The translations under genes and the position numbers were made by a program. A stretch of DNA of 64,000 bases, from the NCBI RefSeq assembly GCF_000018285.1, contig NC_009901.1, forward strand, positions 3,905,001-3,969,000, read 5' to 3'. The notes beneath the pieces are model-generated. The model did not search any database, was not told the origin of the DNA, and saw only the letters and a program-made list of their open reading frames with translations. This DNA comes from Shewanella pealeana ATCC 700345. Lineage in GTDB: Bacteria; Pseudomonadota; Gammaproteobacteria; Enterobacterales; Shewanellaceae. This document shows, piece by piece, positions 1 through 64,000 of this stretch (position 1 is the stretch's first letter; each line of letters starts with the position of its first letter).

Positions 1-190
1 TTCGCCCTGCTAGGAAAAGCAAAAGCCCGACCTACTACAAACACCACTTTTTCGGCTTTTCCCATCTTTTCTGTAAGCGTAGCGTTCCGTCTGTGACGTA
101 GTCACGTTCGCAAGGCCGTAGGCCGAACGTCTTTGCTCTTCCTAGAAGCTAGGACCTTTCTTGGCTTTTCCTCGCACCTTCTTTTCCTAT
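1..190. repeat. Degenerate dispersed repeat, copy 1 (cut by the left edge)
   Basis: This stretch shares short blocks with 39640-39930 and 41090-41370: cgccctgctaggaaa, aagcccgacct, gcagcgttccgt or its variant, gtagtcacgt, and ggccgtaggccg. The blocks come in the same order and orientation in all three places, with variable spacers rich in cttttcc. It contains small inverted repeats and no credible open reading frame. Its function is unknown; it resembles genus-specific intergenic repeats rather than an insertion sequence. Confidence 0.7.
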
Positions 191-258
191 ATTTCATTAA
201 AAATTTCGTCTATTTCGTCCGCAATAGCTAACAAAGATCACACTTTATGTTAGTCTTC

Positions 259-274
259 CGTGATTAGCATCACC
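259..274. promoter_or_regulatory. Candidate CRP site upstream of the malic enzyme gene
   Basis: The sequence cGTGAttagcaTCACc matches the TGTGA-N6-TCACA consensus at 8 of 10 positions and is an exact 14-bp palindrome-like dyad in its arms. It lies about 305 bases before the maeA start. A 266-bp MITE sits between the two, so it is uncertain whether the site still controls this gene. Confidence 0.4.
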
Positions 275-276
275 TG

Positions 277-546
277 TAATACCAATCAGTATATAGATTT
301 ACTCGCTCAGCGAGAATTTAGCGGTTCTGAGGCAAGGTGACGAATGAAGAGCATAGCTGTTCTACGGTCAAGTTCGTTAACGCAGCATCAGAGCAGCTAA
401 AACTCGTCATTCTGGAGCGTTTTTGGCTGCCTACTTCCACATTGAACAGCACCATAAGGGAATAATAGCTCTTTCGACTATTCACCTTGAAACAGTTTGC
501 CAAAAACCGCTCTGAGCAGATAAAGTTCTTATACTGATTGGTATTA
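277..546 (+). mobile_element. MITE-like element, copy 1
   Basis: The element has perfect 16-bp terminal inverted repeats, taataccaatcagtat at the left and atactgattggtatta at the right. The core between the ataccaat ends is 266 bases, the same length as the copy at 31133-31398. The interior is clearly similar to that copy and to the inverted copy at 24184-24462 (shared blocks include cgctcagcgaga, gaagagcatag, ctggagcgtttttggctgcc). It has no transposase gene. Short reading frames inside it (for example 318-503, minus strand) are by-products of the repeat. Ends next to TA suggest TA target use, which is inference. Confidence 0.88.
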
Positions 547-578
547 CTCTACTAACAAAAACAAAGAAAAGGTTTCCA

Positions 579-2267
579 ATGGACGATAACAAACGCCCGC
601 TCTATCTTCCTTTTGCCGGTCCAGCCATTCTTGAAGCACCTTTGATCAACAAAGGTAGCGCTTTCACCGACGAAGAACGGATATTTTTTAATCTCGAAGG
701 CCTACTGCCCCACGTCATCGAGACCATCGAAGAGCAAGCCTCTCGCGCTTATGATCAATACAAGAACTTCAGCAACGATCTCGACAAACATATCTACCTA
801 AGAAACATTCAAGACACCAACGAGACTCTCTATTATCGCCTGGTGCAAAACCACATTACCGAGATGATGCCTATCATCTACACCCCTACAGTGGGGATGG
901 CCTGTGAGCGTTTCTCTAAAGATTACCGTCGTAACCGTGGCCTGTTTATCTCTTACGCCAATAAAGACCGTATCGACGATATTCTTAATAACTCAACCCG
1001 CCAAAAAGTAAAAATCATCGTAGTGACCGACGGTGAGCGCATCTTAGGTCTAGGTGATCAAGGCATTGGTGGTATGGGGATCCCGATTGGTAAGTTATCT
1101 CTATACACCAGCTGTGGCGGTATTAGCCCGGCTTACACCTTGCCGATTACACTCGATGTAGGAACCGATAACCCACACCTACTCGAAGACCCTATGTACA
1201 TGGGGATGCGTAGCCCACGTATTGGCGGCGAAGAATACACAGAATTTGTAGAAGCCTTTATGCAAGCGGTTCACCGCCGCTGGCCCGACGCACTGATCCA
1301 GTTCGAAGACTTTGCTCAGAAGAACGCCATGCCACTGCTTGAGCGTTATAAAGATCAATACTGCTGCTTTAATGATGACATTCAAGGCACTGCCGCAGTA
1401 ACTGTTGGCTCACTGTTAGCAGCCTGTAAGGCGGCAAAAACACAGCTTAGCGAACAGCGCATCACCTTCTTAGGTGCAGGCTCAGCCGGTTGTGGTATTG
1501 CCGAGGCTATCGTGGCGCAGATGGTGTCTGAAGGGATTAGTGAAGCACAGGCACGCAAGCAAGTGTTTATGGTTGATCGCTGGGGCATGTTGCAATCAAA
1601 TATGCCTAACTTGCTACCGTTCCAGCAAAAGTTAGCGCAAAATTGTGATGACATTACCAGCTGGGATAATTTCAGCGACAACATCTCACTGCTGGATGTG
1701 GTAAACAATGCCAAGCCAACGGTATTGATTGGCGTTTCAGGCGCGCCGGGTCTGTTCACCGAAGAGATCATCAAGGCGATGCACAGCCATTGTAAGCGCC
1801 CAATCGTGTTCCCGTTGTCGAACCCAACTAGCCGCGTTGAAGCCACGCCGAAAGATATCCTACACTGGACCCAAGGCCAGGCGCTTGTAGCAACAGGTAG
1901 CCCGTTTGAGCCAGTAGTGGTTGACGATGTGACCTATGAAATTGCCCAGTGTAATAACAGTTATATCTTCCCAGGTATTGGCCTTGGCGTATTAGCCTCT
2001 GGGGCAAAACGTGTCAGCGACGCCATGTTGATGGCATCGAGCCGCGCGTTAGCCGAGTGTTCACCACTGGCGATTGACGGTGAAGGCTCACTGCTGCCAA
2101 AGCTTGAAGATATTCATAAGGTGAGTAAGCATATTGCGTTTGCCGTTGCCAGAACTGCAATTGAAGAAGGCCATGCGTTGCCAACAACCAATGAGTTGCT
2201 GACCTATGCGATTGAGGATAACTTCTGGACCGCAGAGTATCGTAGTTATAAACGAACTGCGTTCTAG
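579..2267 (+). CDS. maeA: NAD-dependent malic enzyme
   Basis: Oxidative decarboxylation of malate to pyruvate and CO2, with NAD the likely cofactor; cytosolic. The 562-residue length fits the bacterial MaeA/SfcA family. The N-terminal malic domain carries [22 protein letters not shown], and the active-site region reads [14 protein letters not shown] with the metal-binding segment [10 protein letters not shown] followed by FNDDIQGTA. The NAD-binding domain starts at [15 protein letters not shown]. The start is supported by an aaagaaaagg ribosome site. It is monocistronic, ending in a strong terminator. A CRP-like site lies upstream, separated from the gene by a MITE. Very sure of family; NAD rather than NADP preference is from family knowledge. 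Confidence 0.96.
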
Positions 2268-2311
2268 TTCTGAACGTTAGTATTCGCAACGTTCATTAGC
2301 GAAGTTGAAAC

Positions 2312-2340
2312 AAAAAGCAGTCATATTTGGCTGCTTTTTT
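2312..2340 (+). terminator. Rho-independent terminator of maeA
   Basis: The inverted repeat aaaagcag / ctgctttt with a 10-base loop is followed by a T run, starting 45 bases after the maeA stop codon. Confidence 0.85.
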
Positions 2341-2474
2341 GTTTTTTGGCTTTTGTGTTATCCGGTAGTTGGTTTGCTATCAAGCGCAGCTTGATTACTC
2401 CTCCTAATTGTTAGACGCTGTCTAACTTAAAGCTCAAGCGCCGCCTGATAGGTGGCAAAACCTCAACTGTTGAG

Positions 2475-3053
2475 CTAAACAAGTCTCCGTTCACTTGCCA
2501 CCTGACTGGCTACTCGGTAGAGCTTAGGTTTATTGTTATAGCCAACTGGACGGTTATAGGTGAGTACCGTCGACAGACACTTATGTACTTCGCTGTTTGG
2601 ATCGTTGGCATTGCCAAAAATGAGGGCATCGGCAGGACATACCGTGACGCAGGCTGGCTGTAGCCCCTCTGCAACACGGCTTTTCATGCAGAAATCGCAG
2701 TTATCAGTAGATTTGGCGTGCTTATTATAGAAACATCCCCCTGTAGGACAGGCGGCTACACACATTAAGCAGCCTTTGCAGCGGTCATGATTAAATGACA
2801 CTACACCATCCACTGTTTGACTAATCGCCCCATAAGGGCAGGCCTTGATGCAGGCGGGTCTGTCACACTGCTCGCAAGAGACTCGCAGATAACGATAGTG
2901 CAGTTCGCCATCGATAAGATATGGGCCCTTTACATCAATTGTGGCCCGGTTTTGATGATCGGCCAAATCGTTAGATGTGTTACAAGCAGCAGTGCAGGCA
3001 TGACAACCTATACAGCGATTTTCATCATGAATGAGTACATATTTTTCGTTCAT
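2475..3053 (-). CDS. psrB: Four-cluster ferredoxin subunit of a PsrAB/PhsAB-type molybdoenzyme
   Basis: Electron-transfer subunit expected to pass electrons to the catalytic protein encoded just upstream. At 192 residues it matches PsrB/PhsB length. It has four cysteine clusters: CIGCHACTAAC near residue 15, CEQCDRPACIKACP near residue 60, CKGCLMCVAACPTGGC near residue 92, and CDFCMKSRVAEGLQPACVTVCP near residue 120, enough for four [4Fe-4S] clusters. It has no signal peptide, as usual for a subunit exported with a Tat-bearing partner. It lies 83 bases after the A subunit on the same strand. No NrfD/PsrC membrane subunit follows. The symbol is by family; the substrate is not proven. Confidence 0.85.
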   Translation of the reverse strand: MNEKYVLIHDENRCIGCHACTAACNTSNDLADHQNRATIDVKGPYLIDGELHYRYLRVSCEQCDRPACIKACPYGAISQTVDGVVSFNHDRCKGCLMCVAACPTGGCFYNKHAKSTDNCDFCMKSRVAEGLQPACVTVCPADALIFGNANDPNSEVHKCLSTVLTYNRPVGYNNKPKLYRVASQVASERRLV

Positions 3054-3136
3054 TGCGTTCCCCCCACTCTACTCCAACACATACTGTTGCCTTGGTTGAA
3101 GTAAAGTAGCTCCTTGTTAGTTTAACTAAATACACA

Positions 3137-5407
3137 TTACACACGTCTGATAGTGACGCCCGTGGTATGAACATTACTGCCTGTAATGGCTGCGGTAGCA
3201 TGGGGTAACAAAGCGCCGCAATGCACTCCTTTACCGAAGGCCCGTGTGAGTTCTTGGTTCTTACTGCCAAAACCCATATGTGCGAAAACGGTATCTTTGC
3301 GGATCCCAAGCGTTACCTTGGCTGTACCTTGCTCCTCTCCCACCTGACTAGTGATGGTGATGCTATCACCATCACTTATCCCGAGTTTGGCAGCAGTGTC
3401 TGGATGGATCCAGACAGGGTTATCTGGCTGCAAGTCGTAAAGCAGTGGGATATTTTGAGTAGCTGCGTTGGTATGCAATGCAGACTTTCCTTGAATAAAG
3501 TACAGCTCACCAGGCTGCTTTAGCGTCACGGGGCGGTAGCTAATCACACTGCGGCCTGGGGCTATCTTTTCGAGACTAGGAGAGCTCAATTCAATCTTGC
3601 CACTTGGAGTCGTGAATTGGAGCTGATGACCGTAGTCGCCACGCTCTGAGACAGGCTGCGCATTAGGATAGTGCTGGCGAAACTTCGCCACCATATCTGG
3701 TTCTCGCATCAACAGTGGGATGCCAAATGAGAGGTAACCTTCTTTTCTAAGTTGCGGTAATAATTCCGGGTTGTTTGCAACCTGACGCTGTTGATAGTCA
3801 GCAATATCTTGCCAAGGAAAAAATTGTCCCAGCGCCATTGCGTCAGCGATCTCTTTAAATATTTGCCAACTTGGTCGAGTGTTACCTATGGTATCGGTTG
3901 CTTGCTGACGCAAGGCGTAGGCTGGGCTCTTAGCAGAATAGTCACTGATGTCTTCGTCACGCTCAAGATAAGTGGACTCAGGCAGAACAACGTCGGCATA
4001 GGCCGCGCTCTCGCTAATATATACGTCACAGGCGACAACAAAATCCATCGCCTCGAGTGCTTTTTGAACTTGGGTTCGATCGGTGACGGTTTGCACAGGG
4101 TTAGAACGTGACATCACCCATGCCTTTATCGCGTAGGGCTGTTGCTGCAAGGCAGCAGGGATAATAGATTGATAGAGCCCACCCGCTTTGGCAGCATACT
4201 TAAACTGGGCTTGGGCTAAATCGATACGTGGTAACACTGGGGTTGGTAAACCTTCTACTTTTATTTTTTCGAGTGATGGGGCTACCGCTTCGCCAGCAAG
4301 TTTGTTGTACAGCTTAGAATTCTTAGCGAAATACACACCTCCTTTACGTTCAATATTACCCAGCAGCACGTTTATGGCATAGATACCACGCCGAAGATCG
4401 AACTCTTCAGGTGTAAAGGTGCAGCGATGGCCATGGTCCGCTATCGCTGCGGGGGCGGCTGCGGCGAGTTCTCGGGCGATACGACGAATGTCGCCAGCTG
4501 AAATCCCGCATACCTCACTTGCCCACTCAGGGCTGTATCGCGCCATCGAAGTCGCAAAATCCTCGAAGCCACTAACATATTGCTGAACAAAAGATTCATC
4601 GTACAACTGCTCTTCTATTAATACATGACTCAGAGCGAGTACAACGGCAATGTCTGTGCCGGGTTTAATGGCATGCCATTCATCTGCTTTGTCAGCCATC
4701 ACCGATAATCTAGGCTCAAACACCACGACCTTGACCGTGCCTTTTTCCTGTGCCGCCAACAAGCCTCGGGTCATTGACATATTGACCCCTTCATACAGGT
4801 TATGACCGAAGTTAAGTATGTATTTGCTGTTTTCTAAATCCAGCTTAAGCTCATTGCCGAACATCACCTTGGCGGCAACCGCATAGGAGATCGGACATGT
4901 TGAGCCGTGTGAAAAGATATTTGGGGTGCCAATGGCTTTACCAAAGTGAAAGGCATGATTGGATAATGAGCCAGATTTACTCGAGACTGCGATTGCTTCT
5001 GGTCCGTATTGGTCACGCACTTGATTTAGGTTAACCGCAATAAGTTGGTATGCTTCTTCCCACTCAATTTCCTGCCACTGCCCCGAACCTCGAGGTCCGG
5101 TTCGCTTAATCGGTTTTACCAATCGATGAGGATCATTGAGCAGCTTGCTACCTGATGTACCTCTTGCGCATACCTTACCGCCAAAGCTCTTAGCGTTCAG
5201 GTTCCCCCGAATGAATAACTTGCCCAGTCTGCTTTCAACGGTAATGGGACACCGAGTTGAACACATTTCGCAGATACTGTTTATTTCTTTAATAAATGGC
5301 GTTGCTGGTGTTAATATTTTACTTTGCGCCCCTAACGTTCCGGGGGCATAAACTGTTATAGCGCAAAAGGCGCTACCTTTTGCCAAAAAATCGCGGCGAG
5401 ACAACAT
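3137..5407 (-). CDS. psrA: Tat-exported molybdopterin oxidoreductase, PsrA/PhsA/ArrA type
   Basis: Catalytic subunit of a periplasmic respiratory reductase, probably for polysulfide, thiosulfate or another sulfur or metalloid oxyanion. The N-terminus MLSRRDFLAKGSAF is a Tat signal. Residues about 46-82 hold the [4Fe-4S] motif C-x2-C-x3-C with a distant C (ICEMCSTRCP then KVCARGTSG). HGSTCPISYA near residue 168 offers a cysteine in the position that ligates molybdenum in sulfur-compound reductases. The C-terminal dinucleotide-binding domain starts near residue 640 (YFIQGKSALHTNAATQNIP). Length 756 is close to PsrA and shorter than typical ArrA. The start follows a gagagg ribosome site. An FNR-like box lies about 110 bases upstream. 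Confidence 0.85.
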   Translation of the reverse strand: MLSRRDFLAKGSAFCAITVYAPGTLGAQSKILTPATPFIKEINSICEMCSTRCPITVESRLGKLFIRGNLNAKSFGGKVCARGTSGSKLLNDPHRLVKPIKRTGPRGSGQWQEIEWEEAYQLIAVNLNQVRDQYGPEAIAVSSKSGSLSNHAFHFGKAIGTPNIFSHGSTCPISYAVAAKVMFGNELKLDLENSKYILNFGHNLYEGVNMSMTRGLLAAQEKGTVKVVVFEPRLSVMADKADEWHAIKPGTDIAVVLALSHVLIEEQLYDESFVQQYVSGFEDFATSMARYSPEWASEVCGISAGDIRRIARELAAAAPAAIADHGHRCTFTPEEFDLRRGIYAINVLLGNIERKGGVYFAKNSKLYNKLAGEAVAPSLEKIKVEGLPTPVLPRIDLAQAQFKYAAKAGGLYQSIIPAALQQQPYAIKAWVMSRSNPVQTVTDRTQVQKALEAMDFVVACDVYISESAAYADVVLPESTYLERDEDISDYSAKSPAYALRQQATDTIGNTRPSWQIFKEIADAMALGQFFPWQDIADYQQRQVANNPELLPQLRKEGYLSFGIPLLMREPDMVAKFRQHYPNAQPVSERGDYGHQLQFTTPSGKIELSSPSLEKIAPGRSVISYRPVTLKQPGELYFIQGKSALHTNAATQNIPLLYDLQPDNPVWIHPDTAAKLGISDGDSITITSQVGEEQGTAKVTLGIRKDTVFAHMGFGSKNQELTRAFGKGVHCGALLPHATAAITGSNVHTTGVTIRRV

Positions 5408-5517
5408 GTTCTTACCTCTCTTTTCACGTTTATAACCATCAGATTTAAAAGAAATTATTTTTTATACGAAGAGAAGCCGGCTGTACGCATAGTACGCCTG
5501 CCCCAATCAAACAAAGC

Positions 5518-5531
5518 ATGATTAAGATCAA
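5518..5531. promoter_or_regulatory. Candidate FNR/EtrA box upstream of the reductase genes
   Basis: ATGATtaagATCAA matches the FNR consensus TTGAT-N4-ATCAA at 9 of 10 positions. It lies about 110 bases upstream of the psrA-like start. Anaerobic activation by the FNR homologue EtrA would suit a respiratory reductase. A second dyad, tgtgaatcaca, lies about 20 bases farther from the gene. Confidence 0.5.
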
Positions 5532-5649
5532 TAAATCAGATGTATTTAGATGTGAATCACATATGATAAGTTGTGATTTAGATCCGAACACAACTAAAAA
5601 TTGTGATCGAAAATAAAAACACCGCTACAGAGATGCCATCATCTCCCCC

Positions 5650-6850
5650 CCGCTCACAGCAAGCTAATCGCCTTATTCGTTAATGCTATCGATGTAACGC
5701 GCAAATAGGCCTATAACAAATGAGCTATAGATGGGTTCTTATAGGCAAGGCCGCTTTTCAGGTGAGCATAAAACCCATTGACTCAAGGCTATGAATGATG
5801 AAATTTAAGATGAATCTTAACAAGGCTAAGAGGTTTTCTTGAAATTATGTCTTTATCGTGACGCGCTAAATCCTGAACACAAAACCATAAAACTTTTAGA
5901 TATATATCACATAAAAAATATTGCAAACCGGCAAAAAGATCCATATCTCTGCCATCGACACTGAGATGACGCCAAAAAGTAACAGAACATGTGGGCTCAG
6001 AGTCTGATGGATCCCCACGAATTTAATAGTATGCTTGTGGTTTCCGAACTAAGCCTTGTAGTGTCTTGAGAGCTATCTGCCAATGCGATTTCAACCGCTT
6101 CAAGTTCTTATCTTTGTATGCTCTCAAACCTATAAATTGGTTTGAGAGTACATTGCGGTGCTTTAATGAATTCGCCTGATAAAAGATAGGACAGGCATAA
6201 CTTTTGCTCCCTGTGCCTTTAACCATAACGTTAAAACTTACTGACTCCTCAGACTTACAGGAAACACCAGTTCCCCATCGGAGTTGCCGAAGTGCGTTGG
6301 AAGCTCTATATAAACCAGAGTTGCGTGATATCCACACGGACGTGGGCGTAGCTTTCGCGGGGTAGGCCGCTCCTAGGCATCCCTGCCATCACGGCATTTG
6401 TGAATCCATTCACATCAGATGCCCCATCGGAAGCGTTAGCAATTTATCCATAAGCATGAGGCCCGTATCTAATGAATATAACTCCGTCCGGTTATACACT
6501 GTTGCCCCCTCTTGGCCGTAAAATAATTGGGTCAGAGTAAACTAAACAATTCACTCCGAATCCCCAGAGTTATGCTTGTCTAACCCCGTGTAAATACGGC
6601 CGTGACCGTCAATCTTCTGGTGAGAGATAACGAAGTTATCAAGCTCTCGAACGAGAGGCATGGATGCCGAACTGGCTTTTAAACATGGAAGTTGTTTGTC
6701 ATGGCCGAGCTTCCAGGGATGGACTTGCTGCGTGTCACGGCAGTGTCTGCACATACGCAGGCCATTGGAACCACCGCTGCTGGATCCTACTCGCAGCCTA
6801 AAAATACCTCCCTATCTACACGAAGATAAAAAGTTGCTATATCTGCTAGC
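5650..6850. other. 1.2-kb region with no credible gene; possible decayed mobile or repeat sequence
   Basis: No reading frame here has a convincing domain, ribosome site or codon pattern; frames at 6023-6337 and 6551-6754 (both minus) are the longest and I do not recognise them. What can be seen: a perfect hairpin tgtgaatccattcaca at 6399-6414; a 10-base direct repeat ccccatcgga at 6273-6282 and 6422-6431; a GC-rich stretch at 6340-6440 unlike its AT-rich surroundings; and aattgggtcagagtaaac at about 6526, a phrase I associate from memory with ends of REP-associated or IS200-like elements. It may be the debris of an element. I cannot name it. Confidence 0.4.
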
Positions 6851-6853
6851 AAC

Positions 6854-6886
6854 AAAAAAGGCTACAGAAACCCTGTAGCCTTTTTG
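6854..6886 (-). terminator. Terminator of the hypothetical gene at 6915
   Basis: aaaaaggctacag / ctgtagccttttt is a perfect 13-bp stem with a 5-base loop, with T runs on either strand. It lies 29 bases after the stop codon of the minus-strand gene. Confidence 0.85.
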
Positions 6887-6914
6887 ATTAAACTTTTTAG
6901 CAAAAAGCTAAACC

Positions 6915-7352
6915 TTATTTGCCAGCAATCACTGTTTTGATGCTATTAAGCATCGAACGGTCAGTTCGGGCTTTCTTCAACTTACGTACGCTTTCTTTAA
7001 GCGAAGCATCTGCTAGTCGAGTGAAGATACCGTTGTACTCTTTCTCGGCGATCTCATCGTCAGTTTCAGCCATCTCTGCAATATCTTGGGCTACGCGGCT
7101 TAATTGGAACCAAGCATTCGCAATGTAGAAACCGTGGAAGTCTTCTCTCGGTAATAGGCCCTTAGCACTGGCTGGTAGTGCATCCCAACCGGCGCTGAAC
7201 TTAAGGTCGGTATCTTCGATTAGCTCGTTGCAAAGGTTGGCGTAAGCTTCGAACAATCCCTCTGGAATGTCGTTCATCGGCATTACTGTGTTACATACAT
7301 TCAGCGCTACTTGCTCAGCACGATCTCTATAAGCTTGAGTTACTTCTGTCAT
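6915..7352 (-). CDS. Conserved hypothetical protein (DUF3069-like)
   Basis: A 145-residue soluble, acidic, helix-rich protein with no signal peptide or membrane segment. I chose the internal ATG (MTEVTQAYRDRAEQ) because it follows agagagaaagtg, while the longer 162-residue frame begins with a basic 17-residue tail without a good ribosome site. The middle (FHGFYIANAWFQLSRVAQDIAEMAETDDEIAEKEY) looks like paired helices. Family assignment to DUF3069 is from memory and uncertain. It stands alone, ending in a strong terminator. The function is unknown. Confidence 0.7.
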   Translation of the reverse strand: MTEVTQAYRDRAEQVALNVCNTVMPMNDIPEGLFEAYANLCNELIEDTDLKFSAGWDALPASAKGLLPREDFHGFYIANAWFQLSRVAQDIAEMAETDDEIAEKEYNGIFTRLADASLKESVRKLKKARTDRSMLNSIKTVIAGK

Positions 7353-7432
7353 CACTTTCTCTCTACAAATATATCTAAAAACAGTTCGGTTAGATGACGC
7401 CATATAGCGCCTATCTCAATTCAATTGCTAGG

Positions 7433-7957
7433 TTAAAATTTGCCGCTTACGTATAAGCCATAATTACCATTACCGACGATTGGCGTTACCGTAATACCTT
7501 TATAAGGGTCGGTAAAGTATAGCCCAGACAATATGCCAATTGCCGCGCCAGCTAACACGTCTTCAACGTGGTGCTTGTCGCTTTCAACTCGGGTATAGCC
7601 TACATAAGCAGCGCCAATATAAGCGGGGATAGCCCACTGCCAACCATAACGCTGCTGCACAAATGTAGCTGCGGCAAAGCTGTCGGCGGTGTGACCTGAC
7701 GGAAACGAGTCATCACCTGAGCCATCGGGTCTGTCTTTATCTACCGTGTATTTAAGGCCTTCTACCACTAAACGAGAAACCACACCGGTTTTGGCTAGCT
7801 GCCAAGCCCCTTCATAGCCATCTTCATAAATAAGCGAACCACCCAGCGCAGCGGCTGGAATAAGCAGGTGCAATACATCACCAGACCTTTCTAAATCCGA
7901 TGCGGCGGAAGTTGACCAACTTGCCAGTAAAAGTAAACAAGCAAAAAACTTTTTCAT
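7433..7957 (-). CDS. PAP2-family membrane-associated or periplasmic phosphatase
   Basis: Acid phosphatase/lipid phosphatase of the PAP2 superfamily. The three family motifs are visible: KYTVDKDRPDG (K-x6-RP), SFPSGHTADS (PSGH), and TRVESDKHHVEDVLAG (SR-x5-H-x3-D with a variant first part). The start at MKKFFACLLLLASWSTSAA gives a clean signal peptide ending near residue 19 and follows acagg at about 8 bases; a longer start six codons upstream is less likely. At about 174 residues it is a minimal PAP2 protein. The substrate (lipid phosphate, undecaprenyl pyrophosphate or soluble phosphoester) cannot be told. Confidence 0.88.
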   Translation of the reverse strand: MKKFFACLLLLASWSTSAASDLERSGDVLHLLIPAAALGGSLIYEDGYEGAWQLAKTGVVSRLVVEGLKYTVDKDRPDGSGDDSFPSGHTADSFAAATFVQQRYGWQWAIPAYIGAAYVGYTRVESDKHHVEDVLAGAAIGILSGLYFTDPYKGITVTPIVGNGNYGLYVSGKF

Positions 7958-8142
7958 AGGAAAGACCTGTGTCATGAGCCATTAGAGGGCGTTGTTATAC
8001 AGGCACAATGTGGTAAATGCAAAAACTTGTGAAAGCGATTCAATTTTAAGCACTCAACATATAAAAACTTAGTTAACAAAAACCCTTATCGTGTATTCTA
8101 ATGGCCGAATATAAAAAATTTTGATACCAAAAATAAACGTAA

Positions 8143-10026
8143 ATGCCTAAGCTAATTCAGTTATTACTCATCTCCCTAGCTTTTATTATGGCCTCGGTCA
8201 GCCATTATGCTGTTTCTGCCACAACGGATCTCCAACGTGCAGATGAGCTATTCGACTTGCTCGATAGTGGTGTTGTTGAGAAGAACCTCGAAAAGAAGCA
8301 ATACCTCGAAGAGCTGACCCCCTTAGTGCCAAAAAATGACCTAGCGAGGCAATTACGTTTAGCTCGAACCATCTGCTGGTCATATAACATGCAAGATGAT
8401 GCTGAAATTGCTCAAGCCTTGTTATTTGCTAAACAAGCCTTAACGCGTCCGGAGTTAACCAATTTCCCTGATGATAAATTGGACTTAGAGCTTTGCTATG
8501 CTTGGTTTTCTGAGCAAAAAGGCGATGTCGATACAGCGCTGAGTTATTACAATCGACTGGTCATTGACGCCTACAAGTTAGAAAATTTGCGCCTAATGGC
8601 TGACGTTCGAATGATGCGCGGCTATTTAACTTCGTTCCAAGGCAACTATACCCAAGGCCTAGAGGACTTAATGACGGCGCAAACCCTCTATAAAAGTTTA
8701 AATGTCACCGTTTGGGTACAGCATAGCCTCTATGAAATCGCGACGATTTATCGCCGCTTAGGTGATCAAGAAAATGCTATCCGTTATTTCAACCAGTTGC
8801 ATAAGAGCCACATCGACAACCAAGAGTTTGACAAGGCTAACGTGGTGATCTCATCAATCGCTATTGCTGAAGAGGAGCGCAAGAGCTTTACTCAAGCTAA
8901 AAAACTTTTCTTAGAAAGTTACCACTACTGGAACACTAACCAAAATGGGTTTAAGAAAGCCGGCGTAGCCGTGAACATGGCTGGAACCTTAATTAAACTT
9001 GGAGAAATCAACCAAGCCCTTAAGTACCTAGATGAGTCAGTTCCTTTTATCACTCCATCTGCGGAAGGCTTCTATAACTATATGCAGCTGTTTTATGCCC
9101 AGATATACTTGGAGCTAGGGCAGTTCGAACAAGCCCACAAAAGCATAGCCTTAGCCCGCGCAGCATTTGAGCGAGTCAAGAGTTTGCGCGGACTGGTGCA
9201 GGTGCAACTTGTAGAGAGCCAGATATTTCTTATGCAAGATAACTGGCAAGCAGCCTATGAGTCTCTATATAAGTATATGGAGCTGCATATGGAGCTTGAT
9301 AAAAAGCTATTCTCTCGCTACAACACCGAAATGCGAACCCGTTTTAATGCCGAGCAGATAGAAGCCGAGAATCGCCACCTCGTTGAAAATCATAAGCTCA
9401 AAGAGCTTGAGCTAGCCATGCTGGAGCAAAATAAAGTTCAGCAATGGATTATCATTTTTATGGGCAGCATAATCCTTATTATCATCTCGACTTTCACCTA
9501 CAAGCAGTCGCAGAAGAATAAATTACTGTCGGCGTTAGCCCTGACTGACGATCTCACTCAACTGCCTAATCGACGCTACATCTACACCCAAGCGCAGGAC
9601 TACTTTGAGAGCGCAATAAAAAACCAGCAGGCTTTATCCTGTATTAGTTTCGATGCTGACTATTTCAAACTCATTAATGACAGATATGGACACGAAGTTG
9701 GCGACGAGACCCTAAAGTTACTCGCTGATACCTGTAGAGCAGTACTCGGAACTCAATATGAAGCGGCGCGAGTGGGGGGCGAAGAGTTTCTGATCTTACT
9801 GCCGCATACCGATAAGGCTCAAGCCCTTAAGGTTGCCCAACACTTAGTTAATCAGGTTCGCAATGCTGACTTTAGCCCTTTCCCTGAAGGGTTCTCGATA
9901 ACAATAAGTGCCGGTGTTTCAAGCCTTAGCGAAACTGACGATAAGCTTTCCCAACTGCTGAAACGAGCCGATGAGGCACTTTACTTAGCCAAAAAACAAG
10001 GCCGTGACCAAGTTAAGATGAATTAA
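8143..10026 (+). CDS. TPR-containing membrane diguanylate cyclase, paralogue 1
   Basis: Makes cyclic di-GMP. Residues 1-26 are a signal peptide or membrane anchor; residues about 30-400 form tetratricopeptide-like helical repeats expected in the periplasm; a coiled coil (ENRHLVENHKLKELELAMLEQN) leads to a membrane segment at about 434-454 (WIIIFMGSIILIIISTFTY); the GGDEF domain fills the rest. The signature is GGEEF near residue 545, with DADYFKLINDRYGHEVGDE upstream. The inhibitory RxxD site is absent: the four residues in its place are GTQY. The next gene is a close full-length paralogue of identical length. Confidence 0.93.
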   Translation: MPKLIQLLLISLAFIMASVSHYAVSATTDLQRADELFDLLDSGVVEKNLEKKQYLEELTPLVPKNDLARQLRLARTICWSYNMQDDAEIAQALLFAKQALTRPELTNFPDDKLDLELCYAWFSEQKGDVDTALSYYNRLVIDAYKLENLRLMADVRMMRGYLTSFQGNYTQGLEDLMTAQTLYKSLNVTVWVQHSLYEIATIYRRLGDQENAIRYFNQLHKSHIDNQEFDKANVVISSIAIAEEERKSFTQAKKLFLESYHYWNTNQNGFKKAGVAVNMAGTLIKLGEINQALKYLDESVPFITPSAEGFYNYMQLFYAQIYLELGQFEQAHKSIALARAAFERVKSLRGLVQVQLVESQIFLMQDNWQAAYESLYKYMELHMELDKKLFSRYNTEMRTRFNAEQIEAENRHLVENHKLKELELAMLEQNKVQQWIIIFMGSIILIIISTFTYKQSQKNKLLSALALTDDLTQLPNRRYIYTQAQDYFESAIKNQQALSCISFDADYFKLINDRYGHEVGDETLKLLADTCRAVLGTQYEAARVGGEEFLILLPHTDKAQALKVAQHLVNQVRNADFSPFPEGFSITISAGVSSLSETDDKLSQLLKRADEALYLAKKQGRDQVKMN

Positions 10027-10262
10027 TAGTCTGTCACTTTGGTTTTCAAGTCTGGCTTTCATTGCAGTAAATAGTCGGTTTTAGGCGAAAGATTTATAAC
10101 TATCAGCTTTGGCTATATTAAGGACCTGAAAAGGCTAGCTTAGAGGCTTATGTTTGGCTTTACTCTATTACTCGGAACGACACTAAAGCTTGCTATACCT
10201 CATATTGCATAGTGTATAATTAGGCCTAAATATCAATAACTTCCACTCGAAGTCGACTCTAA

Positions 10263-12146
10263 ATGCCTAAACTTTCCCTGTTAATACAAATTCTGCTATT
10301 TGTAAGCACTCTTACGGTGTGCAGTTTAGGCTTCGCCGAACAAACTAACATCCAAAAGGCAGATAAAATTTTTGCCATTATCGATAGTGGCACCATTGAC
10401 AATCCCGAAGCCTATAACCTGCATCTAACTCAATTAGAAAGCTTAATCTCAAAAGGGGATACCTCAAGACAACTGCGCCTACAACGAGCCCTGTGTTGGT
10501 CATTCAACCCTTATATAAAAGAGCAAATCCCAACAGCTTTAGCATTTGCCAAACACGTACTGACCAACCCTAAATTAGTAAACTTTCCAGACCATAAGCT
10601 CGACTTGGAGCTGTGCCACACTTGGTTTTCAGAGAAGCATGGCAACGTAGAAGCGGCGCTAAAAGGTTATAACAAGATAATAGAAGAGGCCTATGCTCGA
10701 GAGAATTTACGCTTGGTGGCCGATGCCAGAAATATGCGTGGCTTCTTACGATCTTACCAAGGTAACTTTACTCAAGGACTCGAAGACTTACTGATAGCCC
10801 ATGCTTTGTATCAAAATTTAAACCTACCCGCTTGGGCTCATAGCAGCTTGTATGAAATCGCCACCAGTTATCGCCGCCTAGGCGAACATAAAAATGCTAT
10901 TCGTTACTTTAAACAAGTTCAAAACGGCCATATTAACAAGCAAAACTTTGATGGTGCCAATGCCATATCTGTCTCAATTGCCATTGCTGAAGAAGAACAA
11001 GGTAATCTCGAAGTCGCAAAGACATTGTTTGAAGAGAGTCATGACTATTGGAGAAACAACAAAAAAGAGTTAGAGCAAGCTACTGTTGCAGTGAATATCG
11101 CGAGTACCTTGATAAAACTCGGTGAGTTTACTCAAGCTCACCAATACCTAGATGAAGCCGAGCCGTTTATCCTGTCTACAGATACCGCGTTTTACAGCTT
11201 TTTACATCTATTTCGCGCACAAGCGTACCTTGCAGAGAGTCAACTGTCTCAGGCTCACAAGAGTATTGCATACGCCCGCAGCGCTTTTAGCAGAGTGAAG
11301 AACATACGCGGGTTGGCACAATTGCAATTAGTCGAAAGCCAGGCATTTCTCAAGCAAAAAGATTGGAAACAAGCCTACTATGCACTCTCTGAATATATGA
11401 AGTTGCATATCGAACTCGATAGTAAGCAACTTTCAAGCTACACCACAGAGATGCGTACCCGCTTCAATGCCGATCAAATTGAACAAGAAAACCGTCATCT
11501 TATAGAAAATCAGCAGCTCAGAGAATTAGAGCTGGCCATGTTAGAACAAAATGAACTACAGCAAGGGATCATTATCTTTCTAGGTGGCTTTATCATCTTG
11601 ATTGTTTCGGTGTTTGCCTATAAACAAATTCAAAAGAACAAACTATTATCGGCACTTGCGCTAACGGATGACCTCACCCAACTTCCCAACCGACGCTATA
11701 TTTATGCTAAGGCTCAGACCTACTTCGAACAGGCTCAAAGGACCGAGAGTCCATTATCGGTGATCACCTTCGATATCGACTATTTCAAGCTAATTAACGA
11801 CAAGTTTGGTCACGAAGTCGGCGATCACGCCTTAAAGCTTCTGGCGGATACATGCCGCGAAGTGCTCGCAACACAATATAAGACCGCCCGTATTGGCGGC
11901 GAAGAGTTTTTAGTTATCTTGCCTGATACCGATTTGGCACAGGGTTATAAGATAGCTCAGGCCTTGGTGCATAGTGTCAGATACGGTGATTTTAGCCAAC
12001 TACCATCAGGGTTTAGCATGACTATCAGTGCCGGTGTCGCAAGCCTCAGCACTGCGGACAGCAAGTTGTCGCTGCTCCTCAAAAAAGCCGACCAAGCCTT
12101 GTACATAGCTAAAACAGAAGGTCGCAACCAAGCTAGGATGGGTTAA
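10263..12146 (+). CDS. TPR-containing membrane diguanylate cyclase, paralogue 2
   Basis: Same length (627 residues) and same architecture as the preceding gene: signal peptide, periplasmic TPR-like repeats, coiled coil, membrane segment (GIIIFLGGFIILIVSVFAY), then GGDEF. Long stretches are nearly identical, such as LSALALTDDLTQLPNRRYIY. The signature is GGEEF, so it is probably active; the RxxD site is again replaced (ATQY). The TPR half has diverged more than the GGDEF half, suggesting separate input signals. It is separated from paralogue 1 by 236 bases that hold a plausible -10 (tataat) at about 10215, so it is likely transcribed on its own. Confidence 0.93.
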   Translation: MPKLSLLIQILLFVSTLTVCSLGFAEQTNIQKADKIFAIIDSGTIDNPEAYNLHLTQLESLISKGDTSRQLRLQRALCWSFNPYIKEQIPTALAFAKHVLTNPKLVNFPDHKLDLELCHTWFSEKHGNVEAALKGYNKIIEEAYARENLRLVADARNMRGFLRSYQGNFTQGLEDLLIAHALYQNLNLPAWAHSSLYEIATSYRRLGEHKNAIRYFKQVQNGHINKQNFDGANAISVSIAIAEEEQGNLEVAKTLFEESHDYWRNNKKELEQATVAVNIASTLIKLGEFTQAHQYLDEAEPFILSTDTAFYSFLHLFRAQAYLAESQLSQAHKSIAYARSAFSRVKNIRGLAQLQLVESQAFLKQKDWKQAYYALSEYMKLHIELDSKQLSSYTTEMRTRFNADQIEQENRHLIENQQLRELELAMLEQNELQQGIIIFLGGFIILIVSVFAYKQIQKNKLLSALALTDDLTQLPNRRYIYAKAQTYFEQAQRTESPLSVITFDIDYFKLINDKFGHEVGDHALKLLADTCREVLATQYKTARIGGEEFLVILPDTDLAQGYKIAQALVHSVRYGDFSQLPSGFSMTISAGVASLSTADSKLSLLLKKADQALYIAKTEGRNQARMG

Positions 12147-12158
12147 CTGTGCTACAGA

Positions 12159-12206
12159 TGGGGATACCTATTCATCCCCAATAACTGCTATCATTAGCGG
12201 TTATTC
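12159..12206 (+). terminator. Two adjacent hairpins after the second cyclase gene
   Basis: tggggat / atcccca (12159-12180) and aataactgcta / tagcggttatt (12181-12206, with one G-T pair) form two consecutive stems 12 bases after the stop. Neither is followed by a strong T run, so termination efficiency is uncertain. Confidence 0.5.
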
Positions 12207-12263
12207 TAAGCCGTTACTTTTCACCAATACTTTTAGCCAATACTTTTAGTAAATAATAGGCCT

Positions 12264-13487
12264 ATGTCCGACACTCCTTCACAACTTGCCCCAATCGACA
12301 GCCTAACGTCCACTCAACTTGGCGAATTAGCCCTTAACATTAAAGTTTGGGGCCAAGAACTAGGCTTTGCGCAAATTGGTATTTGCGATACAGACCTCAG
12401 TGCAGAAGAGCCAAAGCTTCAAGCTTGGTTAGACAAAGATTATCACGGCGACATGGGCTATATGGCCAATCATGGCATGATGCGCGCGCGAGCTTATGAG
12501 CTCCATCCTGGCACTGTGCGGGTTATTTCAGCGCGGATGAATTATCTCCCTCCTGAGGCTGGGTTCGCCTTCAATCTTAAAGATCCTAATCTTGGTTATA
12601 TTTCCCGTTATGCTGGCGGTCGCGACTACCACAAGATGATCCGCAACCGTCTTAAAAAGCTAGGCGACAGAATTGAAGCCGAGCTAAAAGAACTTGGTAT
12701 AAGTAAACCTAACTCCCGTCCTTTCGTCGACTCTGCGCCAATTTTAGAGCGCCCCTTAGCCGACAAGGCAGGCCTTGGTTGGACCGGAAAACACAGCTTA
12801 TTGCTGAATCAAGATGCTGGCAGCTGGTTCTTTTTAGGGGAACTATTAATCGACTTACCTTTACCGGTCGATATTCCGGTTGTTGAAGGCTGTAATACCT
12901 GCGTGGCCTGTATCAAGTCTTGCCCGACGAACGCAATTGTCGAACCTTATATCGTCGATGGGAGTCGCTGTATTTCCTATTTAACCATTGAGCTGCAAGG
13001 TGCAATTCCCGTTGAGTTTAGAGAAGCTATCGGTAATCGAATCTACGGCTGTGATGATTGTCAGTTGGTCTGCCCGGTTAATGCTAAGGCGCCCCTCACT
13101 GAAGAAAGCGATTTCCACACCCGCGCTTCGCTCAAGCAGCCTCGACTACTTGAGTTATTTGCATGGAGTGAGGCTGAGTTTTTAAAACTCACCGAAGGCA
13201 GTCCAATTCGCCGCATCGGCCATGCTCGCTGGCTAAGAAACATTGCCGTCGCCCTAGGTAATGCCCCTAGCAGCGAAGAAATCATCACAGCACTCGAGGC
13301 TCGTAAACTCTCCAGTGAAGTGGATGAGATGGTAACAGAGCATATTGACTGGGCCGTTAATCAGCAGCGACAGAAACTTGAACAACAAAAAGCGCAGCCT
13401 GAAGCTACGCTGACTTATAACACTCAAAGTCGTAAAACCCAGAGGGTGATCCGCAGTATTGAAAAAGGCTTACCGAGAGACGCCTAA
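12264..13487 (+). CDS. queG: Epoxyqueuosine reductase
   Basis: Last step of queuosine biosynthesis: cobalamin-dependent reduction of epoxyqueuosine to queuosine in tRNA; cytosolic. The N-terminal cobalamin-binding domain includes YISRYAGGRDYHKMIRNRLKKL and RPFVDSAPILERPLADKAGLGWTGKHS, typical of QueG. Two [4Fe-4S] motifs follow: CNTCVACIKSCP near residue 212 and the second group ending CDDCQLVCP near residue 262. A basic, repeat-poor tail of about 40 residues (KAQPEATLTYNTQSRKTQRVIRS) extends the C-terminus. The usual neighbours (nnrD/tsaE) are absent. B12 dependence links it loosely to the btuB gene in this window. Confidence 0.95.
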   Translation: MSDTPSQLAPIDSLTSTQLGELALNIKVWGQELGFAQIGICDTDLSAEEPKLQAWLDKDYHGDMGYMANHGMMRARAYELHPGTVRVISARMNYLPPEAGFAFNLKDPNLGYISRYAGGRDYHKMIRNRLKKLGDRIEAELKELGISKPNSRPFVDSAPILERPLADKAGLGWTGKHSLLLNQDAGSWFFLGELLIDLPLPVDIPVVEGCNTCVACIKSCPTNAIVEPYIVDGSRCISYLTIELQGAIPVEFREAIGNRIYGCDDCQLVCPVNAKAPLTEESDFHTRASLKQPRLLELFAWSEAEFLKLTEGSPIRRIGHARWLRNIAVALGNAPSSEEIITALEARKLSSEVDEMVTEHIDWAVNQQRQKLEQQKAQPEATLTYNTQSRKTQRVIRSIEKGLPRDA

Positions 13488-13553
13488 CGTTTTATTGCTT
13501 AAGCCCTAACGTTAAAAAGCATGAAGCTAAAAGCATAAGCGAAACAGCAAAAC

Positions 13554-13766
13554 TTAGGCTTTGGGGTCTAAGGTGAAACCCACTTTTATTGTTACTTGCC
13601 AATGAGCGACCATACCTTCTTCTAGATGTCCTCGGGTTTCAACCACCTGAAACCACCTAAGGTGCTTCAATGATTCATTTGCCGTGGCTATGGCATTTTT
13701 AATGGCTTCATCTGAGCTAATTGGAGACGATCCTGCTAGTTCGATAATCTTGTAGGTATGACTCAT
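13554..13766 (-). CDS. Dodecin, flavin-storage protein
   Basis: A 70-residue protein of the dodecin family, which forms hollow dodecamers that bind and buffer flavins. The characteristic features are the start [14 protein letters not shown], the helix [26 protein letters not shown] with the flavin-stacking tryptophan, and the final strand [13 protein letters not shown]. The length is exactly as expected. It is convergent with queG and has no partner gene. Confidence 0.93.
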
Positions 13767-13929
13767 ATTGACTCCAAAACTGGTTAAGGTAATGACCTTA
13801 ACCAGTATAGAACAACATCTGGGGTAGTCAGTGTGTGCCTAACATTTTTACCGTTAACTTTAATACCAAGCTTGCTAGCCATTACACACCAAAAGCCACT
13901 GAGTAAACACCATGACAACAGATTAGGAT

Positions 13930-14433
13930 TTAGTTACTCACTTCAAAGCTGCCAACACCAAAGTCGAACGTTTTAGCTAAACGATTCCAAGCATTAATTT
14001 GGATCACAGCTAATGTCAGCTCGCTTATCTCTTGACTAGAGAAGTAACTGCTAAGTGCTGTTGTCGCCTGCTGCAGACGCGTCTCATCATGGGTCACTCC
14101 AACATGGGGAAGATCCGTGAGCGCCTCGGCCCAGTTTAATACCACACGCTCTTTCTGAGTGTAATAAGGCGCTTCGCGCCAGATAGACAAGGACGCCATT
14201 CTCTGGGCTGTCTCGCCAGCAGCTAATGCCTCTTTAAAGTGCATATCGATGCAGTAGGCACAGCCGTTAATTAACGACACACGATAACGAATAAGCTCGA
14301 GTAAAGTATGGTCAAGTCCACTGTTATTAACATGATTTTCTGTTTTTAACATACAGGCCATCACTCTACTGCTGATATCACTACTCTCTAGTGCTGAAGT
14401 AATTGAAAGGTGTTGTTTAGTTGCTTGTGTCAT
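13930..14433 (-). CDS. AhpD-like carboxymuconolactone-decarboxylase-family protein
   Basis: A 167-residue member of the alkylhydroperoxidase AhpD core family. The catalytic C-x2-C pair with downstream histidine is present in INGCAYCIDMHFKEALAAGE near residues 58-77, and an ELIRYRVS segment precedes it as usual. These proteins use the cysteine pair for peroxide or disulfide reduction. It is divergent from a LysR-family gene 129 bases away, so that regulator probably controls it (inference). The start is preceded by aaggtacaagag. Confidence 0.88.
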   Translation of the reverse strand: MTQATKQHLSITSALESSDISSRVMACMLKTENHVNNSGLDHTLLELIRYRVSLINGCAYCIDMHFKEALAAGETAQRMASLSIWREAPYYTQKERVVLNWAEALTDLPHVGVTHDETRLQQATTALSSYFSSQEISELTLAVIQINAWNRLAKTFDFGVGSFEVSN

Positions 14434-14520
14434 CTCTTGTACCTTGTTAATTGAATCAATTTATTGAACAAGAGACATTATCCATAGATAGAAAAAAGCT
14501 GGAATACAGATAAAAACTGT

Positions 14521-14549
14521 TTTACCTTTGCGTAAAACGCAAAGGTAAA
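14521..14549. promoter_or_regulatory. Inverted-repeat operator candidate between the AhpD-like and LysR genes
   Basis: tttacctttgcg and cgcaaaggtaaa are exact 12-base inverted repeats separated by taaaa, just upstream of the LysR start and about 90 bases from the divergent gene. The position and symmetry suit autoregulation and control of the divergent gene. Confidence 0.6.
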
Positions 14550-14562
14550 GTTAGGACAATTC

Positions 14563-15456
14563 ATGTTAAGTGCGATGCGGATCTTCATCAAAGTGGTTGA
14601 ACTAGGAAGCTTCTCCAAAGCTGCCGAAGTACTCAATATGGCGCCATCAAGTGTCGCCCGCAATATCGACAGTCTTGAGCAAGACTTTAATGCAGTCTTG
14701 CTCAAGCGCAGCACTCGTCAGCTATTACTCACTGAAGCCGGTGAACTCTTCTTAGAAGGTGCACGCAAGCTGGTTAATGATGAAGAGACCCTGAAAACGT
14801 CGCTTTCAAAACGAGATAGCCAACCTGAAGGAATATTAAGGATATCGGTCTTTGAAGGATTTGGGCGGGTAAAAATCTGCCCTATTCTGCCCGATTTCTT
14901 AGCTCAATACCCTAAAGTAAAGATTGAAATAGACTTAGATAATCAACTGGTAGATTTACACTCAGAAAATGTGGACATTGCAATTCGCATTGGCAATGCA
15001 CAAGATTCGAGTCTAAACGCCAGAATGCTGATGGCAAACCAAACTTCGCTCTGTGCTAGCGCTAAATACCTGGCTCAATTTGGCACTCCTAAGAAGCCTG
15101 AAGAGTTGCAGCATCATAACTGTTTACTCCTCGACCGGGACAGGCAGCGCACCTACTGGCATTTCAAAAAGGGCAATCAATATAAGAAAGTCCCAGTGCA
15201 AGGCAACTTAACCTCAAGAGGCGGCACGCCCATTCTAGAGGCGGCGATACATCACGGCGGCATAGTGCAACTGTCGAGTTGGATGATGGAAGACTTAATC
15301 CAAGATGGCAGTTTAGTGCGCTGCCTACCCGACTGGACACCCTCACTGTCAGAGCAATCCAGTGGCGATATCTATGCGCTCTACCGCGGCGGTAAGCACA
15401 TGCGGCCAGTGATCCGCGCCTTTATCGATTACTTAGTAAAGGCGCTAAAGCGATAA
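14563..15456 (+). CDS. LysR-family transcriptional regulator
   Basis: 297 residues with an N-terminal winged helix-turn-helix (MRIFIKVVELGSFSKAAEVLNMAPSS) and a C-terminal LysR substrate-binding domain (LRISVFEGFGRVKICPILPDFLAQYP). It is of the CrgA/AaeR-like subgroup (single aromatic or small effector unknown). It is divergent from the AhpD-like gene. The intergenic region contains the dyad tttaccTTTGCGtaaaaCGCAAAggtaaa at about 14521-14549, a near-perfect inverted repeat likely to be its operator. Confidence 0.92.
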   Translation: MLSAMRIFIKVVELGSFSKAAEVLNMAPSSVARNIDSLEQDFNAVLLKRSTRQLLLTEAGELFLEGARKLVNDEETLKTSLSKRDSQPEGILRISVFEGFGRVKICPILPDFLAQYPKVKIEIDLDNQLVDLHSENVDIAIRIGNAQDSSLNARMLMANQTSLCASAKYLAQFGTPKKPEELQHHNCLLLDRDRQRTYWHFKKGNQYKKVPVQGNLTSRGGTPILEAAIHHGGIVQLSSWMMEDLIQDGSLVRCLPDWTPSLSEQSSGDIYALYRGGKHMRPVIRAFIDYLVKALKR

Positions 15457-15477
15457 TATTACCCACTTTAGAACAGC

Positions 15478-15512
15478 AAAAAGCCGCATAACTAAATGAT
15501 ATGCGGCTTTTA
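15478..15512. terminator. Bidirectional terminator between the LysR gene and scsD
   Basis: aaagccgcata / tatgcggcttt is a perfect 11-bp stem flanked by A and T runs, lying between two convergent genes. Confidence 0.85.
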
Positions 15513-15536
15513 TTAGCCCTGGCGATCTTAGCTAGC

Positions 15537-16103
15537 TTATGCCAAGAGCATACGCCACCAAATTCCTGGCAAGCTAGTAAAGCCACTCGTGTAATAAGCC
15601 AGCTCACCATCTTTTATCACTAACAGCGTGGGCGTTAACTGCATTGACCACTGCTGTGATATTTCTCCGCGAGGGTCATTCACCACGGCAAAGTCATACC
15701 CTTTATGCTGTAAGTATTTACGCACTTTCTCATCCGTTCCCGAGTTCATCGCGACGGTAATAACCGGATATTGGCTGGCGGCGATATCGACCGATGGACT
15801 AACAAAACTACATACCGGGCACCAAGACCCCCAAAAATACAGCAACACAGGTTGCTTGTGGCTCATAGCTAATAAATCAACCTTGTCACCTTGCACCGTC
15901 GTTGCTTGAATATTGGGTAGCTGATCTGTAGAAATATCTCGACTGCGCCATACGTCCAGCGCAGCAGAGAACACAGTTAACACCACCAGCATAAACAACA
16001 GTTGCTTGAGCCAACCAAATAACCTTCGTCCAAAAGATTGATGCTTAACTGCAATTTTGTCTCTCGAATTCGGCTTATCAGGCCTTTGGCTATCCGTGCT
16101 CAT
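15537..16103 (-). CDS. scsD: ScsD-type membrane-anchored thioredoxin-like protein
   Basis: Membrane-tethered thioredoxin-fold protein of the suppressor-of-copper-sensitivity system. A cytosolic N-terminus of about 30 residues is followed by a membrane segment (LKQLLFMLVVLTVFSAALDV), then a periplasmic TlpA/ResA-like domain with the redox motif WGSWCPVCSF near residue 97 and the cis-proline segment MQLTPTLLVI. It is the third gene of the operon, overlapping scsC by 14 bases. It probably exchanges electrons with ScsB. Confidence 0.88.
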   Translation of the reverse strand: MSTDSQRPDKPNSRDKIAVKHQSFGRRLFGWLKQLLFMLVVLTVFSAALDVWRSRDISTDQLPNIQATTVQGDKVDLLAMSHKQPVLLYFWGSWCPVCSFVSPSVDIAASQYPVITVAMNSGTDEKVRKYLQHKGYDFAVVNDPRGEISQQWSMQLTPTLLVIKDGELAYYTSGFTSLPGIWWRMLLA

Positions 16104-16833
16104 CTTGTGCCTCCAATGCCTGCTCGACTTGCTGCTTTAGCTGTGAAAATGGCACCAAGCCCACAATAATGTTCTCTCCAATCACCATACTCGGTGTGCC
16201 ACCTAATCTTAATCCCCTCATTAATTCAAGGTTATCTGAAATCGCTGGAGATATGCTTGCGTCAGCCTGACTCAACCATTGACTGGTATTTGTCATCGCT
16301 GCGACTTTAGCTATTGTTTGACTATCTAAACGACGTGGTGACGCCATTAACATCTCTTTTAATTTTAAATACTTATCAGGCTCATTCATCCAAACCCTTT
16401 GTGCAAAATCGACCGCCTCAACAGAGCTTTGTCCCTGTAATGGTACCATTTTTACTATGACTTTAAGCTGTGGATATTCAGCCATAAGCTTATCTAACTC
16501 AGGCTCCAGTTTCTTGCAGTAGGGGCAGTTAAAGTCGGTAAAGTAAACCATGGTGATTTGTGGCGTTTCTGCACCTTTCCACGGGTCGTCGGCTTGATGA
16601 AACAGAGCTGAGCGATTGGCATTTATCATCTCCTTCATAGTTGGCGCACTCACCCACATAGGGTTAACCCTTGAGCCTTCAGCTTTCACATTTTGACTGA
16701 TGATCAACATCGCACAATAAAACGCAAATGCGGCTATGGTCGATATAAAGAGTCCTGCTTGAAACTTACTTTTAAAAATTGGCTGCTTAGGGCCTAGATA
16801 ATTGTGTGTTTTATGAGTCTTCATTCTTTTCAC
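16090..16833 (-). CDS. scsC: ScsC-type DsbA/DsbG-like thiol oxidoreductase
   Basis: Periplasmic thiol-disulfide protein, 247 residues. An N-terminal membrane segment or signal (FQAGLFISTIAAFAFYCAMLII) is followed by a DsbA-like thioredoxin domain with FTDFNCPYCKKLEPELDKL near residue 102 and the cis-proline motif GGTPSMVIGENIIVG near residue 212. In characterised systems ScsC is reduced by ScsB and protects from copper. It lies between scsB and scsD on the same strand. Confidence 0.88.
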   Translation of the reverse strand: MKRMKTHKTHNYLGPKQPIFKSKFQAGLFISTIAAFAFYCAMLIISQNVKAEGSRVNPMWVSAPTMKEMINANRSALFHQADDPWKGAETPQITMVYFTDFNCPYCKKLEPELDKLMAEYPQLKVIVKMVPLQGQSSVEAVDFAQRVWMNEPDKYLKLKEMLMASPRRLDSQTIAKVAAMTNTSQWLSQADASISPAISDNLELMRGLRLGGTPSMVIGENIIVGLVPFSQLKQQVEQALEAQDEHG

Positions 16834-16954
16834 TTAGGCTTTCTCTTAAAATGTTCTCTTAGCGCTGCCAATAGCAGCGCTCTTAACTATTTCTTTAACA
16901 CTTACATTTGGCGCTATTAGCTTCGTATTTAGCGCTTGCAAGTGTTAATTTGGA

Positions 16955-19012
16955 TTAGAACCTTACCGAGGCCACATTGATAGCATCGATAACATCGCTG
17001 GCAGACAAGATCACTGGCAGTGCAATCCCCTCTGGCGCATTCGGGCCGTAAACCACGTTAAAGGGCACACCAAAGCGGTTATGGCTCTGTAAATACTCGG
17101 TTATTGGCTTCGATGGTTTAGTCCACTCCCCCTCCATCAACACGATATTGTCAGCCTTTAATTCGCTGTATACCGGATCTTGTAAGATCACCCCAACCTT
17201 GTTGGCTTTACAGGTAATACACCAATCGGCAGTCACATCGACAAATACGGTCTTGCCTGCCGCAACTTGTCTCGCGATTTCAGGCTCATTCAACATATGC
17301 CATTCTAAGTCGGTTGGTAACGGCTGCGCCCACCTGTTAGATGTAGAAAATGCCCCAACGGCTATCACCATAATTCCGACGCTGACACTGGCGATAACAG
17401 CAGCTTTTCCTTGAACTTTGGCCATCAACACTAAAAACAACAGTACTAAAGTGCCAGCCGCAATCCACAAGTAAGCAGCCGGTATAAAGTTGGCTAACAG
17501 ACTAAGTAGCCACAGACTAGTCAGTACCAAGAGGCCGGAGAACACCACTTTAACCACACTCATCCAGCGGCCCGGTTTAGGGAAATAACGCGCAACTTGA
17601 GGAAACGCAGCCACTAGCAACCAAGGTAACGCCATGCCTAGCGCTAAGGCGCTAAAGATAACAAATAGACTCAATACGTCAGCGCCAAGGGCGAAGGCCA
17701 CCGCAGTACCAAGAAATGGTGCGCTGCACGGCGTCGCAAGTAAGGTCGCAAACATGCCTTGCAAGAAATGTCCGCGGTGATCATTACCGCCAGTGGTTGC
17801 CAACTTAGTTTGCAAACTCGATGGTAAGTTAATCTCAAACGCGCCCAACATATTGATGGCAAATATCGCGGTAACTACCGCCATAAAACCAATAAACCAA
17901 GGGTTTTGGAACTGTACCCCCCAACCTATCGCCTGCCCGGTAAATTTAAGGATTAAGATAAATCCTGCAAGCAACCAAAATGACACTAAAATCCCCAAGG
18001 CAGAGGCGATAAACTGCTGGCGGATTTGCTTAACTTGTAGATTTGGCGCCGCTATCACTGAACTTAATTTCATGCCTAGAACCGGTAACACGCAGGGCAT
18101 GACATTTAAAATCAGGCCACCTAATAGCGCGATAACTAGCATGCTCAGTAGCGAATGGCCGCTAGCTTGAATGGTGATGCCGCTAACGTTTGCAACAAAC
18201 TCTAATGCCTGCTCTTTATCCATCACCGTAAGGTTTAACGACTTACCAATGAGCTCAGGCTCACCTAGCCAGCTTGTTGCATCAAAGATAGCTCGTAGCT
18301 TTTGCTGGCCGCTATCGGTGTCATAACGCTCGAACCGCACAAACTTAAAGGTGGTATCAGGCTCACCATCGATAATAAATTTTGGCATGCTCCAACCAGT
18401 ATCATCCATCTCCACTTGCAGTTGCTGCGCTTTTACATCCCAACCAAGCGTGACATCTTCTCGCTGCAATTTAACCGGTACTTTAGACACGGCTTTGTTG
18501 TAGGCAAACATGGCGTCAACATCAGCATTTAATGCAGTGGGGTCGATATCTAGGTTAAGCTCATAATCTGTTAATACACACACATTAGTGCATGACGACA
18601 GGGTAAATTTACCCTGTAAATGAGTGGGCTTATTTGTATCATCGAGTTGCAGCTGCATAGGAAAAGCAGCCTCATGGTGATAACCAAAGGTTTGTAGACC
18701 AAGTAGCGAGAATTGCTCAGGTGCAGGCCAGTCCCAATCGACTTGGTTTAAGTTGCTTGAGCCACTCCAGTCGATACTCGGCGCAATGCCGCCCTCACCA
18801 GGGCTACGCCAATAGGTTTTCCACTCACCATCGAGCTCAACTTCCAGCACCCCAGGCACTGTGTTACTGGCCTTATCGACCTCCCCCGTGAGCATAAACC
18901 TCACTTTTACTGGCGGGTGATTAGGGTTCTCTAGCCAGCCTGTTGACTGGGCAAATACCGGATTAGCTAATGCTAATAAACACACCAGAATAATCTGTTT
19001 TAATATTTTCAC
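16955..19012 (-). CDS. scsB: ScsB, DsbD-like transmembrane electron transporter
   Basis: Carries electrons from cytosolic thioredoxin across the inner membrane to periplasmic thiol proteins. The architecture is a signal peptide (MKILKQIILVCLLALANPVFA), a large periplasmic N-terminal domain with the pair CTNVC near residue 185, eight or so membrane segments with the paired redox cysteines in VMPCVLP and ATPCSAP, and a C-terminal thioredoxin domain with TADWCITCK. I chose a GTG start because ggag lies 8 bases before it and the signal peptide then begins at once; an ATG 11 codons upstream gives an unlikely cysteine-rich tail. Followed by scsC and scsD. Confidence 0.92.
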   Translation of the reverse strand: MKILKQIILVCLLALANPVFAQSTGWLENPNHPPVKVRFMLTGEVDKASNTVPGVLEVELDGEWKTYWRSPGEGGIAPSIDWSGSSNLNQVDWDWPAPEQFSLLGLQTFGYHHEAAFPMQLQLDDTNKPTHLQGKFTLSSCTNVCVLTDYELNLDIDPTALNADVDAMFAYNKAVSKVPVKLQREDVTLGWDVKAQQLQVEMDDTGWSMPKFIIDGEPDTTFKFVRFERYDTDSGQQKLRAIFDATSWLGEPELIGKSLNLTVMDKEQALEFVANVSGITIQASGHSLLSMLVIALLGGLILNVMPCVLPVLGMKLSSVIAAPNLQVKQIRQQFIASALGILVSFWLLAGFILILKFTGQAIGWGVQFQNPWFIGFMAVVTAIFAINMLGAFEINLPSSLQTKLATTGGNDHRGHFLQGMFATLLATPCSAPFLGTAVAFALGADVLSLFVIFSALALGMALPWLLVAAFPQVARYFPKPGRWMSVVKVVFSGLLVLTSLWLLSLLANFIPAAYLWIAAGTLVLLFLVLMAKVQGKAAVIASVSVGIMVIAVGAFSTSNRWAQPLPTDLEWHMLNEPEIARQVAAGKTVFVDVTADWCITCKANKVGVILQDPVYSELKADNIVLMEGEWTKPSKPITEYLQSHNRFGVPFNVVYGPNAPEGIALPVILSASDVIDAINVASVRF

Positions 19013-19230
19013 TTTTCTTTCTCCGCAAAAACGGCTCGCCACCAATCCAGCACTTTTAAGCTATTGGCTTAGCGATTAATAAACGGTTTATGTTAGGGGT
19101 TAGGCCCAATTTCGATAACGGCAATATAGCGATATAACAGCCTAATACCAATTGGCCTAAAACAAGCAAATTCAAGTAGCTGGGTACTAGCTATTAATAC
19201 CTATCAGTATAAAAGCTAGTGCAGTTGTTT

Positions 19231-19746
19231 TTATTCTTGGAAGCGGCACAGAGAAAGGTGGATACGCCTAGGCCTTGGCAGTACGGGGACATTCAGCGCC
19301 CCTTGTAGCACACGTGAGGCAATTGGGATAAGCGGAAAGATAAACAGCAACACCAATAACGGCATAATAGGTGGCTCGTCGAGGCACACTCTTAACGACT
19401 TTTCGGATAACTCACACTGCTTAAACTCTGAATCTTTAGCTTGGCTAACACTCAGCCCGCTAATATTGGCCTCACCAATGCTTGTGGCACTATTGCTTGC
19501 CTCGCTGGTGAGTTCAGCCGCACTTATGCTCGCATAGGTAGGTGAGCTGACATTTAGCTGCTCGAAAATCTGCAATACGCCACTATTTTGCGCCAAGCAA
19601 AATAAGACTAATATGGCAAAAACCATAACAGTCCAATACTTGTTTGTTTTACTAAAGCGCAAATGCGAGATAAATGACTCCGGTTCATCGTCAAAATAGA
19701 GGCTGACAACCACTATCGTAATTGTGGTATCAGCTAAGGTATTCAC
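19231..19746 (-). CDS. Small two-span membrane protein upstream of scsB
   Basis: 171 residues with two hydrophobic segments, about 38-58 (YWTVMVFAILVLFCLAQ) and about 128-148 (PIMPLLVLLFIFPLIPIA). The 70-residue loop between them is rich in Ser, Ala and Glu and holds two cysteines (QCELSEKSLRVCLDE). The tail ends PRPRRIHLSLCRFQE. I do not recognise a named family. Same strand as scsBCD with a 218-base gap, so it could be a membrane partner of the Scs system, but that is inference from position. Confidence 0.65.
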   Translation of the reverse strand: MNTLADTTITIVVVSLYFDDEPESFISHLRFSKTNKYWTVMVFAILVLFCLAQNSGVLQIFEQLNVSSPTYASISAAELTSEASNSATSIGEANISGLSVSQAKDSEFKQCELSEKSLRVCLDEPPIMPLLVLLFIFPLIPIASRVLQGALNVPVLPRPRRIHLSLCRFQE

Positions 19747-19910
19747 AGACTAAGACCGGACTTTTGTAAAAATAGTTCATCACCTAAGTCAATTATATTT
19801 CAACCGTTGAAAAAAAAAGCAAAACAAGCAAATAAAACAACCAGCCGATATCAATCGACTGGCTGTATCTCGTAATGGCATTCATTACGCTAAAAGACTG
19901 TGCTACAAAT

Positions 19911-22181
19911 TTAGCTCAGTGTACGTCTTAAAATTTTCGTTGCCGCGACAAGGTTAACCAAGGCTGGCTCAACTTCATCCCAGGTGCGGGTCTTCAGGCC
20001 ACAATCCGGATTTACCCAAAGTTGCTCTACAGGTACCTTTTGCGCTGCCTTCTGCATCAAGCTAACAATCTCATCGACCGTTGGCGTATTCGGTGAATGA
20101 ATATCGTAAACACCCGGACCAATTTCATTCGGATAATTAAAATCTTCAAATGCATTTAACAGCTCCATTCTTGAACGGGATGTCTCTATGGTAATCACAT
20201 CGGCGTCCATCGCCGCAATTGCCGCTATGGTTTCGTTAAATTCGCTGTAGCACATATGAGTGTGGATCTGCGTTTCGTTTGTCACGCCTGCTGCACTTAA
20301 TTTAAAGGCATTAACCGCCCAGTTAAGGTAATGCTGCCAATCGCTCTTCTTCAGCGGCAGCCCTTCACGAAATGCTGGCTCATCAATTTGAATGATGCCT
20401 ATCCCCGCATTCTGCAGCTCGACCACTTCATCTCGAATGGCTAGACCAATTTGGGTCGCGATCTGCTCGCGACTGATATCTTCACGGGCAAACGACCAAT
20501 GCAAAATGGTAACAGGACCTGTCAGCATGCCTTTAACGGGTTTGTCGGTGAGGCTCTGAGCAAATTCAGCCCACTGCACCGTCATTGCCGCAGGACGTGA
20601 CACATCACCATAGATTAGCGGCGGCTTAACGCAGCGCGAACCATAACTTTGTACCCAACCAAACTGCGTAAAACCCACACCATCGAGCTGTTCGCCGAAG
20701 TATTCCACCATGTCATTGCGCTCTGCTTCACCATGAACCAGTACATCGATACCAAGCTTTAGCTGACGCTCAACGGTGTCGCGAGTCACTTGTCGAAGCT
20801 GGTCGTTATATTGCTCAAGGCTTATCTCCCCTTTACGCCAGCGGCTACGCAGGCCACGAATGGCTAGTGTTTGCGGGAAACTACCGATAGTCGTGGTAGG
20901 CAGTAACGGTAGCCTAAATTTCTGTCTTTGCGCCGCCTGCCTAACAGCAAACAGATCGTCACGCTCATAGTCCTGCTCTGTTAAAGCCGTGACTCTGGCT
21001 ATCACCTGTTGATTGGCCGCTTCGGCGCGAGCACTGCGTCTTGAGCGACACTCCACGACAATGGCTTTAGCCTCAACCGAATCAGCATCATTTAATAATA
21101 TTTTCAACTTACTCAGCTCTGTCAGCTTCTGTTTTGCAAATGAAAGCTGCTGTTTAAGCACAGGTGACAACGCTGTTTCGACTTCGAGATCGACTGGACT
21201 ATGAAGTAGAGAGCACGATGGCGCTAACCATAAACGTTGCTTGAGATCGCGAGCCACACTGCTTAGCTGCGCTGCAATATTATCTAGATCTGCCGCCCAC
21301 ACATTACGACCATTAATCACACCGGCAGACAAGACTTGCTCTTGGCCTAAGGTGGCGACAAATGTGCTTAACTGCTGTGGCGCCGTGACTAAATCAAGGT
21401 GTAAACCTGCAACAGGAAGCTTAGACACCAACGAGTGCTGATGAGCAATACTGCCGTAGTAGCTGGCTAATAATACCTTCAAGTCGCCCTCGGTTAATGC
21501 CGTATAGGTTTGACTTATCGCTGCTTGCCAATCACTTTCAAGCTCCAACGCTAGCACCGGCTCATCGAGCTGGATCCATTCAACGCCTTGGCTGTTAAAG
21601 CGAGTCAGTATTTTTTGATATGTTTCTAAAAGCTGTGGCAATAAACTTAATCTATCAAAATCTGAGCCCACCGATTTAGACAGATATAGAAATGATACCG
21701 GCCCAAGAATAACCGGCTTAGCTTGATAGCCAAGGGCTTGTACTTCGCTCACTTCTTCAAACAGCTGATCATAGCCAATTTCGAAAGTTTGATCCGCTGT
21801 CAACTCAGGCACAATATAGTGGTAGTTAGTGTTAAAAAACTTGGTCATTTCAGCTGCTGGCGCATCATTACCTGTTGGTGCTCTACCACGTCCGACTCGG
21901 AATAGTGTGTCGATATCTATGCCTGCATCTCCACGGTGCCGTTCAGGAATTGCCCCTAAAGTTGCACTCAATGTTAATACTTGATCATAAAAAGCAAAAT
22001 CACCAACAGGTAATAATTTCACCCCAGCATCTGCCTGCCACTGCCAGTGTGACTTACGCAAATCTCTCGATATATCAGTTAATTGAGATTGTTCAATTTC
22101 ACCACGCCAATACTTCTCTAAGGCAAACTTTAATTCACGAAAACGACCAATGCGTGGAAAACCCAAACTATTTAATTGCAT
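19911..22181 (-). CDS. metE: Cobalamin-independent methionine synthase
   Basis: Transfers the methyl group of 5-methyltetrahydropteroyl-triglutamate to homocysteine. Two homologous barrels are present: the N-terminal half begins LGFPRIGRFRELKFALEKYWRGEI and the C-terminal half holds the zinc site, with HTHMCYSEF near residue 640 and NPDCGLKTRTW near residue 724. The length of 756 residues is normal. It is divergent from metR, with MetJ-type boxes and a MetR-like dyad between them, so it should be repressed by S-adenosylmethionine/MetJ and activated by MetR with homocysteine. Confidence 0.97.
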   Translation of the reverse strand: MQLNSLGFPRIGRFRELKFALEKYWRGEIEQSQLTDISRDLRKSHWQWQADAGVKLLPVGDFAFYDQVLTLSATLGAIPERHRGDAGIDIDTLFRVGRGRAPTGNDAPAAEMTKFFNTNYHYIVPELTADQTFEIGYDQLFEEVSEVQALGYQAKPVILGPVSFLYLSKSVGSDFDRLSLLPQLLETYQKILTRFNSQGVEWIQLDEPVLALELESDWQAAISQTYTALTEGDLKVLLASYYGSIAHQHSLVSKLPVAGLHLDLVTAPQQLSTFVATLGQEQVLSAGVINGRNVWAADLDNIAAQLSSVARDLKQRLWLAPSCSLLHSPVDLEVETALSPVLKQQLSFAKQKLTELSKLKILLNDADSVEAKAIVVECRSRRSARAEAANQQVIARVTALTEQDYERDDLFAVRQAAQRQKFRLPLLPTTTIGSFPQTLAIRGLRSRWRKGEISLEQYNDQLRQVTRDTVERQLKLGIDVLVHGEAERNDMVEYFGEQLDGVGFTQFGWVQSYGSRCVKPPLIYGDVSRPAAMTVQWAEFAQSLTDKPVKGMLTGPVTILHWSFAREDISREQIATQIGLAIRDEVVELQNAGIGIIQIDEPAFREGLPLKKSDWQHYLNWAVNAFKLSAAGVTNETQIHTHMCYSEFNETIAAIAAMDADVITIETSRSRMELLNAFEDFNYPNEIGPGVYDIHSPNTPTVDEIVSLMQKAAQKVPVEQLWVNPDCGLKTRTWDEVEPALVNLVAATKILRRTLS

Positions 22182-22205
22182 ATTGTATACCTTTTGATGT
22201 TAAGA

Positions 22206-22218
22206 TGAGGAAAATTCA
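22206..22218. promoter_or_regulatory. Candidate MetR box before metE
   Basis: TGAGgaaaaTTCA matches the MetR consensus TGAA-N5-TTCA at 7 of 8 positions, 25 bases upstream of the metE start. A perfect 8-base inverted repeat, aattcaga / tctgaatt, at 22213-22239 overlaps it. Confidence 0.5.
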
Positions 22219-22261
22219 GAGTTAACGCCCGTCTGAATTTCATATAACTAAACATAACAAT

Positions 22262-22285
22262 GGGCGTCTGGACGTCTAGAAGTTT
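22262..22285. promoter_or_regulatory. MetJ operator: three tandem met boxes between metE and metR
   Basis: Three contiguous 8-mers, GGGCGTCT, GGACGTCT and AGAAGTTT, match the AGACGTCT consensus at 6, 7 and 6 of 8 positions. Tandem 8-base boxes are the diagnostic form of MetJ operators. The position between the divergent genes allows control of both. Confidence 0.75.
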
Positions 22286-22358
22286 ATTGTGTTAGCCTAT
22301 GTATTCGCAATCGAAACGAATTCAAGCGCAACATGAGCGAATTTCATGTGAGGATAAA

Positions 22359-23261
22359 ATGATAGAGCTTAGACATTTACGTACGCTAGTTGCCCTAAAG
22401 GAAAGCGGCAGCCTTGCTGGGGCAGCAAAAAAACGCTTCGTCACTCAGTCAGCACTCTCGCATCAGATCAAGGAATTAGAGACTCGTATTAACTCTGCTA
22501 TTTTTGTACGCAAGAGTAAGCCGCTCTCTTTCACACAAGAAGGCGCGAGATTACTCAACCTTGCTGAAGATATTCTACCTAAGGTGATCGAAACGGAGTT
22601 TGATCTCAAAAAGGGCCTAGAAGATGGAGATAATCACTTAGGTGTTGGCATCGAATGTCACAGCTGTTTCCGCTGGTTAATGCCTGTGATGGAAGAGTTC
22701 AGAAAGCAATATCCGCAAGCCGAACTCGATTTATCCAGCCGTCATCTGTTCGACTCGTTGAACGCACTAGAGCAAGGTGATCTGGATGTTGTACTGAGCT
22801 CAGATCCTGTGCCTGGTCAGTCAATTGCTTATCAGCATCTGTTTGATTTCGAAGTTAGATTAGTGGTGGCCAGTGATCACCCTCTAGCTCAGCAAGAATA
22901 TGTCACACCGAAACAGTTAGAGAATTTACCGATTTTAAGCTACCCGGTAGCACTCGAACGCTTAGATATATACCGCCACTTTTTAGAGCCGGCAGGCATT
23001 CAACCCGGTCCACAAGTAAAGTGTGATTTAACCATGATGCTGTTACAGCGAATTGCCTGTAAAGATGGTGTTGCCGCTTTGCCAAGCTGGTCGATAAGTG
23101 AGGCGCACGGCCTAAGTCTTACCAGTGTAAAACTGGGCCCTGAAGGGCTAAAGCGTCCACTTTTTGGGGCGTATCGTCGCAACGGCGCTAATGCTCGTTT
23201 AGCGCAACATTGGTTAGAGCTAGTGGCTAAAGAAGGTTTGGCAAAACAGAAGCTCAATTAA
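22359..23261 (+). CDS. metR: MetR, LysR-type activator of methionine genes
   Basis: 300 residues starting MIELRHLRTLVALKESGSLAGAAKK, the typical MetR N-terminal helix-turn-helix. The start follows gtgaggataaa; a 20-residue upstream extension is possible in frame but has no ribosome site. The effector domain (GVGIECHSCFRWLMPVMEEFR) matches MetR, including the CHSCFRWL segment. Divergent from metE. Homocysteine is the known co-activator in the family. Confidence 0.95.
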   Translation: MIELRHLRTLVALKESGSLAGAAKKRFVTQSALSHQIKELETRINSAIFVRKSKPLSFTQEGARLLNLAEDILPKVIETEFDLKKGLEDGDNHLGVGIECHSCFRWLMPVMEEFRKQYPQAELDLSSRHLFDSLNALEQGDLDVVLSSDPVPGQSIAYQHLFDFEVRLVVASDHPLAQQEYVTPKQLENLPILSYPVALERLDIYRHFLEPAGIQPGPQVKCDLTMMLLQRIACKDGVAALPSWSISEAHGLSLTSVKLGPEGLKRPLFGAYRRNGANARLAQHWLELVAKEGLAKQKLN

Positions 23262-23277
23262 GTCTGAGTTAGTTAAC

Positions 23278-23306
23278 AAAAAGCCTGCATACTGCAGGCT
23301 TTTTTG
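23278..23306. terminator. Bidirectional terminator between metR and the HDOD gene
   Basis: aaaaagcctgca / tgcaggctttttt forms a strong stem with A and T runs between two convergent genes. Confidence 0.88.
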
Positions 23307-23311
23307 GTTTG

Positions 23312-24040
23312 CTATATTGGGTTAAGCAATAAGTTTCTCTTTGTTAATACCCGCCTTAATACTAGGCCTGGAGAATTAACATTGTGTGTCTTTCGTAAAT
23401 TATGAGCAATCATAAACTCGCCGCTAAGATCATCATCTAGTCCTAATGACTCAAAAGCTTCTAGGGTCAGTGCTTGCTGCTGCTCCTCAATCACGGACTT
23501 AAGTAAGCTTAACGGGTAAGGCTCTGTGCGTTCCGAATTTAAGTAGGCAAATGCGGTCAGTGCGATAATGTCACCAAACACACTAAACAGTGCCAATGTT
23601 TGTACTTCATCAGGATTAATTTGCACACTATCCATTTGATATAACTGATCAACAGCATCTACTGCAATCGCTTCAGTCATTGCCCAGTAACCGTGAATGA
23701 GTTTCTTGTACGGTTCATTGAGCTCGTCTAAACGCTCTTTCAGATAGAAAGTAAAAGCATAGCGATAAATGTTAACTTGGCCCAAGCGCACTAAGGCGTC
23801 TTTTAAGGAACGATTCTTACTCGACTGAGCTGTGGCGTGATCTGCGCTGCTACTGCGCCATAGCAGGTGAGCAGATAACGCAGGATCAGACGAAACGATA
23901 TCAATGACATTGCGAATATCACCGTCTGCAATAATAGCCTTTTTCAATGGGATTAAAATCCCTCGACGACCTATTACCTGCTCTTCATTGCTGATAATGG
24001 CACGTACTTGAGTAAATACTTGCTGCTCAAGATCTGTCAT
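23312..24040 (-). CDS. HDOD-domain protein
   Basis: A 242-residue soluble protein with an HDOD-like core (IVSSDPALSAHLLWRSSS near residue 47, LKDALVRLGQVNIYRYAFTFYLKE near residue 80). HDOD proteins are HD-related helical domains without the metal-binding HD residues and usually act in signalling. No receiver or GGDEF domain is attached. No operon partner is present. The function is not predictable beyond family. Confidence 0.78.
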   Translation of the reverse strand: MTDLEQQVFTQVRAIISNEEQVIGRRGILIPLKKAIIADGDIRNVIDIVSSDPALSAHLLWRSSSADHATAQSSKNRSLKDALVRLGQVNIYRYAFTFYLKERLDELNEPYKKLIHGYWAMTEAIAVDAVDQLYQMDSVQINPDEVQTLALFSVFGDIIALTAFAYLNSERTEPYPLSLLKSVIEEQQQALTLEAFESLGLDDDLSGEFMIAHNLRKTHNVNSPGLVLRRVLTKRNLLLNPI

Positions 24041-24183
24041 GTGAAACGTTAAACCTTATTCTTCTAATAATTATCGCTAACTAGTTTATACAGCTGGGTG
24101 GCCATCTATAAGTAGCTCGATTATATGTGCATTTATTTCAGGTAAATTAACCCATAATATGGCGTCAAAGGTCAAGCCATATA

Positions 24184-24462
24184 ATACCAATCAGTGTAAG
24201 AATTTGCTCTACTCAGAGCATTTTTGGCAAACTAATTCAAGGCGAATAGTTGAAAGAATGGCTATTCCCTTATGAAGCTGTTCAACGCAGAAGTAGGCAG
24301 CCAAAAACGCTCCAGAATGGCGAGTTTTAGCGCTCATGATGCTGTGACTCTTAAGGAACAAGAGGCTGCTTAACCGTAGAACAACTATGCTCTTCACTCG
24401 TTGCCTTGCCTCATAATCGCTAAACTCTCGCTGAGCGAGCAAATCTTTATACCGATTGGTAT
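24184..24462 (-). mobile_element. MITE-like element, copy 2 (inverted)
   Basis: Inverted relative to the copies at 277 and 31133. The ends ataccaatcagt and ccgattggtat are imperfect (one mismatch) inverted repeats, and at about 279 bases the copy is slightly longer. Shared interior blocks include ggcagccaaaaacgctccag and ctcgctgagcgag. An 86-codon minus-strand frame inside it is a by-product of the repeat. Confidence 0.85.
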
Positions 24463-24625
24463 AAACCATTACCTTAACAAGTTTCGCCTATTTACGGTGT
24501 ATTAATTTACTCAAGCTGAAGAAATCTGTGATTGAACTAGCAATCCGCAAGCAGACTGAGGCCTTTAATTTAACTCTGAGCCATTTCGCGTAGCAATAAT
24601 CCATCAACATCTACATCAACCTTTA

Positions 24626-25231
24626 TTATATCGCCTGATAAATCGCCTCAGCCAGCGCTGTGTAGCCCTCGTCGTTTAGATGTATGGCATCAGACTTTTT
24701 ACTCGGAGTTCTCAATAGGCTACTCAAGGTATCTTCTACTAAAACCAGCTCATATTGCTCGGCTAATTCCGCATAAATAGGCGATGGTGACAGGAATAAG
24801 CTCTTTTGCGGCACGGCCACCAGCAGAACCGGGATCTGCTTAGCCTGTGCTATCTCGATCATCTGCGCTAAGTTAGCTTTGGTCGTTGCCAATGGCTGAT
24901 TACGAAGAAAGTCATTCCCGCCCTCTAATAAAATTAACAACTCAGGATCATGATGAGCCAATAGCTGAGCTAAGCGTTTCTTACCACCCGATGTAGTCTC
25001 TCCTGACACCCCGGCATTAATCACCTCAAAGCCGCTTATCCCTGCAAGTTGACTCGGGTAATCTTGGCCCTTACTCGCACCGACGCCATAGGTCAGGCTA
25101 TCACCAAAGGCTAGCACCCGCGCGTTTTCGGACAAGACTGGAATACTGGCACCAGAGCAAGCTTGCAATAACAGCAATGACAGTATGATGAGAGATCGGC
25201 CAAATGGCCTCAGTATCGACAAGTGTTTCAT
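24626..25231 (-). CDS. SGNH-family esterase/lysophospholipase, lipoprotein
   Basis: 201 residues. The signal sequence ends in the lipobox LLQAC, so it is probably anchored in a membrane by a lipidated cysteine near residue 24, unlike the soluble periplasmic TesA. The SGNH blocks are all visible: GDSLTYGVGA (nucleophile Ser), NAGVSGETTSGG (Gly), EGGNDFLR (Asn), and DAIHLNDEGY (Asp and His). Arylesterase, thioesterase or lysophospholipase activity is possible. It lies just downstream of nothing in operon, with a terminator between it and btuB. Confidence 0.9.
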   Translation of the reverse strand: MKHLSILRPFGRSLIILSLLLLQACSGASIPVLSENARVLAFGDSLTYGVGASKGQDYPSQLAGISGFEVINAGVSGETTSGGKKRLAQLLAHHDPELLILLEGGNDFLRNQPLATTKANLAQMIEIAQAKQIPVLLVAVPQKSLFLSPSPIYAELAEQYELVLVEDTLSSLLRTPSKKSDAIHLNDEGYTALAEAIYQAI

Positions 25232-25267
25232 TGGTACGCCTACTTATGAGTTTGCCAATTTATAACA

Positions 25268-25298
25268 TAAAAAAGCCAGACACAATGTCTGGCTTTCT
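25268..25298 (-). terminator. Terminator after btuB
   Basis: aaagccagaca / tgtctggcttt is a perfect 11-bp stem with a 3-base loop, 31 bases after the btuB stop, with a T run on the minus strand. Confidence 0.82.
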
Positions 25299-25328
25299 TC
25301 CTATAACAATAGTATTAGCTATAGGTAA

Positions 25329-27182
25329 TTAAAACGCTTGGTAGCTAACGCTGAAGAATAACTCTCTTCCAGGGCTAAAGTAGTTCTGATCTGAGATAAT
25401 CTCTTCATCAAACAGGTTGTTCGCCTTTAAGCGTAGGCTCCATGCATCATCAATCTGGAAACCCAAACTCAAATCGAGCTTATGATAGGCATCTAAGTAC
25501 TGCTCATAGCCAGCATAACGCTTACCTTGATAATGATAGTTAGCAAGTAGATCAAACTGCTGCCAAGTGTAGCTCAGTAAATAGTTGAACTCATTCTCAC
25601 TGCGACCGATAAGTTGTTCATCAGTTTGCTTGTTTTCTGCATTTAGGTAGGTGTAACCCAGCTGATGTTCTAGCCCTAACAGTTGATAATTTGCCGAAAG
25701 CTCTACACCTGTGATCTTAGCTTCATTGATGTTCGCAGGCTTCCAGATATCCCAACCAAAATCATCTTGCTCACCAGTTGGTGCCCAGGCAATAAGGTTA
25801 TCAATCTTATTCTGGAACACACTGATATAGGCGCGAAGATCTTGATTATTAAAATGCAGCGTCAGCTCATAACTCTCTGCCGTTTCTGAGATCAAGTCAG
25901 AGTTACCAGAGTCAGGCCAGTATAGATCGTTAAAGGTTGGCGCCTTAAAAGCCGTGCCCGTGGTCGCTGCTATTCGCCATTGTTCATTAAACTGATAGGC
26001 TAAACTGGCATTATAGGAAGTTTCGCTATCGATATTTTCCACATCATCGTAGCGTACAGCCACTTCGGCTAGCAACTTGCTCCATTGCTTCTGGATTAAT
26101 GCGTATGCGCCGAAAAGGTCTCGCTCGTCTTGGGCGTAGTCGCCTCTGACCTGCTCTCTTGACCAGTCAATACCGCCGGTAATAGTCAGATCATCTGCCG
26201 CTAAATACTGATTGCTCCAGTTAACTTGATCGCGCTTAGTTTCAAACTCTGCAATGGCAACACTCGCATCATCACCGCGGAAATTTTCATTTGAATCTTG
26301 TGATTGACTCACGGCTAACTTGCTAGTGAACTGCTCACGACTGTACTGGGTAGCAAGACTCCAAAGATAGTTTTCATAATCTGACTCATCGGCCGAACCT
26401 GAGGCGTAGATGTCATCGTATTGGGTATTGCCCTTATCGTACTGGCCATTCCAAAGTGCTTGCCAGTTTTGATTAATTTGCTGCGACCCTTTCAATGAAA
26501 GCGCATTACGCTTGTAACCGTCGTCATCGTTCTCGACTTCGGCGCCATTATATACATCATAGCCGTCAGACTGTTCATGGTTAACGGCAAGTGTGGTGTT
26601 TCCGTCGCCATGATTCATGCCTGCGCCAAATGAGCCTCGAACATAGTCATTGCTGCCATATTCGGCACCAGCAAACCACTCGCCACCTTTAAGCTCACGG
26701 GTAAATATTTGAATAACGCCGCCTATAGCATCGCTGCCCCATACAGACGCCCGCGGACCTTTAAGCACTTCTATACGCTCGATGTTCTCAGGAGATAGGG
26801 TATTAAAACTGACAGTACCTAAGGTTGCAGAGCCAACCTTTACGCCGTCAACTAGCACTAGAACATGATTTGAATTACTACCGCGAACACTAATAGAAGT
26901 AGCCTGACCCGCACCACCATTGCGAGATACACTGACGCCAGGAAGCGTTTCTAGTACATCGGCAACCGATTTAGGGTTAAGACGCGCGATTTCTTCACGC
27001 TCAATCGTATTGATAACTGTCAGTTGCTGATCTACCGTTCTGTCAAAACGTGATCCTGTTACAGTAATCGTTTCATCGATTGTCGCTGAGCTTGCTCCGA
27101 GATCTTCGGCGGTCGCTGTGAATGCAGTAAAGCTGATAAGACTGCTAATTAGCAGTGCAATTTTAGAGGGTTGTGTTCCCAT
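25329..27182 (-). CDS. btuB: BtuB, TonB-dependent cobalamin receptor
   Basis: Outer-membrane receptor importing vitamin B12. A signal peptide of about 25 residues (IALLISSLISFTAFTATAE) is followed by the TonB box region (DETITVTGSRF), the plug domain (ADVLETLPGVSVSRNGGAGQATSISVRGSNSNHVLVLVDGVKV) and a 22-strand barrel ending in the aromatic FFSVSYQAF. The length (617) is close to E. coli BtuB (614). Assignment to B12 rather than siderophores rests on the cobalamin riboswitch in its leader. A MetJ operator overlaps the promoter. Confidence 0.95.
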   Translation of the reverse strand: MGTQPSKIALLISSLISFTAFTATAEDLGASSATIDETITVTGSRFDRTVDQQLTVINTIEREEIARLNPKSVADVLETLPGVSVSRNGGAGQATSISVRGSNSNHVLVLVDGVKVGSATLGTVSFNTLSPENIERIEVLKGPRASVWGSDAIGGVIQIFTRELKGGEWFAGAEYGSNDYVRGSFGAGMNHGDGNTTLAVNHEQSDGYDVYNGAEVENDDDGYKRNALSLKGSQQINQNWQALWNGQYDKGNTQYDDIYASGSADESDYENYLWSLATQYSREQFTSKLAVSQSQDSNENFRGDDASVAIAEFETKRDQVNWSNQYLAADDLTITGGIDWSREQVRGDYAQDERDLFGAYALIQKQWSKLLAEVAVRYDDVENIDSETSYNASLAYQFNEQWRIAATTGTAFKAPTFNDLYWPDSGNSDLISETAESYELTLHFNNQDLRAYISVFQNKIDNLIAWAPTGEQDDFGWDIWKPANINEAKITGVELSANYQLLGLEHQLGYTYLNAENKQTDEQLIGRSENEFNYLLSYTWQQFDLLANYHYQGKRYAGYEQYLDAYHKLDLSLGFQIDDAWSLRLKANNLFDEEIISDQNYFSPGRELFFSVSYQAF

Positions 27183-27314
27183 TTACCTTTGACTCCTAAA
27201 GGAAAACGGGGCAAAAACGTCACGGTGATACGAGCAATAAATGGCAAGTGCTATTGTTTGTTTTGCTCGTTAATTGCCGCATTTCGAGATCTGCCCGCCG
27301 AAATCATCGAAATC

Positions 27315-27485
27315 ACTTTGTTGGCCGGTCTCCGGACTTAGGTTCAGTGTTAGAAACTAACACGCGAATACAAGCTTTAAACGCCTATCCATTAAGGCGC
27401 GCTCGTCTCTCACCATTCACCGTTGCGGGGGCAGTGCCAGAATTTAACTGACTTCCCGATTATCCCTAATACCAAATAGGTATAT
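27315..27485 (-). ncRNA. Cobalamin riboswitch in the btuB leader
   Basis: Read on the minus strand, the leader holds gggaagtc, the B12 box gcactgcccccgcaacggt (27419-27437 region) and agtccggagaccggcc (27323-27338), the three hallmark segments in the right order, with a stem (taaaggcg-like arm at 27375-27400) between. Adenosylcobalamin binding is expected to reduce btuB expression, most likely by blocking translation because no clear terminator stands between it and the start codon about 135 bases on. Confidence 0.95.
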
Positions 27486-27611
27486 GTTACAGCTGTAACT
27501 TAAGGCACCAATAAAGTTGACTAAAATAGTATTTTTTCTAATAGCATGCTTTTTAATAGCATGATGCTTATCGCTCAAGAGTAAAAAAACGTCACTTTTG
27601 AGAGTGCGCGC

Positions 27612-27641
27612 ATTATAGACGTCTATACGGTTAAATGTCTA
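27612..27641 (-). promoter_or_regulatory. btuB promoter
   Basis: On the minus strand the -10 is TATAAT (27612-27617), a perfect match, and the -35 is TAGACA (27636-27641), 5 of 6, with an 18-base spacer. The start of transcription would be near 27605, giving a leader of about 420 bases that contains the riboswitch. Confidence 0.65.
27617..27640. promoter_or_regulatory. MetJ operator overlapping the btuB promoter
   Basis: Three contiguous 8-mers, AGACGTCT (8 of 8), ATACGGTT (5 of 8) and AAATGTCT (6 of 8), fill the space between the -35 and -10 elements. The arrangement predicts SAM-dependent repression by MetJ in addition to B12 control. Confidence 0.7.
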
Positions 27642-27760
27642 ACTTAACTAGATTTTAAAGCGCTATTTTAGACGAAGAATATTCACCCACCGAATAACAT
27701 TAGTATATTTACTTTAAATATCAGCTTGATAAGGCTTGGTTGTATAAGTCGATTAATGCC

Positions 27761-28408
27761 TTAATACAGACTTAAAGGTGTAATGCTCGACAGGAACTCT
27801 TGGTGATTGTGGGCTTGGATTGGCGGATTTTGCTTAGTAAAAGCCTCACCTCGAATCGATTTATGAATTAAATACAGATCCTGCTTTCCCCTTACGACAA
27901 TGTAATGCCCTATTTCTCCTTGAGTCACAACTTTATTCGTTCCAATCGCTGCTGCCGACTTAAGGTGAGAGTTAGGTATTACAGTACAGCCTATTATTGC
28001 ACTTGCTGTTTCATGGTTATTGAGCGGCTCACTCGGTAAACTTTCAAGCACAGTCTCGCCTTGGCAACGTTCAAAATATACCGCCGCCATCGTCTCTAAA
28101 AATGCCTGTGGGCTCACGTCCTGCGCCACATCTTTAAAGCCCTGTACACACAGCATAGATGACCAAGTATGTAACGCTTCAGATGCGGGAACAAACTCAG
28201 CAGAGTACATAGTACCTTGCTGCTGTGTATAGGCTAACTTCCAATCTAGTGGCAAGTTAAAGTTAAGGGTTTGGCTAAATATCGCTAACTTTTTAGGGGC
28301 TTTAGCGACTTGCGTCTCAGCTGAACCCGCGCTTACCCAAAAAGACGGAATAGCTAAAAAAATTGCGCTCAGCATACCCGTCGCTACGCGAGGAAAGTAT
28401 GAACTCAT
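27761..28408 (-). CDS. Secreted hypothetical protein
   Basis: About 215 residues from the internal ATG (MSSYFPRVATGMLSAIFLAIPSFWVSAGSAE), which gives a signal peptide; the longer frame starting at a GTG 34 codons earlier adds an unlikely N-terminus. The mature part begins with a beta-strand-rich segment (LAIFSQTLNFNLPLDWKLAYTQQQGTMYSAEFVP) and has four cysteines. I do not recognise the family. It has no operon partner; btuB's promoter lies downstream on the same strand. Confidence 0.65.
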   Translation of the reverse strand: MSSYFPRVATGMLSAIFLAIPSFWVSAGSAETQVAKAPKKLAIFSQTLNFNLPLDWKLAYTQQQGTMYSAEFVPASEALHTWSSMLCVQGFKDVAQDVSPQAFLETMAAVYFERCQGETVLESLPSEPLNNHETASAIIGCTVIPNSHLKSAAAIGTNKVVTQGEIGHYIVVRGKQDLYLIHKSIRGEAFTKQNPPIQAHNHQEFLSSITPLSLY

Positions 28409-28614
28409 ACCTATACAAACCTTGTTGATGGTAGTTTCTGGGCAGTATTCTATCTGGGCATATGTAAAAGTGGTACTTAAATAATTAATTTTTGTTAAAT
28501 CCTGTCGCACATTTAGTTAACCCAGGCGAACTTTTAGCCCCTTATTTAACAATGACTTATATTGCCACGCCTAACCTAGATTAAAAAACACACTAAAAAT
28601 CACTTGCACAAACT

Positions 28615-28653
28615 GATTACATTTGTAATCTTAATTGAAATTACAAACGTAAT
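28615..28653. promoter_or_regulatory. Paired BlaI-type operators upstream of the repressor gene
   Basis: Two dyads, gattacatttgtaatc (28615-28630) and attacaaacgtaat (28640-28653), share the TTACA-N3-GTAA core, with centres about 24 bases apart. They overlap a plausible promoter (TTGCAC at about 28603). TACA-TGTA dyads are typical targets of BlaI/MecI repressors, so autoregulation is likely. Confidence 0.75.
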
Positions 28654-28666
28654 CGAAGAGAAAGCA

Positions 28667-29044
28667 ATGAAAGAGATCAGTAATGCAGAGTTGTGCGTAC
28701 TCAATGTCCTGTGGCAATCCTCACCTATCAGTGCCAGTGATGTCATAGGTGAACTTTCTCGCACCCATGACTGGCACCAGAAAACCGTAAAAACATTACT
28801 CAACCGCCTAGTAAAGAAGCAAGCCATTGGCTTTGAAAAACAGGGGCGCTCCTACCTTTATAGTCCGCTAATCAGGCAGAGTGAGTATCAACTCAAGGAG
28901 AGTGAGTCTTTTATCGAACGGTTATTTTCAGGACGAATCGCGCCCTTGGTCGCAGGATTTGCTAAGCAGAATAAGCTCAGCGCGGAGGATGTCGACGAGC
29001 TACAACAGCTGATAGACACGTGGAAAAAGGATAACAAGTCATGA
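28667..29044 (+). CDS. BlaI/MecI/CopY-family repressor
   Basis: 125 residues from MKEISNAELCVLNVLWQSSP, the family's standard N-terminus; the start follows gaagagaaagc, and an upstream in-frame ATG lies inside the operator region. The winged helix (KTVKTLLNRLVKKQAIGFEKQGRSYLYSP) and C-terminal dimer helices are present. Its stop overlaps the start of the M56 protease gene (atga), so both are made together. The protease is expected to inactivate this repressor upon a cell-envelope signal. Confidence 0.93.
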   Translation: MKEISNAELCVLNVLWQSSPISASDVIGELSRTHDWHQKTVKTLLNRLVKKQAIGFEKQGRSYLYSPLIRQSEYQLKESESFIERLFSGRIAPLVAGFAKQNKLSAEDVDELQQLIDTWKKDNKS

Positions 29045-30234
29045 TGCTATGGATGGCGCAGCAGACCCTTTTACTCTCATTAGTATGTGGCGGCTTACTC
29101 TTGAGTCACCGTTTATTGCAGCAACACCTTGGCGCCCACAGAACCTATCATTTGTGGCTAGCCATTCCCGCTCTGCTCATCAGCTCAGCCATAATGGTAA
29201 TGCTTCCCTCTCCTCTTAGTGCAGTGCAAGCCAACCAACTTGCTCACTACAGCGTGATGGCGGGCAAGGCAATCTCTGCCGTACAAACCACAGATTATGC
29301 GAACTTATTACTGCTTACATGGTTAGTTGGCGTAGGAATTATGTTCATCCTACTACTATTACAAGCCATAGGGTTGAAACGGATATTGCGTACAGCAATC
29401 CCCCTTGAGCATCAAGATGCAGCGCTGCCAACACTGCAACACCCTAGTGTGCAGTCGCCCATGCTGGTCGGTATTAGCAATGCAAAAATCTTACTTCCAA
29501 CTAGTTTTAATCGCTTGTCGGATGATGAGCGGCAGTCAATTATCGCTCATGAACAATACCACCATCAGCGCCGAGACCTAATCAGCAATCTACTCGCCTA
29601 CTTAACCCTAACGGTTTTCTGGTTCAATCCTCTATGCTGGCTGGCTTACCGACGCTTTAGAGACGATCAAGAGTTGTCTTGCGATGCCCATGTCACCCGA
29701 GCGTTAAGCAAGCAACAAAAAATCAGTTATAGCCAAGTGCTATTAGCCTACTCCCAGCAAGCTCATCACGGCCTGCTACACACTCACTATGGAAATAAAA
29801 ACATACTCAAGGAGCGAATAATGCAAATGAAAACCTCTCAGAAAGGACAAAGTGGCTTAGCCATTATAGGCCTCACTATCTGCCTCGGACTAAGTGGCCT
29901 ACTACTGAACCAACAGGTACAGGCTGGTGCGCACGAGCATAATGAGGTTCATCCCTTAACCCGTGTTGAACCTAAATATCCAATTTCGGCAGTCGAGGCT
30001 CACCAGAGCGGCTTTGTGAAGCTTAAGTTTGATATCAGCCCTAGCGGCGCAGTAAGTAATGTCAGCGTGATTAAGTCATCGCCAGAAGCTGTATTTGATA
30101 AGTCAGCAGTTACCGCACTTGAGCAATGGCGCTATAAAGAGTCAACCAAGGGATTCAAAGGCGCAAAAGTGCAGCTCGATTTTATGATTGAGCCACCGGC
30201 AACCGATGTTGAGCGCATTAAAGTGACGCCTTAA
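29041..30234 (+). CDS. BlaR1-like M56 metalloprotease with a TonB-type C-terminal domain
   Basis: 397 residues. Membrane segments near 8-22, 38-55, 90-110 and 188-205 surround the zinc protease motif HEQYHH near residue 178. A further membrane segment (LAIIGLTICLGLSGLLLNQQVQA, about 280-300) precedes a periplasmic TonB C-terminal-like domain (VEPKYPISAVEAHQSGFVKLKFDISPSGAVSNVSVIKSS). In BlaR1 the sensor is a penicillin-binding domain; here it is replaced by a TonB-like fold, so the input is not simply beta-lactam. Translationally coupled to the BlaI-type repressor. Confidence 0.9.
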   Translation: MMLWMAQQTLLLSLVCGGLLLSHRLLQQHLGAHRTYHLWLAIPALLISSAIMVMLPSPLSAVQANQLAHYSVMAGKAISAVQTTDYANLLLLTWLVGVGIMFILLLLQAIGLKRILRTAIPLEHQDAALPTLQHPSVQSPMLVGISNAKILLPTSFNRLSDDERQSIIAHEQYHHQRRDLISNLLAYLTLTVFWFNPLCWLAYRRFRDDQELSCDAHVTRALSKQQKISYSQVLLAYSQQAHHGLLHTHYGNKNILKERIMQMKTSQKGQSGLAIIGLTICLGLSGLLLNQQVQAGAHEHNEVHPLTRVEPKYPISAVEAHQSGFVKLKFDISPSGAVSNVSVIKSSPEAVFDKSAVTALEQWRYKESTKGFKGAKVQLDFMIEPPATDVERIKVTP

Positions 30235-30243
30235 GCTAGAGTA

Positions 30244-30285
30244 AAAGATGAAAGCTAGTACTGATTGGTATTAGCTTTCATCTTT
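30244..30285 (+). terminator. Long hairpin after the protease gene, with a MITE end in its loop
   Basis: aaagatgaaagcta / tagctttcatcttt is a perfect 14-bp inverted repeat. The 14-base loop, gtactgattggtat, matches the terminal repeat of the MITE family. The 3' arm ends in ttt only, so it may act as terminator or as a transcript stabiliser. Confidence 0.55.
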
Positions 30286-30331
30286 GTAGAGCTAGATTAT
30301 TCGCGCTATTTATAAAAGCTATTTACCAGAG

Positions 30332-31117
30332 CTATTTAGACTGCATCGACATCTCATCCACTAAACGATAGACGGTATAAGTCGTCGACTTAAAGTTTTC
30401 CGACCAATCTTCTAAAAGCTCCTCAGCTTTTCCCTCATTGCCCATATGTTTGGCTAATGCCTGTGCAAAGGAGCTATCCGGTGGTGTCATTTCGGCATAA
30501 TTTTTATAAGGGATCACTAAGCTTAAGCCGCCCTTGCCGCCGATGCGTTGCCCCCAAGACCAAGAATATGGCCACTTCATTGCTTTAGCACTGTCACTGA
30601 GCACTTTCTTCATCGCTTCAACGTCTCTCCAACTGCCCATCTTGACGCGATAATCCGTCACCGCAAAGTAGCGATAAGCTTGCTCTTCTGGCCAATGACT
30701 ATTGGCAAAGTCGACTCGAGTGTAGAAGTGCTCGTAGCGCGCAATGTACTGATCCACATTGGCGTACCAATGCTCGAGTATCTTGTTATCAGACTGCCAT
30801 TTTTGGTATGCATCGACATCATTCCATTTGGTACAGCAATATCTAACGATATAACGATCCATTCTTGTTCCTATCACCGGCCGATAGACTTTCCAGTCTC
30901 TAGCGTCACCTTTCTCTGCGCGAAATTGAATGTGCTTTTTAAAGGCTGTCTCAAATTGCGCTTCTTGACCGGGATTAGGGATCATCACCCAGACATCGGC
31001 TAATGAGTCTGGCTTAGCCTCAGCGGCTTGTACCGATAATGTCAGACTCAGTAGGGTAACCAGACTCAGTAGGGTAACCAGACTCAGCAGTAAGCCTTTT
31101 AAAATAGAGTTTTTCAT
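30332..31117 (-). CDS. Secreted hypothetical protein with a repeat-expanded signal peptide
   Basis: 261 residues. The hydrophobic core of the signal peptide is made of repeated LLSLVT units, encoded by an 18-base tandem repeat. The mature protein has two similar halves: VWVMIPNPGQEAQFETAFKKHIQFR (residues 42-66) and a later YFAVTDYRVKMGSWRDVEAMKKV, suggesting duplicated alpha-beta (ferredoxin-like dimeric barrel) domains. Residues YCCTKW near 93 give a vicinal cysteine pair. Family not recognised. A MITE lies 15 bases before its start, probably carrying or displacing its promoter. Confidence 0.7.
   Translation of the reverse strand: MKNSILKGLLLSLVTLLSLVTLLSLTLSVQAAEAKPDSLADVWVMIPNPGQEAQFETAFKKHIQFRAEKGDARDWKVYRPVIGTRMDRYIVRYCCTKWNDVDAYQKWQSDNKILEHWYANVDQYIARYEHFYTRVDFANSHWPEEQAYRYFAVTDYRVKMGSWRDVEAMKKVLSDSAKAMKWPYSWSWGQRIGGKGGLSLVIPYKNYAEMTPPDSSFAQALAKHMGNEGKAEELLEDWSENFKSTTYTVYRLVDEMSMQSK
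31043..31087. repeat. 18-bp tandem repeat inside a signal-peptide coding region
   Basis: The unit cagactcagtagggtaac occurs twice exactly and then in part (31043-31060, 31061-31078, 31079-31087). Because 18 is a multiple of 3, copy-number change would alter the signal peptide by six residues per unit without a frameshift. Confidence 0.9.
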
Positions 31118-31132
31118 TACATCTATCCTTTT

Positions 31133-31398
31133 ATACCAATCAGTATAAAGATTTGGTCGCTCAGCGAGAGTTTAGCGGCACTGAGACAAGGCAACGAGTG
31201 AAGAGCATAGTTATTCTACGTTTAAGCTCGTTAACACAGTATCAGAGCCGCTAAAACTCGCCATTCTGGAGCGTTTTTGGCTGCCTACTTCTACGTTGAA
31301 CAACTTCACAAGGGAACAACCATTCTTTCAGTTATTCACCTTGAATTAGTTTGCCAAAAAACGCTCTGAGTAGATCAACTTCTTATACTGATTGGTAT
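31133..31398 (+). mobile_element. MITE-like element, copy 3
   Basis: 266 bases with perfect 14-bp ends, ataccaatcagtat and atactgattggtat. Same orientation and length as copy 1 and clearly similar throughout. It sits between the secreted-protein gene start and the FMN reductase terminator. Confidence 0.88.
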
Positions 31399-31550
31399 TA
31401 AATGAGTTATTTAGCAGTCCGATTGACAGCGAATCATTGAAAACAAAGGCTAATCAGCAAGAAAATGAGGTGCTGTAAATCGAAAGTCGTACTAAAGCCT
31501 AGCAAGGATTGGGCGATTGTGCGGGATATTTGGAACATGCAGTAAACACA

Positions 31551-31579
31551 AAAAAGCGAATGCACGGCATTCGCTTTTC
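31551..31579 (-). terminator. Terminator of the FMN reductase gene
   Basis: aaaagcgaatgc / gcattcgctttt is a perfect 12-bp stem with a 3-base loop, 30 bases after the stop codon. Confidence 0.85.
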
Positions 31580-31608
31580 ATGTTTAAATTTTAGTATTCG
31601 ATTCAGTG

Positions 31609-32130
31609 CTAGAGCAGTGCTAACGCACTCTTCAACTTATCTTGCAACTCTGGGTTACGCAGCTGTTGCTTCTCCATGTCGAAGTTATCGAAGAAACTTG
31701 GTACAGATAGTGAGGCTTTCACATCTGCAGCAAAGTATGGCGCCGAGCCCGCTGCCGCAGCCAATACACTCGACGCACCACCTGGGCCTGGAGATGTAGC
31801 CAGCAATACCATTGGCTTATTCTGGAATACTTTCATATCGATACGCGATGTCCAGTCAAACAAATTCTTATAGGCCGCTGTGTATGAACCATTATGCTCG
31901 GCAAAAGAGATGATAATCGCATCGGCTTCACCGATTTTGGCAAAGAACTTTTGCGCCTGTTCAGGCTGACCTAGCTCCTCTTCTCTGTCTTGACTAAAAA
32001 TAGGCATTTCGTAGTCGTTAATATCGAGAATTTCAACGTCTGCGCCGTCCACTAACGAAGCGGCATAGGTTGCAAGTTGCTTGTTAATTGACTTAGAACT
32101 GCTGCTCGCTGCAAAGGCTAATAGTTTCAT
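31609..32130 (-). CDS. NADPH-dependent FMN reductase-family flavoprotein
   Basis: 173 residues with a flavodoxin-like fold. The N-terminal FMN phosphate loop is FAASSSSKSINKQLA (residues 6-20), and the family segment EHNGSYTAAYKNLFDWTSR near residue 78 and TSPGPGGASS near residue 112 are present. Likely reduces quinones, azo dyes or chromate with NAD(P)H in the cytosol; the physiological substrate is unknown. Divergent from a LysR-family gene 206 bases away, which probably regulates it. Confidence 0.9.
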   Translation of the reverse strand: MKLLAFAASSSSKSINKQLATYAASLVDGADVEILDINDYEMPIFSQDREEELGQPEQAQKFFAKIGEADAIIISFAEHNGSYTAAYKNLFDWTSRIDMKVFQNKPMVLLATSPGPGGASSVLAAAAGSAPYFAADVKASLSVPSFFDNFDMEKQQLRNPELQDKLKSALALL

Positions 32131-32336
32131 AATTGGACTCTCTATTCTGTTGGCTTATGCTAACGGCAATTCATCAGCACCTTTAATTAATTATCACTGT
32201 AACCATTAGCAACTAGGCTAAGTTTTGAGCGACAACCCGATGTAGAGCAGTGTATATTAGATGCCAGTTGTGATTAATGGCCTAAAAAGATATTAACTAT
32301 TTCCATATAACTGTTAATCGGCGTCTGGACTCAAGA

Positions 32337-33230
32337 ATGAATAAACTGTTTGATGGTATCGTGATATTTGTGCAAGTGGTAAAGAGTGCAGGTTTCTCCG
32401 CCGCGGCAGAAGTCTTGGGACACTCCACCTCCTATGTCAGCAAGGAGGTCAATAAACTGGAGTCTAGACTCGGAGTGCGACTGCTCAATAGAACCACGCG
32501 CTCGATAGGCTTAACCCCTGAGGGAGATGCCTATTATCAGCAGTGCCTACAATTGATTAGCGACGCCGAGCAGGCGATAGGCTTAATCACTCAACATGAT
32601 GTGAGCCCTCGTGGAGTACTAAAACTCAGTTGTCCCGTCGGTTTCGCCCAGCAACACCTCAAGCCCATTATCTCCGAATACCTAAAGCGTTACCCCAATG
32701 TGAGTTTAGATTTAGATCTAAGTGATAAGCGCACCGATGTGATTGCCGATGGTTATGATTTGGCCATTAGAGCATCGGCGCAGCTGGAAGAATCCAGCCT
32801 CATCTGCCGTAAGCTCTATAGCTGTAAAGCTTATACTGTGGCGTCGAAAGAATACATTTCACGCCATGGTAAACCTCACCACCCCAGAGAGCTCGAGACA
32901 CATAACGGGATCTGTTACTCCAACCATAAACAGCCAAGCAGATGGGATTACATTGACCATGACGGCAAACACTTTTCGGTGGATATTAGGCCAAAGATCC
33001 TCTGTAACAACGGCAACATGCAGCTAAATCTAGCGCTGGCGGGACATGGCATCACTCGCTTACCTAACTTCTATATGCAAGGTGAACTCGAAAATGATCA
33101 GTTAGAGATCCTGTTTGACAAGTTTCCCAGCGCCAATATTGATGTGTTCGTGGTTTACCCAAGCCGCAAACACCTATCGCCCAAAGTCAGAGCCTTTATC
33201 GATCTGGCTGCCGAACGGTTAGCTGGATAG
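32337..33230 (+). CDS. LysR-family transcriptional regulator
   Basis: 297 residues: helix-turn-helix (FVQVVKSAGFSAAAEVLGHSTSYVSKEVNKLESRLGVRLLNRTTRS) followed by a LysR effector domain (GVLKLSCPVGFAQQHLKPIISEYLKRYP). It belongs to the same CrgA/DsdC-like subgroup as many regulators divergent from NAD(P)H-flavin reductases. The divergent flavoprotein gene is the likely target. Confidence 0.92.
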   Translation: MNKLFDGIVIFVQVVKSAGFSAAAEVLGHSTSYVSKEVNKLESRLGVRLLNRTTRSIGLTPEGDAYYQQCLQLISDAEQAIGLITQHDVSPRGVLKLSCPVGFAQQHLKPIISEYLKRYPNVSLDLDLSDKRTDVIADGYDLAIRASAQLEESSLICRKLYSCKAYTVASKEYISRHGKPHHPRELETHNGICYSNHKQPSRWDYIDHDGKHFSVDIRPKILCNNGNMQLNLALAGHGITRLPNFYMQGELENDQLEILFDKFPSANIDVFVVYPSRKHLSPKVRAFIDLAAERLAG

Positions 33231-33388
33231 CCGTTCGACAATGTTAATCTTTATGGCTACTTTCTAGATAAATAGCTTTAAAGTTAACCATCTACAAACT
33301 TATAATCGAGCAGCCCCCTCCCCTGTGGCTGAGTAGCATTCGACCAAGACGCATTCTTCGGGGAGTTCAAACAACTTAGGTGACTTGT

Positions 33389-35557
33389 GTGCTAAAAAAA
33401 ATTCTAACTATGACTAGTTCGACCCAGATGTTAGTGGCCATGTTTGTCGGTTTCGCAGTAGGTCTATTTTTCGGCGAATCAGTCGGCTGGATGGGTACCA
33501 TAGGCACCAGCGTCATTTTGCTTATGCAGATGACAGTCCTACCCTATATTGTGGTGTCGCTAGTTGGAGGCATAGGAAAGCTGCAAAAGAGTACCGCCAA
33601 GCTTATCTTTAGCCGCGCAGGCCTTATCATGTTACTGCTGTGGCTACTGGCAATCGTCATGATAGCCCTCATGCCACTGTCTTTTCCTGTTGTTGAATCG
33701 GCGTCGTTTTTCAGTACCAGCAGTATCGAACCTGTCACCCCAATCGATTACTTTAAACTGTATATTCCCTCGAATCCCTTCGAGTCCATGGCCGATGGAT
33801 ATGTTCCCGCTATGGTGGTATTCAGTATCGCCATGGGACTGGCGCTAATCGGCATGCAGGGCGAAAATAAACAGCAAATTTTAACCTTTATGCATACTAG
33901 CTCAGAGATCTTCTCGCGCATCACTCAGGGCCTAGTCAAAGTGCTACCTATCGGTATTTTCGCCATGTCGGCTTCGGCAGCAGGCACCATGGGGGTCGAT
34001 GAGTTTGCCAGCATGCAGGTGTATCTGATCAGCTATTTCGTGCTGTGCTTATTGCTAACCTTCTGGGTGCTGCCCTGGATTGTGGCATCGCTGACGCCAA
34101 TTACTTTTGCACAAGCGCTGCGAATTTCAAAGTCGAGCCTAGTCACAGCCTTCGCCACAGGTAACATCTTTATCGTGATCCCTGTGATTGTCGAAGAGTG
34201 TAAGCAGGTGATGCGTGAGCACGACAACTTATGTGATGACGGCGCCACCTTGATTGAAATTTTGGTGCCTATCGCCTTCACCTTCCCCAATATCGGCAAG
34301 CTCACAGTGATTATGTTTGTCTACTTTGCCGGTTGGTTTAACGGCACGCCTGTAGATATTGCCAGTATTCCATCGCTGTCTATTAGTGGACTATTAGCCC
34401 TATTTGGCAGCGTGTATGTGGCAATTCCCTTTATGCTGGATCTCGTCAAGCTCCCCGCAGATCTGTTCCAGCTATTCGTGATGTCGGGCTTTATCACAGG
34501 TAAATTCAACTCTATCGCCGCGGTGATGAATCTGTTTGTACTCACCTTGCTGACCGCATCACTGTTTCAAAAGTCACTCAAACTGCGTCCACCACAACTA
34601 CTCAAGATGGGCATAGGGATCGGTGCCAGTGTATTGGCAACCTTGATTGTTTGCCGTGTCGGCATGGGCATGTTCATTCACAGTCCAGAGATCACCAGCG
34701 GCGTGATAGCCAATATGCAGGTGGCAGACAAAGTGCCGACCAAGGTGAATAGGCAGTTCCCAGTCCTTGGGAAAACACCGACAACTCCGATCCGCGGCGT
34801 GCAGGCTATCAGAGATAAGGGAACACTTAGAGTCGGTTACATCCCAAGTAATGTACCTTTTAGCTACTATAACAATAGCGGGAACTTGGTCGGCTTCGAT
34901 ACTGCGATGGCGACCAAACTTGCCGAAGACTTAAAGGTCAAAATCGAATTTATTCCCTTTAAGAAAGACCAACTTGCTGCATCGTTAAAGGCGGGATTCT
35001 TCGATATTGCCATGTCGGGGCTGGCCATGGATATCGAGCAGATGGATGCCCTCAGTTACGCTAATCCAGTGCTTGAATTAAACATTGCCATTGCAACGAG
35101 AGACCATCTGGTCAACGAGTTCAAGAGCAATGAAAAGATTAAAGAGATGCGTAATATGACTATAGCTTATGTTGAGCATAGTGATGTCATCGACGATGCC
35201 AAACATTTTGCTCCCCATGTTAAGTTCGTCAAAATTGAAGGCTACAAAGATTTCTTCAGACAGAAAAATCACCAATATGATGCGGTCGTGATCAGCGCTC
35301 AGGCAGGTTCGGCTTGGACTCTGTTCTTCCCCGGATATGGCATTGCCTTGTTAGAAAACAAATCTCGCTACCCCGTGGCGTACGCTGTAGCACAAAACAA
35401 TCAGTCACTACTCAATTACATCAATAACTGGCAAAGGTTACGTAAGGTAGATGGCACTAAAGAGGCTATCTATGATTATTGGATGCTGGGTAAAGGCGCC
35501 GAAAAAGTGCAGCCTCGCTGGTCGATAATCCGAGATGTGTTGCACTGGGTGGAATAA
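33389..35557 (+). CDS. Dicarboxylate/amino-acid:cation symporter fused to a solute-binding domain
   Basis: About 722 residues in two parts. Residues 1-430 are a membrane protein of the DAACS (GltP/DctA) type with about eight hydrophobic segments (VLPYIVVSLVGGIGKLQKS, IGIFAMSASAAGTMG). Residues about 465-705 are a family-3 periplasmic binding protein (GTLRVGYIPSNVPFSYYNNSGNLVGFDTAMATKLAEDL) joined by a segment that follows a last membrane span. Canonical transporter motifs are eroded: the serine-rich HP1 loop reads AFATGNIFIVIP and the NMDGT position reads PNIGKL. I chose the GTG at 33389, which has aggtga 5 bases before it; GTG at 33380 and ATG at 33410 are alternatives. Monocistronic. Confidence 0.85.
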   Translation: MLKKILTMTSSTQMLVAMFVGFAVGLFFGESVGWMGTIGTSVILLMQMTVLPYIVVSLVGGIGKLQKSTAKLIFSRAGLIMLLLWLLAIVMIALMPLSFPVVESASFFSTSSIEPVTPIDYFKLYIPSNPFESMADGYVPAMVVFSIAMGLALIGMQGENKQQILTFMHTSSEIFSRITQGLVKVLPIGIFAMSASAAGTMGVDEFASMQVYLISYFVLCLLLTFWVLPWIVASLTPITFAQALRISKSSLVTAFATGNIFIVIPVIVEECKQVMREHDNLCDDGATLIEILVPIAFTFPNIGKLTVIMFVYFAGWFNGTPVDIASIPSLSISGLLALFGSVYVAIPFMLDLVKLPADLFQLFVMSGFITGKFNSIAAVMNLFVLTLLTASLFQKSLKLRPPQLLKMGIGIGASVLATLIVCRVGMGMFIHSPEITSGVIANMQVADKVPTKVNRQFPVLGKTPTTPIRGVQAIRDKGTLRVGYIPSNVPFSYYNNSGNLVGFDTAMATKLAEDLKVKIEFIPFKKDQLAASLKAGFFDIAMSGLAMDIEQMDALSYANPVLELNIAIATRDHLVNEFKSNEKIKEMRNMTIAYVEHSDVIDDAKHFAPHVKFVKIEGYKDFFRQKNHQYDAVVISAQAGSAWTLFFPGYGIALLENKSRYPVAYAVAQNNQSLLNYINNWQRLRKVDGTKEAIYDYWMLGKGAEKVQPRWSIIRDVLHWVE

Positions 35558-35603
35558 AATCACAGCCCGCTAATGGAGCCTTAGCCAAGATAATGAACTA
35601 ACT

Positions 35604-35640
35604 AAAAAGCCCTTAATCGATATCGATATAAGGGCTTTTA
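35604..35640. terminator. Bidirectional terminator between the symporter fusion and rsuA
   Basis: aaaagccctta / taagggctttt is a perfect 11-bp stem; its loop region contains the further palindrome atcgatatcgat. Confidence 0.85.
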
Positions 35641-35660
35641 TATTTTTAGCGGGAATGCAG

Positions 35661-36380
35661 TCAGTCACCGCTAGGCGTAGGAGTCGACAATCGCTTCACC
35701 TCGGTATCAGAAAGATAACGCCACTCACCGACCTTTAAATCTAAGCTTAAATCACCAATTTGTTCTCTGTGTAAACCGATAACGCGATTGCCCACCGCGG
35801 CAAACATACGCTTTACCTGGTGATACTTGCCCTCGGTGATGGTGAGTAACACCTCTCTAGGCGCAACAATCTCAAGTTTCGCAGGTAGGGTTAACGCCTG
35901 CTCATTTTGCAGTTGTAGGCCAGCCTCAAACCTTGCGATAACATCGGCTGCTACATCTCCAGCAATGGGATCTCTGAGCATCACCCGGTAGGTTTTTGCA
36001 CACTGTTTGTCGGGGCGAATAATATCGAATGACCAGCGACCATCATCGGTCAGTAACACTAAGCCCGTGGTGTCGGCATCGAGCCTACCCACAATATGTA
36101 AATCCTCAACCCTGTCAATATCGATACAGCGAAATAGGCTTGGGTAATCACCATCGACATTTGAGCTTAAGGTATGTATCGGCTTATGCAGCATGATGTA
36201 GCGCGACGGCCTCGCAACTAACCTTTGCCCCTTATAGCGCACCTCGTTACTTTCATGTACCTGAAAGCGCACATCAGTAATGACCTCGCCGTTAACGCTC
36301 ACTTCCGCGCGCTCGATACAATCGCTAGCGTGCTTGCGATTAAGCTCGGTACTCTTACAGATAAATTTATCTAAACGCAT
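35661..36380 (-). CDS. rsuA: 16S rRNA pseudouridine(516) synthase
   Basis: 239 residues. An S4 RNA-binding domain (MRLDKFICKSTELNRKHASDCIERAEVSVNGEVI) is followed by the RsuA/RluB catalytic domain with the active-site segment GRLDADTTGLVLLTDDG near residue 98 (catalytic Asp in RLDADT) and KCYHQ-like GKYHQVKRMF near residue 190. RsuA is favoured over RluE/RluB because of its S4 domain, length and the absence of a long basic tail. Convergent with the symporter gene. Confidence 0.9.
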   Translation of the reverse strand: MRLDKFICKSTELNRKHASDCIERAEVSVNGEVITDVRFQVHESNEVRYKGQRLVARPSRYIMLHKPIHTLSSNVDGDYPSLFRCIDIDRVEDLHIVGRLDADTTGLVLLTDDGRWSFDIIRPDKQCAKTYRVMLRDPIAGDVAADVIARFEAGLQLQNEQALTLPAKLEIVAPREVLLTITEGKYHQVKRMFAAVGNRVIGLHREQIGDLSLDLKVGEWRYLSDTEVKRLSTPTPSGD

Positions 36381-36580
36381 GTCACTCTGTTATCACTTCT
36401 TATATGGCGGAATTATCGCAAGCGGTAAAAATTGCACAAGCCCTCATTTTAAAAAGCCCTATATTATCCGCTCTAATAGAGGTTCAGCTATTAAGCGGCC
36501 GCGATTTCAGGCACAATAGCGCCCTAAGAAAAGCTTATAAAAAGCTGACGTATTTTGTCGTAAACGCTTAGGAACCTACA

Positions 36581-37618
36581 ATGACGCAAATCACCCTACT
36601 TACTCCTGACGATTGGCACTTACATTTTCGCGATGGCGATATGTTGCAAGAAACCGTTCCCGCAACGGCGAGATTGTTCCAACGCGCAATTGTTATGCCG
36701 AACCTATTACCACCTGTCACCGACGCCAAGATGGTAACCGAGTACCGTGAGCGTATTTTAGCGGCGCGACCAGCAGGTTCGACCTTCGAACCGCTAATGA
36801 CTATCTTCTTGACCAACAACACCACAGAGCAGGACATCATAGATGCCAAAGCTGCTGGCGTTGTTGCAGCAAAGCTTTATCCAGCAGGCGCGACCACTAA
36901 CTCAGATGCTGCAGTTAAAGCTCTCGATGCGCTCTTCCCTGTGTTTGAAGCCATGGCTAAGCACGGCATGTTGTTATTGGTTCACGGTGAAGTGACTGAA
37001 TCGCATATCGATATTTTCGACCGCGAAGCCATGTTTATCGAGCGCTACTTAGCCCGTATCGTTGCCGCCTTCCCAACTCTTAAAGTGGTATTTGAGCACA
37101 TCACTACTAAAGACGCGGCTGACTTTGTCATGTCGGCTGCTGACAATGTTGCCGCAACCATTACCCCGCAGCACTTGCTGCTAAACCGCAATGACCTGCT
37201 TGTTGGCGGCGTACGTCCGCACAACTTCTGTTTGCCAGTGCTAAAACGCAGCACTCACCAAGAGGCGCTACGCGCAGCAGTTGCAACAGGTTCGAGCAAG
37301 TTCTTTTTAGGCACAGACTCAGCGCCACACGAGAAGCACCGCAAAGAGTCGGCATGTGGCTGCGCAGGTTGCTACAGCGCATGGAGTGCATTAGAGCTAT
37401 ACGCTCAGGTATTTGACGATCTAGGTGCATTGGACAAGCTTGAAGGTTTTGCTAGCAAGCATGGTCCTGACTTTTACGGCTTACCACGCAATACCAGCAC
37501 TGTTACCCTAGTAAAAGAAAAGTGGACAGTACCGAGCGAGATCATCTTGCCAAACGGTAACCCAATAGTGCCTTTCTTCGCTGGTGAAGAGATTAACTGG
37601 AAAGTGAAAACCGCTTAA
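36581..37618 (+). CDS. pyrC: Dihydroorotase, class II
   Basis: Third step of pyrimidine synthesis: cyclisation of carbamoyl-aspartate to dihydroorotate; cytosolic. The zinc site begins [10 protein letters not shown] (residues 10-19). The carboxylated lysine lies in [13 protein letters not shown], with later ligands in LLVHGEVT and [10 protein letters not shown], and the catalytic aspartate in [14 protein letters not shown]. The length of 345 residues is normal for the E. coli type. Monocistronic with a terminator. Confidence 0.97.
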
Positions 37619-37660
37619 CAAGCTTAAGAATAGTTAAACTCACGCTTTGGTTAAGAGTAG

Positions 37661-37686
37661 AAGCCCCTTATTGCGGGCTTTTTTAT
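37661..37686 (+). terminator. Terminator of pyrC
   Basis: aagccc / gggctt with a short loop, followed by tttttattttt, 43 bases after the stop. Confidence 0.8.
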
Positions 37687-37887
37687 TTTTGAAGCCACTG
37701 CATGAGTATCCTTACCCGCGCAAAATACACACTCTGTTACCTCAAGACATCAACTGAATTGAGAATAAGATAAAGATACATTTGTATACAAAGTTAGCAC
37801 ATCATTTCTCATCACTTTGCGCTTAACTAGCCTTATGCAAACGCATAGCTTAAAGCAGTTTTAAGTCTCACACGCAAGGAGCAACCG

Positions 37888-38232
37888 ATGAAAAAACTAT
37901 TATCATTAACCGCGATTGTACTAACCTCAATCACCTTTAATGCATCAGCAGCAATGGACCCAACTATAGAAAAGAAGCTTATCGCCGTCTGTAAGACGGG
38001 CTTGAGTGATAACCTATTCTTATACAGCAGAACCATGCTCGAAAATAAGATCGACAAACGGAGAATATTTCCAAGATTGGTCTGTAACGGACAGAGCTTT
38101 CATGACTTTGCCCTATCTAATGGCGCACACAAAATTGCCAGTAAGGTAGCCCATTACAGCCCTGGCACGACTTCGATTATCGATCTTGCACAGAATTCAC
38201 AATCTAACGCGCAATACTCTGTAAGCTTCTAG
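37888..38232 (+). CDS. Small secreted protein, DUF3718-like
   Basis: 114 residues with a signal peptide (MKKLLSLTAIVLTSITFNASAA). The mature 92 residues have two cysteines (AVCKTG and RLVCNGQSFHDFA) that could form one disulfide; the RLVCNGQSFxDFA phrase is typical of a small family of periplasmic proteins I know as DUF3718. The start follows a strong caaggagc ribosome site. No partner genes; followed by a hairpin. Confidence 0.75.
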   Translation: MKKLLSLTAIVLTSITFNASAAMDPTIEKKLIAVCKTGLSDNLFLYSRTMLENKIDKRRIFPRLVCNGQSFHDFALSNGAHKIASKVAHYSPGTTSIIDLAQNSQSNAQYSVSF

Positions 38233-38239
38233 GCGAGTG

Positions 38240-38283
38240 TGCCAGTATGCTTAAAGGAGTGACTCCTGTTAATCATACTGGCA
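38240..38283. other. Nested inverted repeat after the small secreted protein gene
   Basis: tgccagtatg / catactggca is a perfect 10-bp outer stem enclosing a second dyad, aggagtgactcct. There is no T run; it may be a transcript-end or mRNA-stabilising structure. Confidence 0.6.
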
Positions 38284-38325
38284 TCGATGCATATTCAAGT
38301 TTTCATCTAAAGCGACAAAACCGCT

Positions 38326-39105
38326 TTACTCCCGCCCTAATGCTTCACCCAAAGGCTCAAAATAGGCGGTAAGCGCTTTAAAAATCGCTTGTCTATGCTC
38401 AAGAGTCGGGTAACCGCCCGCATCAAATAGTGACGACTTTAAGGTTTCATCTACGAGGTAGGGATTACTAATCTCTTGATAAGACTCGATGCAAGACTCA
38501 AAGGCCCGCGCCATTAACTCGGTTGGCTTCGAAAAGTACTGAGTGGCATATTGCTTATCCAGTGCGATGGCTCGGTTTACATAGTCATGACCATCTTCAC
38601 CATTTCCACTCAGCATCGTCACTTCAAATACCCGCTCTAAACGACGATTGAGCGGATGAACAATAGGTTTAACATCCGCAAGCCAACTATGGCTCGCAAA
38701 GGATATACCTCGCGCTGAGGTATGAAACGACTTAGGGGCGATATAATGGTCAAACGCATGCCAGAACTCATGGGCGAGCGCCCCTGCTCCAGCATTTTTA
38801 GCTAGCGCTAACTCACACCTGTGCGGTGCATAATGGGCTTGCACACCTTTTTGGCCACCGCTACCGAAGGCAAGATTTAAAGTTTCACGCAGACCCAGCG
38901 CTTTAGGAGGCAGCTTTAAGATAAACGCCAAGTCGGCCAAGGAGTCAAAAATCAGATTAGCGGCCTTATCACGCTCCTCGTTTTCAACCCACTTACCCAA
39001 ACGGATATGCCCTAGGCCAAATACCTGCTTAATGTCGACGAAGCTGACCTGCTCATCGAAACGGTAATCGGGTCCAATGCGTTTATAACTGCGGCTTTTT
39101 AACAC
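38326..39105 (-). CDS. Zincin-like protein (CLCA_X/LPD1-like)
   Basis: 259 residues, no signal peptide. The central segment LRETLNLAFGSGGQKGVQAHYAPHRCELALAKNAGAGALAHEFWHAFDHY contains HEFWH near residue 118, an HExxH metalloprotease motif with an added downstream histidine (HAFDHY). This resembles the LPD1 zincin domain found in large polyvalent phage and conjugative proteins, here as a stand-alone chromosomal gene. The substrate is unknown. It lies between a secreted protein gene and ppiC with no visible operon. Confidence 0.75.
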   Translation of the reverse strand: MLKSRSYKRIGPDYRFDEQVSFVDIKQVFGLGHIRLGKWVENEERDKAANLIFDSLADLAFILKLPPKALGLRETLNLAFGSGGQKGVQAHYAPHRCELALAKNAGAGALAHEFWHAFDHYIAPKSFHTSARGISFASHSWLADVKPIVHPLNRRLERVFEVTMLSGNGEDGHDYVNRAIALDKQYATQYFSKPTELMARAFESCIESYQEISNPYLVDETLKSSLFDAGGYPTLEHRQAIFKALTAYFEPLGEALGRE

Positions 39106-39365
39106 GAATAATTTCTACCTGACAAATGACCCTACTAAAAATGACTAAGCTTGAAATGACCTGCTTAATGACACTCAATTATAAAGCCATCAGCAGCTGA
39201 GATACCAATGACAATAAGATCTCACCCCAGATTAAAAGTAGCAGCAAGAAGACTTCAATACTGTAGCAAAAAGGGAGCAAGACGACATCGAAAACAGAGA
39301 CTAGCTTAGACTCCGTCTTCAACGGTATAATTGGGCATTAGTTTTAAAATCATATAGGCCTTTAG

Positions 39366-39644
39366 ATGGCGCGCACCGCAGCTGCATTACACATACTTGT
39401 TAAGCACCAAACACTTGCTGAAGATATTATCAAACAGCTCAATAAAGGCGCTAAATTTGACGTACTCGCCAAGAAGCATTCTACATGCCCATCGGGTAAG
39501 AAAGGCGGCAGCTTAGGCGAATTTAAGAAAGGCCAAATGGTGCCGCAATTTGATAAAGTTTGCTTTACAGGTGAGTTAATCACTCCGCACTTAGTAAAAA
39601 CTAAATTCGGTTGGCATGTTATAAAGGTCCTCTACAGGACCTAG
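39366..39644 (+). CDS. ppiC: Parvulin-type peptidyl-prolyl isomerase C
   Basis: 92 residues forming one parvulin domain ([61 protein letters not shown]), the exact size of PpiC, without a signal peptide, so cytosolic. Ends [11 protein letters not shown] as expected. The dispersed repeat starts at its stop codon. Confidence 0.95.
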
Positions 39645-39930
39645 ATGCTAGGACGCTTCGCTGCGAGAGCGGGCTTCGCCCTGCTAGGCAAAGCACAAGC
39701 CCGACCGACAACAGCCACCGCTTTTCCGGCTTTCCCTAGGTTCTGCTTTTCCTCGAACCTAGGATCTATCTTAGCTTTTCCCATCTCTTCCGTAAGCGCA
39801 GCGTTCCGTAAGTGAAGCAGTCACGTTCCCTAGGCCGCAGGCCGTTCGGCTCTTACCTTCTTAGCTCTTCCTGCTTTTAACCGTCTTAGCTTTTCCTCGA
39901 ACCTAGGACCTTCTCTTAAACCTAGAACCT
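39640..39930. repeat. Degenerate dispersed repeat, copy 2
   Basis: Same ordered blocks as copy 1 (cgccctgctaggcaaag, aagcccgac, gcgcagcgttccgtaag, agtcacgtt, ggccgcaggccgttcg), followed by cttttcctcgaacctagg units in tandem. It fills the interval between ppiC and the sugar dehydrogenase gene. Confidence 0.78.
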
Positions 39931-39933
39931 TCT

Positions 39934-41019
39934 TTAAAATCTTTTAAGCTTATAGATATTGCCGCTATCGGTACTGAAATAGATGTCTCCTTTAGGCGAC
40001 ACTTCAATATCTCTTATTCGTTCACCAAGTTCTGACATTATTCGCTGCTCGGCAACCGCTTTACCTGCGTCATCGATAGTCACCACATTAATGTGGGTCA
40101 GCTTTAATGCACCAGCCAGTAGCTTGCCATCTAGCTCGGGGAACTTATCACCGCGATACATGACTAAGCTGCCCGGTGCGATAGACGGAACATAGACCTT
40201 AACCGGTGGTTCTACGCCCTCTTTTAGTTTACCTTCACCGACACTAATTGGCCCCCAATACTCTTTACCGTGAGAAGTGATTGGCCAGCCATAATTAGCG
40301 CCTTTTTTTATGAGATTGATTTCATCACCGCCTCGGGGGCCATGCTCTATAGACCATAGCTTCTGGCTGTGAGGATCAAAGATTAAGCCCTGAGGGTTGC
40401 GATGGCCGTAACTCCAGATCTCAGCAAGAACGCCTTGGTTATTAATAAAAGGATTATCGCTTGGTGGGCTGCCATCTGGATTTAAACGTAATATTGAACC
40501 AGCATGTGTCAGGGTATCCTGACCATTTTCGCGTACACCGCGATCACCAATGGAGAAATAGAGACTGTTATTATCGAAGGCGATACGACTGCCAAAATGC
40601 CTTCCAGTATCTGAGCGGGATGTTGAAATAAACAGATCTTGCCATTCAGTAAGCTTGCCGCTCTTATATGTCGCTTGAGCAAGGGTTGTGGCGCCCTCCT
40701 CCCCAATATCTTTGCTATAAGTTAAGTAAATTTTACTCGCTTCGAAAGGCGAAAGTGCAACATCGAGCAGACCGCCTTGGCCCTCAGCCCATACTCCTTC
40801 TGGCGTGAACAGTGTTTGATGCTTACCCGTTTTAAGGTTTAAGCGCTTTATCACGCCTTGTCTTTCCGTCACCAGCATGGTTTGGGCGTCAACATAGGCC
40901 ATACCCCAAGGAATATTTAGCCCACTGGCAACTTTCACTGCCTCATAGGCTTGCGAATAACTCGATACTGCGACTAGCAGTAACAATCCTGTTTTGCTAA
41001 TTGCTGATTTCATCGACAT
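39934..41019 (-). CDS. Soluble PQQ-type aldose sugar dehydrogenase (YliI/Asd family)
   Basis: 361 residues with a signal peptide ending near residue 25 (LLLLVAVSSYSQA). The beta-propeller shows GLNIPWGMAYVDAQTMLVTERQG, GQGGLLDVALSP, HFGSRIAFDNN, NPQGLIFDP and EHGPRGGDEIN, the last two marking the PQQ-binding face. Periplasmic oxidation of aldoses is predicted. The gene stands alone between two direct copies of a dispersed repeat. Confidence 0.92.
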   Translation of the reverse strand: MSMKSAISKTGLLLLVAVSSYSQAYEAVKVASGLNIPWGMAYVDAQTMLVTERQGVIKRLNLKTGKHQTLFTPEGVWAEGQGGLLDVALSPFEASKIYLTYSKDIGEEGATTLAQATYKSGKLTEWQDLFISTSRSDTGRHFGSRIAFDNNSLYFSIGDRGVRENGQDTLTHAGSILRLNPDGSPPSDNPFINNQGVLAEIWSYGHRNPQGLIFDPHSQKLWSIEHGPRGGDEINLIKKGANYGWPITSHGKEYWGPISVGEGKLKEGVEPPVKVYVPSIAPGSLVMYRGDKFPELDGKLLAGALKLTHINVVTIDDAGKAVAEQRIMSELGERIRDIEVSPKGDIYFSTDSGNIYKLKRF

Positions 41020-41089
41020 ACCCTCGTCCTTATTAATGAATTTGTAATGAGGTTCTCAAGCGCTACGCTTATATAGGTGCTAGGACGGG

Positions 41090-41370
41090 CTTTAAAGCAG
41101 AGCCTAGGTTCTAGAACGCTGTGCTTCGAGGGCGGGCTGCGCCCTGCTAGGAAATACACAAGCTTGACGGGCTAAAGCCCGACCTACAACAGAGTCGTTT
41201 TTCCTAGAACCTGCTTTTCTTAAAACCTAGGGCCTTTCTTAGCTTCCCAAGCTTTTCCGTGAGCGCAGCGTTCCGTAAGTGACGTAGTCACGTCCGTAAG
41301 GCCGCTGGCCGCTGGCCGTTCGTCTATGCTTTCCTCACCTTAGCTTTTACCGTCTTTAGACCCTTTGTTA
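41090..41370. repeat. Degenerate dispersed repeat, copy 3
   Basis: Same orientation as copies 1 and 2: gcgccctgctaggaaa, aagcccgacctac, gcgcagcgttccgtaag, gacgtagtcacgt, ggccgctggccgctggccg (an extra gctggcc unit). It lies upstream of the sugar dehydrogenase gene. Confidence 0.78.
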
Positions 41371-41392
41371 ACTTTAACCTTAAAACCAAGAT

Positions 41393-41431
41393 AAAAAAAC
41401 GCCCTATTAAATGAATAATAGGGCGTTTTCG
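41393..41431 (-). terminator. Terminator of the ATP-grasp/zincin operon
   Basis: aaaacgccctatta / taatagggcgtttt is a perfect 14-bp stem with a 6-base loop and A/T runs, 25 bases after the stop of the minus-strand gene. Confidence 0.88.
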
Positions 41432-41455
41432 TGAACGTCGCTGTGGCCGCTGCGC

Positions 41456-43456
41456 TTAACGGATCGCTGAAACCAAGTAATCAATTACCGCTGTTTCAGG
41501 CGTTGACTTGTGCTTTAGCTCAAATAACGGAACCGGCTTTTCAAGCATGTTACGTTCAACCATTTCGCTAATGATCGACAAATCCAAAATGCCAGCTTTA
41601 CCGACTAACAAATTATCTAGCGGCGTGGTTTTACTTAAGTTAACGATATCTCTAAAGCCCTTTAAGTAAAGGAAATCTTTAGTGAAACCGCCACCACGAT
41701 AAACACGCGTGGTTAACGTAAACGCTTGCTCGGTTGTTTGACCATATTCACGCATTAGCGTTTGGAAGGTCATCGAGAAATCACGCTGCTCTAACATCAA
41801 GTTTACTGCAATTACGCGCAGCGCTAAGATCTTAAGGCGATTAAGAGTTAGGTTACCTGAACAGTATTCACTGTAAATCGCCACACCTTCTTGAGTATGG
41901 GTGTTACCCACAAGCCCTAGTGACAGCACTCTTAACTTTTGGCGACGCGCGTTAACCGTAGTCAACATATGCACGCCCAACTCATGGTTAGCAAACGCGA
42001 TAAGTTCTTTAGCAGTGAACATCGCATCTTTGTTGATCAACAAACAGTTTCTTTCGCTGTCGACCATGGCTTTAGCCACAATACGCGATGACTTTTCGAC
42101 CTTACATTTAAGGCCCCATTCATCGGCCTGCTTTTGGAATGACTGAACCGCATGGCTTGCATCAAAACTCGGCTCTTCGTCATCACCTATGATATCTGGC
42201 GCACGCAATAAAAACTCTGCGTTAGCAATATCGTCTTTATCTGGCTGACCGTAATATTTAAGCGAGTTATAAACAAAGTCGTCATTGCCGATAGAGCATA
42301 GCAGGTCAATCTTAGTCGCTAAGTTATCAATCACATGGCGATAAAGCTGCTGAATATCGGCATCCATTACGTTTTCAACGGGTAGCTTGTACAGCTGCTC
42401 GCGGAACTGATATGGATTAAGGTTTAGCTGCTTGTAGCTAAACTCTGGTGCCACAGCCCCTTTGCGCGCTAAAAACTTTTTACGCTCACTGGCAATATTA
42501 ATCGGGTTAATATACTTCAGTGTGGCAACGTTGTTAGCCAACTTATATAAGCTTTTATCTAATGATAAAATCTCAGGCGATAACGTCGATGACAATAAGT
42601 CGACATTTCTCACCGATTTACGCTTACCAAAACGGCGCATAAAGAATGCAGCAGTTTCAGATATCGCCTGCTTAATCCCCGCCTTTAGCTCTTCCAAAAC
42701 CAGTGGGTATAACTCACCCGTGGTTTCGTCCATAAACACTTTTTTAACTTCGACAGGTAACACCAAGGTGTTATCGAAATGCGCGTTTACGTGAGCAATT
42801 AAATAGCCGCGACCTTGAAACACTTCATCTGTGGCAGCGCGCACGGCAAGGTTTGGTAGCTCAATCTTATTAAGTTGCTTCTCAAAATGGCCTGGTGTGC
42901 CACCCCAACGTTCGATATCAATCTGGCTGGTGCCAATATTAAACGTCGGCGTATCGGCTTCTATACGCTGATGGTTATACGAGTGCGTATCGAACACGAT
43001 GCAGTTTTTAAACTGCTTCTCTAGACGCGTAATCAAAGCACTCAGTACGTTATAAAACGACTGGTGCTTAGCGTGACTTTCGCTACGCTGTTTAGTGCTT
43101 AATGGCTTTTGCCAGACTTGCTTGTTCCACGCGGTTTTGAAATAGGTTGAATGCGCCTTTGGGCGGTTCAAGTCATATTCAAAACGAGAGTCATTACCTA
43201 TCAAGACAATAGGGAATGACGACAGCATTTCGTCTGTGTACGGGTCTTCTTCATAAAAGCGTTCTTCTTTAGTCAGCAAGAAGGACTTGTTAAGGTCATC
43301 GCGTAAGCGGTGACCATTATGAATAGCAGTACATACAACTGGAGAGTACTCATCAATCTTAACGATGAATGAGCCGCCTTCAACTTCAGCTTGAAAGCAC
43401 TCGCCTTTATTAATTAACGCAATACACTCTTTTTCAGATAATGTGAGCATCGTCAA
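41456..43456 (-). CDS. N-formylglutamate amidohydrolase-like domain fused to a DUF1704 zincin
   Basis: 666 residues, cytosolic (no signal). Residues about 38-280 look like an N-formylglutamate amidohydrolase-type amidase (VCTAIHNGHRLRDDL, NDSRFEYDLNRPK, FDTHSYNHQR). Residues about 300-640 are the DUF1704 zincin with HELGVH at 491-496 and TQEGVAIYSEY at 521-531. DUF1704 includes the eukaryotic tubulin tyrosine carboxypeptidase MATCAP, so carboxypeptidase-like activity is plausible. It overlaps the upstream ATP-grasp gene by 23 bases. The pair suggests that a peptide bond or amide is made by one protein and trimmed by the other; the substrate is unknown. Confidence 0.85.
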   Translation of the reverse strand: MTMLTLSEKECIALINKGECFQAEVEGGSFIVKIDEYSPVVCTAIHNGHRLRDDLNKSFLLTKEERFYEEDPYTDEMLSSFPIVLIGNDSRFEYDLNRPKAHSTYFKTAWNKQVWQKPLSTKQRSESHAKHQSFYNVLSALITRLEKQFKNCIVFDTHSYNHQRIEADTPTFNIGTSQIDIERWGGTPGHFEKQLNKIELPNLAVRAATDEVFQGRGYLIAHVNAHFDNTLVLPVEVKKVFMDETTGELYPLVLEELKAGIKQAISETAAFFMRRFGKRKSVRNVDLLSSTLSPEILSLDKSLYKLANNVATLKYINPINIASERKKFLARKGAVAPEFSYKQLNLNPYQFREQLYKLPVENVMDADIQQLYRHVIDNLATKIDLLCSIGNDDFVYNSLKYYGQPDKDDIANAEFLLRAPDIIGDDEEPSFDASHAVQSFQKQADEWGLKCKVEKSSRIVAKAMVDSERNCLLINKDAMFTAKELIAFANHELGVHMLTTVNARRQKLRVLSLGLVGNTHTQEGVAIYSEYCSGNLTLNRLKILALRVIAVNLMLEQRDFSMTFQTLMREYGQTTEQAFTLTTRVYRGGGFTKDFLYLKGFRDIVNLSKTTPLDNLLVGKAGILDLSIISEMVERNMLEKPVPLFELKHKSTPETAVIDYLVSAIR

Positions 43457-44471
43457 TCGCCTTTCTAAACTCGCTTCTTCTCTGTGTTAATGCTTCTTTG
43501 GCATTGACTACACTTTCAACGAAATCAATGACTTTTTTCTGAAGCTTAACGTTATTAAGCTTATTGATACGCATAATGCCACCCGGGCTTTGTACGTTAA
43601 CTTCAATCAGCTTTTCGTTAATCACGTCGATACCAACAAAGAATAAACCGTCACGCACCAGCTTAGGACCGATATGCTTACACAGCTCTTTTTCTTTCTT
43701 GGTTAAAACGTGCTTAACCACACTGCCACCTGCGTGAATATTAGAGCGCACTTCGCCTTGTGCAGGAATACGCTTCATTGCGCCAATAGGCTCGCCGTTT
43801 AGCATTAAAATACGTACGTCACCTTCTTCGGCGCCCTCGACGTATTCTTGTAAAATAACGTAGTTGCCGCCTTTGCCACTGTTGATGTAAAACTCAAGCA
43901 GTGAGTGGAAGCTCTTTTGTGCTGCCTTTTCAACCAGAATAACGCCTTGACCACCGTAGCCATCAAGCGGCTTCATGATCATCTTATCAGTCTTAGATTC
44001 ACGTAGTACTTCTTCTAAATACTCTGGTGTTTTTGATACGTGAGTAACTGGAATAAACTTATTGCTAGGATCATCAAACGAAGCGGTGTAAAGCTTGTTG
44101 TTAGCAATACGTAGACCATCAATATCGTTCATGATGAATACGTCATCACGCACTGAATCGAGGAAGTTAAGCGCGATAGGATCAAGTGGTGGATTGGCAC
44201 GCATAATAATGCTGTCAAAACCCGCTAGCGGTAAACGCAACTTCTTGAACTCAGCTCTCTTGTAGAAAGACACGATATTAGTCGGCGTAACCTGATCTTT
44301 ATTAAACACCTGGCAAAAAGCACTAGCTTCTGAATCACGCATGGTTAGGTTGCTGGTCGTTGCTAACGCAACCGTATGTCCCCTTGCCACACATTCGTGA
44401 ATTAAACGCAGTGTAGTGTCGGTTTCAGGCTCAACGCTTGACCATGGGTACATCAGAAATAAAATATTCAA
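43434..44471 (-). CDS. GshB-like ATP-grasp ligase
   Basis: 345 residues. Resembles glutathione synthetase along its length: MRANPPLD near residue 90, IMKPLDGYGGQGV at 165-177 (ATP-binding lysine and glycine loop), EEGDVRILMLNGEPIGAMKRIPAQGE at 215-240, NIHAGG at 244-249 and FVGIDVINEKLIEVNVQSPGGI at 278-299 (metal-binding Glu and Asn). True gshB genes are usually about 316 residues and stand next to ruvX/yqgE, which are absent, so this is probably a paralogue joining a different amino compound. First gene of a two-gene operon with the amidase/zincin protein. The start follows aagagag. Confidence 0.88.
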   Translation of the reverse strand: MNILFLMYPWSSVEPETDTTLRLIHECVARGHTVALATTSNLTMRDSEASAFCQVFNKDQVTPTNIVSFYKRAEFKKLRLPLAGFDSIIMRANPPLDPIALNFLDSVRDDVFIMNDIDGLRIANNKLYTASFDDPSNKFIPVTHVSKTPEYLEEVLRESKTDKMIMKPLDGYGGQGVILVEKAAQKSFHSLLEFYINSGKGGNYVILQEYVEGAEEGDVRILMLNGEPIGAMKRIPAQGEVRSNIHAGGSVVKHVLTKKEKELCKHIGPKLVRDGLFFVGIDVINEKLIEVNVQSPGGIMRINKLNNVKLQKKVIDFVESVVNAKEALTQRRSEFRKAIDDAHII

Positions 44472-44981
44472 TGAAACTCTCTTAACAAAGGGAACGCTCT
44501 AAAGATCTTGGGCCGGGTGATGGCTTGGGGAGGTGTAGAGTATTCAAAATAAACAACACAATGGCTCGGGTTAGAAACAACCTTGACCAGACAATGGCAT
44601 CTATCTATCAATACAAATTTGAACTAGATGAAGTGGCGTAATTTACACCATATTTTGAGATTGGAATATAAAAATTTTTATCGAAGACATTTTTAGATAA
44701 GTCACTGTCCTAAATAGAGCCGCGCAATCAGTTAAAGCGATTGAAAACAGGTAGATAAGCAGGAAAGGTGTAGGGTAATCTGTCAATTATGATTCATACT
44801 CATTACCAGATAGTCATGAAAAACGGTATCCATACTACTGTCAGTAAAGCCTAAGCCTGATACCTGTCGCTAAGTTATACTCGCGACAAATTTGACGTTT
44901 CTTTCACACAGTCAGTAATAGACTAAACTTTCGATGATTACTAACTAAGTCCTCTCCATAGGACTCTTTAGGTACTTGCCC
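44472..44981. other. 510-bp AT-rich intergenic region between divergent genes
   Basis: It must hold the promoters of the ATP-grasp operon (left) and the PAP2 gene (right). I see no reading frame with a ribosome site, no clear dyad and no repeat element. Confidence 0.5.
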
Positions 44982-45770
44982 GTGAGCCTAATTCAACACC
45001 ATGCCTCTACTTCAGAAACCTTATATGAGCCATTCTCAGTTAAGCACCACATAACACTCCCCTTATTAGTATTTCTGTTGGTTGCGTCATTATTCGAATA
45101 TTTTCAATTTGATCTCGACATTGCTCAATACATTTTTGACTGGCAAGGGGGGCTGACTTACTGGCCGTTAAAAACACAATGGTTTACCAGTACCATAATG
45201 CATACTGGCGGGCGAGATCTCGTCATATTACTGGGTGTACTTTTATTTACCGCTTTGGGATTGAGTTTTAAAATTCAATACCTTAACCAATATAGCCGTA
45301 ACTTATTTTGCCTAGCCATGAGTGTTGTCAGCAGTATTTTAATCGTTAAATTTGCCAAAGACTTCACTCATGTCAATTGTCCTTGGGACTTGACGCGATT
45401 TGGTGGTCATGTCGCTTACACAGCCATTTTTAGCCCACTACCTGCAGGCACAGAACTTGGTCGATGCTTTCCAGGGGGGCATTCAAGTGGTGGCTATGCA
45501 TGGGTGGCTCTTTATTATTTCGCGTTACAAGTTAACCCTAAATATCGCTGGGCAGGCTTAGCCTTCGGAGTCACACTGGGCTTGAGTTTTAGTATTACTC
45601 AGCAGCTAAGAGGTGCGCATTTTTTCTCTCATGGGATATGGAGTTTAGCGATATCTTGGTTTGTTGCTAGCGGTTATTACTACCTTTTGTTTGCAAGCAA
45701 AAGATCAGGAAAAAATGCTCTCGTAATGGAATCGAACAAGAAAGCGTTAAATAAGCCCAGTGCTGTTTAA
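44982..45770 (+). CDS. Multi-span PAP2-family phosphatase (LpxE/PgpB-like)
   Basis: About 262 residues with five or six membrane segments (LPLLVFLLVASLFEYF, LVILLGVLLFTALGLSF, LFCLAMSVVSSILIVKF, AGLAFGVTLGLSFS, LAISWFVASGYYYLL). The PAP2 motifs are KDFTHVNCPWDL (motif 1 variant), CFPGGHSSGGYA (PSGH variant with Gly) and QQLRGAHFFSHGIWS (motif 3). This subtype often acts on lipid A or phosphatidylglycerol phosphate in the inner membrane; no eptA gene adjoins. GTG at 44982 has aggt about 8 bases before it; TTG two codons upstream is an alternative. Confidence 0.87.
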   Translation: MSLIQHHASTSETLYEPFSVKHHITLPLLVFLLVASLFEYFQFDLDIAQYIFDWQGGLTYWPLKTQWFTSTIMHTGGRDLVILLGVLLFTALGLSFKIQYLNQYSRNLFCLAMSVVSSILIVKFAKDFTHVNCPWDLTRFGGHVAYTAIFSPLPAGTELGRCFPGGHSSGGYAWVALYYFALQVNPKYRWAGLAFGVTLGLSFSITQQLRGAHFFSHGIWSLAISWFVASGYYYLLFASKRSGKNALVMESNKKALNKPSAV

Positions 45771-45862
45771 CGCATCACTGCCACAGTTCAAAACTCAGCC
45801 ACCACAATAGTAAGTTGTGGCTTATATTCTTTGAGTTATAAGCCACTAAACTGTCTATTACA

Positions 45863-46894
45863 TTAAGCATAAAGGTCACTCGGATTATTAACTTTCACCT
45901 GATTTCTCCCCGCTAACTTAGCTTTATACAACGCCATATCTGCACGTTTGACCCAAGCTTCAACCTCTTCATTCGCTATTGACTCTGCGATGCCAGTGCT
46001 GAGTGTGACCTTGTCGACTTCAGGGTATGCCTCCACAATGCCTTCAGCCACTTTCTGACCGATATTACGCGTGATTTTCAACGCGCTTTCAGCATTAGTA
46101 TTATCAAATAAGAGTAGGAACTCATCACCACCTAAACGAAATAGTAAGTCAGTCTTCCTACAATGGCTGTTAATTAGCTTAACCACTGTTTTAATAACTT
46201 GGTCCCCCATATCGTGGCCATGTAAATCATTCACATCCTTGAAATAATCAATATCTATTGCCGCAATACAGGTGGCTTGATCCATCTTGGCTTTTTCACT
46301 CGCCGCTATTAAAGATGCGTCCAACTGATGACGATTGAGTGCGCCAGTTAATGAGTCTCGCGTTGACAGATAACTTAAATTGGCCTGCAGCTTTCTCACC
46401 GTTTCAATAACATAATGAGCAATTGATACACAGAAAAGCAGCGCAAGAGTAAATCGCAGTGTCACCGTGGGTTCTTGATGCGGAAGTGCCGCTACAGCAC
46501 TCGTTAAGATAATTCCCCCATTAGCCAACATGGCCATTTTTTTAGGGACTAATAGTACGATGCTTGTGACAACAGGAAACACCCAGTATGTTGCCAGCGT
46601 ACCAAAGGCATGGATGCTTAACACCATAGAGATGGCGAGCAAAAAAAGTGGTGGTCTATAACCCAATATATTGCGATTTAGTCGCAATATACCAAAGACT
46701 TCAATGACCAAACTTAACTCAAAGGCAAGTAAAGAAAAGCCGAGCAAGGTCTCTCCTATCACAAAATTCTTGATGCTCAGAGGTAGAAAAGTCATCAGTG
46801 TCACAAGCAAAATAAATATCAGTACTCTCTGACGACTATATAGGTCAAAAAGACCTTCGTCCTGAGGTTTACCCAAAAAGCTTAATCTATCCAT
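45863..46894 (-). CDS. Membrane diguanylate cyclase with feedback site
   Basis: 343 residues. Five or six membrane segments over residues 28-165 form an MHYE-less integral sensor of no named type. The GGDEF domain begins near residue 178 (STRDSLTGALNRHQLD) and holds DIDYFKDVNDLHGHDMGD and the signature RLGGDEF near residue 257. RKTD five residues before the signature is an intact RxxD inhibitory site, in contrast to the tandem cyclases at 8-12 kb. Active enzyme expected. Alone, minus strand. Confidence 0.93.
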   Translation of the reverse strand: MDRLSFLGKPQDEGLFDLYSRQRVLIFILLVTLMTFLPLSIKNFVIGETLLGFSLLAFELSLVIEVFGILRLNRNILGYRPPLFLLAISMVLSIHAFGTLATYWVFPVVTSIVLLVPKKMAMLANGGIILTSAVAALPHQEPTVTLRFTLALLFCVSIAHYVIETVRKLQANLSYLSTRDSLTGALNRHQLDASLIAASEKAKMDQATCIAAIDIDYFKDVNDLHGHDMGDQVIKTVVKLINSHCRKTDLLFRLGGDEFLLLFDNTNAESALKITRNIGQKVAEGIVEAYPEVDKVTLSTGIAESIANEEVEAWVKRADMALYKAKLAGRNQVKVNNPSDLYA

Positions 46895-47128
46895 AGTGCC
46901 CCTTTTTATTGAAAATAGAACAGGTAGTGGATGAAAGACACCTATTTAAAAAGTACTGCACTTAGCAATAAAAACAAGTAAACACGCTAACAATATATAA
47001 AAGAACTCATGCACTTCAAACATAGAGCTCTTACCTACAGAGTAGAAGCCAGAGTATAAGCTCTGGCAATAAAATGGTCTTTGCCAAGGCACTTTATTCA
47101 TGAGAGGGCGTATTTATGATGACCAATA

Positions 47129-47160
47129 AAAAAACGCAGCCTAATCGCTGCGTTTTTTTT
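47129..47160 (-). terminator. Terminator after the broken GlyGly-CTERM gene
   Basis: aaaaacgcagc / gctgcgttttt is a perfect 11-bp stem with a 6-base loop and an eight-T run on the plus strand, five A on the other side. It starts 11 bases after the stop of the minus-strand gene. Confidence 0.85.
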
Positions 47161-47170
47161 CACTACCAAA

Positions 47171-49941
47171 CTATCGAAATCTTTGGCGATATCCAACCGT
47201 AAGCATCAAATAGAGTAAGCACAAGTACCCAAGAGAGCCCCCCGATGAATCTGAGGTCGACTCTTTCGGTTTTGCACTAACTGTTATACTAACAACGGCT
47301 TCACTTGTGCTTCCTGCGGTATCAGTTACCCGATAGGTAAAGCTGTCATTACCGCTAAAATCAGTTTTTGGGTTATAGATAAAGCTACCATCATCATTTA
47401 AGGCTAATTCCCCATGACTAACATTGGTAACGACTTCAAACATCAATTCATCTTCATCAACATCGAAAGCTGATAATCGACTCGCGACCTCACGATTGTA
47501 TCCGATGTTTAACGACTGATGACTTGCAACAGGCGCATCATTAACCGCTAAAATGTTTATGGTAACACTCGCTTCAACGGCAGCATTAACGCCATCAGTC
47601 ACACTAAAAGTAAAACTATCTGTACCATTAAAATTAGCTGTCGCTTGATAAGAATATTCACCTGACTCACTAAGCGTGACCACCCCGTTTAGCGTATCTG
47701 TAACCAACACGAATTGGAGTTCATCGCTATCAACTTCTGCAACTATTAAACTGCTACGGAGTTCAACATCCTCATTCGTAACAAATGTCTGATCTAATAC
47801 TCTAGGTGCGTCGTTAATTGGAAGGATATCAATCCGAATCTCTTTTTCAGAGCTCCTTCCATGATTGTCAGCCACTCTAACAGTAAATTGATCTTCACCG
47901 AACTCATCTTTGTTAGGGGAGAAATTTACAACGCCTTCGTGGTCAACAGTAACAGTCCCCTTCGAAGCCTGCGTCAATATTTCAAAAGTTAATACGCCTG
48001 CGTGCCAAGTACTTACTGGGAGCTCCTGTATTAGCGTTTCATCTTCATTGACTGTTAAGAGAGAAGCCGTAATGACTGGTGCAATATTTATCTGATACTT
48101 CTTAAGCTGACCATCTCGCGCAGCGATTAAGGTATCGCCTAACACTTTTACATCTTTAGAGTGGCTTAATGCTGGTACTTCTTTATTGCCAATCACCTCT
48201 GGAGAGCTAGGATGTGTAACGTCGATTAACCAAAACTGCTCATCGTACTGAATAGATAAACGATTATTGACTAAATCCATATGTGTTGGATTTGATGAGC
48301 CTATTCAGGCTCCTGAAAACTCAGAGTAACTTGCAGCTAATAAGGGGGAGTCTAAGTTTGATAGATCCCAAATATTTAGGCCACCATAATAGGTTTGATA
48401 CAAATATGAATCGACAATATGAAGCGAAGAGATTATCTCACTATCACCAAAAGAGCCTAAGTTTGTAATACGCGAACCATCATTATACAAGTGATATAAA
48501 CCTTGCCCCGATGTACCTAAAAAGATATGTCCTTGGTGGACAGCAAGGGAGGTAAAATAATAAATCTCAGGATGATTCAAATCAGAGATAACTAGCTTGT
48601 CTATTGCAAGTGGGTTTTGTGGGTCACTATTATCATAAGCAAAGAGTTCGCCTGACGAGAGATAATATAAATTAGAATCTGACTGAACAATGGCTGTAGT
48701 GCTAATGTTATGTGAGCCAAAGGCGCTCACGACATCTAGCTTATTAACTTGTGCTGCGGTGTTAAAAACAAACCCCATATTGTTATAGAGTAAGTCATCT
48801 TGAAGTTTTACGTTAACTGAATAACCAACATCAGTCTCTTCAATTAGTTCAAGCTTACCTTTGCTAATATCAAATAGCTTTAGTTTCTCATCGGCATAAG
48901 CTAAAACATTATGATTAAAGTCGAGCGACTTACTCATGCTCGAAAAACTATATTTACTCTGTTCGACTTCTCTTGAAGCGACAAAAATATCAGTAGCACT
49001 ACCGTAAAGTTGCACACTATCTGCCGCCTTGATTCTGTCAACACTTCGTCCATTTAGGTGTATATAATAACTATCAAGCTCTGTCATTAGGACCGATAAA
49101 TCTCGAACGCTAACCTCTTCAGATTCTTGAAGAATAAGTAGTTGATTATTAGCAATCACCATATCACGAACATAAACTTCGCCAGGATTATCCTGCATCA
49201 ACACTGAAGAGCGAGAGACATTATCTAAGTCACTAAAATCATAACGAATGACCTTATTGCCATTAGCAAGGTAAACTTGCTGACCATGGGTTTGAATTAT
49301 CGAATATTGCTCGTTAACCTCTTTTTGACCTGTATTTTTTGACCTGTATATAGAACTTTAAACTTAGTTGCTTCAGCGGTCGATACCACATATAAAATAT
49401 CGTCTATATTCACCACTAATGCTCCATCAATAGAAGCCAGTGCTAAACCCATCGTCGAGACGGCACCAAAGCCTTTCGTTCCTATCATTTGAGGAGAAGT
49501 AATATCGGAGATATCATACTCTGTAATGTGAGGCGTATTCATTCCCACTGTGTACAAGCGAGTTCCAACAACTTCAAAATCCAAAAAGAAATGATCCTGA
49601 AGATATTCAAAGCTAGCAACGACACTCGCAGCAGTGAGATCTGAAACATCTACAATAAACATCTCTTTTATCGACATAACAAAAAGATGCTCTCCTTGCT
49701 TCTTTACTCGAATGATTTCATCAAATGTCGGCAGTGAAATTTTAGTCACATGAGTTGGCGATGATGGTACTGAAATATCTAGAACGACCACCCCGTCACT
49801 CGCTATATATGCATAGTCACCCTCTGCGTAAATATCACCATAATGTCGATCTCCCCACACATCTTCCTGTACTAAATTGAATGTGTTTGCGAATAATGGC
49901 GCAGCCAAAAAGCAAACACTTAGCAGTAAAACTCTAAGCAT
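47171..49941 (-). pseudogene. Broken gene for an LVIVD-repeat, cadherin-like, GlyGly-CTERM surface protein
   Basis: Three consecutive minus-strand frames make one protein. It starts MLRVLLLSVCFLAAPLFA (signal peptide), has LVIVD-type propeller repeats (VLDISVPSSPTHV, DLSNLDSPLLAASY, LIDVTHPSSPEVI), then three tandem cadherin-like domains, and ends SSGGSLGYLCLLYLMLTVGYRQRFR, a GlyGly-CTERM sorting tail. Break 1: a perfect 14-bp tandem duplication at 49322-49349 shifts the frame; removing one copy joins YTGQKEVNEQYSIIQTHG without a stop. Break 2: an in-frame TGA at 48305-48307 between YSEFSGA and IGSSNPTHMDL, with the frame unchanged on both sides. Probably non-functional. Confidence 0.9.
49322..49349. 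repeat. 14-bp tandem duplication that shifts the frame
   Basis: tttttgacctgtat occurs twice in immediate succession (49322-49335 and 49336-49349). Loss of one copy would restore the reading frame of the surrounding minus-strand gene. Confidence 0.95.
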
Positions 49942-50204
49942 CACTATAATATCCCTATATTTTATTATTTTTCCATAACGCTCAAATTGTAAACACAATG
50001 ATGCGACATTGTAAAACAAAAGTTCTACGGGAGATTGATTGCCAATTGAATCACTAAACAAGCACTTGCTTATATAAATACCTTTTCAATTAAGCTTAGA
50101 GCGCTAAGAGCAATCACACATAAGTTCAGGGCTAAAACCATCAAGTTCACCGATTAATGACTATGCTTTATGCTGTTCACTTAAAACTAAATCTGGGGTA
50201 AAGC

Positions 50205-51749
50205 ATGAAGCCAATAGTCGCAGATAATAAGCCCATAAAAGTCAGCCTCACTCAAGGAAAGGAGTACTACTTCTGCAGTTGTGGGCGATCTAAGAATCAA
50301 CCCTTCTGCGATGGCTCCCACGCAGGAACCCCATTCAAACCTCAGCAATTTATTGCAGACAAAACTGAAGATTCTTATCTGTGCCAGTGCAAACACACAG
50401 CAAACTCGCCCTTCTGTGATGGATCTCATAAGCAATTCACTCAGAGCGACATTGGAAAACAGGGAAAAGAAAAAGAGACAACGACAACAAGCCAATCGGT
50501 TCCCATTGCTCACAATACGGCTGAAGAGCCAACGCTTGAATATATTCACATGCTAGCCCGAGAAGGCTTATCGAAAGTGGGCCATCACGGCCCCATGACA
50601 TCCATGGGCGTGCCACGCAATCAGTTGCCGCATTGGGACGACTTGCAGCTCATGGTGGCGCAGATGGCCACTAAACCCTTAATGGAAGATGTTGAGGTGA
50701 CAACCGAGCTCATCATAGGGCCGCAGGCAAGAAAGCCTCTCAAGCTCGATATCCCATTATTCGTCTCCGATATGAGCTTTGGTTCATTATCTGAGGAGGC
50801 AAAGATTGCCCTCGCTCGCGGCGCCGAATTAGCGGGAACAGGGATCTGCTCTGGTGAGGGCGGCATATTGAGCGATGAACAAGCCGAGAATTCACGTTAT
50901 TTTTATGAGTTAGCCAGCGCTAAGTTTGGCTATAAAGAAGCCTTGCTCTGCAAAGTACAAAGCTTTCACTTTAAGGGCGGGCAAGGGGCAAAAACAGGCA
51001 CAGGTGGTCATCTGCCAGCTAGCAAAAATGTCGGCAAAATATCTGAAGTTCGCGGTTTGCCTGAGGGCGTCGACGCCATATCTCCACCAACCTTTACCGA
51101 GTTAAAAAGCAGTGCTGACTTTAAACGTTTTGCCGACAGGGTTAGAGAGGTTTCAGGCGGGATCCCAATCGGCTTTAAGCTCAGTGCCAATCATATCGAG
51201 CGCGATATCCAATTCGCCCTAGACGCCAGTGCCGACTACATCATACTCGATGGTAGAGGTGGCGGAACGGGAGCCGCACCGGAAATTTTTCGCGATCATA
51301 TCAGCGTACCAACGATTCCAGCCCTTGCTAGAGCCAGAAGGTACCTTGACCAAAAAGGTGAGAGTGGTCGAGTGACCTTAATCGCCACTGGTGGTATACG
51401 CACTCCCATCGACTTTGTAAAAGCCATGGCCTTAGGCGCCGATGGCGTCGCGGTATCTAATAGCGCCATGCAGGCTATTGGCTGCGTGGCGGCAAGAATG
51501 TGCAATACCAACAACTGCCCAGCAGGGATTGCCACTCAAAAGTCAGATCTTCGTCAAAGGCTCAATATTGATAAATCAGCCAAACAGTTACACAACTTTT
51601 TTGAAGCCTCTGTCGAGCTTATGCAGGTAATGGCCCGTGCCTGTGGTCATGACTCTCTCAGCCAGTTTAATAAAGATGACTTAGCCACCTGGCATATTGA
51701 GATGGCTCGCTTAACTGGGGTTAAATATTCCGGATTTTGTGAACCTTAA
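50205..51749 (+). CDS. Double-CDGSH protein fused to a glutamate-synthase FMN domain
   Basis: 514 residues. Two CDGSH iron-sulfur motifs stand at the N-terminus: C24, C26, C35, H39 (CSCGRSKNQPFCDGSH) and C60, C62, C71, H75 (CQCKHTANSPFCDGSH), each able to bind a [2Fe-2S] cluster. A linker of about 25 residues leads to a GltB-type FMN barrel (residues about 115-500) with PLFVSDMSFGSLS, DGRGGGTGAAPE, IATGGIRTP and the Fe-S motif CVAARMCNTNNCPAGIATQ. It lacks the glutaminase domain, so ammonia-dependent or non-glutamate chemistry is possible. Start follows ggggtaaagc. Monocistronic. Confidence 0.88.
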   Translation: MKPIVADNKPIKVSLTQGKEYYFCSCGRSKNQPFCDGSHAGTPFKPQQFIADKTEDSYLCQCKHTANSPFCDGSHKQFTQSDIGKQGKEKETTTTSQSVPIAHNTAEEPTLEYIHMLAREGLSKVGHHGPMTSMGVPRNQLPHWDDLQLMVAQMATKPLMEDVEVTTELIIGPQARKPLKLDIPLFVSDMSFGSLSEEAKIALARGAELAGTGICSGEGGILSDEQAENSRYFYELASAKFGYKEALLCKVQSFHFKGGQGAKTGTGGHLPASKNVGKISEVRGLPEGVDAISPPTFTELKSSADFKRFADRVREVSGGIPIGFKLSANHIERDIQFALDASADYIILDGRGGGTGAAPEIFRDHISVPTIPALARARRYLDQKGESGRVTLIATGGIRTPIDFVKAMALGADGVAVSNSAMQAIGCVAARMCNTNNCPAGIATQKSDLRQRLNIDKSAKQLHNFFEASVELMQVMARACGHDSLSQFNKDDLATWHIEMARLTGVKYSGFCEP

Positions 51750-51786
51750 TAACTGTCATTGGCCCATATTCCCTTGTAGGCTTCTC

Positions 51787-51819
51787 AATGAAAACCTGAC
51801 TCTGCTGGGTTTTTTCATT
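51787..51819 (+). terminator. Terminator after the CDGSH-GltB-like gene
   Basis: aatgaaaacc / gggttttttcatt with a short loop and internal T6 run, about 40 bases after the stop. Confidence 0.6.
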
Positions 51820-51867
51820 ACGGCTACCCATGGCAAAGATGCTTGAAATAAACGGAATGTAAAGAAT

Positions 51868-51887
51868 CCACCTTCTGAAGAAGGTGG
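51868..51887 (-). terminator. Hairpin after the HAD phosphatase gene
   Basis: ccacctt / aaggtgg with a 6-base loop, 28 bases beyond the stop of the minus-strand gene; only a weak T run follows on that strand. Confidence 0.5.
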
Positions 51888-51914
51888 TTTAGGGCTAAAA
51901 ATTAAAGCAGAGAC

Positions 51915-52505
51915 TTACTGCTCGACGCCTTGCATAAAAGCTTTGTCGGCCAGTGCCAACATGGCAAGATCTTCTTTGGTATCACCATAGGCGTAGATTT
52001 GGCTAAAAGCACTTAAGTCAAACTGCTGCGATACCTTGTAGGCCTTAGCGCTGCAGCTGCAATCTCCTGCGCTGTAATAACCGCTATAACGCTTGCCCTG
52101 ACTCGCCATTTCGCTACAGATAAGCTGGATATTCATCATCTGACACCAAGGCCGAAGGTAGAGATCGAGCGAAGCTGAGACCAAGACAATGGTGGCACCA
52201 TCATCTTGATGTTGTTTGAGTGTTTGCATTGCATCTAGTCGAATATGCTTAGAAATAACCTGGTCAGCATAAGCACGCCCAATGACATCGACAGCAAGCT
52301 TATTGCGGCCAGCAAAGGCAAAAAAACTCACCAAGGGCCTAAGCTTTCGCGCGGGGATCAAGCCTAAGCGGTACAACAGATAAAGGGGAGACATAAACAT
52401 CACGCCAAGCACTAATCGTACCGGCGTGGCTGAGTAGATAATAAATTTGGTGAACATATCTTGATGGGTCAAGGTACCATCAAAATCAAACAAAACCAGC
52501 TTCAA
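51915..52505 (-). CDS. HAD-superfamily (subfamily IB) phosphatase
   Basis: 196 residues. The HAD motifs are DFDGTLTHQD (residues 6-15, nucleophile and acid/base Asp), SASLDLYL (motif II Ser) and GDTKEDLAML (motif IV acidic pair), with K of motif III in the AKAYKVSQQF segment. The cap contains a hydrophobic helix (VRLVLGVMFMSPLYLLYRLGL). SerB-like and PAP-like HAD-IB enzymes hydrolyse phosphoserine or phospholipid phosphates; which one cannot be told. Separated from glnD by 46 bases on the same strand, so probably co-transcribed. Confidence 0.85.
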   Translation of the reverse strand: MKLVLFDFDGTLTHQDMFTKFIIYSATPVRLVLGVMFMSPLYLLYRLGLIPARKLRPLVSFFAFAGRNKLAVDVIGRAYADQVISKHIRLDAMQTLKQHQDDGATIVLVSASLDLYLRPWCQMMNIQLICSEMASQGKRYSGYYSAGDCSCSAKAYKVSQQFDLSAFSQIYAYGDTKEDLAMLALADKAFMQGVEQ

Positions 52506-52551
52506 GTCTTTCTCCCTAGCGGCAAGAACAATAGCGAGTATTCTACAGCTT

Positions 52552-55125
52552 TTAAGCGATTTCCTCTTCGATAATATCCACCAGCTTTAGCTGTTCATCA
52601 TGACCAAAAGAGCTTTTCTCGGCATTCGATACCAAGAATACGTTTTCGGTGCATTCTCCTAAGGTACTTATTTTTGCCGAGTGGATACTCAGATTCTGCT
52701 CAGATAATAAATTACAGATCTGCTCTAGGTACATAGGGTCATCTAAAGTATTAACCTTAAGCAAGGCTCTGTTTTTCTTGGTGGTGTGCAGCACAGTAAC
52801 CACTGGAGGACTATCAAAGTTCTTTAAGGCTCTAGGGGTAACTAGCTTCCTAGGTCTGTCTTTTTGATCAATCGCGCGATAGATGCGCTTAACGATTTGC
52901 TCTATTCTTGGTTCATCATCAATTGGCTCATCTTTATGATCCAGTACCTTGATGATCTCCAACACTTGACCATCTTTAGTTTGCATCATCTGGGCATCTT
53001 TGACCTTGAGCTTAGAGCTAGCTAAAGTCTTAAACAGGTCGACAAACAACTTAGGCCTGTCCTCGGTATAAACATAAATACTGGTAAAGCCATTATCACC
53101 ATTCTTACCGACTAAGACTCGGGTCGTACCCGCAACCCCCTCGAGGAGGCCTTGGCTGATCTCAACGATATCTTCTACAGAGTTACCACTGAAGAAATTA
53201 TTCGGCAAGCTATGCCAGAACTGGCTTAGACGCTCCTCATCGATCCCCGCCTTTACAAGCTCTGCCCTGGCATCCGTCTGATTCTCGCGAATGACGGTAC
53301 GCACCTCGAAGATATTTTCTATTCCCTGTTTTAACGCGTCACGAAGCGCCATATACAAGAGAGTTAGCTGGCTCTCCTGCCAATCGTTCCAATAGCTTTC
53401 GTTAGTCGCCATCATATCGGCGATGGTGAAAAGAAATAGGGCGTTAAGTTTATCTTGCGATCCTATGGTTTTAGCCAAGTGCTTAATCACGTCCGGCTCG
53501 CTGATATCCTGAGTTTGAATTGCGCTAATCAGTAAATCTTGATTGGCCACTAGCCAATAGATAAGCGCCGTGGTTGAAGCCTTTAACAGGTGTTCTTCGG
53601 CAAGTTCCTTAGCCTGAATAGCACTCAACTCACTGTTCTCTATCGCCTGTTTACCAGAGAGGTGATGACAAAGCGTTGCAAACACCAGTGCAAACCGATT
53701 ACCGATATTTTGATAAACCGAATAGGTGAGGCTGTTTTTCTTATTGAGTGCAAAGCTGTCGATATACTGAATCGTTTTAAAGGTGTGCTCATCCACAGTA
53801 AAGGCATTGTGCATATCAAACTGCATCTGACCTTCAATTGCATGCCACTGTGAGCAGTATGCCGCTAATACACCGTAGCGATGCATCAGACCAAGGCATT
53901 TACGTAGGCCCTTAGGATGGGACAAGATAGCTAAGAACTCTTCACGGCACCCCTGATAATCTTGTAACTCGCCGAGCAGCCCACGGCGGGTCTGTCTGAG
54001 TAATCTCAGTGTTTGCGGCGCAATGCCATCGATATTATCGTTCTCGGCAATCAGCTTGAACATACGTATGACCTGACGCTTATCAATGAAAGCTTGGGTA
54101 AATTTCACCTCAATGAGCCCGTTACATACGCTGAAATACTTATCGATGGATTGCAGGTTACCGCGCTCGGTTTCGTTTAGGGTATCGAGCTTAAAAGAGT
54201 CACAGATGATCTGATTTAACTCACGTACGCGAGTCATGGCCCTAAAGAGCTGGCGCATCATACGCTCAATCGCCAGCTGGCTATTATCACCTTGGCCAAA
54301 TTGCATAAACTCGGCCACACCAGCTTGGTGCTCAAACAGCAATACATCCTGCGCCGATTGCGTTACACAGTGCAATGCCCATCTAACGCGACAGATAAAG
54401 TCATAGGCTTCTAATAGCTCATAGACTTCATCTTGCTGTAAAAATCCTATGGTTTTAAGGGCATTGGCATTGGCCAGTGAGAAATGCTTTTGTGCGATCC
54501 ACATAATGGTGTGTACATCGCGTAGGCCACCAGGATTGTTCTTGAGATTAGGCTCTAAATACAGTGCAGTGTTCAGCGCCTTATTGTGTCTGACTTGCTG
54601 CTCGGCCATTTTGGCATCGTAAAAAGACAGGCTGGTCCACAGCTCATTTTGATAAAGCTGCTCTTTAATGGTCAGCGCATGTTTTTTTGAGCCAACTAAA
54701 CAGCGGATATCGAGCAGGTTGGTGGCAATGGTGATATCGGATCTTGCTGACGCTATCGATTCAGAGAGGGTTCTAACTGTTTGACCTATATCTAAGCCAA
54801 AGTCCCAGAGGTGGGTAAGGAAAAGCGATAATTGTTCTTGCTGCTGCGGGGATAACTCTTGCTCTATGATGATGGCTAAATCGACATCGGATCTAGGATG
54901 CAGCGCCCTTCGACCATATCCTCCCACCGCATTAAGCGACATCGAGGTATTATGCAGGTTGTACATCTTCCATAATGAAACCAACATTTCGTCTATATGC
55001 TTAGCGCGCCTCTTTAATAGAGTCTGCACCGGCAGAGTTAAAAACTGCTCGTTAAGCTTTTCGTCGAAGGTTTTTATATGAAACTTCAACTCCGAGAGAG
55101 AATTCAGTTCCAATATACTAGACAT
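52552..55125 (-). CDS. GlnD-family PII uridylyltransferase with an eroded HD domain
   Basis: 857 residues, close to GlnD. The nucleotidyltransferase site is intact (AVGGYGRRALHPRSDVDLAI, residues 66-85; NNPGGLRDVHTIMWIAQKHF near 197). The HD domain keeps DEHTFKT near residue 445, but the HD pair of E. coli (LFHDIAKGRGGDHS) is replaced by CHHLSGKQAIENS at 486-498 and the later active-site histidine is missing (WLVANQDLLIS). Two ACT domains follow, about 667-745 and 778-850. Hence PII-UMP removal is likely lost while uridylylation may remain. It is not next to map/rpsB or dapD, the usual glnD site, so it is probably a second paralogue. Confidence 0.85.
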   Translation of the reverse strand: MSSILELNSLSELKFHIKTFDEKLNEQFLTLPVQTLLKRRAKHIDEMLVSLWKMYNLHNTSMSLNAVGGYGRRALHPRSDVDLAIIIEQELSPQQQEQLSLFLTHLWDFGLDIGQTVRTLSESIASARSDITIATNLLDIRCLVGSKKHALTIKEQLYQNELWTSLSFYDAKMAEQQVRHNKALNTALYLEPNLKNNPGGLRDVHTIMWIAQKHFSLANANALKTIGFLQQDEVYELLEAYDFICRVRWALHCVTQSAQDVLLFEHQAGVAEFMQFGQGDNSQLAIERMMRQLFRAMTRVRELNQIICDSFKLDTLNETERGNLQSIDKYFSVCNGLIEVKFTQAFIDKRQVIRMFKLIAENDNIDGIAPQTLRLLRQTRRGLLGELQDYQGCREEFLAILSHPKGLRKCLGLMHRYGVLAAYCSQWHAIEGQMQFDMHNAFTVDEHTFKTIQYIDSFALNKKNSLTYSVYQNIGNRFALVFATLCHHLSGKQAIENSELSAIQAKELAEEHLLKASTTALIYWLVANQDLLISAIQTQDISEPDVIKHLAKTIGSQDKLNALFLFTIADMMATNESYWNDWQESQLTLLYMALRDALKQGIENIFEVRTVIRENQTDARAELVKAGIDEERLSQFWHSLPNNFFSGNSVEDIVEISQGLLEGVAGTTRVLVGKNGDNGFTSIYVYTEDRPKLFVDLFKTLASSKLKVKDAQMMQTKDGQVLEIIKVLDHKDEPIDDEPRIEQIVKRIYRAIDQKDRPRKLVTPRALKNFDSPPVVTVLHTTKKNRALLKVNTLDDPMYLEQICNLLSEQNLSIHSAKISTLGECTENVFLVSNAEKSSFGHDEQLKLVDIIEEEIA

Positions 55126-55358
55126 AATAAGGCTTTTTCCTATTCGCTATATAACCACTTGCTTATACCTTAATACATATAAGGTAGATGACAACATTCA
55201 ACGTTCTAATTAGCCCGCAGAAAACATGATTTGACTGGATTAATTGCACCACAACCATAACAATTGCAAGACTTTTTTTCAACAAGACTCAGCCTTAGCT
55301 AGCTTCCGACTGGTAAACTTAGGCTAGATATATCAAAAAAATAGCATTGGAGTGCTCA

Positions 55359-55418
55359 ATGACTCAATGGGGAAAACCAGACCAACAAGCTTGTATCAAC
55401 TTTATATATGCGCCTTAA
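55359..55418 (+). CDS. Candidate 19-residue leader peptide or small protein
   Basis: ATG follows attggagtgctca, with ggag 6 bases before it, and the frame runs MTQWGKPDQQACINFIYAP to TAA. A plausible -10 (tagata) lies about 30 bases upstream. No homology can be judged at this length. It may encode a leader peptide for the structured region before the next gene, or be chance. Confidence 0.3.
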   Translation: MTQWGKPDQQACINFIYAP

Positions 55419-55456
55419 ATAATAACAAGTTAACCATATTTACCCGTTTAAGCGAA

Positions 55457-55519
55457 TAGAGTAGTCTGTGACTTAAAACAGACTACTCTAAAGCCATAGC
55501 CAGCAATAACATGGCTATG
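55457..55519 (+). promoter_or_regulatory. Two consecutive perfect hairpins in the leader of the gene at 55539
   Basis: tagagtagtctg / cagactactcta (55457-55490, 10-base loop) and catagcca / tggctatg (55495-55519, 9-base loop). Neither has a T run. They lie between the small ORF and the ribosome site (aaaggcgactca) of the next gene. Confidence 0.6.
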
Positions 55520-55538
55520 ACAAACTAAAGGCGACTCA

Positions 55539-55952
55539 ATGAAGCAGAAAATCGTATTAGTGAAGAGCTATTTCGCCAAGATTGAAACCGATAAGCGCGA
55601 AGAGATGTGGGCCGCTAAGCCAAAGACATCGGAATTTGAATATTCCACCTGTAAAATAGATAGCGAGCGGCTCAATACCGATCTACAGCTGGCAATAGAA
55701 AGCCTCAACAATACTGGTTATAAGGTGGTGCAGATAACGCCTGTGCTCTCTGGAGATTTTGCCTTTGAAGATCACTTCAGCGACCCGCATCTGCTAGGCA
55801 ATGGTGTCACCACTTCTGGCGGCTATGGCTATGGTTTTTCTTACACCGACAGCTTGATTATCTTGGCTGAACTTGTGACTCCCCCCTCAAGCAATCCAGT
55901 GACTGCAATCCCAGATGAAGAAGACAGCAGCATAGCTCCCGACGCAGTCTAA
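55539..55952 (+). CDS. Hypothetical protein, 137 residues
   Basis: No signal peptide or membrane segment. The middle reads LNTDLQLAIESLNNTGYKVVQITPVLSGDF, like a small alpha-beta domain of the DUF4177 kind in which a helix precedes a VVQITPV strand; the rest has a glycine/tyrosine-rich stretch (TTSGGYGYGFSYTDSLIILAE). The C-terminal 20 residues are acidic. Family not certain. Convergent with the outer-membrane gene that follows. Confidence 0.65.
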   Translation: MKQKIVLVKSYFAKIETDKREEMWAAKPKTSEFEYSTCKIDSERLNTDLQLAIESLNNTGYKVVQITPVLSGDFAFEDHFSDPHLLGNGVTTSGGYGYGFSYTDSLIILAELVTPPSSNPVTAIPDEEDSSIAPDAV

Positions 55953-55979
55953 TTAATGCTTATCTATCCCTGCTTAGAA

Positions 55980-57056
55980 CTACACATTCTGAAATAACAC
56001 TTCGACAGTAAAGGTTAGGATGAACTGATTGATCCGCATCGAAAACTCATCCTCCTTACTCCAATTATATTCAGGGGTAATGGCGAAGAATAACCAGTCT
56101 CTGGCGTAGTTTTGCCTGTAGGTCAGGCTAATGCTGGCATCTTTAACGAAGTGATAAGGCTCATCGACACCGTAAATACTGGCCTGATAACTCATTGCCT
56201 GTTTATTATTGATGTACTGATAAACCTTAAAACTAGAACCAAACTCCCAACCGTTATCTCGATTCTCATATTGCGCGACGGCACTCCAGCGGGCAACGAA
56301 AGTCTCGTTAAACGCATGCTCAATATCAAACTCGGTTGATTCACCGGTGACCTTCTTCTCTTGGTAAAGCTTCTGAGTTAAGCGGGTAACGGTATTGTCT
56401 GAAATCGGATAGGTGTAGCGCCATCTAGCTTCGATTTTTGGCTTAAAGTTGGCCTTGATGTTAAAACTAACCCGGTCTTTCGCATACCAGTCATACCTGA
56501 GACCAATATCCGTTTCATTATTACCATCAGGCGAACGAATAAAGCCGAATGGATCGTCTTCCCCAGTCGTATCAAAGATAAGTTTTAACCGTTTTGTCAC
56601 CCCGGGAAGATTCAATCTGGCATTGAGGTTTGCCCGATATTTAAAGCCCTCCTTCTCATAGTGCGAAAAGTCGTTATACCAACGAACTATGGTGCCAGCC
56701 CTCGCATCCTCTTCGATCCTGTCATCAACAAAAAAGTTATCAAACCAGATCGCAGGTTGGCAAAACTTAGTATTGAGGTAATCGAAGGCTTTATCTATCG
56801 CCTCTTCCATCTGTGACTCGCTATAACATGGGTCATCTTCAGGGGCGAGGCTGGCTTTAACTTCTTCATGCTTAACTTCTACAGACTTTGCCTCCGTTGG
56901 TTTAAGCTCCGCAGGCCTCACTTTTGTAGAGCTAGGCACAGGTATCCCCCCCCCATAAGCAGGGGCAAAATGAAAGGCTAAAACAATAAATAACAGCCAC
57001 TTAAACGACAAGCTAGACACTCTGAATATGACATTAATGTTTCGAGATAGTATCAT
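55980..57056 (-). CDS. Putative outer-membrane beta-barrel protein with a poly-G tract
   Basis: 358 residues. Signal peptide (FKWLLFIVLAFHFAPAYG) cut near residue 34, then a Lys/Glu/Pro-rich stretch, a CYSESQMEEAID segment with a pair of cysteines (C76, C98), and about 12 amphipathic strands from residue 115 to the end (TIVRWYNDFSHYEKEGFKYRANLNARLNLPG ... FILTFTVEVLF), ending in aromatic or hydrophobic residues as in barrels. Codons 35-37 are GGG GGG GGG, a G9 run at 56946-56954. Family not recognised. Same strand as the beta-CASP gene, 29 bases after it. Confidence 0.75.
   Translation of the reverse strand: MILSRNINVIFRVSSLSFKWLLFIVLAFHFAPAYGGGIPVPSSTKVRPAELKPTEAKSVEVKHEEVKASLAPEDDPCYSESQMEEAIDKAFDYLNTKFCQPAIWFDNFFVDDRIEEDARAGTIVRWYNDFSHYEKEGFKYRANLNARLNLPGVTKRLKLIFDTTGEDDPFGFIRSPDGNNETDIGLRYDWYAKDRVSFNIKANFKPKIEARWRYTYPISDNTVTRLTQKLYQEKKVTGESTEFDIEHAFNETFVARWSAVAQYENRDNGWEFGSSFKVYQYINNKQAMSYQASIYGVDEPYHFVKDASISLTYRQNYARDWLFFAITPEYNWSKEDEFSMRINQFILTFTVEVLFQNV
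56946..56954. repeat. C9/G9 homopolymer near the signal-peptide end of an outer-membrane protein gene
   Basis: Nine consecutive C on the plus strand encode three glycines (codons 35-37). A gain or loss of one base would frameshift the protein right after its signal peptide. Confidence 0.95.
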
Positions 57057-57084
57057 CCATCACAGAGGTTTTACATCTTGAGGC

Positions 57085-58554
57085 TCACTCATCTTGCTTC
57101 CCATTGCCAAGAGCGCTCGGTAACCAAACAAATTTAGGCAGCCGACTAAGATCCAGGCAATTACCTTGCTCTGCTATCGCACTTTGTCTAGGAGCTAAGC
57201 TGCTATTTGCATTAAGTTGAGCTAGTAACACCTTTTGCGCCTCTACCTCTCCGTGTACTAATACGATGGGAGGAGAATCATTAAAGTGTCGATACCAGCA
57301 CAATAACTCCGCCTGATCCGCATGAGCCGAGAGTCCTCCGACCGTATGTAACCTTGCCGCCACATTAATGCTTTGCCCACTGATAGTCAGACTCTCTGCG
57401 CCATCCACCAAGAGTCGCCCAGGAGTACCATGCGCTTGATAGCCACAAATAATCACGTCAGAGAAGCTATTAGCTAAGTTGTGCTCTAAGTGACAACGGA
57501 TTCGACCACCGTTACACATGCCGCTACCTGCGATAATAATTAGTCCTTGGTGGATATGGTTGAGCTCCATCGACTCCTCAGTGGTGTCGATAAAGTCCAC
57601 ATTGGACAGTAGAGGGTGCTTGCCGGGAGACATATGGGTGAAGCGTTTAAAATCCTCATCCATAAGGCCATAATTATCGACATAGATCTGTGTCGCTTTG
57701 ATTGCCATAGGGCTATCGAGGCAGATCCGCCAGCGAGAGAGATCCCACTCCTTAGCGTAGAGATGAAACAGGTAGAGCAGCTCCTGCGCTCGGCCAACCG
57801 AAAATGCTGGCAACAGAATATTGCCACGACTCTGTTCAATGGTGCGGGCAAATATCGCTCTCAACTCCTCAAGGGTATCATCCCAACTGCGATGCAGCCT
57901 GTCACCATAAGTACTTTCCATCAACACCAGATCTGCGCTATCGATGAATGTTGGATCATCAAGAATCGGCATCCCCTCGCGGCCTAGATCGCCACTAAAT
58001 ACCAGTTTCTTAGTTTCTGAACCTTCTCCTAACCAAAGCTCAACCACAGCAGAGCCCAAAATATGCCCCGCATCCGACAGACATACTTTAAGATGAGGGG
58101 CCACCTCTTTATTCTCGCCATAATCTAGTGCCACAAACTGTAGCATCACTCGCTCAACATCAGCTTCATCAAATAAGGGGTCAAGCAAAGGCAGATCATT
58201 CTTTGCCCTTTTCTTGTTGAGTCTTTCAGTATCTCTTGCCTGCAACATGGCGGCATCTTTTAGCATGACGCCACACAGCTCTACCGTGGCCTTGTGGCTA
58301 TAGATAGGGCCTGTAAACCCAGATTTAACTAACAGAGGGAGCCGACCTGAGTGATCGATATGAGCATGACTTAAAACTACTGCGTGGATCTGTGATGGAG
58401 TGAAGGCAAAAGGCTCGTGATTACGCAACACATCGGCCTTACTCCCTTGGATCAAGCCGCAATCGAGCAGCACTTGTCGTCCATCAATCGTGAGTAAGTG
58501 ACAAGAGCCTGTCACTTCCTGAGTCGCACCTAAAAAAGACAGAGTCATCTGCAT
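57085..58554 (-). CDS. Metallo-beta-lactamase/beta-CASP RNA-processing hydrolase
   Basis: 489 residues. The metal site begins SHAHIDHSGRLPLL near residue 66, followed by DAGHILGSAVVE, FSGDLGREGMP, and the beta-CASP motifs STYGDRLH, GSGMCNGGRI and LSAHADQAELL. Bacterial members are like YhaM/RNase J-related and CPSF-type exonucleases, so RNA processing is likely. The internal ATG (MQMTLSFLGATQEVTGSC) follows gaggaag, which is why I prefer it over one seven codons upstream. Read with the downstream barrel gene on the same strand. Confidence 0.9.
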   Translation of the reverse strand: MQMTLSFLGATQEVTGSCHLLTIDGRQVLLDCGLIQGSKADVLRNHEPFAFTPSQIHAVVLSHAHIDHSGRLPLLVKSGFTGPIYSHKATVELCGVMLKDAAMLQARDTERLNKKRAKNDLPLLDPLFDEADVERVMLQFVALDYGENKEVAPHLKVCLSDAGHILGSAVVELWLGEGSETKKLVFSGDLGREGMPILDDPTFIDSADLVLMESTYGDRLHRSWDDTLEELRAIFARTIEQSRGNILLPAFSVGRAQELLYLFHLYAKEWDLSRWRICLDSPMAIKATQIYVDNYGLMDEDFKRFTHMSPGKHPLLSNVDFIDTTEESMELNHIHQGLIIIAGSGMCNGGRIRCHLEHNLANSFSDVIICGYQAHGTPGRLLVDGAESLTISGQSINVAARLHTVGGLSAHADQAELLCWYRHFNDSPPIVLVHGEVEAQKVLLAQLNANSSLAPRQSAIAEQGNCLDLSRLPKFVWLPSALGNGKQDE

Positions 58555-58708
58555 GGCATTCTTCCTCAAAGGCACCTTTATTCCCTTTAGGCGAGTTCAA
58601 CACAGGGGGCATTTGTGGTGCTTATGCTTAAAAGATAAACCCTCAATGGCTTTTCGACTAGCAATTAGGCTAAAAATATCTCGGAAATGACTCTCAAACT
58701 TTTTCCAT

Positions 58709-58741
58709 AAAAAAAGCAGGAATAACTTAAGTATCCTGCTT
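58709..58741 (-). terminator. Terminator of the porin gene
   Basis: agcagga / tcctgct with an A7/T run on the minus strand side, about 70 bases after the porin stop. Confidence 0.75.
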
Positions 58742-58813
58742 ATAAATGGGAGCTTTTAGCTGAGCCCATGTGTGGGCTCAATACAACTAAGTTAGACTTA
58801 CGTCCAGTTTCAT

Positions 58814-60004
58814 TTAGTACTTGGCTTGCATTGTTAGCCATAATTTATCGGTATCATTTGAGAAACCGTATCCCGCATCCGCACCACTGAAACTGGCATA
58901 TTTAATCCCTACGCTATAGTACTTAGCAAATGGATAAGTCGCAGCAACGCCCCACTCTTTACCCATATCGATGTCACCATAATCAGATTCAAACATATGG
59001 TATTTAGCCAACAGTTTTAGCCCTGCAAGCTTAGCGGTAACAATGAAGTGAGTATCGACTAGGCCATTTTCCCAGTTACCTTTACCACCAAACAAGAACT
59101 TATCTGTCCAACCGTTAAAGGCGTGCAATGTCGCAAGAGGCGTGATAAATCCAGCCTTGCCGTCATCCGAGCCCAGTACTTCGTAACCAACTTTGGCGCC
59201 AAAAGCATCGAAGTTAACGCCTGCACCTAGCTTGTAGTAAGACGCGCTGTAACTTACAGGGTTATCGCTACCTTCTGACTGCTGTGCATATTCTGCTTCG
59301 TAGCTAAGCTTTAATGAATCAAGCTTGATATCACCCGTTGCGCGGATACCATAGGTATCGGTAGAAAAAGAGGGTACATCAATATTATCAATTAAATAGC
59401 CATAACCAGAGATCTTAGCGAAATCCAATGCCTTGTAGTTGATATTGACTAAGTTAGTTTCGTTTTCATGTTCTTCTTTGCCTGAACCTTCAGGGAAAAT
59501 ACGGTTCACATTAGCCACATAAGCGTAGTATGCCGTCAAGCCTTCGATTGCAGTGTTCTTCACCGAAACCGCGTCATATGTCTGCTCATTTTGGCGGAAA
59601 CCCACCCCCCCCACAAAACGCTGGTTATCGAGTAAAATACGTTGACGACCAAGCTTTGCTAGCGTTTCAGCAGGGCCTTTATAACCAATGTAACCTTGGT
59701 TAATTTGGGTATATTTATAATCTGCAATCAATGGCTCATTATCTGTAGACCGAACATCGTCAATTTCGGCAACAGCAAATAAGTTATACAGATCGCCAGT
59801 TTGATAGTTCAGGCGGGTACGCAAGGTGGTTTGATTTTGCTGATCAACATTCGCCACATCCACATCTTCATAACGAAGACGGAACTGTACTTTTACAGCG
59901 GAGTCATCGATAAAGGCTTTCTTTAGTGGGTCAACGGTTTCTGCGGTTACGGCAGTTGAAGCTAAGCTTGCGAGTACAGCTAGGGTAAGGGCATGGACTT
60001 TCAT
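58814..60004 (-). CDS. Outer-membrane porin (alginate-export-like barrel)
   Basis: 396 residues. Signal peptide MKVHALTLAVLASLASTAVTA, then a barrel rich in paired aromatic strands (VQFRLRYEDVDVANVD, LGRQRILLDNQRFVGGVGFRQNEQTYDAV) ending in KLWLTMQAKY. The segment LGRQRILLDNQRFVG is typical of the alginate_exp/OprD-related porin group. A G8 run (59605-59612) encodes part of VGGVGF near residue 132. The upstream region has FNR-like and CRP-like sites, suggesting regulation by oxygen and carbon status. Confidence 0.85.
   Translation of the reverse strand: MKVHALTLAVLASLASTAVTAETVDPLKKAFIDDSAVKVQFRLRYEDVDVANVDQQNQTTLRTRLNYQTGDLYNLFAVAEIDDVRSTDNEPLIADYKYTQINQGYIGYKGPAETLAKLGRQRILLDNQRFVGGVGFRQNEQTYDAVSVKNTAIEGLTAYYAYVANVNRIFPEGSGKEEHENETNLVNINYKALDFAKISGYGYLIDNIDVPSFSTDTYGIRATGDIKLDSLKLSYEAEYAQQSEGSDNPVSYSASYYKLGAGVNFDAFGAKVGYEVLGSDDGKAGFITPLATLHAFNGWTDKFLFGGKGNWENGLVDTHFIVTAKLAGLKLLAKYHMFESDYGDIDMGKEWGVAATYPFAKYYSVGIKYASFSGADAGYGFSNDTDKLWLTMQAKY
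59605..59612. repeat. C8/G8 homopolymer in the porin gene
   Basis: Eight consecutive C on the plus strand lie in codons about 131-133 of the porin. Slippage would shift the frame early in the barrel. Confidence 0.95.
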
Positions 60005-60069
60005 TTATTGTAATCCTTTCGTTTCATCATTCTCACATGCAGTTATATTAATGAAACAGATTTAACTTT

Positions 60070-60083
60070 TTGATCTAAAACAA
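60070..60083. promoter_or_regulatory. Candidate FNR/EtrA box upstream of the porin gene
   Basis: TTGATctaaAACAA matches TTGAT-N4-ATCAA at 9 of 10 positions, 66 bases before the porin start. Confidence 0.4.
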
Positions 60084-60117
60084 TGTTACACCTTGATTAC
60101 AATTTAGATTTAATATC

Positions 60118-60133
60118 TGTGACAAAGATCATC
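60118..60133. promoter_or_regulatory. Candidate CRP site upstream of the porin gene
   Basis: TGTGAcaaagaTCATC matches TGTGA-N6-TCACA at 8 of 10 positions, 114 bases before the start. Confidence 0.35.
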
Positions 60134-60496
60134 ATCGAATACTAATTTAGGGATACCTACAAGTAGGTATTTATTTTGATTTCCTAATTTTTTAACAGCT
60201 TAAATAACTTGTAGCGGTGACTTTTTTAGCGGAGTCATCACTGGCTATTCGAATCAACTAGAAATGCGTTATTAAACCAAATGCCATCGCAAAGTAATGC
60301 TAAAAGATAAAAATCAGACCTATACCTAATCCAATTGGTATTATTCAAAAGCTAAAAGTAACCAGACAACAATGGTCTAAATAAGCTTAATTATTAAGTA
60401 AGTATTAAACCTCTACTAGCAACCTTGAAATTAATCCAACGATTAGCTTTACTTACCTAAGTAACAAAACTGTTCATTCACTATTTAGGGGTTGAT

Positions 60497-60745
60497 ATGT
60501 TAGGCGAAGACCACTCACTTGTTCATGAGTTTCCTGAGTACCAAAATATTATTGTTAAGCTTTGCCAAAGCGACGATGCTTTTGCAAAAGATACCAAACA
60601 CTATAATGCACTGGATAAAGAGATCCGAGATCTTGAGTTAAGAGGCGCGCCCATTGATGACGATGCTATGCATCAACTGAAACATGATCGAGCGGAGTTA
60701 AAAGACTCACTATTTTATCGCCTTAGCAAAAGTAGTAGCCAATAA
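60497..60745 (+). CDS. YdcH-like DUF465 small protein
   Basis: 82 residues, with the family features: an N-terminal HSLVHEFPEYQNIIVKLCQSDDAFAKDTKHYNALDKEIRDLE and a helical hairpin (DDDAMHQLKHDRAELKDSLFYRL). YdcH-type proteins are small coiled-coil proteins of unknown role. Stands alone, terminator shared with the curlin gene. Confidence 0.9.
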   Translation: MLGEDHSLVHEFPEYQNIIVKLCQSDDAFAKDTKHYNALDKEIRDLELRGAPIDDDAMHQLKHDRAELKDSLFYRLSKSSSQ

Positions 60746-60776
60746 ATATTTTCAATACATTTATCGCCAAAAAAGC

Positions 60777-60804
60777 AGAAAGGGAGCCGAAGCTCCCTTT
60801 TTTA
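60777..60804. terminator. Bidirectional terminator between DUF465 and the curlin gene
   Basis: aaagggagc / gctcccttt is a perfect 9-bp stem with a cgaa tetraloop and runs of A and T. Confidence 0.88.
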
Positions 60805-60818
60805 ATATATCAACGTCA

Positions 60819-62702
60819 TTACTGAGGCATGCTACCCTGAATGATTGTCGCGCTATTATGGCTTCCCGTAGAAGTCACAACAGCAGTGTTACTTGCATTG
60901 TATTGCATAATTGAAACATGGTTACCTGCGCCACCATAAACAAATACGTCTGTAGTGTGATTGTCACCTGTTTGAGCTACAGTAATATCATTTTCAGCGC
61001 CCCACCAAGACTCAACTGATGCTTCGTTAAACTCACCAGTTTGTGAAATATCAACAACCGACTGGTCATGCGATGCATCAGCATAAACACGGTTACTGGT
61101 ACCATCTTGTGAAACCATAAGGATATTATCCGCTCCCCAAGTACCTGCACCAACGGTGTCACCGTAATAACTAGGTGTATTCCCCCCCCCCGTAATGACG
61201 TTATCAGAACCTTGCTGGTCAATGATGATTTGGCTACCGCTACCATAACGCGTGCCAGCACCAGCATAGTTACCCTCACCATTTTGATTAATACTAATGC
61301 TGTTGCCATAACTGTCATCTGCTTGCTCAACAACTGCAGTATTGTTTTCGCCTACTTGAACAATAACGGCTGCATCACCGTTACCCGCTTGGCTTACAAT
61401 TGCTTCATTACCGTTACCCGCAGTGCTACCACTTTGAGTCAGTGTTAGTTGGTTGTTTGAACCACCCTGTGTCACGTTGGCAACGTTTGACTCATCAAAT
61501 TGAGTAATGGTTGCCGTTTGAGCTGTACCAGTCTGATTAACTGTGGCGCTGTTACCTTGGTCTTGCTGGCTTAACGAAACAACACTTAAGTCACTTGCTT
61601 GAGTGATATTAGCAACTTGGCCTGCACCTGACTGATTAACTGATGCTTGGTTTTGATTACCAATTTGCTCAACCATAGCAGACTGTGAAGTGCCCGCATC
61701 CGCAGTTTGATTTACATAGATGTTGTTAAGGTTACCTGTTTGGCTAGCGCTTAACGTATTACCTAAATGCTCTGAACCCGCTTGATTAGCAAAAAGGCCG
61801 TTACCATTGCCTGTTTGTGTTGCGGTAACTGAGTCATTAGCTTGCTGGTTAATATAGCCTTGGTTGTTATTACCAACTTGCTCAAGGTTTGCTACAGCAA
61901 GTTCACCAGTTTGAGAAACACTGGCAATGTTTGCATCGCCTAACTGACTAACATTCGCTGTGGTTTGCATCGCTGTTTGGCTAATATAACCATTATTGCC
62001 TGCACCATTTTGGTTAAGGGTCGCCACTGTCGAGTCTGATTTATCATAATGATCATCTGCATTAGTGAACTGGTCGATAACACCAATGTTCGCACTGCCT
62101 GTTTGGTTTAGCTCTGCAGTTGCATAATCAGCATCACCTTGCTGAATCGTTGCATTATTACCGCCACCTACATTTTGGGTGATGGTTGCACTTGCGTGAT
62201 CTGTTGCCATGTTATTGATAAATGCCGTATCACCAGAACCGTTTTGAGTAATGCTTGATAGTGAGCCATCTGCACTATCTTGGAAAATACTCGCATCGTT
62301 AGTATCACCATTTTGGGTGATTATCGCAGTCGCTTGCTCTTGTGTGCCGCGTTGCAGCCTGATGCTTGCGTAGTTACCATCACCAGTAGTGTCAACTGTA
62401 GCCGTCGAAGTACTAATCTCATCGTGCTGCTGGATATTGGCTTGGTTACCATTACCTAACTGATCAATATCAGCAGTCGCGAAAGAGGTTTCAGTTTGTG
62501 AGATAGACGCTTCGTTCGTGCTACCGTTTTGATCGACTGTTGCAGTATTGTTTGAGCTTTCGATAGATTGAGATACGTATGCTTGGTTGGTATCACCAGC
62601 TTGATTTACTGTTGCAGTATTATTAGTGCTTTCTGCTGCGTAAGCGCTAGTCGATGCAAATATCGCTGATGAGACCAGCAGTGCAATTTTAGTGTGTTTC
62701 AT
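60819..62702 (-). CDS. Large curlin-repeat (functional amyloid-type) extracellular protein
   Basis: 627 residues with signal peptide MKHTKIALLVSSAIFASTSAYA. The rest is about 25 imperfect repeats of roughly 20-23 residues of the curlin type (N-x-A-x-V-x-Q-x-G-x-x-N-x-A-x-I-x-Q), rich in Asn, Gln, Gly, Thr and Ala and free of Cys. This predicts a beta-solenoid amyloid subunit exported to the surface. At 627 residues it is about four times CsgA. No csgE, csgF or csgG homologue is seen beside it. A G10 run at 61182-61191 encodes glycines near residue 505. The family assignment is firm, the assembly route is not. Confidence 0.9.
   Translation of the reverse strand: MKHTKIALLVSSAIFASTSAYAAESTNNTATVNQAGDTNQAYVSQSIESSNNTATVDQNGSTNEASISQTETSFATADIDQLGNGNQANIQQHDEISTSTATVDTTGDGNYASIRLQRGTQEQATAIITQNGDTNDASIFQDSADGSLSSITQNGSGDTAFINNMATDHASATITQNVGGGNNATIQQGDADYATAELNQTGSANIGVIDQFTNADDHYDKSDSTVATLNQNGAGNNGYISQTAMQTTANVSQLGDANIASVSQTGELAVANLEQVGNNNQGYINQQANDSVTATQTGNGNGLFANQAGSEHLGNTLSASQTGNLNNIYVNQTADAGTSQSAMVEQIGNQNQASVNQSGAGQVANITQASDLSVVSLSQQDQGNSATVNQTGTAQTATITQFDESNVANVTQGGSNNQLTLTQSGSTAGNGNEAIVSQAGNGDAAVIVQVGENNTAVVEQADDSYGNSISINQNGEGNYAGAGTRYGSGSQIIIDQQGSDNVITGGGNTPSYYGDTVGAGTWGADNILMVSQDGTSNRVYADASHDQSVVDISQTGEFNEASVESWWGAENDITVAQTGDNHTTDVFVYGGAGNHVSIMQYNASNTAVVTSTGSHNSATIIQGSMPQ
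61182..61191. repeat. C10/G10 homopolymer in the curlin-repeat gene
   Basis: Ten consecutive C on the plus strand encode three glycines and part of a threonine codon (ITGGGNTP). A one-base change would truncate the last fifth of the protein. Confidence 0.95.
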
Positions 62703-63234
62703 ATCCCTATACCCTTTCCCTTGGTTATCATGATGAGGTAACAGATAAGCCTGTTTACCACGACTTGGAGCTATTGTTCTTAGTTAGCAGTCAGCTCCAA
62801 TGACACAATATTTGAACAGCTCATGCGCAATAACATGTGCAATAAATAGTTATATTGATAAACACTTAAAGCATGCCGCCAAATTATTGGCACTGATTAT
62901 GCGCAGTGCAAGCAATCTCTGAATCCCCCCAAAGTATTAAGCCAATCTAGCCTAAAGTCGTATAATCCCAGCTAATATAGACTTAACTACTACCCACGCC
63001 CTTCTCTCGCCCCCTTTCAAAAGTGTGCAAACAAGTAAAATTCCAACTTAATGAAACCGCGTATGATCAAACAGAAACTCATCATGTCCCCCTAAAAACT
63101 CAAGCTCCAAAATACTTGTGCAACAAAAAACGAGAGTCACAAAAAACAAACAAACACAACCAAAAGCACACAATCATTTCATCGTGGTAACTTTACTGGT
63201 ATCTTTGCTGCGCATATTTAGAAAGGACACTCCA
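62703..63234. other. 532-bp intergenic region, no gene
   Basis: Promoter region shared by the curlin gene (left) and the SPFH gene (right). AT-rich with no frame over 30 codons that carries a ribosome site. The SPFH ribosome site is gaaaggacactcca at about 63221-63234. Confidence 0.5.
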
Positions 63235-64000
63235 ATGCTACAAAAATCAAAACTTAGCCAATTTTTCAAATCGGCTTCAGTGGTAAAGCTACTACCGCTT
63301 GCACTCATAATCATCGCCATCTTTAACTCCTACTTCATCGTTATTGAAGGTCATGTCGGCGTAGTGAAACGCTTTGGCGAAGCCAAGGATCAACAAAATC
63401 CTGGTTTACACTTTAAGATCCCCTTTATTGAAACCGTCGAGATGATTGAAGTGCGTACCCGTAAGAATGCCGAGAAAATGGCCTCTAGTACTAAAGAACA
63501 GATGCCAGTAACAATTGAGGTTTCGGTTAACTGGACAGTTAATAAAGAAGCCGCGTTAGAGTTATTTAAACGTTACGGCGGCCTTACTCAATTTGAACAA
63601 CGCATTCTGGACCCGCGTTTTCGCTCGGCAACCAAAGACACTATCCCTCAATTTGAAGCAGAGCAGCTTATACAAGACCGAGCCAGTGCAATTCAGGGCA
63701 TCGAGCGTCGCTTAGCCGAAGAAATGGAAGGCTTCCCTGTTGTGGTCGATAACATTCAAATTGAAAACATTATTCTGCCGCAAAAATACATTAACTCGAT
63801 TGAAATCAAGCAGACAGAAAAGAACCTTGCTGCCGCTGAGGAGCATAAGCTTGAGCGTCAACGCCTTGAAGCATTAAGAGCAGTAAACACCGCCGATGCA
63901 CGAGCGAAAGGCATTCTTAAAGTGGCTGAGGCCGAAGCGCAATCCATACTGCTAAAAGGTAAAGCTGAGGCACAGGCAATTGAAGCCAAAGCTAAGGCAC
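63235..64000 (+). CDS. SPFH/band-7 (prohibitin-like) protein, cut by the right edge
   Basis: 255 codons are visible with no stop, so it is partial at the 3' end. It begins MLQKSKLSQFFKSASVVKLLPLALIIIAIFNSYFIVIEGHVGVVKRFGEAKDQQNPG: one membrane segment (about residues 18-36) followed by the band-7 domain (ETVEMIEVRTRKNAEKMASSTKEQMPVTIEVSVNWTV), then a charged coiled coil (AAEEHKLERQRLEALRAVNTADARAKGILKVAEAEAQ) as in prohibitins and HflK. Start supported by gaaaggacactcc. Membrane-microdomain or protease-regulator role is the family norm. Confidence 0.93.
   Translation, partial: MLQKSKLSQFFKSASVVKLLPLALIIIAIFNSYFIVIEGHVGVVKRFGEAKDQQNPGLHFKIPFIETVEMIEVRTRKNAEKMASSTKEQMPVTIEVSVNWTVNKEAALELFKRYGGLTQFEQRILDPRFRSATKDTIPQFEAEQLIQDRASAIQGIERRLAEEMEGFPVVVDNIQIENIILPQKYINSIEIKQTEKNLAAAEEHKLERQRLEALRAVNTADARAKGILKVAEAEAQSILLKGKAEAQAIEAKAKA

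Follow-up and report, generated by a model that had tools for sequence, protein, structure and literature searches.

On the reverse strand of the window (64,000 nucleotides of the Shewanella pealeana ATCC 700345 genome, NC_009901.1, positions 3,905,001 to 3,969,000), a gene for a GshB-like ATP-grasp ligase is followed by one for a fusion protein, in which an FGase domain precedes a MATCAP domain (Table 1). Both open reading frames, their strand and their coordinates are as given in an earlier, sequence-only reading of this DNA. The 23-nt overlap proposed there holds if the fusion starts at TTG 43456, while a start at ATG 43450, two codons on, gives 17 nt; fusion residue numbers count from this ATG unless marked TTG. 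The overlap suggests that translation of the two genes may be coupled. A terminator-like hairpin is located directly 3' of the fusion gene, so that the transcription unit probably comprises these two genes only; four terminator-like sites were found in the scanned region against 3.3 expected, of which this one has much the longest stem. The downstream same-strand neighbour of the fusion is a glucose/sorbosone-dehydrogenase-like gene, and a divergent PAP2 gene lies upstream of the ligase gene. The genome, a single contig of 5.17 Mb, contains one MATCAP gene.

Table 1. Features of the ligase-fusion locus, in window positions.
Feature	Position	Strand	Remarks
GshB-like ATP-grasp ligase gene (NF009110/PRK12458 subfamily)	43434..44471	-	345 aa, TTG start
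Ligase SPG motif, S295-P296-G297	43581..43589	-	replaces SPT of canonical GshB (alignment A3)
Overlap of ligase and fusion frames	43434..43450	-	17 nt with ATG 43450
Fusion gene (FGase + MATCAP)	41456..43450	-	664 aa (ATG start) or 666 aa (TTG 43456 start)
FGase (PF05013) domain, carboxypeptidase (M14)-like fold	42743..43345	-	H44, E68, H156 conserved
MATCAP (PF08014, TIGR02421 QEGLA) domain	41519..42481	-	
HELGVH = HExxxH metal motif, H489/E490/H494	41969..41986	-	aligns with HEIGTH of human MATCAP
QEG, Q520-E521-G522, third metal ligand	41885..41893	-	aligns with EEG of human MATCAP
Terminator-like hairpin 3' of the fusion	41395..41430	-	15-pair stem

The two domains of the fusion protein

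Profile scores bear out all three components named in the sequence-only reading: the ATP-grasp ligase, the amidohydrolase-like domain and the DUF1704/MATCAP zincin. The fusion protein matches FGase (PF05013) with 65.3 bits (cut-off 28.9) and MATCAP (PF08014) with 314.2 bits (cut-off 27), and exceeds the cut-off of TIGR02421 (374.9 bits versus 338.65). Its AlphaFold2 model has a mean pLDDT of 92.2. The MATCAP domain is predicted to adopt the MATCAP fold, and for the FGase domain the PF05013 match and the predicted fold agree. Profile searches of solved structures returned only human MATCAP entries; a single query sequence, either that of the fusion or that of a separate FGase, gave no match there, and the likeness of the FGase domain to a solved structure emerged from fold comparison. 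When compared with N-formylglutamate amidohydrolase (2q7s, 2odf), the FGase of the cassette is of a different subfamily, the fusion scoring only 20.4 bits with the HutG deformylase equivalog TIGR02017 (cut-off 278.75).

In an alignment of 30 fusions (A2), H44 and E68 of the FGase site are present in all and H156 in 28; by their motif, we take these three residues to be the metal ligands. An FGase histidine is missing from L046, which is still paired with a ligase gene, and from L099, so the FGase site is at times dispensable. In the MATCAP site, H489, E490, H494 and E521 are present in all 30 fusions, and a pattern search of the 80 named loci described below found HExxxH in 79 and QEG in all 80. 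Of two residues proposed earlier for mutation in TTG numbering, H491 is indeed the first histidine of HELGVH (H489 from the ATG), while residue 522 is a glutamine: the metal-ligand glutamate of QEG is E523 from the TTG, and that of HExxxH is E492. Human MATCAP/TMCP1-2 (KIAA0895L, KIAA0895), which are tubulin detyrosinases and deglutamylases, have the fold, the HExxxH motif and the third Glu ligand in common with the cassette domain, whereas the latter shares its chain with an FGase domain and has a ligase gene beside it. The assignment of the third ligand to EEG in MATCAP is taken from PMC10499314.

Gene pairing, split forms and neighbours

The named loci are the best 80 of 575, picked by likeness to the window fusion, and the set is therefore biased toward the fused form. 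A GshB-like gene is located directly upstream of the fusion in 71 of them, with overlapping frames in 67 of these 71 under the longest-ORF rule. Two of the nine unpaired loci lie at contig ends (L107, L109), one contains a run of N (L129) and six are complete without a GshB-like gene (L088, L093, L099, L100, L113, L134); L100 is from Shewanella nanhaiensis, a species that also has a paired copy (L062). All 13 NF009110 matches over the cut-off, a count that leaves out sub-cut-off ligases, adjoin a same-strand MATCAP match. It had been considered that the genes might turn out to be separated in most genomes. For the fused form this is not so, given these counts and the 15 of 16 loci below; MATCAP itself frequently occurs unpaired: of 39 MATCAP-bearing genomes, 28 have no NF009110 match over the cut-off.

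In a draw of 296 genomes from the phylum of Empedobacter (G303), the Bacteroidota, 16 contain PF08014, and all 16 places were examined. A GshB-like gene belongs to the same cassette in 15, separated from MATCAP by three genes in L173. FGase is fused to MATCAP in two (L169, L180) and encoded by a separate gene in eleven (L166, L167, L168, L170, L171, L172, L173, L174, L175, L176, L178), as called by BLAST and, for L166 and L172, also by Pfam. An AstE/AspA gene replaces FGase in L179, and FGase was not seen in L177 or in the stand-alone-MATCAP locus L165. In L166 to L168 the parts of the window cassette form three successive genes, and in L178 the MATCAP frame is hidden by a shadow ORF under the longest-ORF rule. 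In L170:5028-10724 and L171:3478-8378, a single FGase gene and a single MATCAP gene are surrounded by two GshB-like ligases that differ in subtype, which may reflect two ligation steps; both ligases of L170 are NF009110 proteins. Directly upstream, on the same strand and 14 to 121 nt away, six loci contain a sodium:dicarboxylate symporter gene (L166, L167, L168, L170, L171, L173), identified by PF00375 in L166 and L167 and by BLAST in the rest. The nearest NCBIfam model of these symporters is the glutamate/aspartate transporter GltP, with scores far under its cut-off of 638 (L167 266.6, L170 258.4). Those of L166, L168, L171 and L173 share 65-98% identity with the L167 symporter, and may thus derive from one lineage.

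The distance matrices of the ligase and fusion proteins correlate with a Spearman coefficient of 0.59, a value that still includes shared species history and was reached in none of 500 permutations. Together with the retention of the association in two evenly sampled phyla, through fusion, splitting and reversed gene order, this makes it highly improbable that the genes are chance neighbours or a conserved syntenic block of no shared function. Conservation of synteny does play a part, as the cassette has recurrent neighbours: 26 of the 80 named loci contain a DUF413 gene, which in 23 lies upstream in the same orientation, and 14 have, at the threshold applied, a LysR gene as well; we take these genes to be maoP-like and hdfR-like, respectively. 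That a single cassette is met both fused and split across phyla strongly counters chance neighbours and a functionless syntenic block alike. The hdfR/maoP-like pair adjoins the cassette in L081:3496-4848 and others of the named loci, and in Vibrio L074 the maoP-like gene overlaps the ligase gene by 1 nt. Control of the cassette and of this pair by the LysR gene is possible. In the window genome, PF04219 has no match.

RimK genes are found near five of the 80 named loci, two of them from one genus, where a rough estimate gives an expectation under one. In two loci without a GshB-like gene, RimB and RimK lie close to the fusion instead: in L088 they point the same way and enclose an AstE/AspA gene, and in L093 they are divergent. 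Directly after the cassette, L042:2688-5679 and L043:5765-8777 contain an rloABC-like set (retropepsin, inactive transglutaminase-7TM protein and ATP-grasp protein). All this neighbourhood evidence is guilt by association.

A possible setting for the cassette comes from Photobacterium, of which nine of ten named loci contain the ligase-fusion pair, the tenth being L129 with its run of N at that place. In RNA-seq data from a study of Photobacterium damselae (PMC10308900), RS17020 ('glutathione synthase GshB') is 38.42-fold, RS17025 ('QEGLA') 27.51-fold and RimK 52.24-fold up in the comparison of 1% with 3% NaCl. With locus tags that follow one another and product names that fit, RS17020 and RS17025 appear to match the cassette pair, and the cassette may have a role in adjusting to low salinity.

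The ligase and glutathione

The ligase contains GSH-S_ATP (195.4 bits) and GSH-S_N (79.3 bits) domains and scores 497.6 bits with NF009110 (PRK12458; cut-off 408), under which some paired homologues fall (L115 319.9, L132 392.1). It shares 96% identity with a protein of Shewanella halifaxensis, homologues also being present in S. woodyi, and is homologous over its whole length to canonical GshB (solved structure 1gsa, E 2.1e-35). It differs from canonical GshB in length (345 versus 317 residues), in its cassette context, in having SPG rather than SPT and in its score with the glutathione-synthase equivalog TIGR01380, which at 237.8 bits is below the cut-off of 299.05; with the canonical GshB of its own genome (L002) it has a sequence identity of 31%. 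The RimK model TIGR00768 is not reached either (83.9 bits versus 143.4).

Three PF02955 matches are found in the window genome: a canonical gshB (NF003573, 492.7 bits), the cassette ligase and a fusion of RimB-like and RimK parts; there is one gshA match (PF04262). The possibility, raised earlier, that the ligase is the only glutathione synthetase of the cell is thus ruled out by the canonical gshB and gshA elsewhere in the genome. The ligase could still duplicate the cell's glutathione synthetase, with the fusion degrading glutathione, as its name of glutathione synthase in public records would have it; the authors of PMC10308900 likewise treat the low-salt gene RS17020 as a glutathione synthetase. 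As canonical gshA and gshB are already at hand, and as some genomes contain the cassette but no match to either of two gshA families, we regard this as very unlikely. Such genomes were met among ten cassette-bearing ones (G299-G308), reached via Bacteroidota, Verrucomicrobiales and unclassified loci and lying outside Pseudomonadota, one of them unclassified: PF04262 and PF04107 are both absent from seven (five MAGs and two Empedobacter isolates; PF08886 not covered), and nine of the ten have a single PF02955 match. The eukaryote-type glutathione synthetase PF03917 had no match in 18 genomes, nor in controls, and its absence therefore carries no weight.

The same seven genomes weigh against a pathway of a small thiol or glutathione-like peptide, in which the ligase would make a glutathione analogue with a different terminal residue and the fusion would hydrolyse it for recycling. 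Against it also stand the TIGR01380 score and the replacement of the canonical SPT by a RimK-like motif: SPG[G/T] or APGG is present in 70 of 71 paired ligases, two APG included, where RimK proteins have NSSPGL and the canonical GshB of the window genome NVTSPT. In favour of a thiol peptide are the GshB ancestry and the rhodanese genes. With NF003573, a glutathione-synthase model, the ligase exceeds the cut-off (284.1 versus 272), a score that would count against the acidic-peptide cycle proposed below, and in alignment A3 it has Arg91, Arg220, Arg234, Arg242 and Asn244 in common with canonical GshB, in which residues of this kind presumably bind the peptide substrate. Two Bacteroidota loci, L170 and L173, have a rhodanese gene inside the cassette, nearest in L170 to 3-mercaptopyruvate sulfurtransferase and below its cut-off (205.2 versus 250); it would fit a thiol peptide and likewise counts against an acidic one. 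A variant cassette occurs in G006, G037, G089 and G101; a GCS2-type gene is present in these four genomes, while all their strong PF02955 matches belong to the cassettes, so a glutathione role is possible there. On balance, a thiol pathway seems doubtful.

A proposed make-and-trim cycle

The cassette probably represents a genuine system by which peptides are reversibly tagged or recycled. A ligase and two hydrolytic sites, with their catalytic residues conserved, are kept together through fission, fusion and changes of gene order, which is best read as a make-and-trim cycle. A reversible acidic-peptide cycle is the best explanation, to which we give about even odds (roughly 0.5). The ATP-grasp ligase would form an amide bond between an amino acid and a carboxylate, the latter most likely belonging to a small peptide of glutamyl type or to an acidic tail, and the overlap-encoded hydrolase would cut such bonds again via its two metal sites. 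The M14-fold FGase site would act on N-acyl or N-terminal acidic residues, while the MATCAP site would remove C-terminal residues. For the added amino acid we infer glutamate or another dicarboxylate, and the directions of the reactions are proposed on the same footing. Acidic amino acids are suggested by the RimK/RimB, RloABC, AstE/AspA and dicarboxylate symporter neighbours, by the substrate that gave FGase its name and by the trimming of poly-Glu by eukaryotic MATCAPs (PMC10499314). The sequence-only reading had the pair make, cap and trim a glutamyl-like peptide or tag; making and trimming agree with these neighbours, the retropepsins included, and with the eukaryotic activity, while capping finds no direct support. 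The frequent stand-alone MATCAPs and the six fusion loci lacking a ligase count against the acidic-peptide cycle, as do the loss of the FGase histidine from two fusions and the small number of RimK neighbours.

A more tentative version places the bond on proteins, as a reversible modification of C-terminal tails that would correspond in bacteria to the tubulin tyrosination/glutamylation cycle, the ATP-grasp ligase being opposed by MATCAP and an M14-fold enzyme. Small molecules are the substrates of FGase relatives, the ligase has no TTL domain (PF03133) among its eight Pfam matches at E <= 0.1, and we know of no protein substrate for the cassette, all of which make this unlikely. Just as speculatively, the cassette may gather into one operon the kinds of parts that make up the eukaryotic tubulin-tail cycle (ATP-grasp amino-acid ligase, M14-fold hydrolase, MATCAP carboxypeptidase), which would put acidic residues on a peptide or protein C-terminus and take them off again and would be switched on at lower salinity; if true, this would show where MATCAP-type chemistry worked outside microtubules.

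The cassette also resembles known ligase-peptidase systems. RimK and RimB (polyglutamylation of ribosomal protein S6 and its retropepsin) likewise pair an ATP-grasp amino-acid ligase with an undoing peptidase, whereas the cassette ligase is GshB-like and hydrolysis falls to metalloenzymes with two folds unlike that of the retropepsin. According to PMC12239564, the rlo operon (RloABC) of Pseudomonas aeruginosa combines an ATP-grasp protein with a polyglutamate-cleaving peptidase and has an osmotic role; in contrast to the cassette, it has a secreted retropepsin and a membrane protein and no metal hydrolases. The window genome itself encodes a RimB-like retropepsin domain and a complete RimK in one chain (L054:3978-5354; G000:C1, ~2543977-2545353), matching PF05618, NF052261 (137 bits, below the cut-off of 200) and NF007764 (388.9 bits, cut-off 331).

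As a kind, ligase-peptidase pairing is already known: Iyer et al. 2009 reportedly linked peptide ligases with peptidases of unrelated folds in ATP-grasp amidoligase neighbourhoods, and the sequence-only reading mentions similar pairings from comparative genomics. Searches of the CC-licensed PMC literature found no description of the three-activity cassette, of DUF1704 with ATP-grasp, or of N-formylglutamate amidohydrolase with ATP-grasp or with glutathione synthase and salinity. In the same searches, DUF1704 came up only in malaria-genome work, and QEGLA/COG3930/TIGR02421 only in a transcriptome table. MATCAP was only recently named as a tubulin-tail peptidase family, and relatives in bacteria go under the uninformative label 'flavohemoglobin expression-modulating QEGLA motif protein'. 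The link of one branch with an ATP-grasp ligase and a hydrolase of the N-acyl-glutamate type provides the family with a definite chemistry that can be put to the test. It also suggests that some genes annotated as 'glutathione synthase', among them one discussed in a published study of salinity, may encode another enzyme.

The neighbourhoods of stand-alone MATCAPs (25 loci) showed no common partner except, within one family, an alpha/beta hydrolase, and a single RimK, in a table that is incomplete: the MATCAP frame appears in only 16 of the 25, since under the longest-ORF rule shadow ORFs replace it in GC-rich loci. In L137:6304-7209 and relatives, MATCAP is followed by the same-strand alpha/beta hydrolase, and a similar ORF is present in four further loci. 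A broken MATCAP copy with an in-frame TAG is found in L050 (G200:C1:1483790-1484281), from a genome of the same family.
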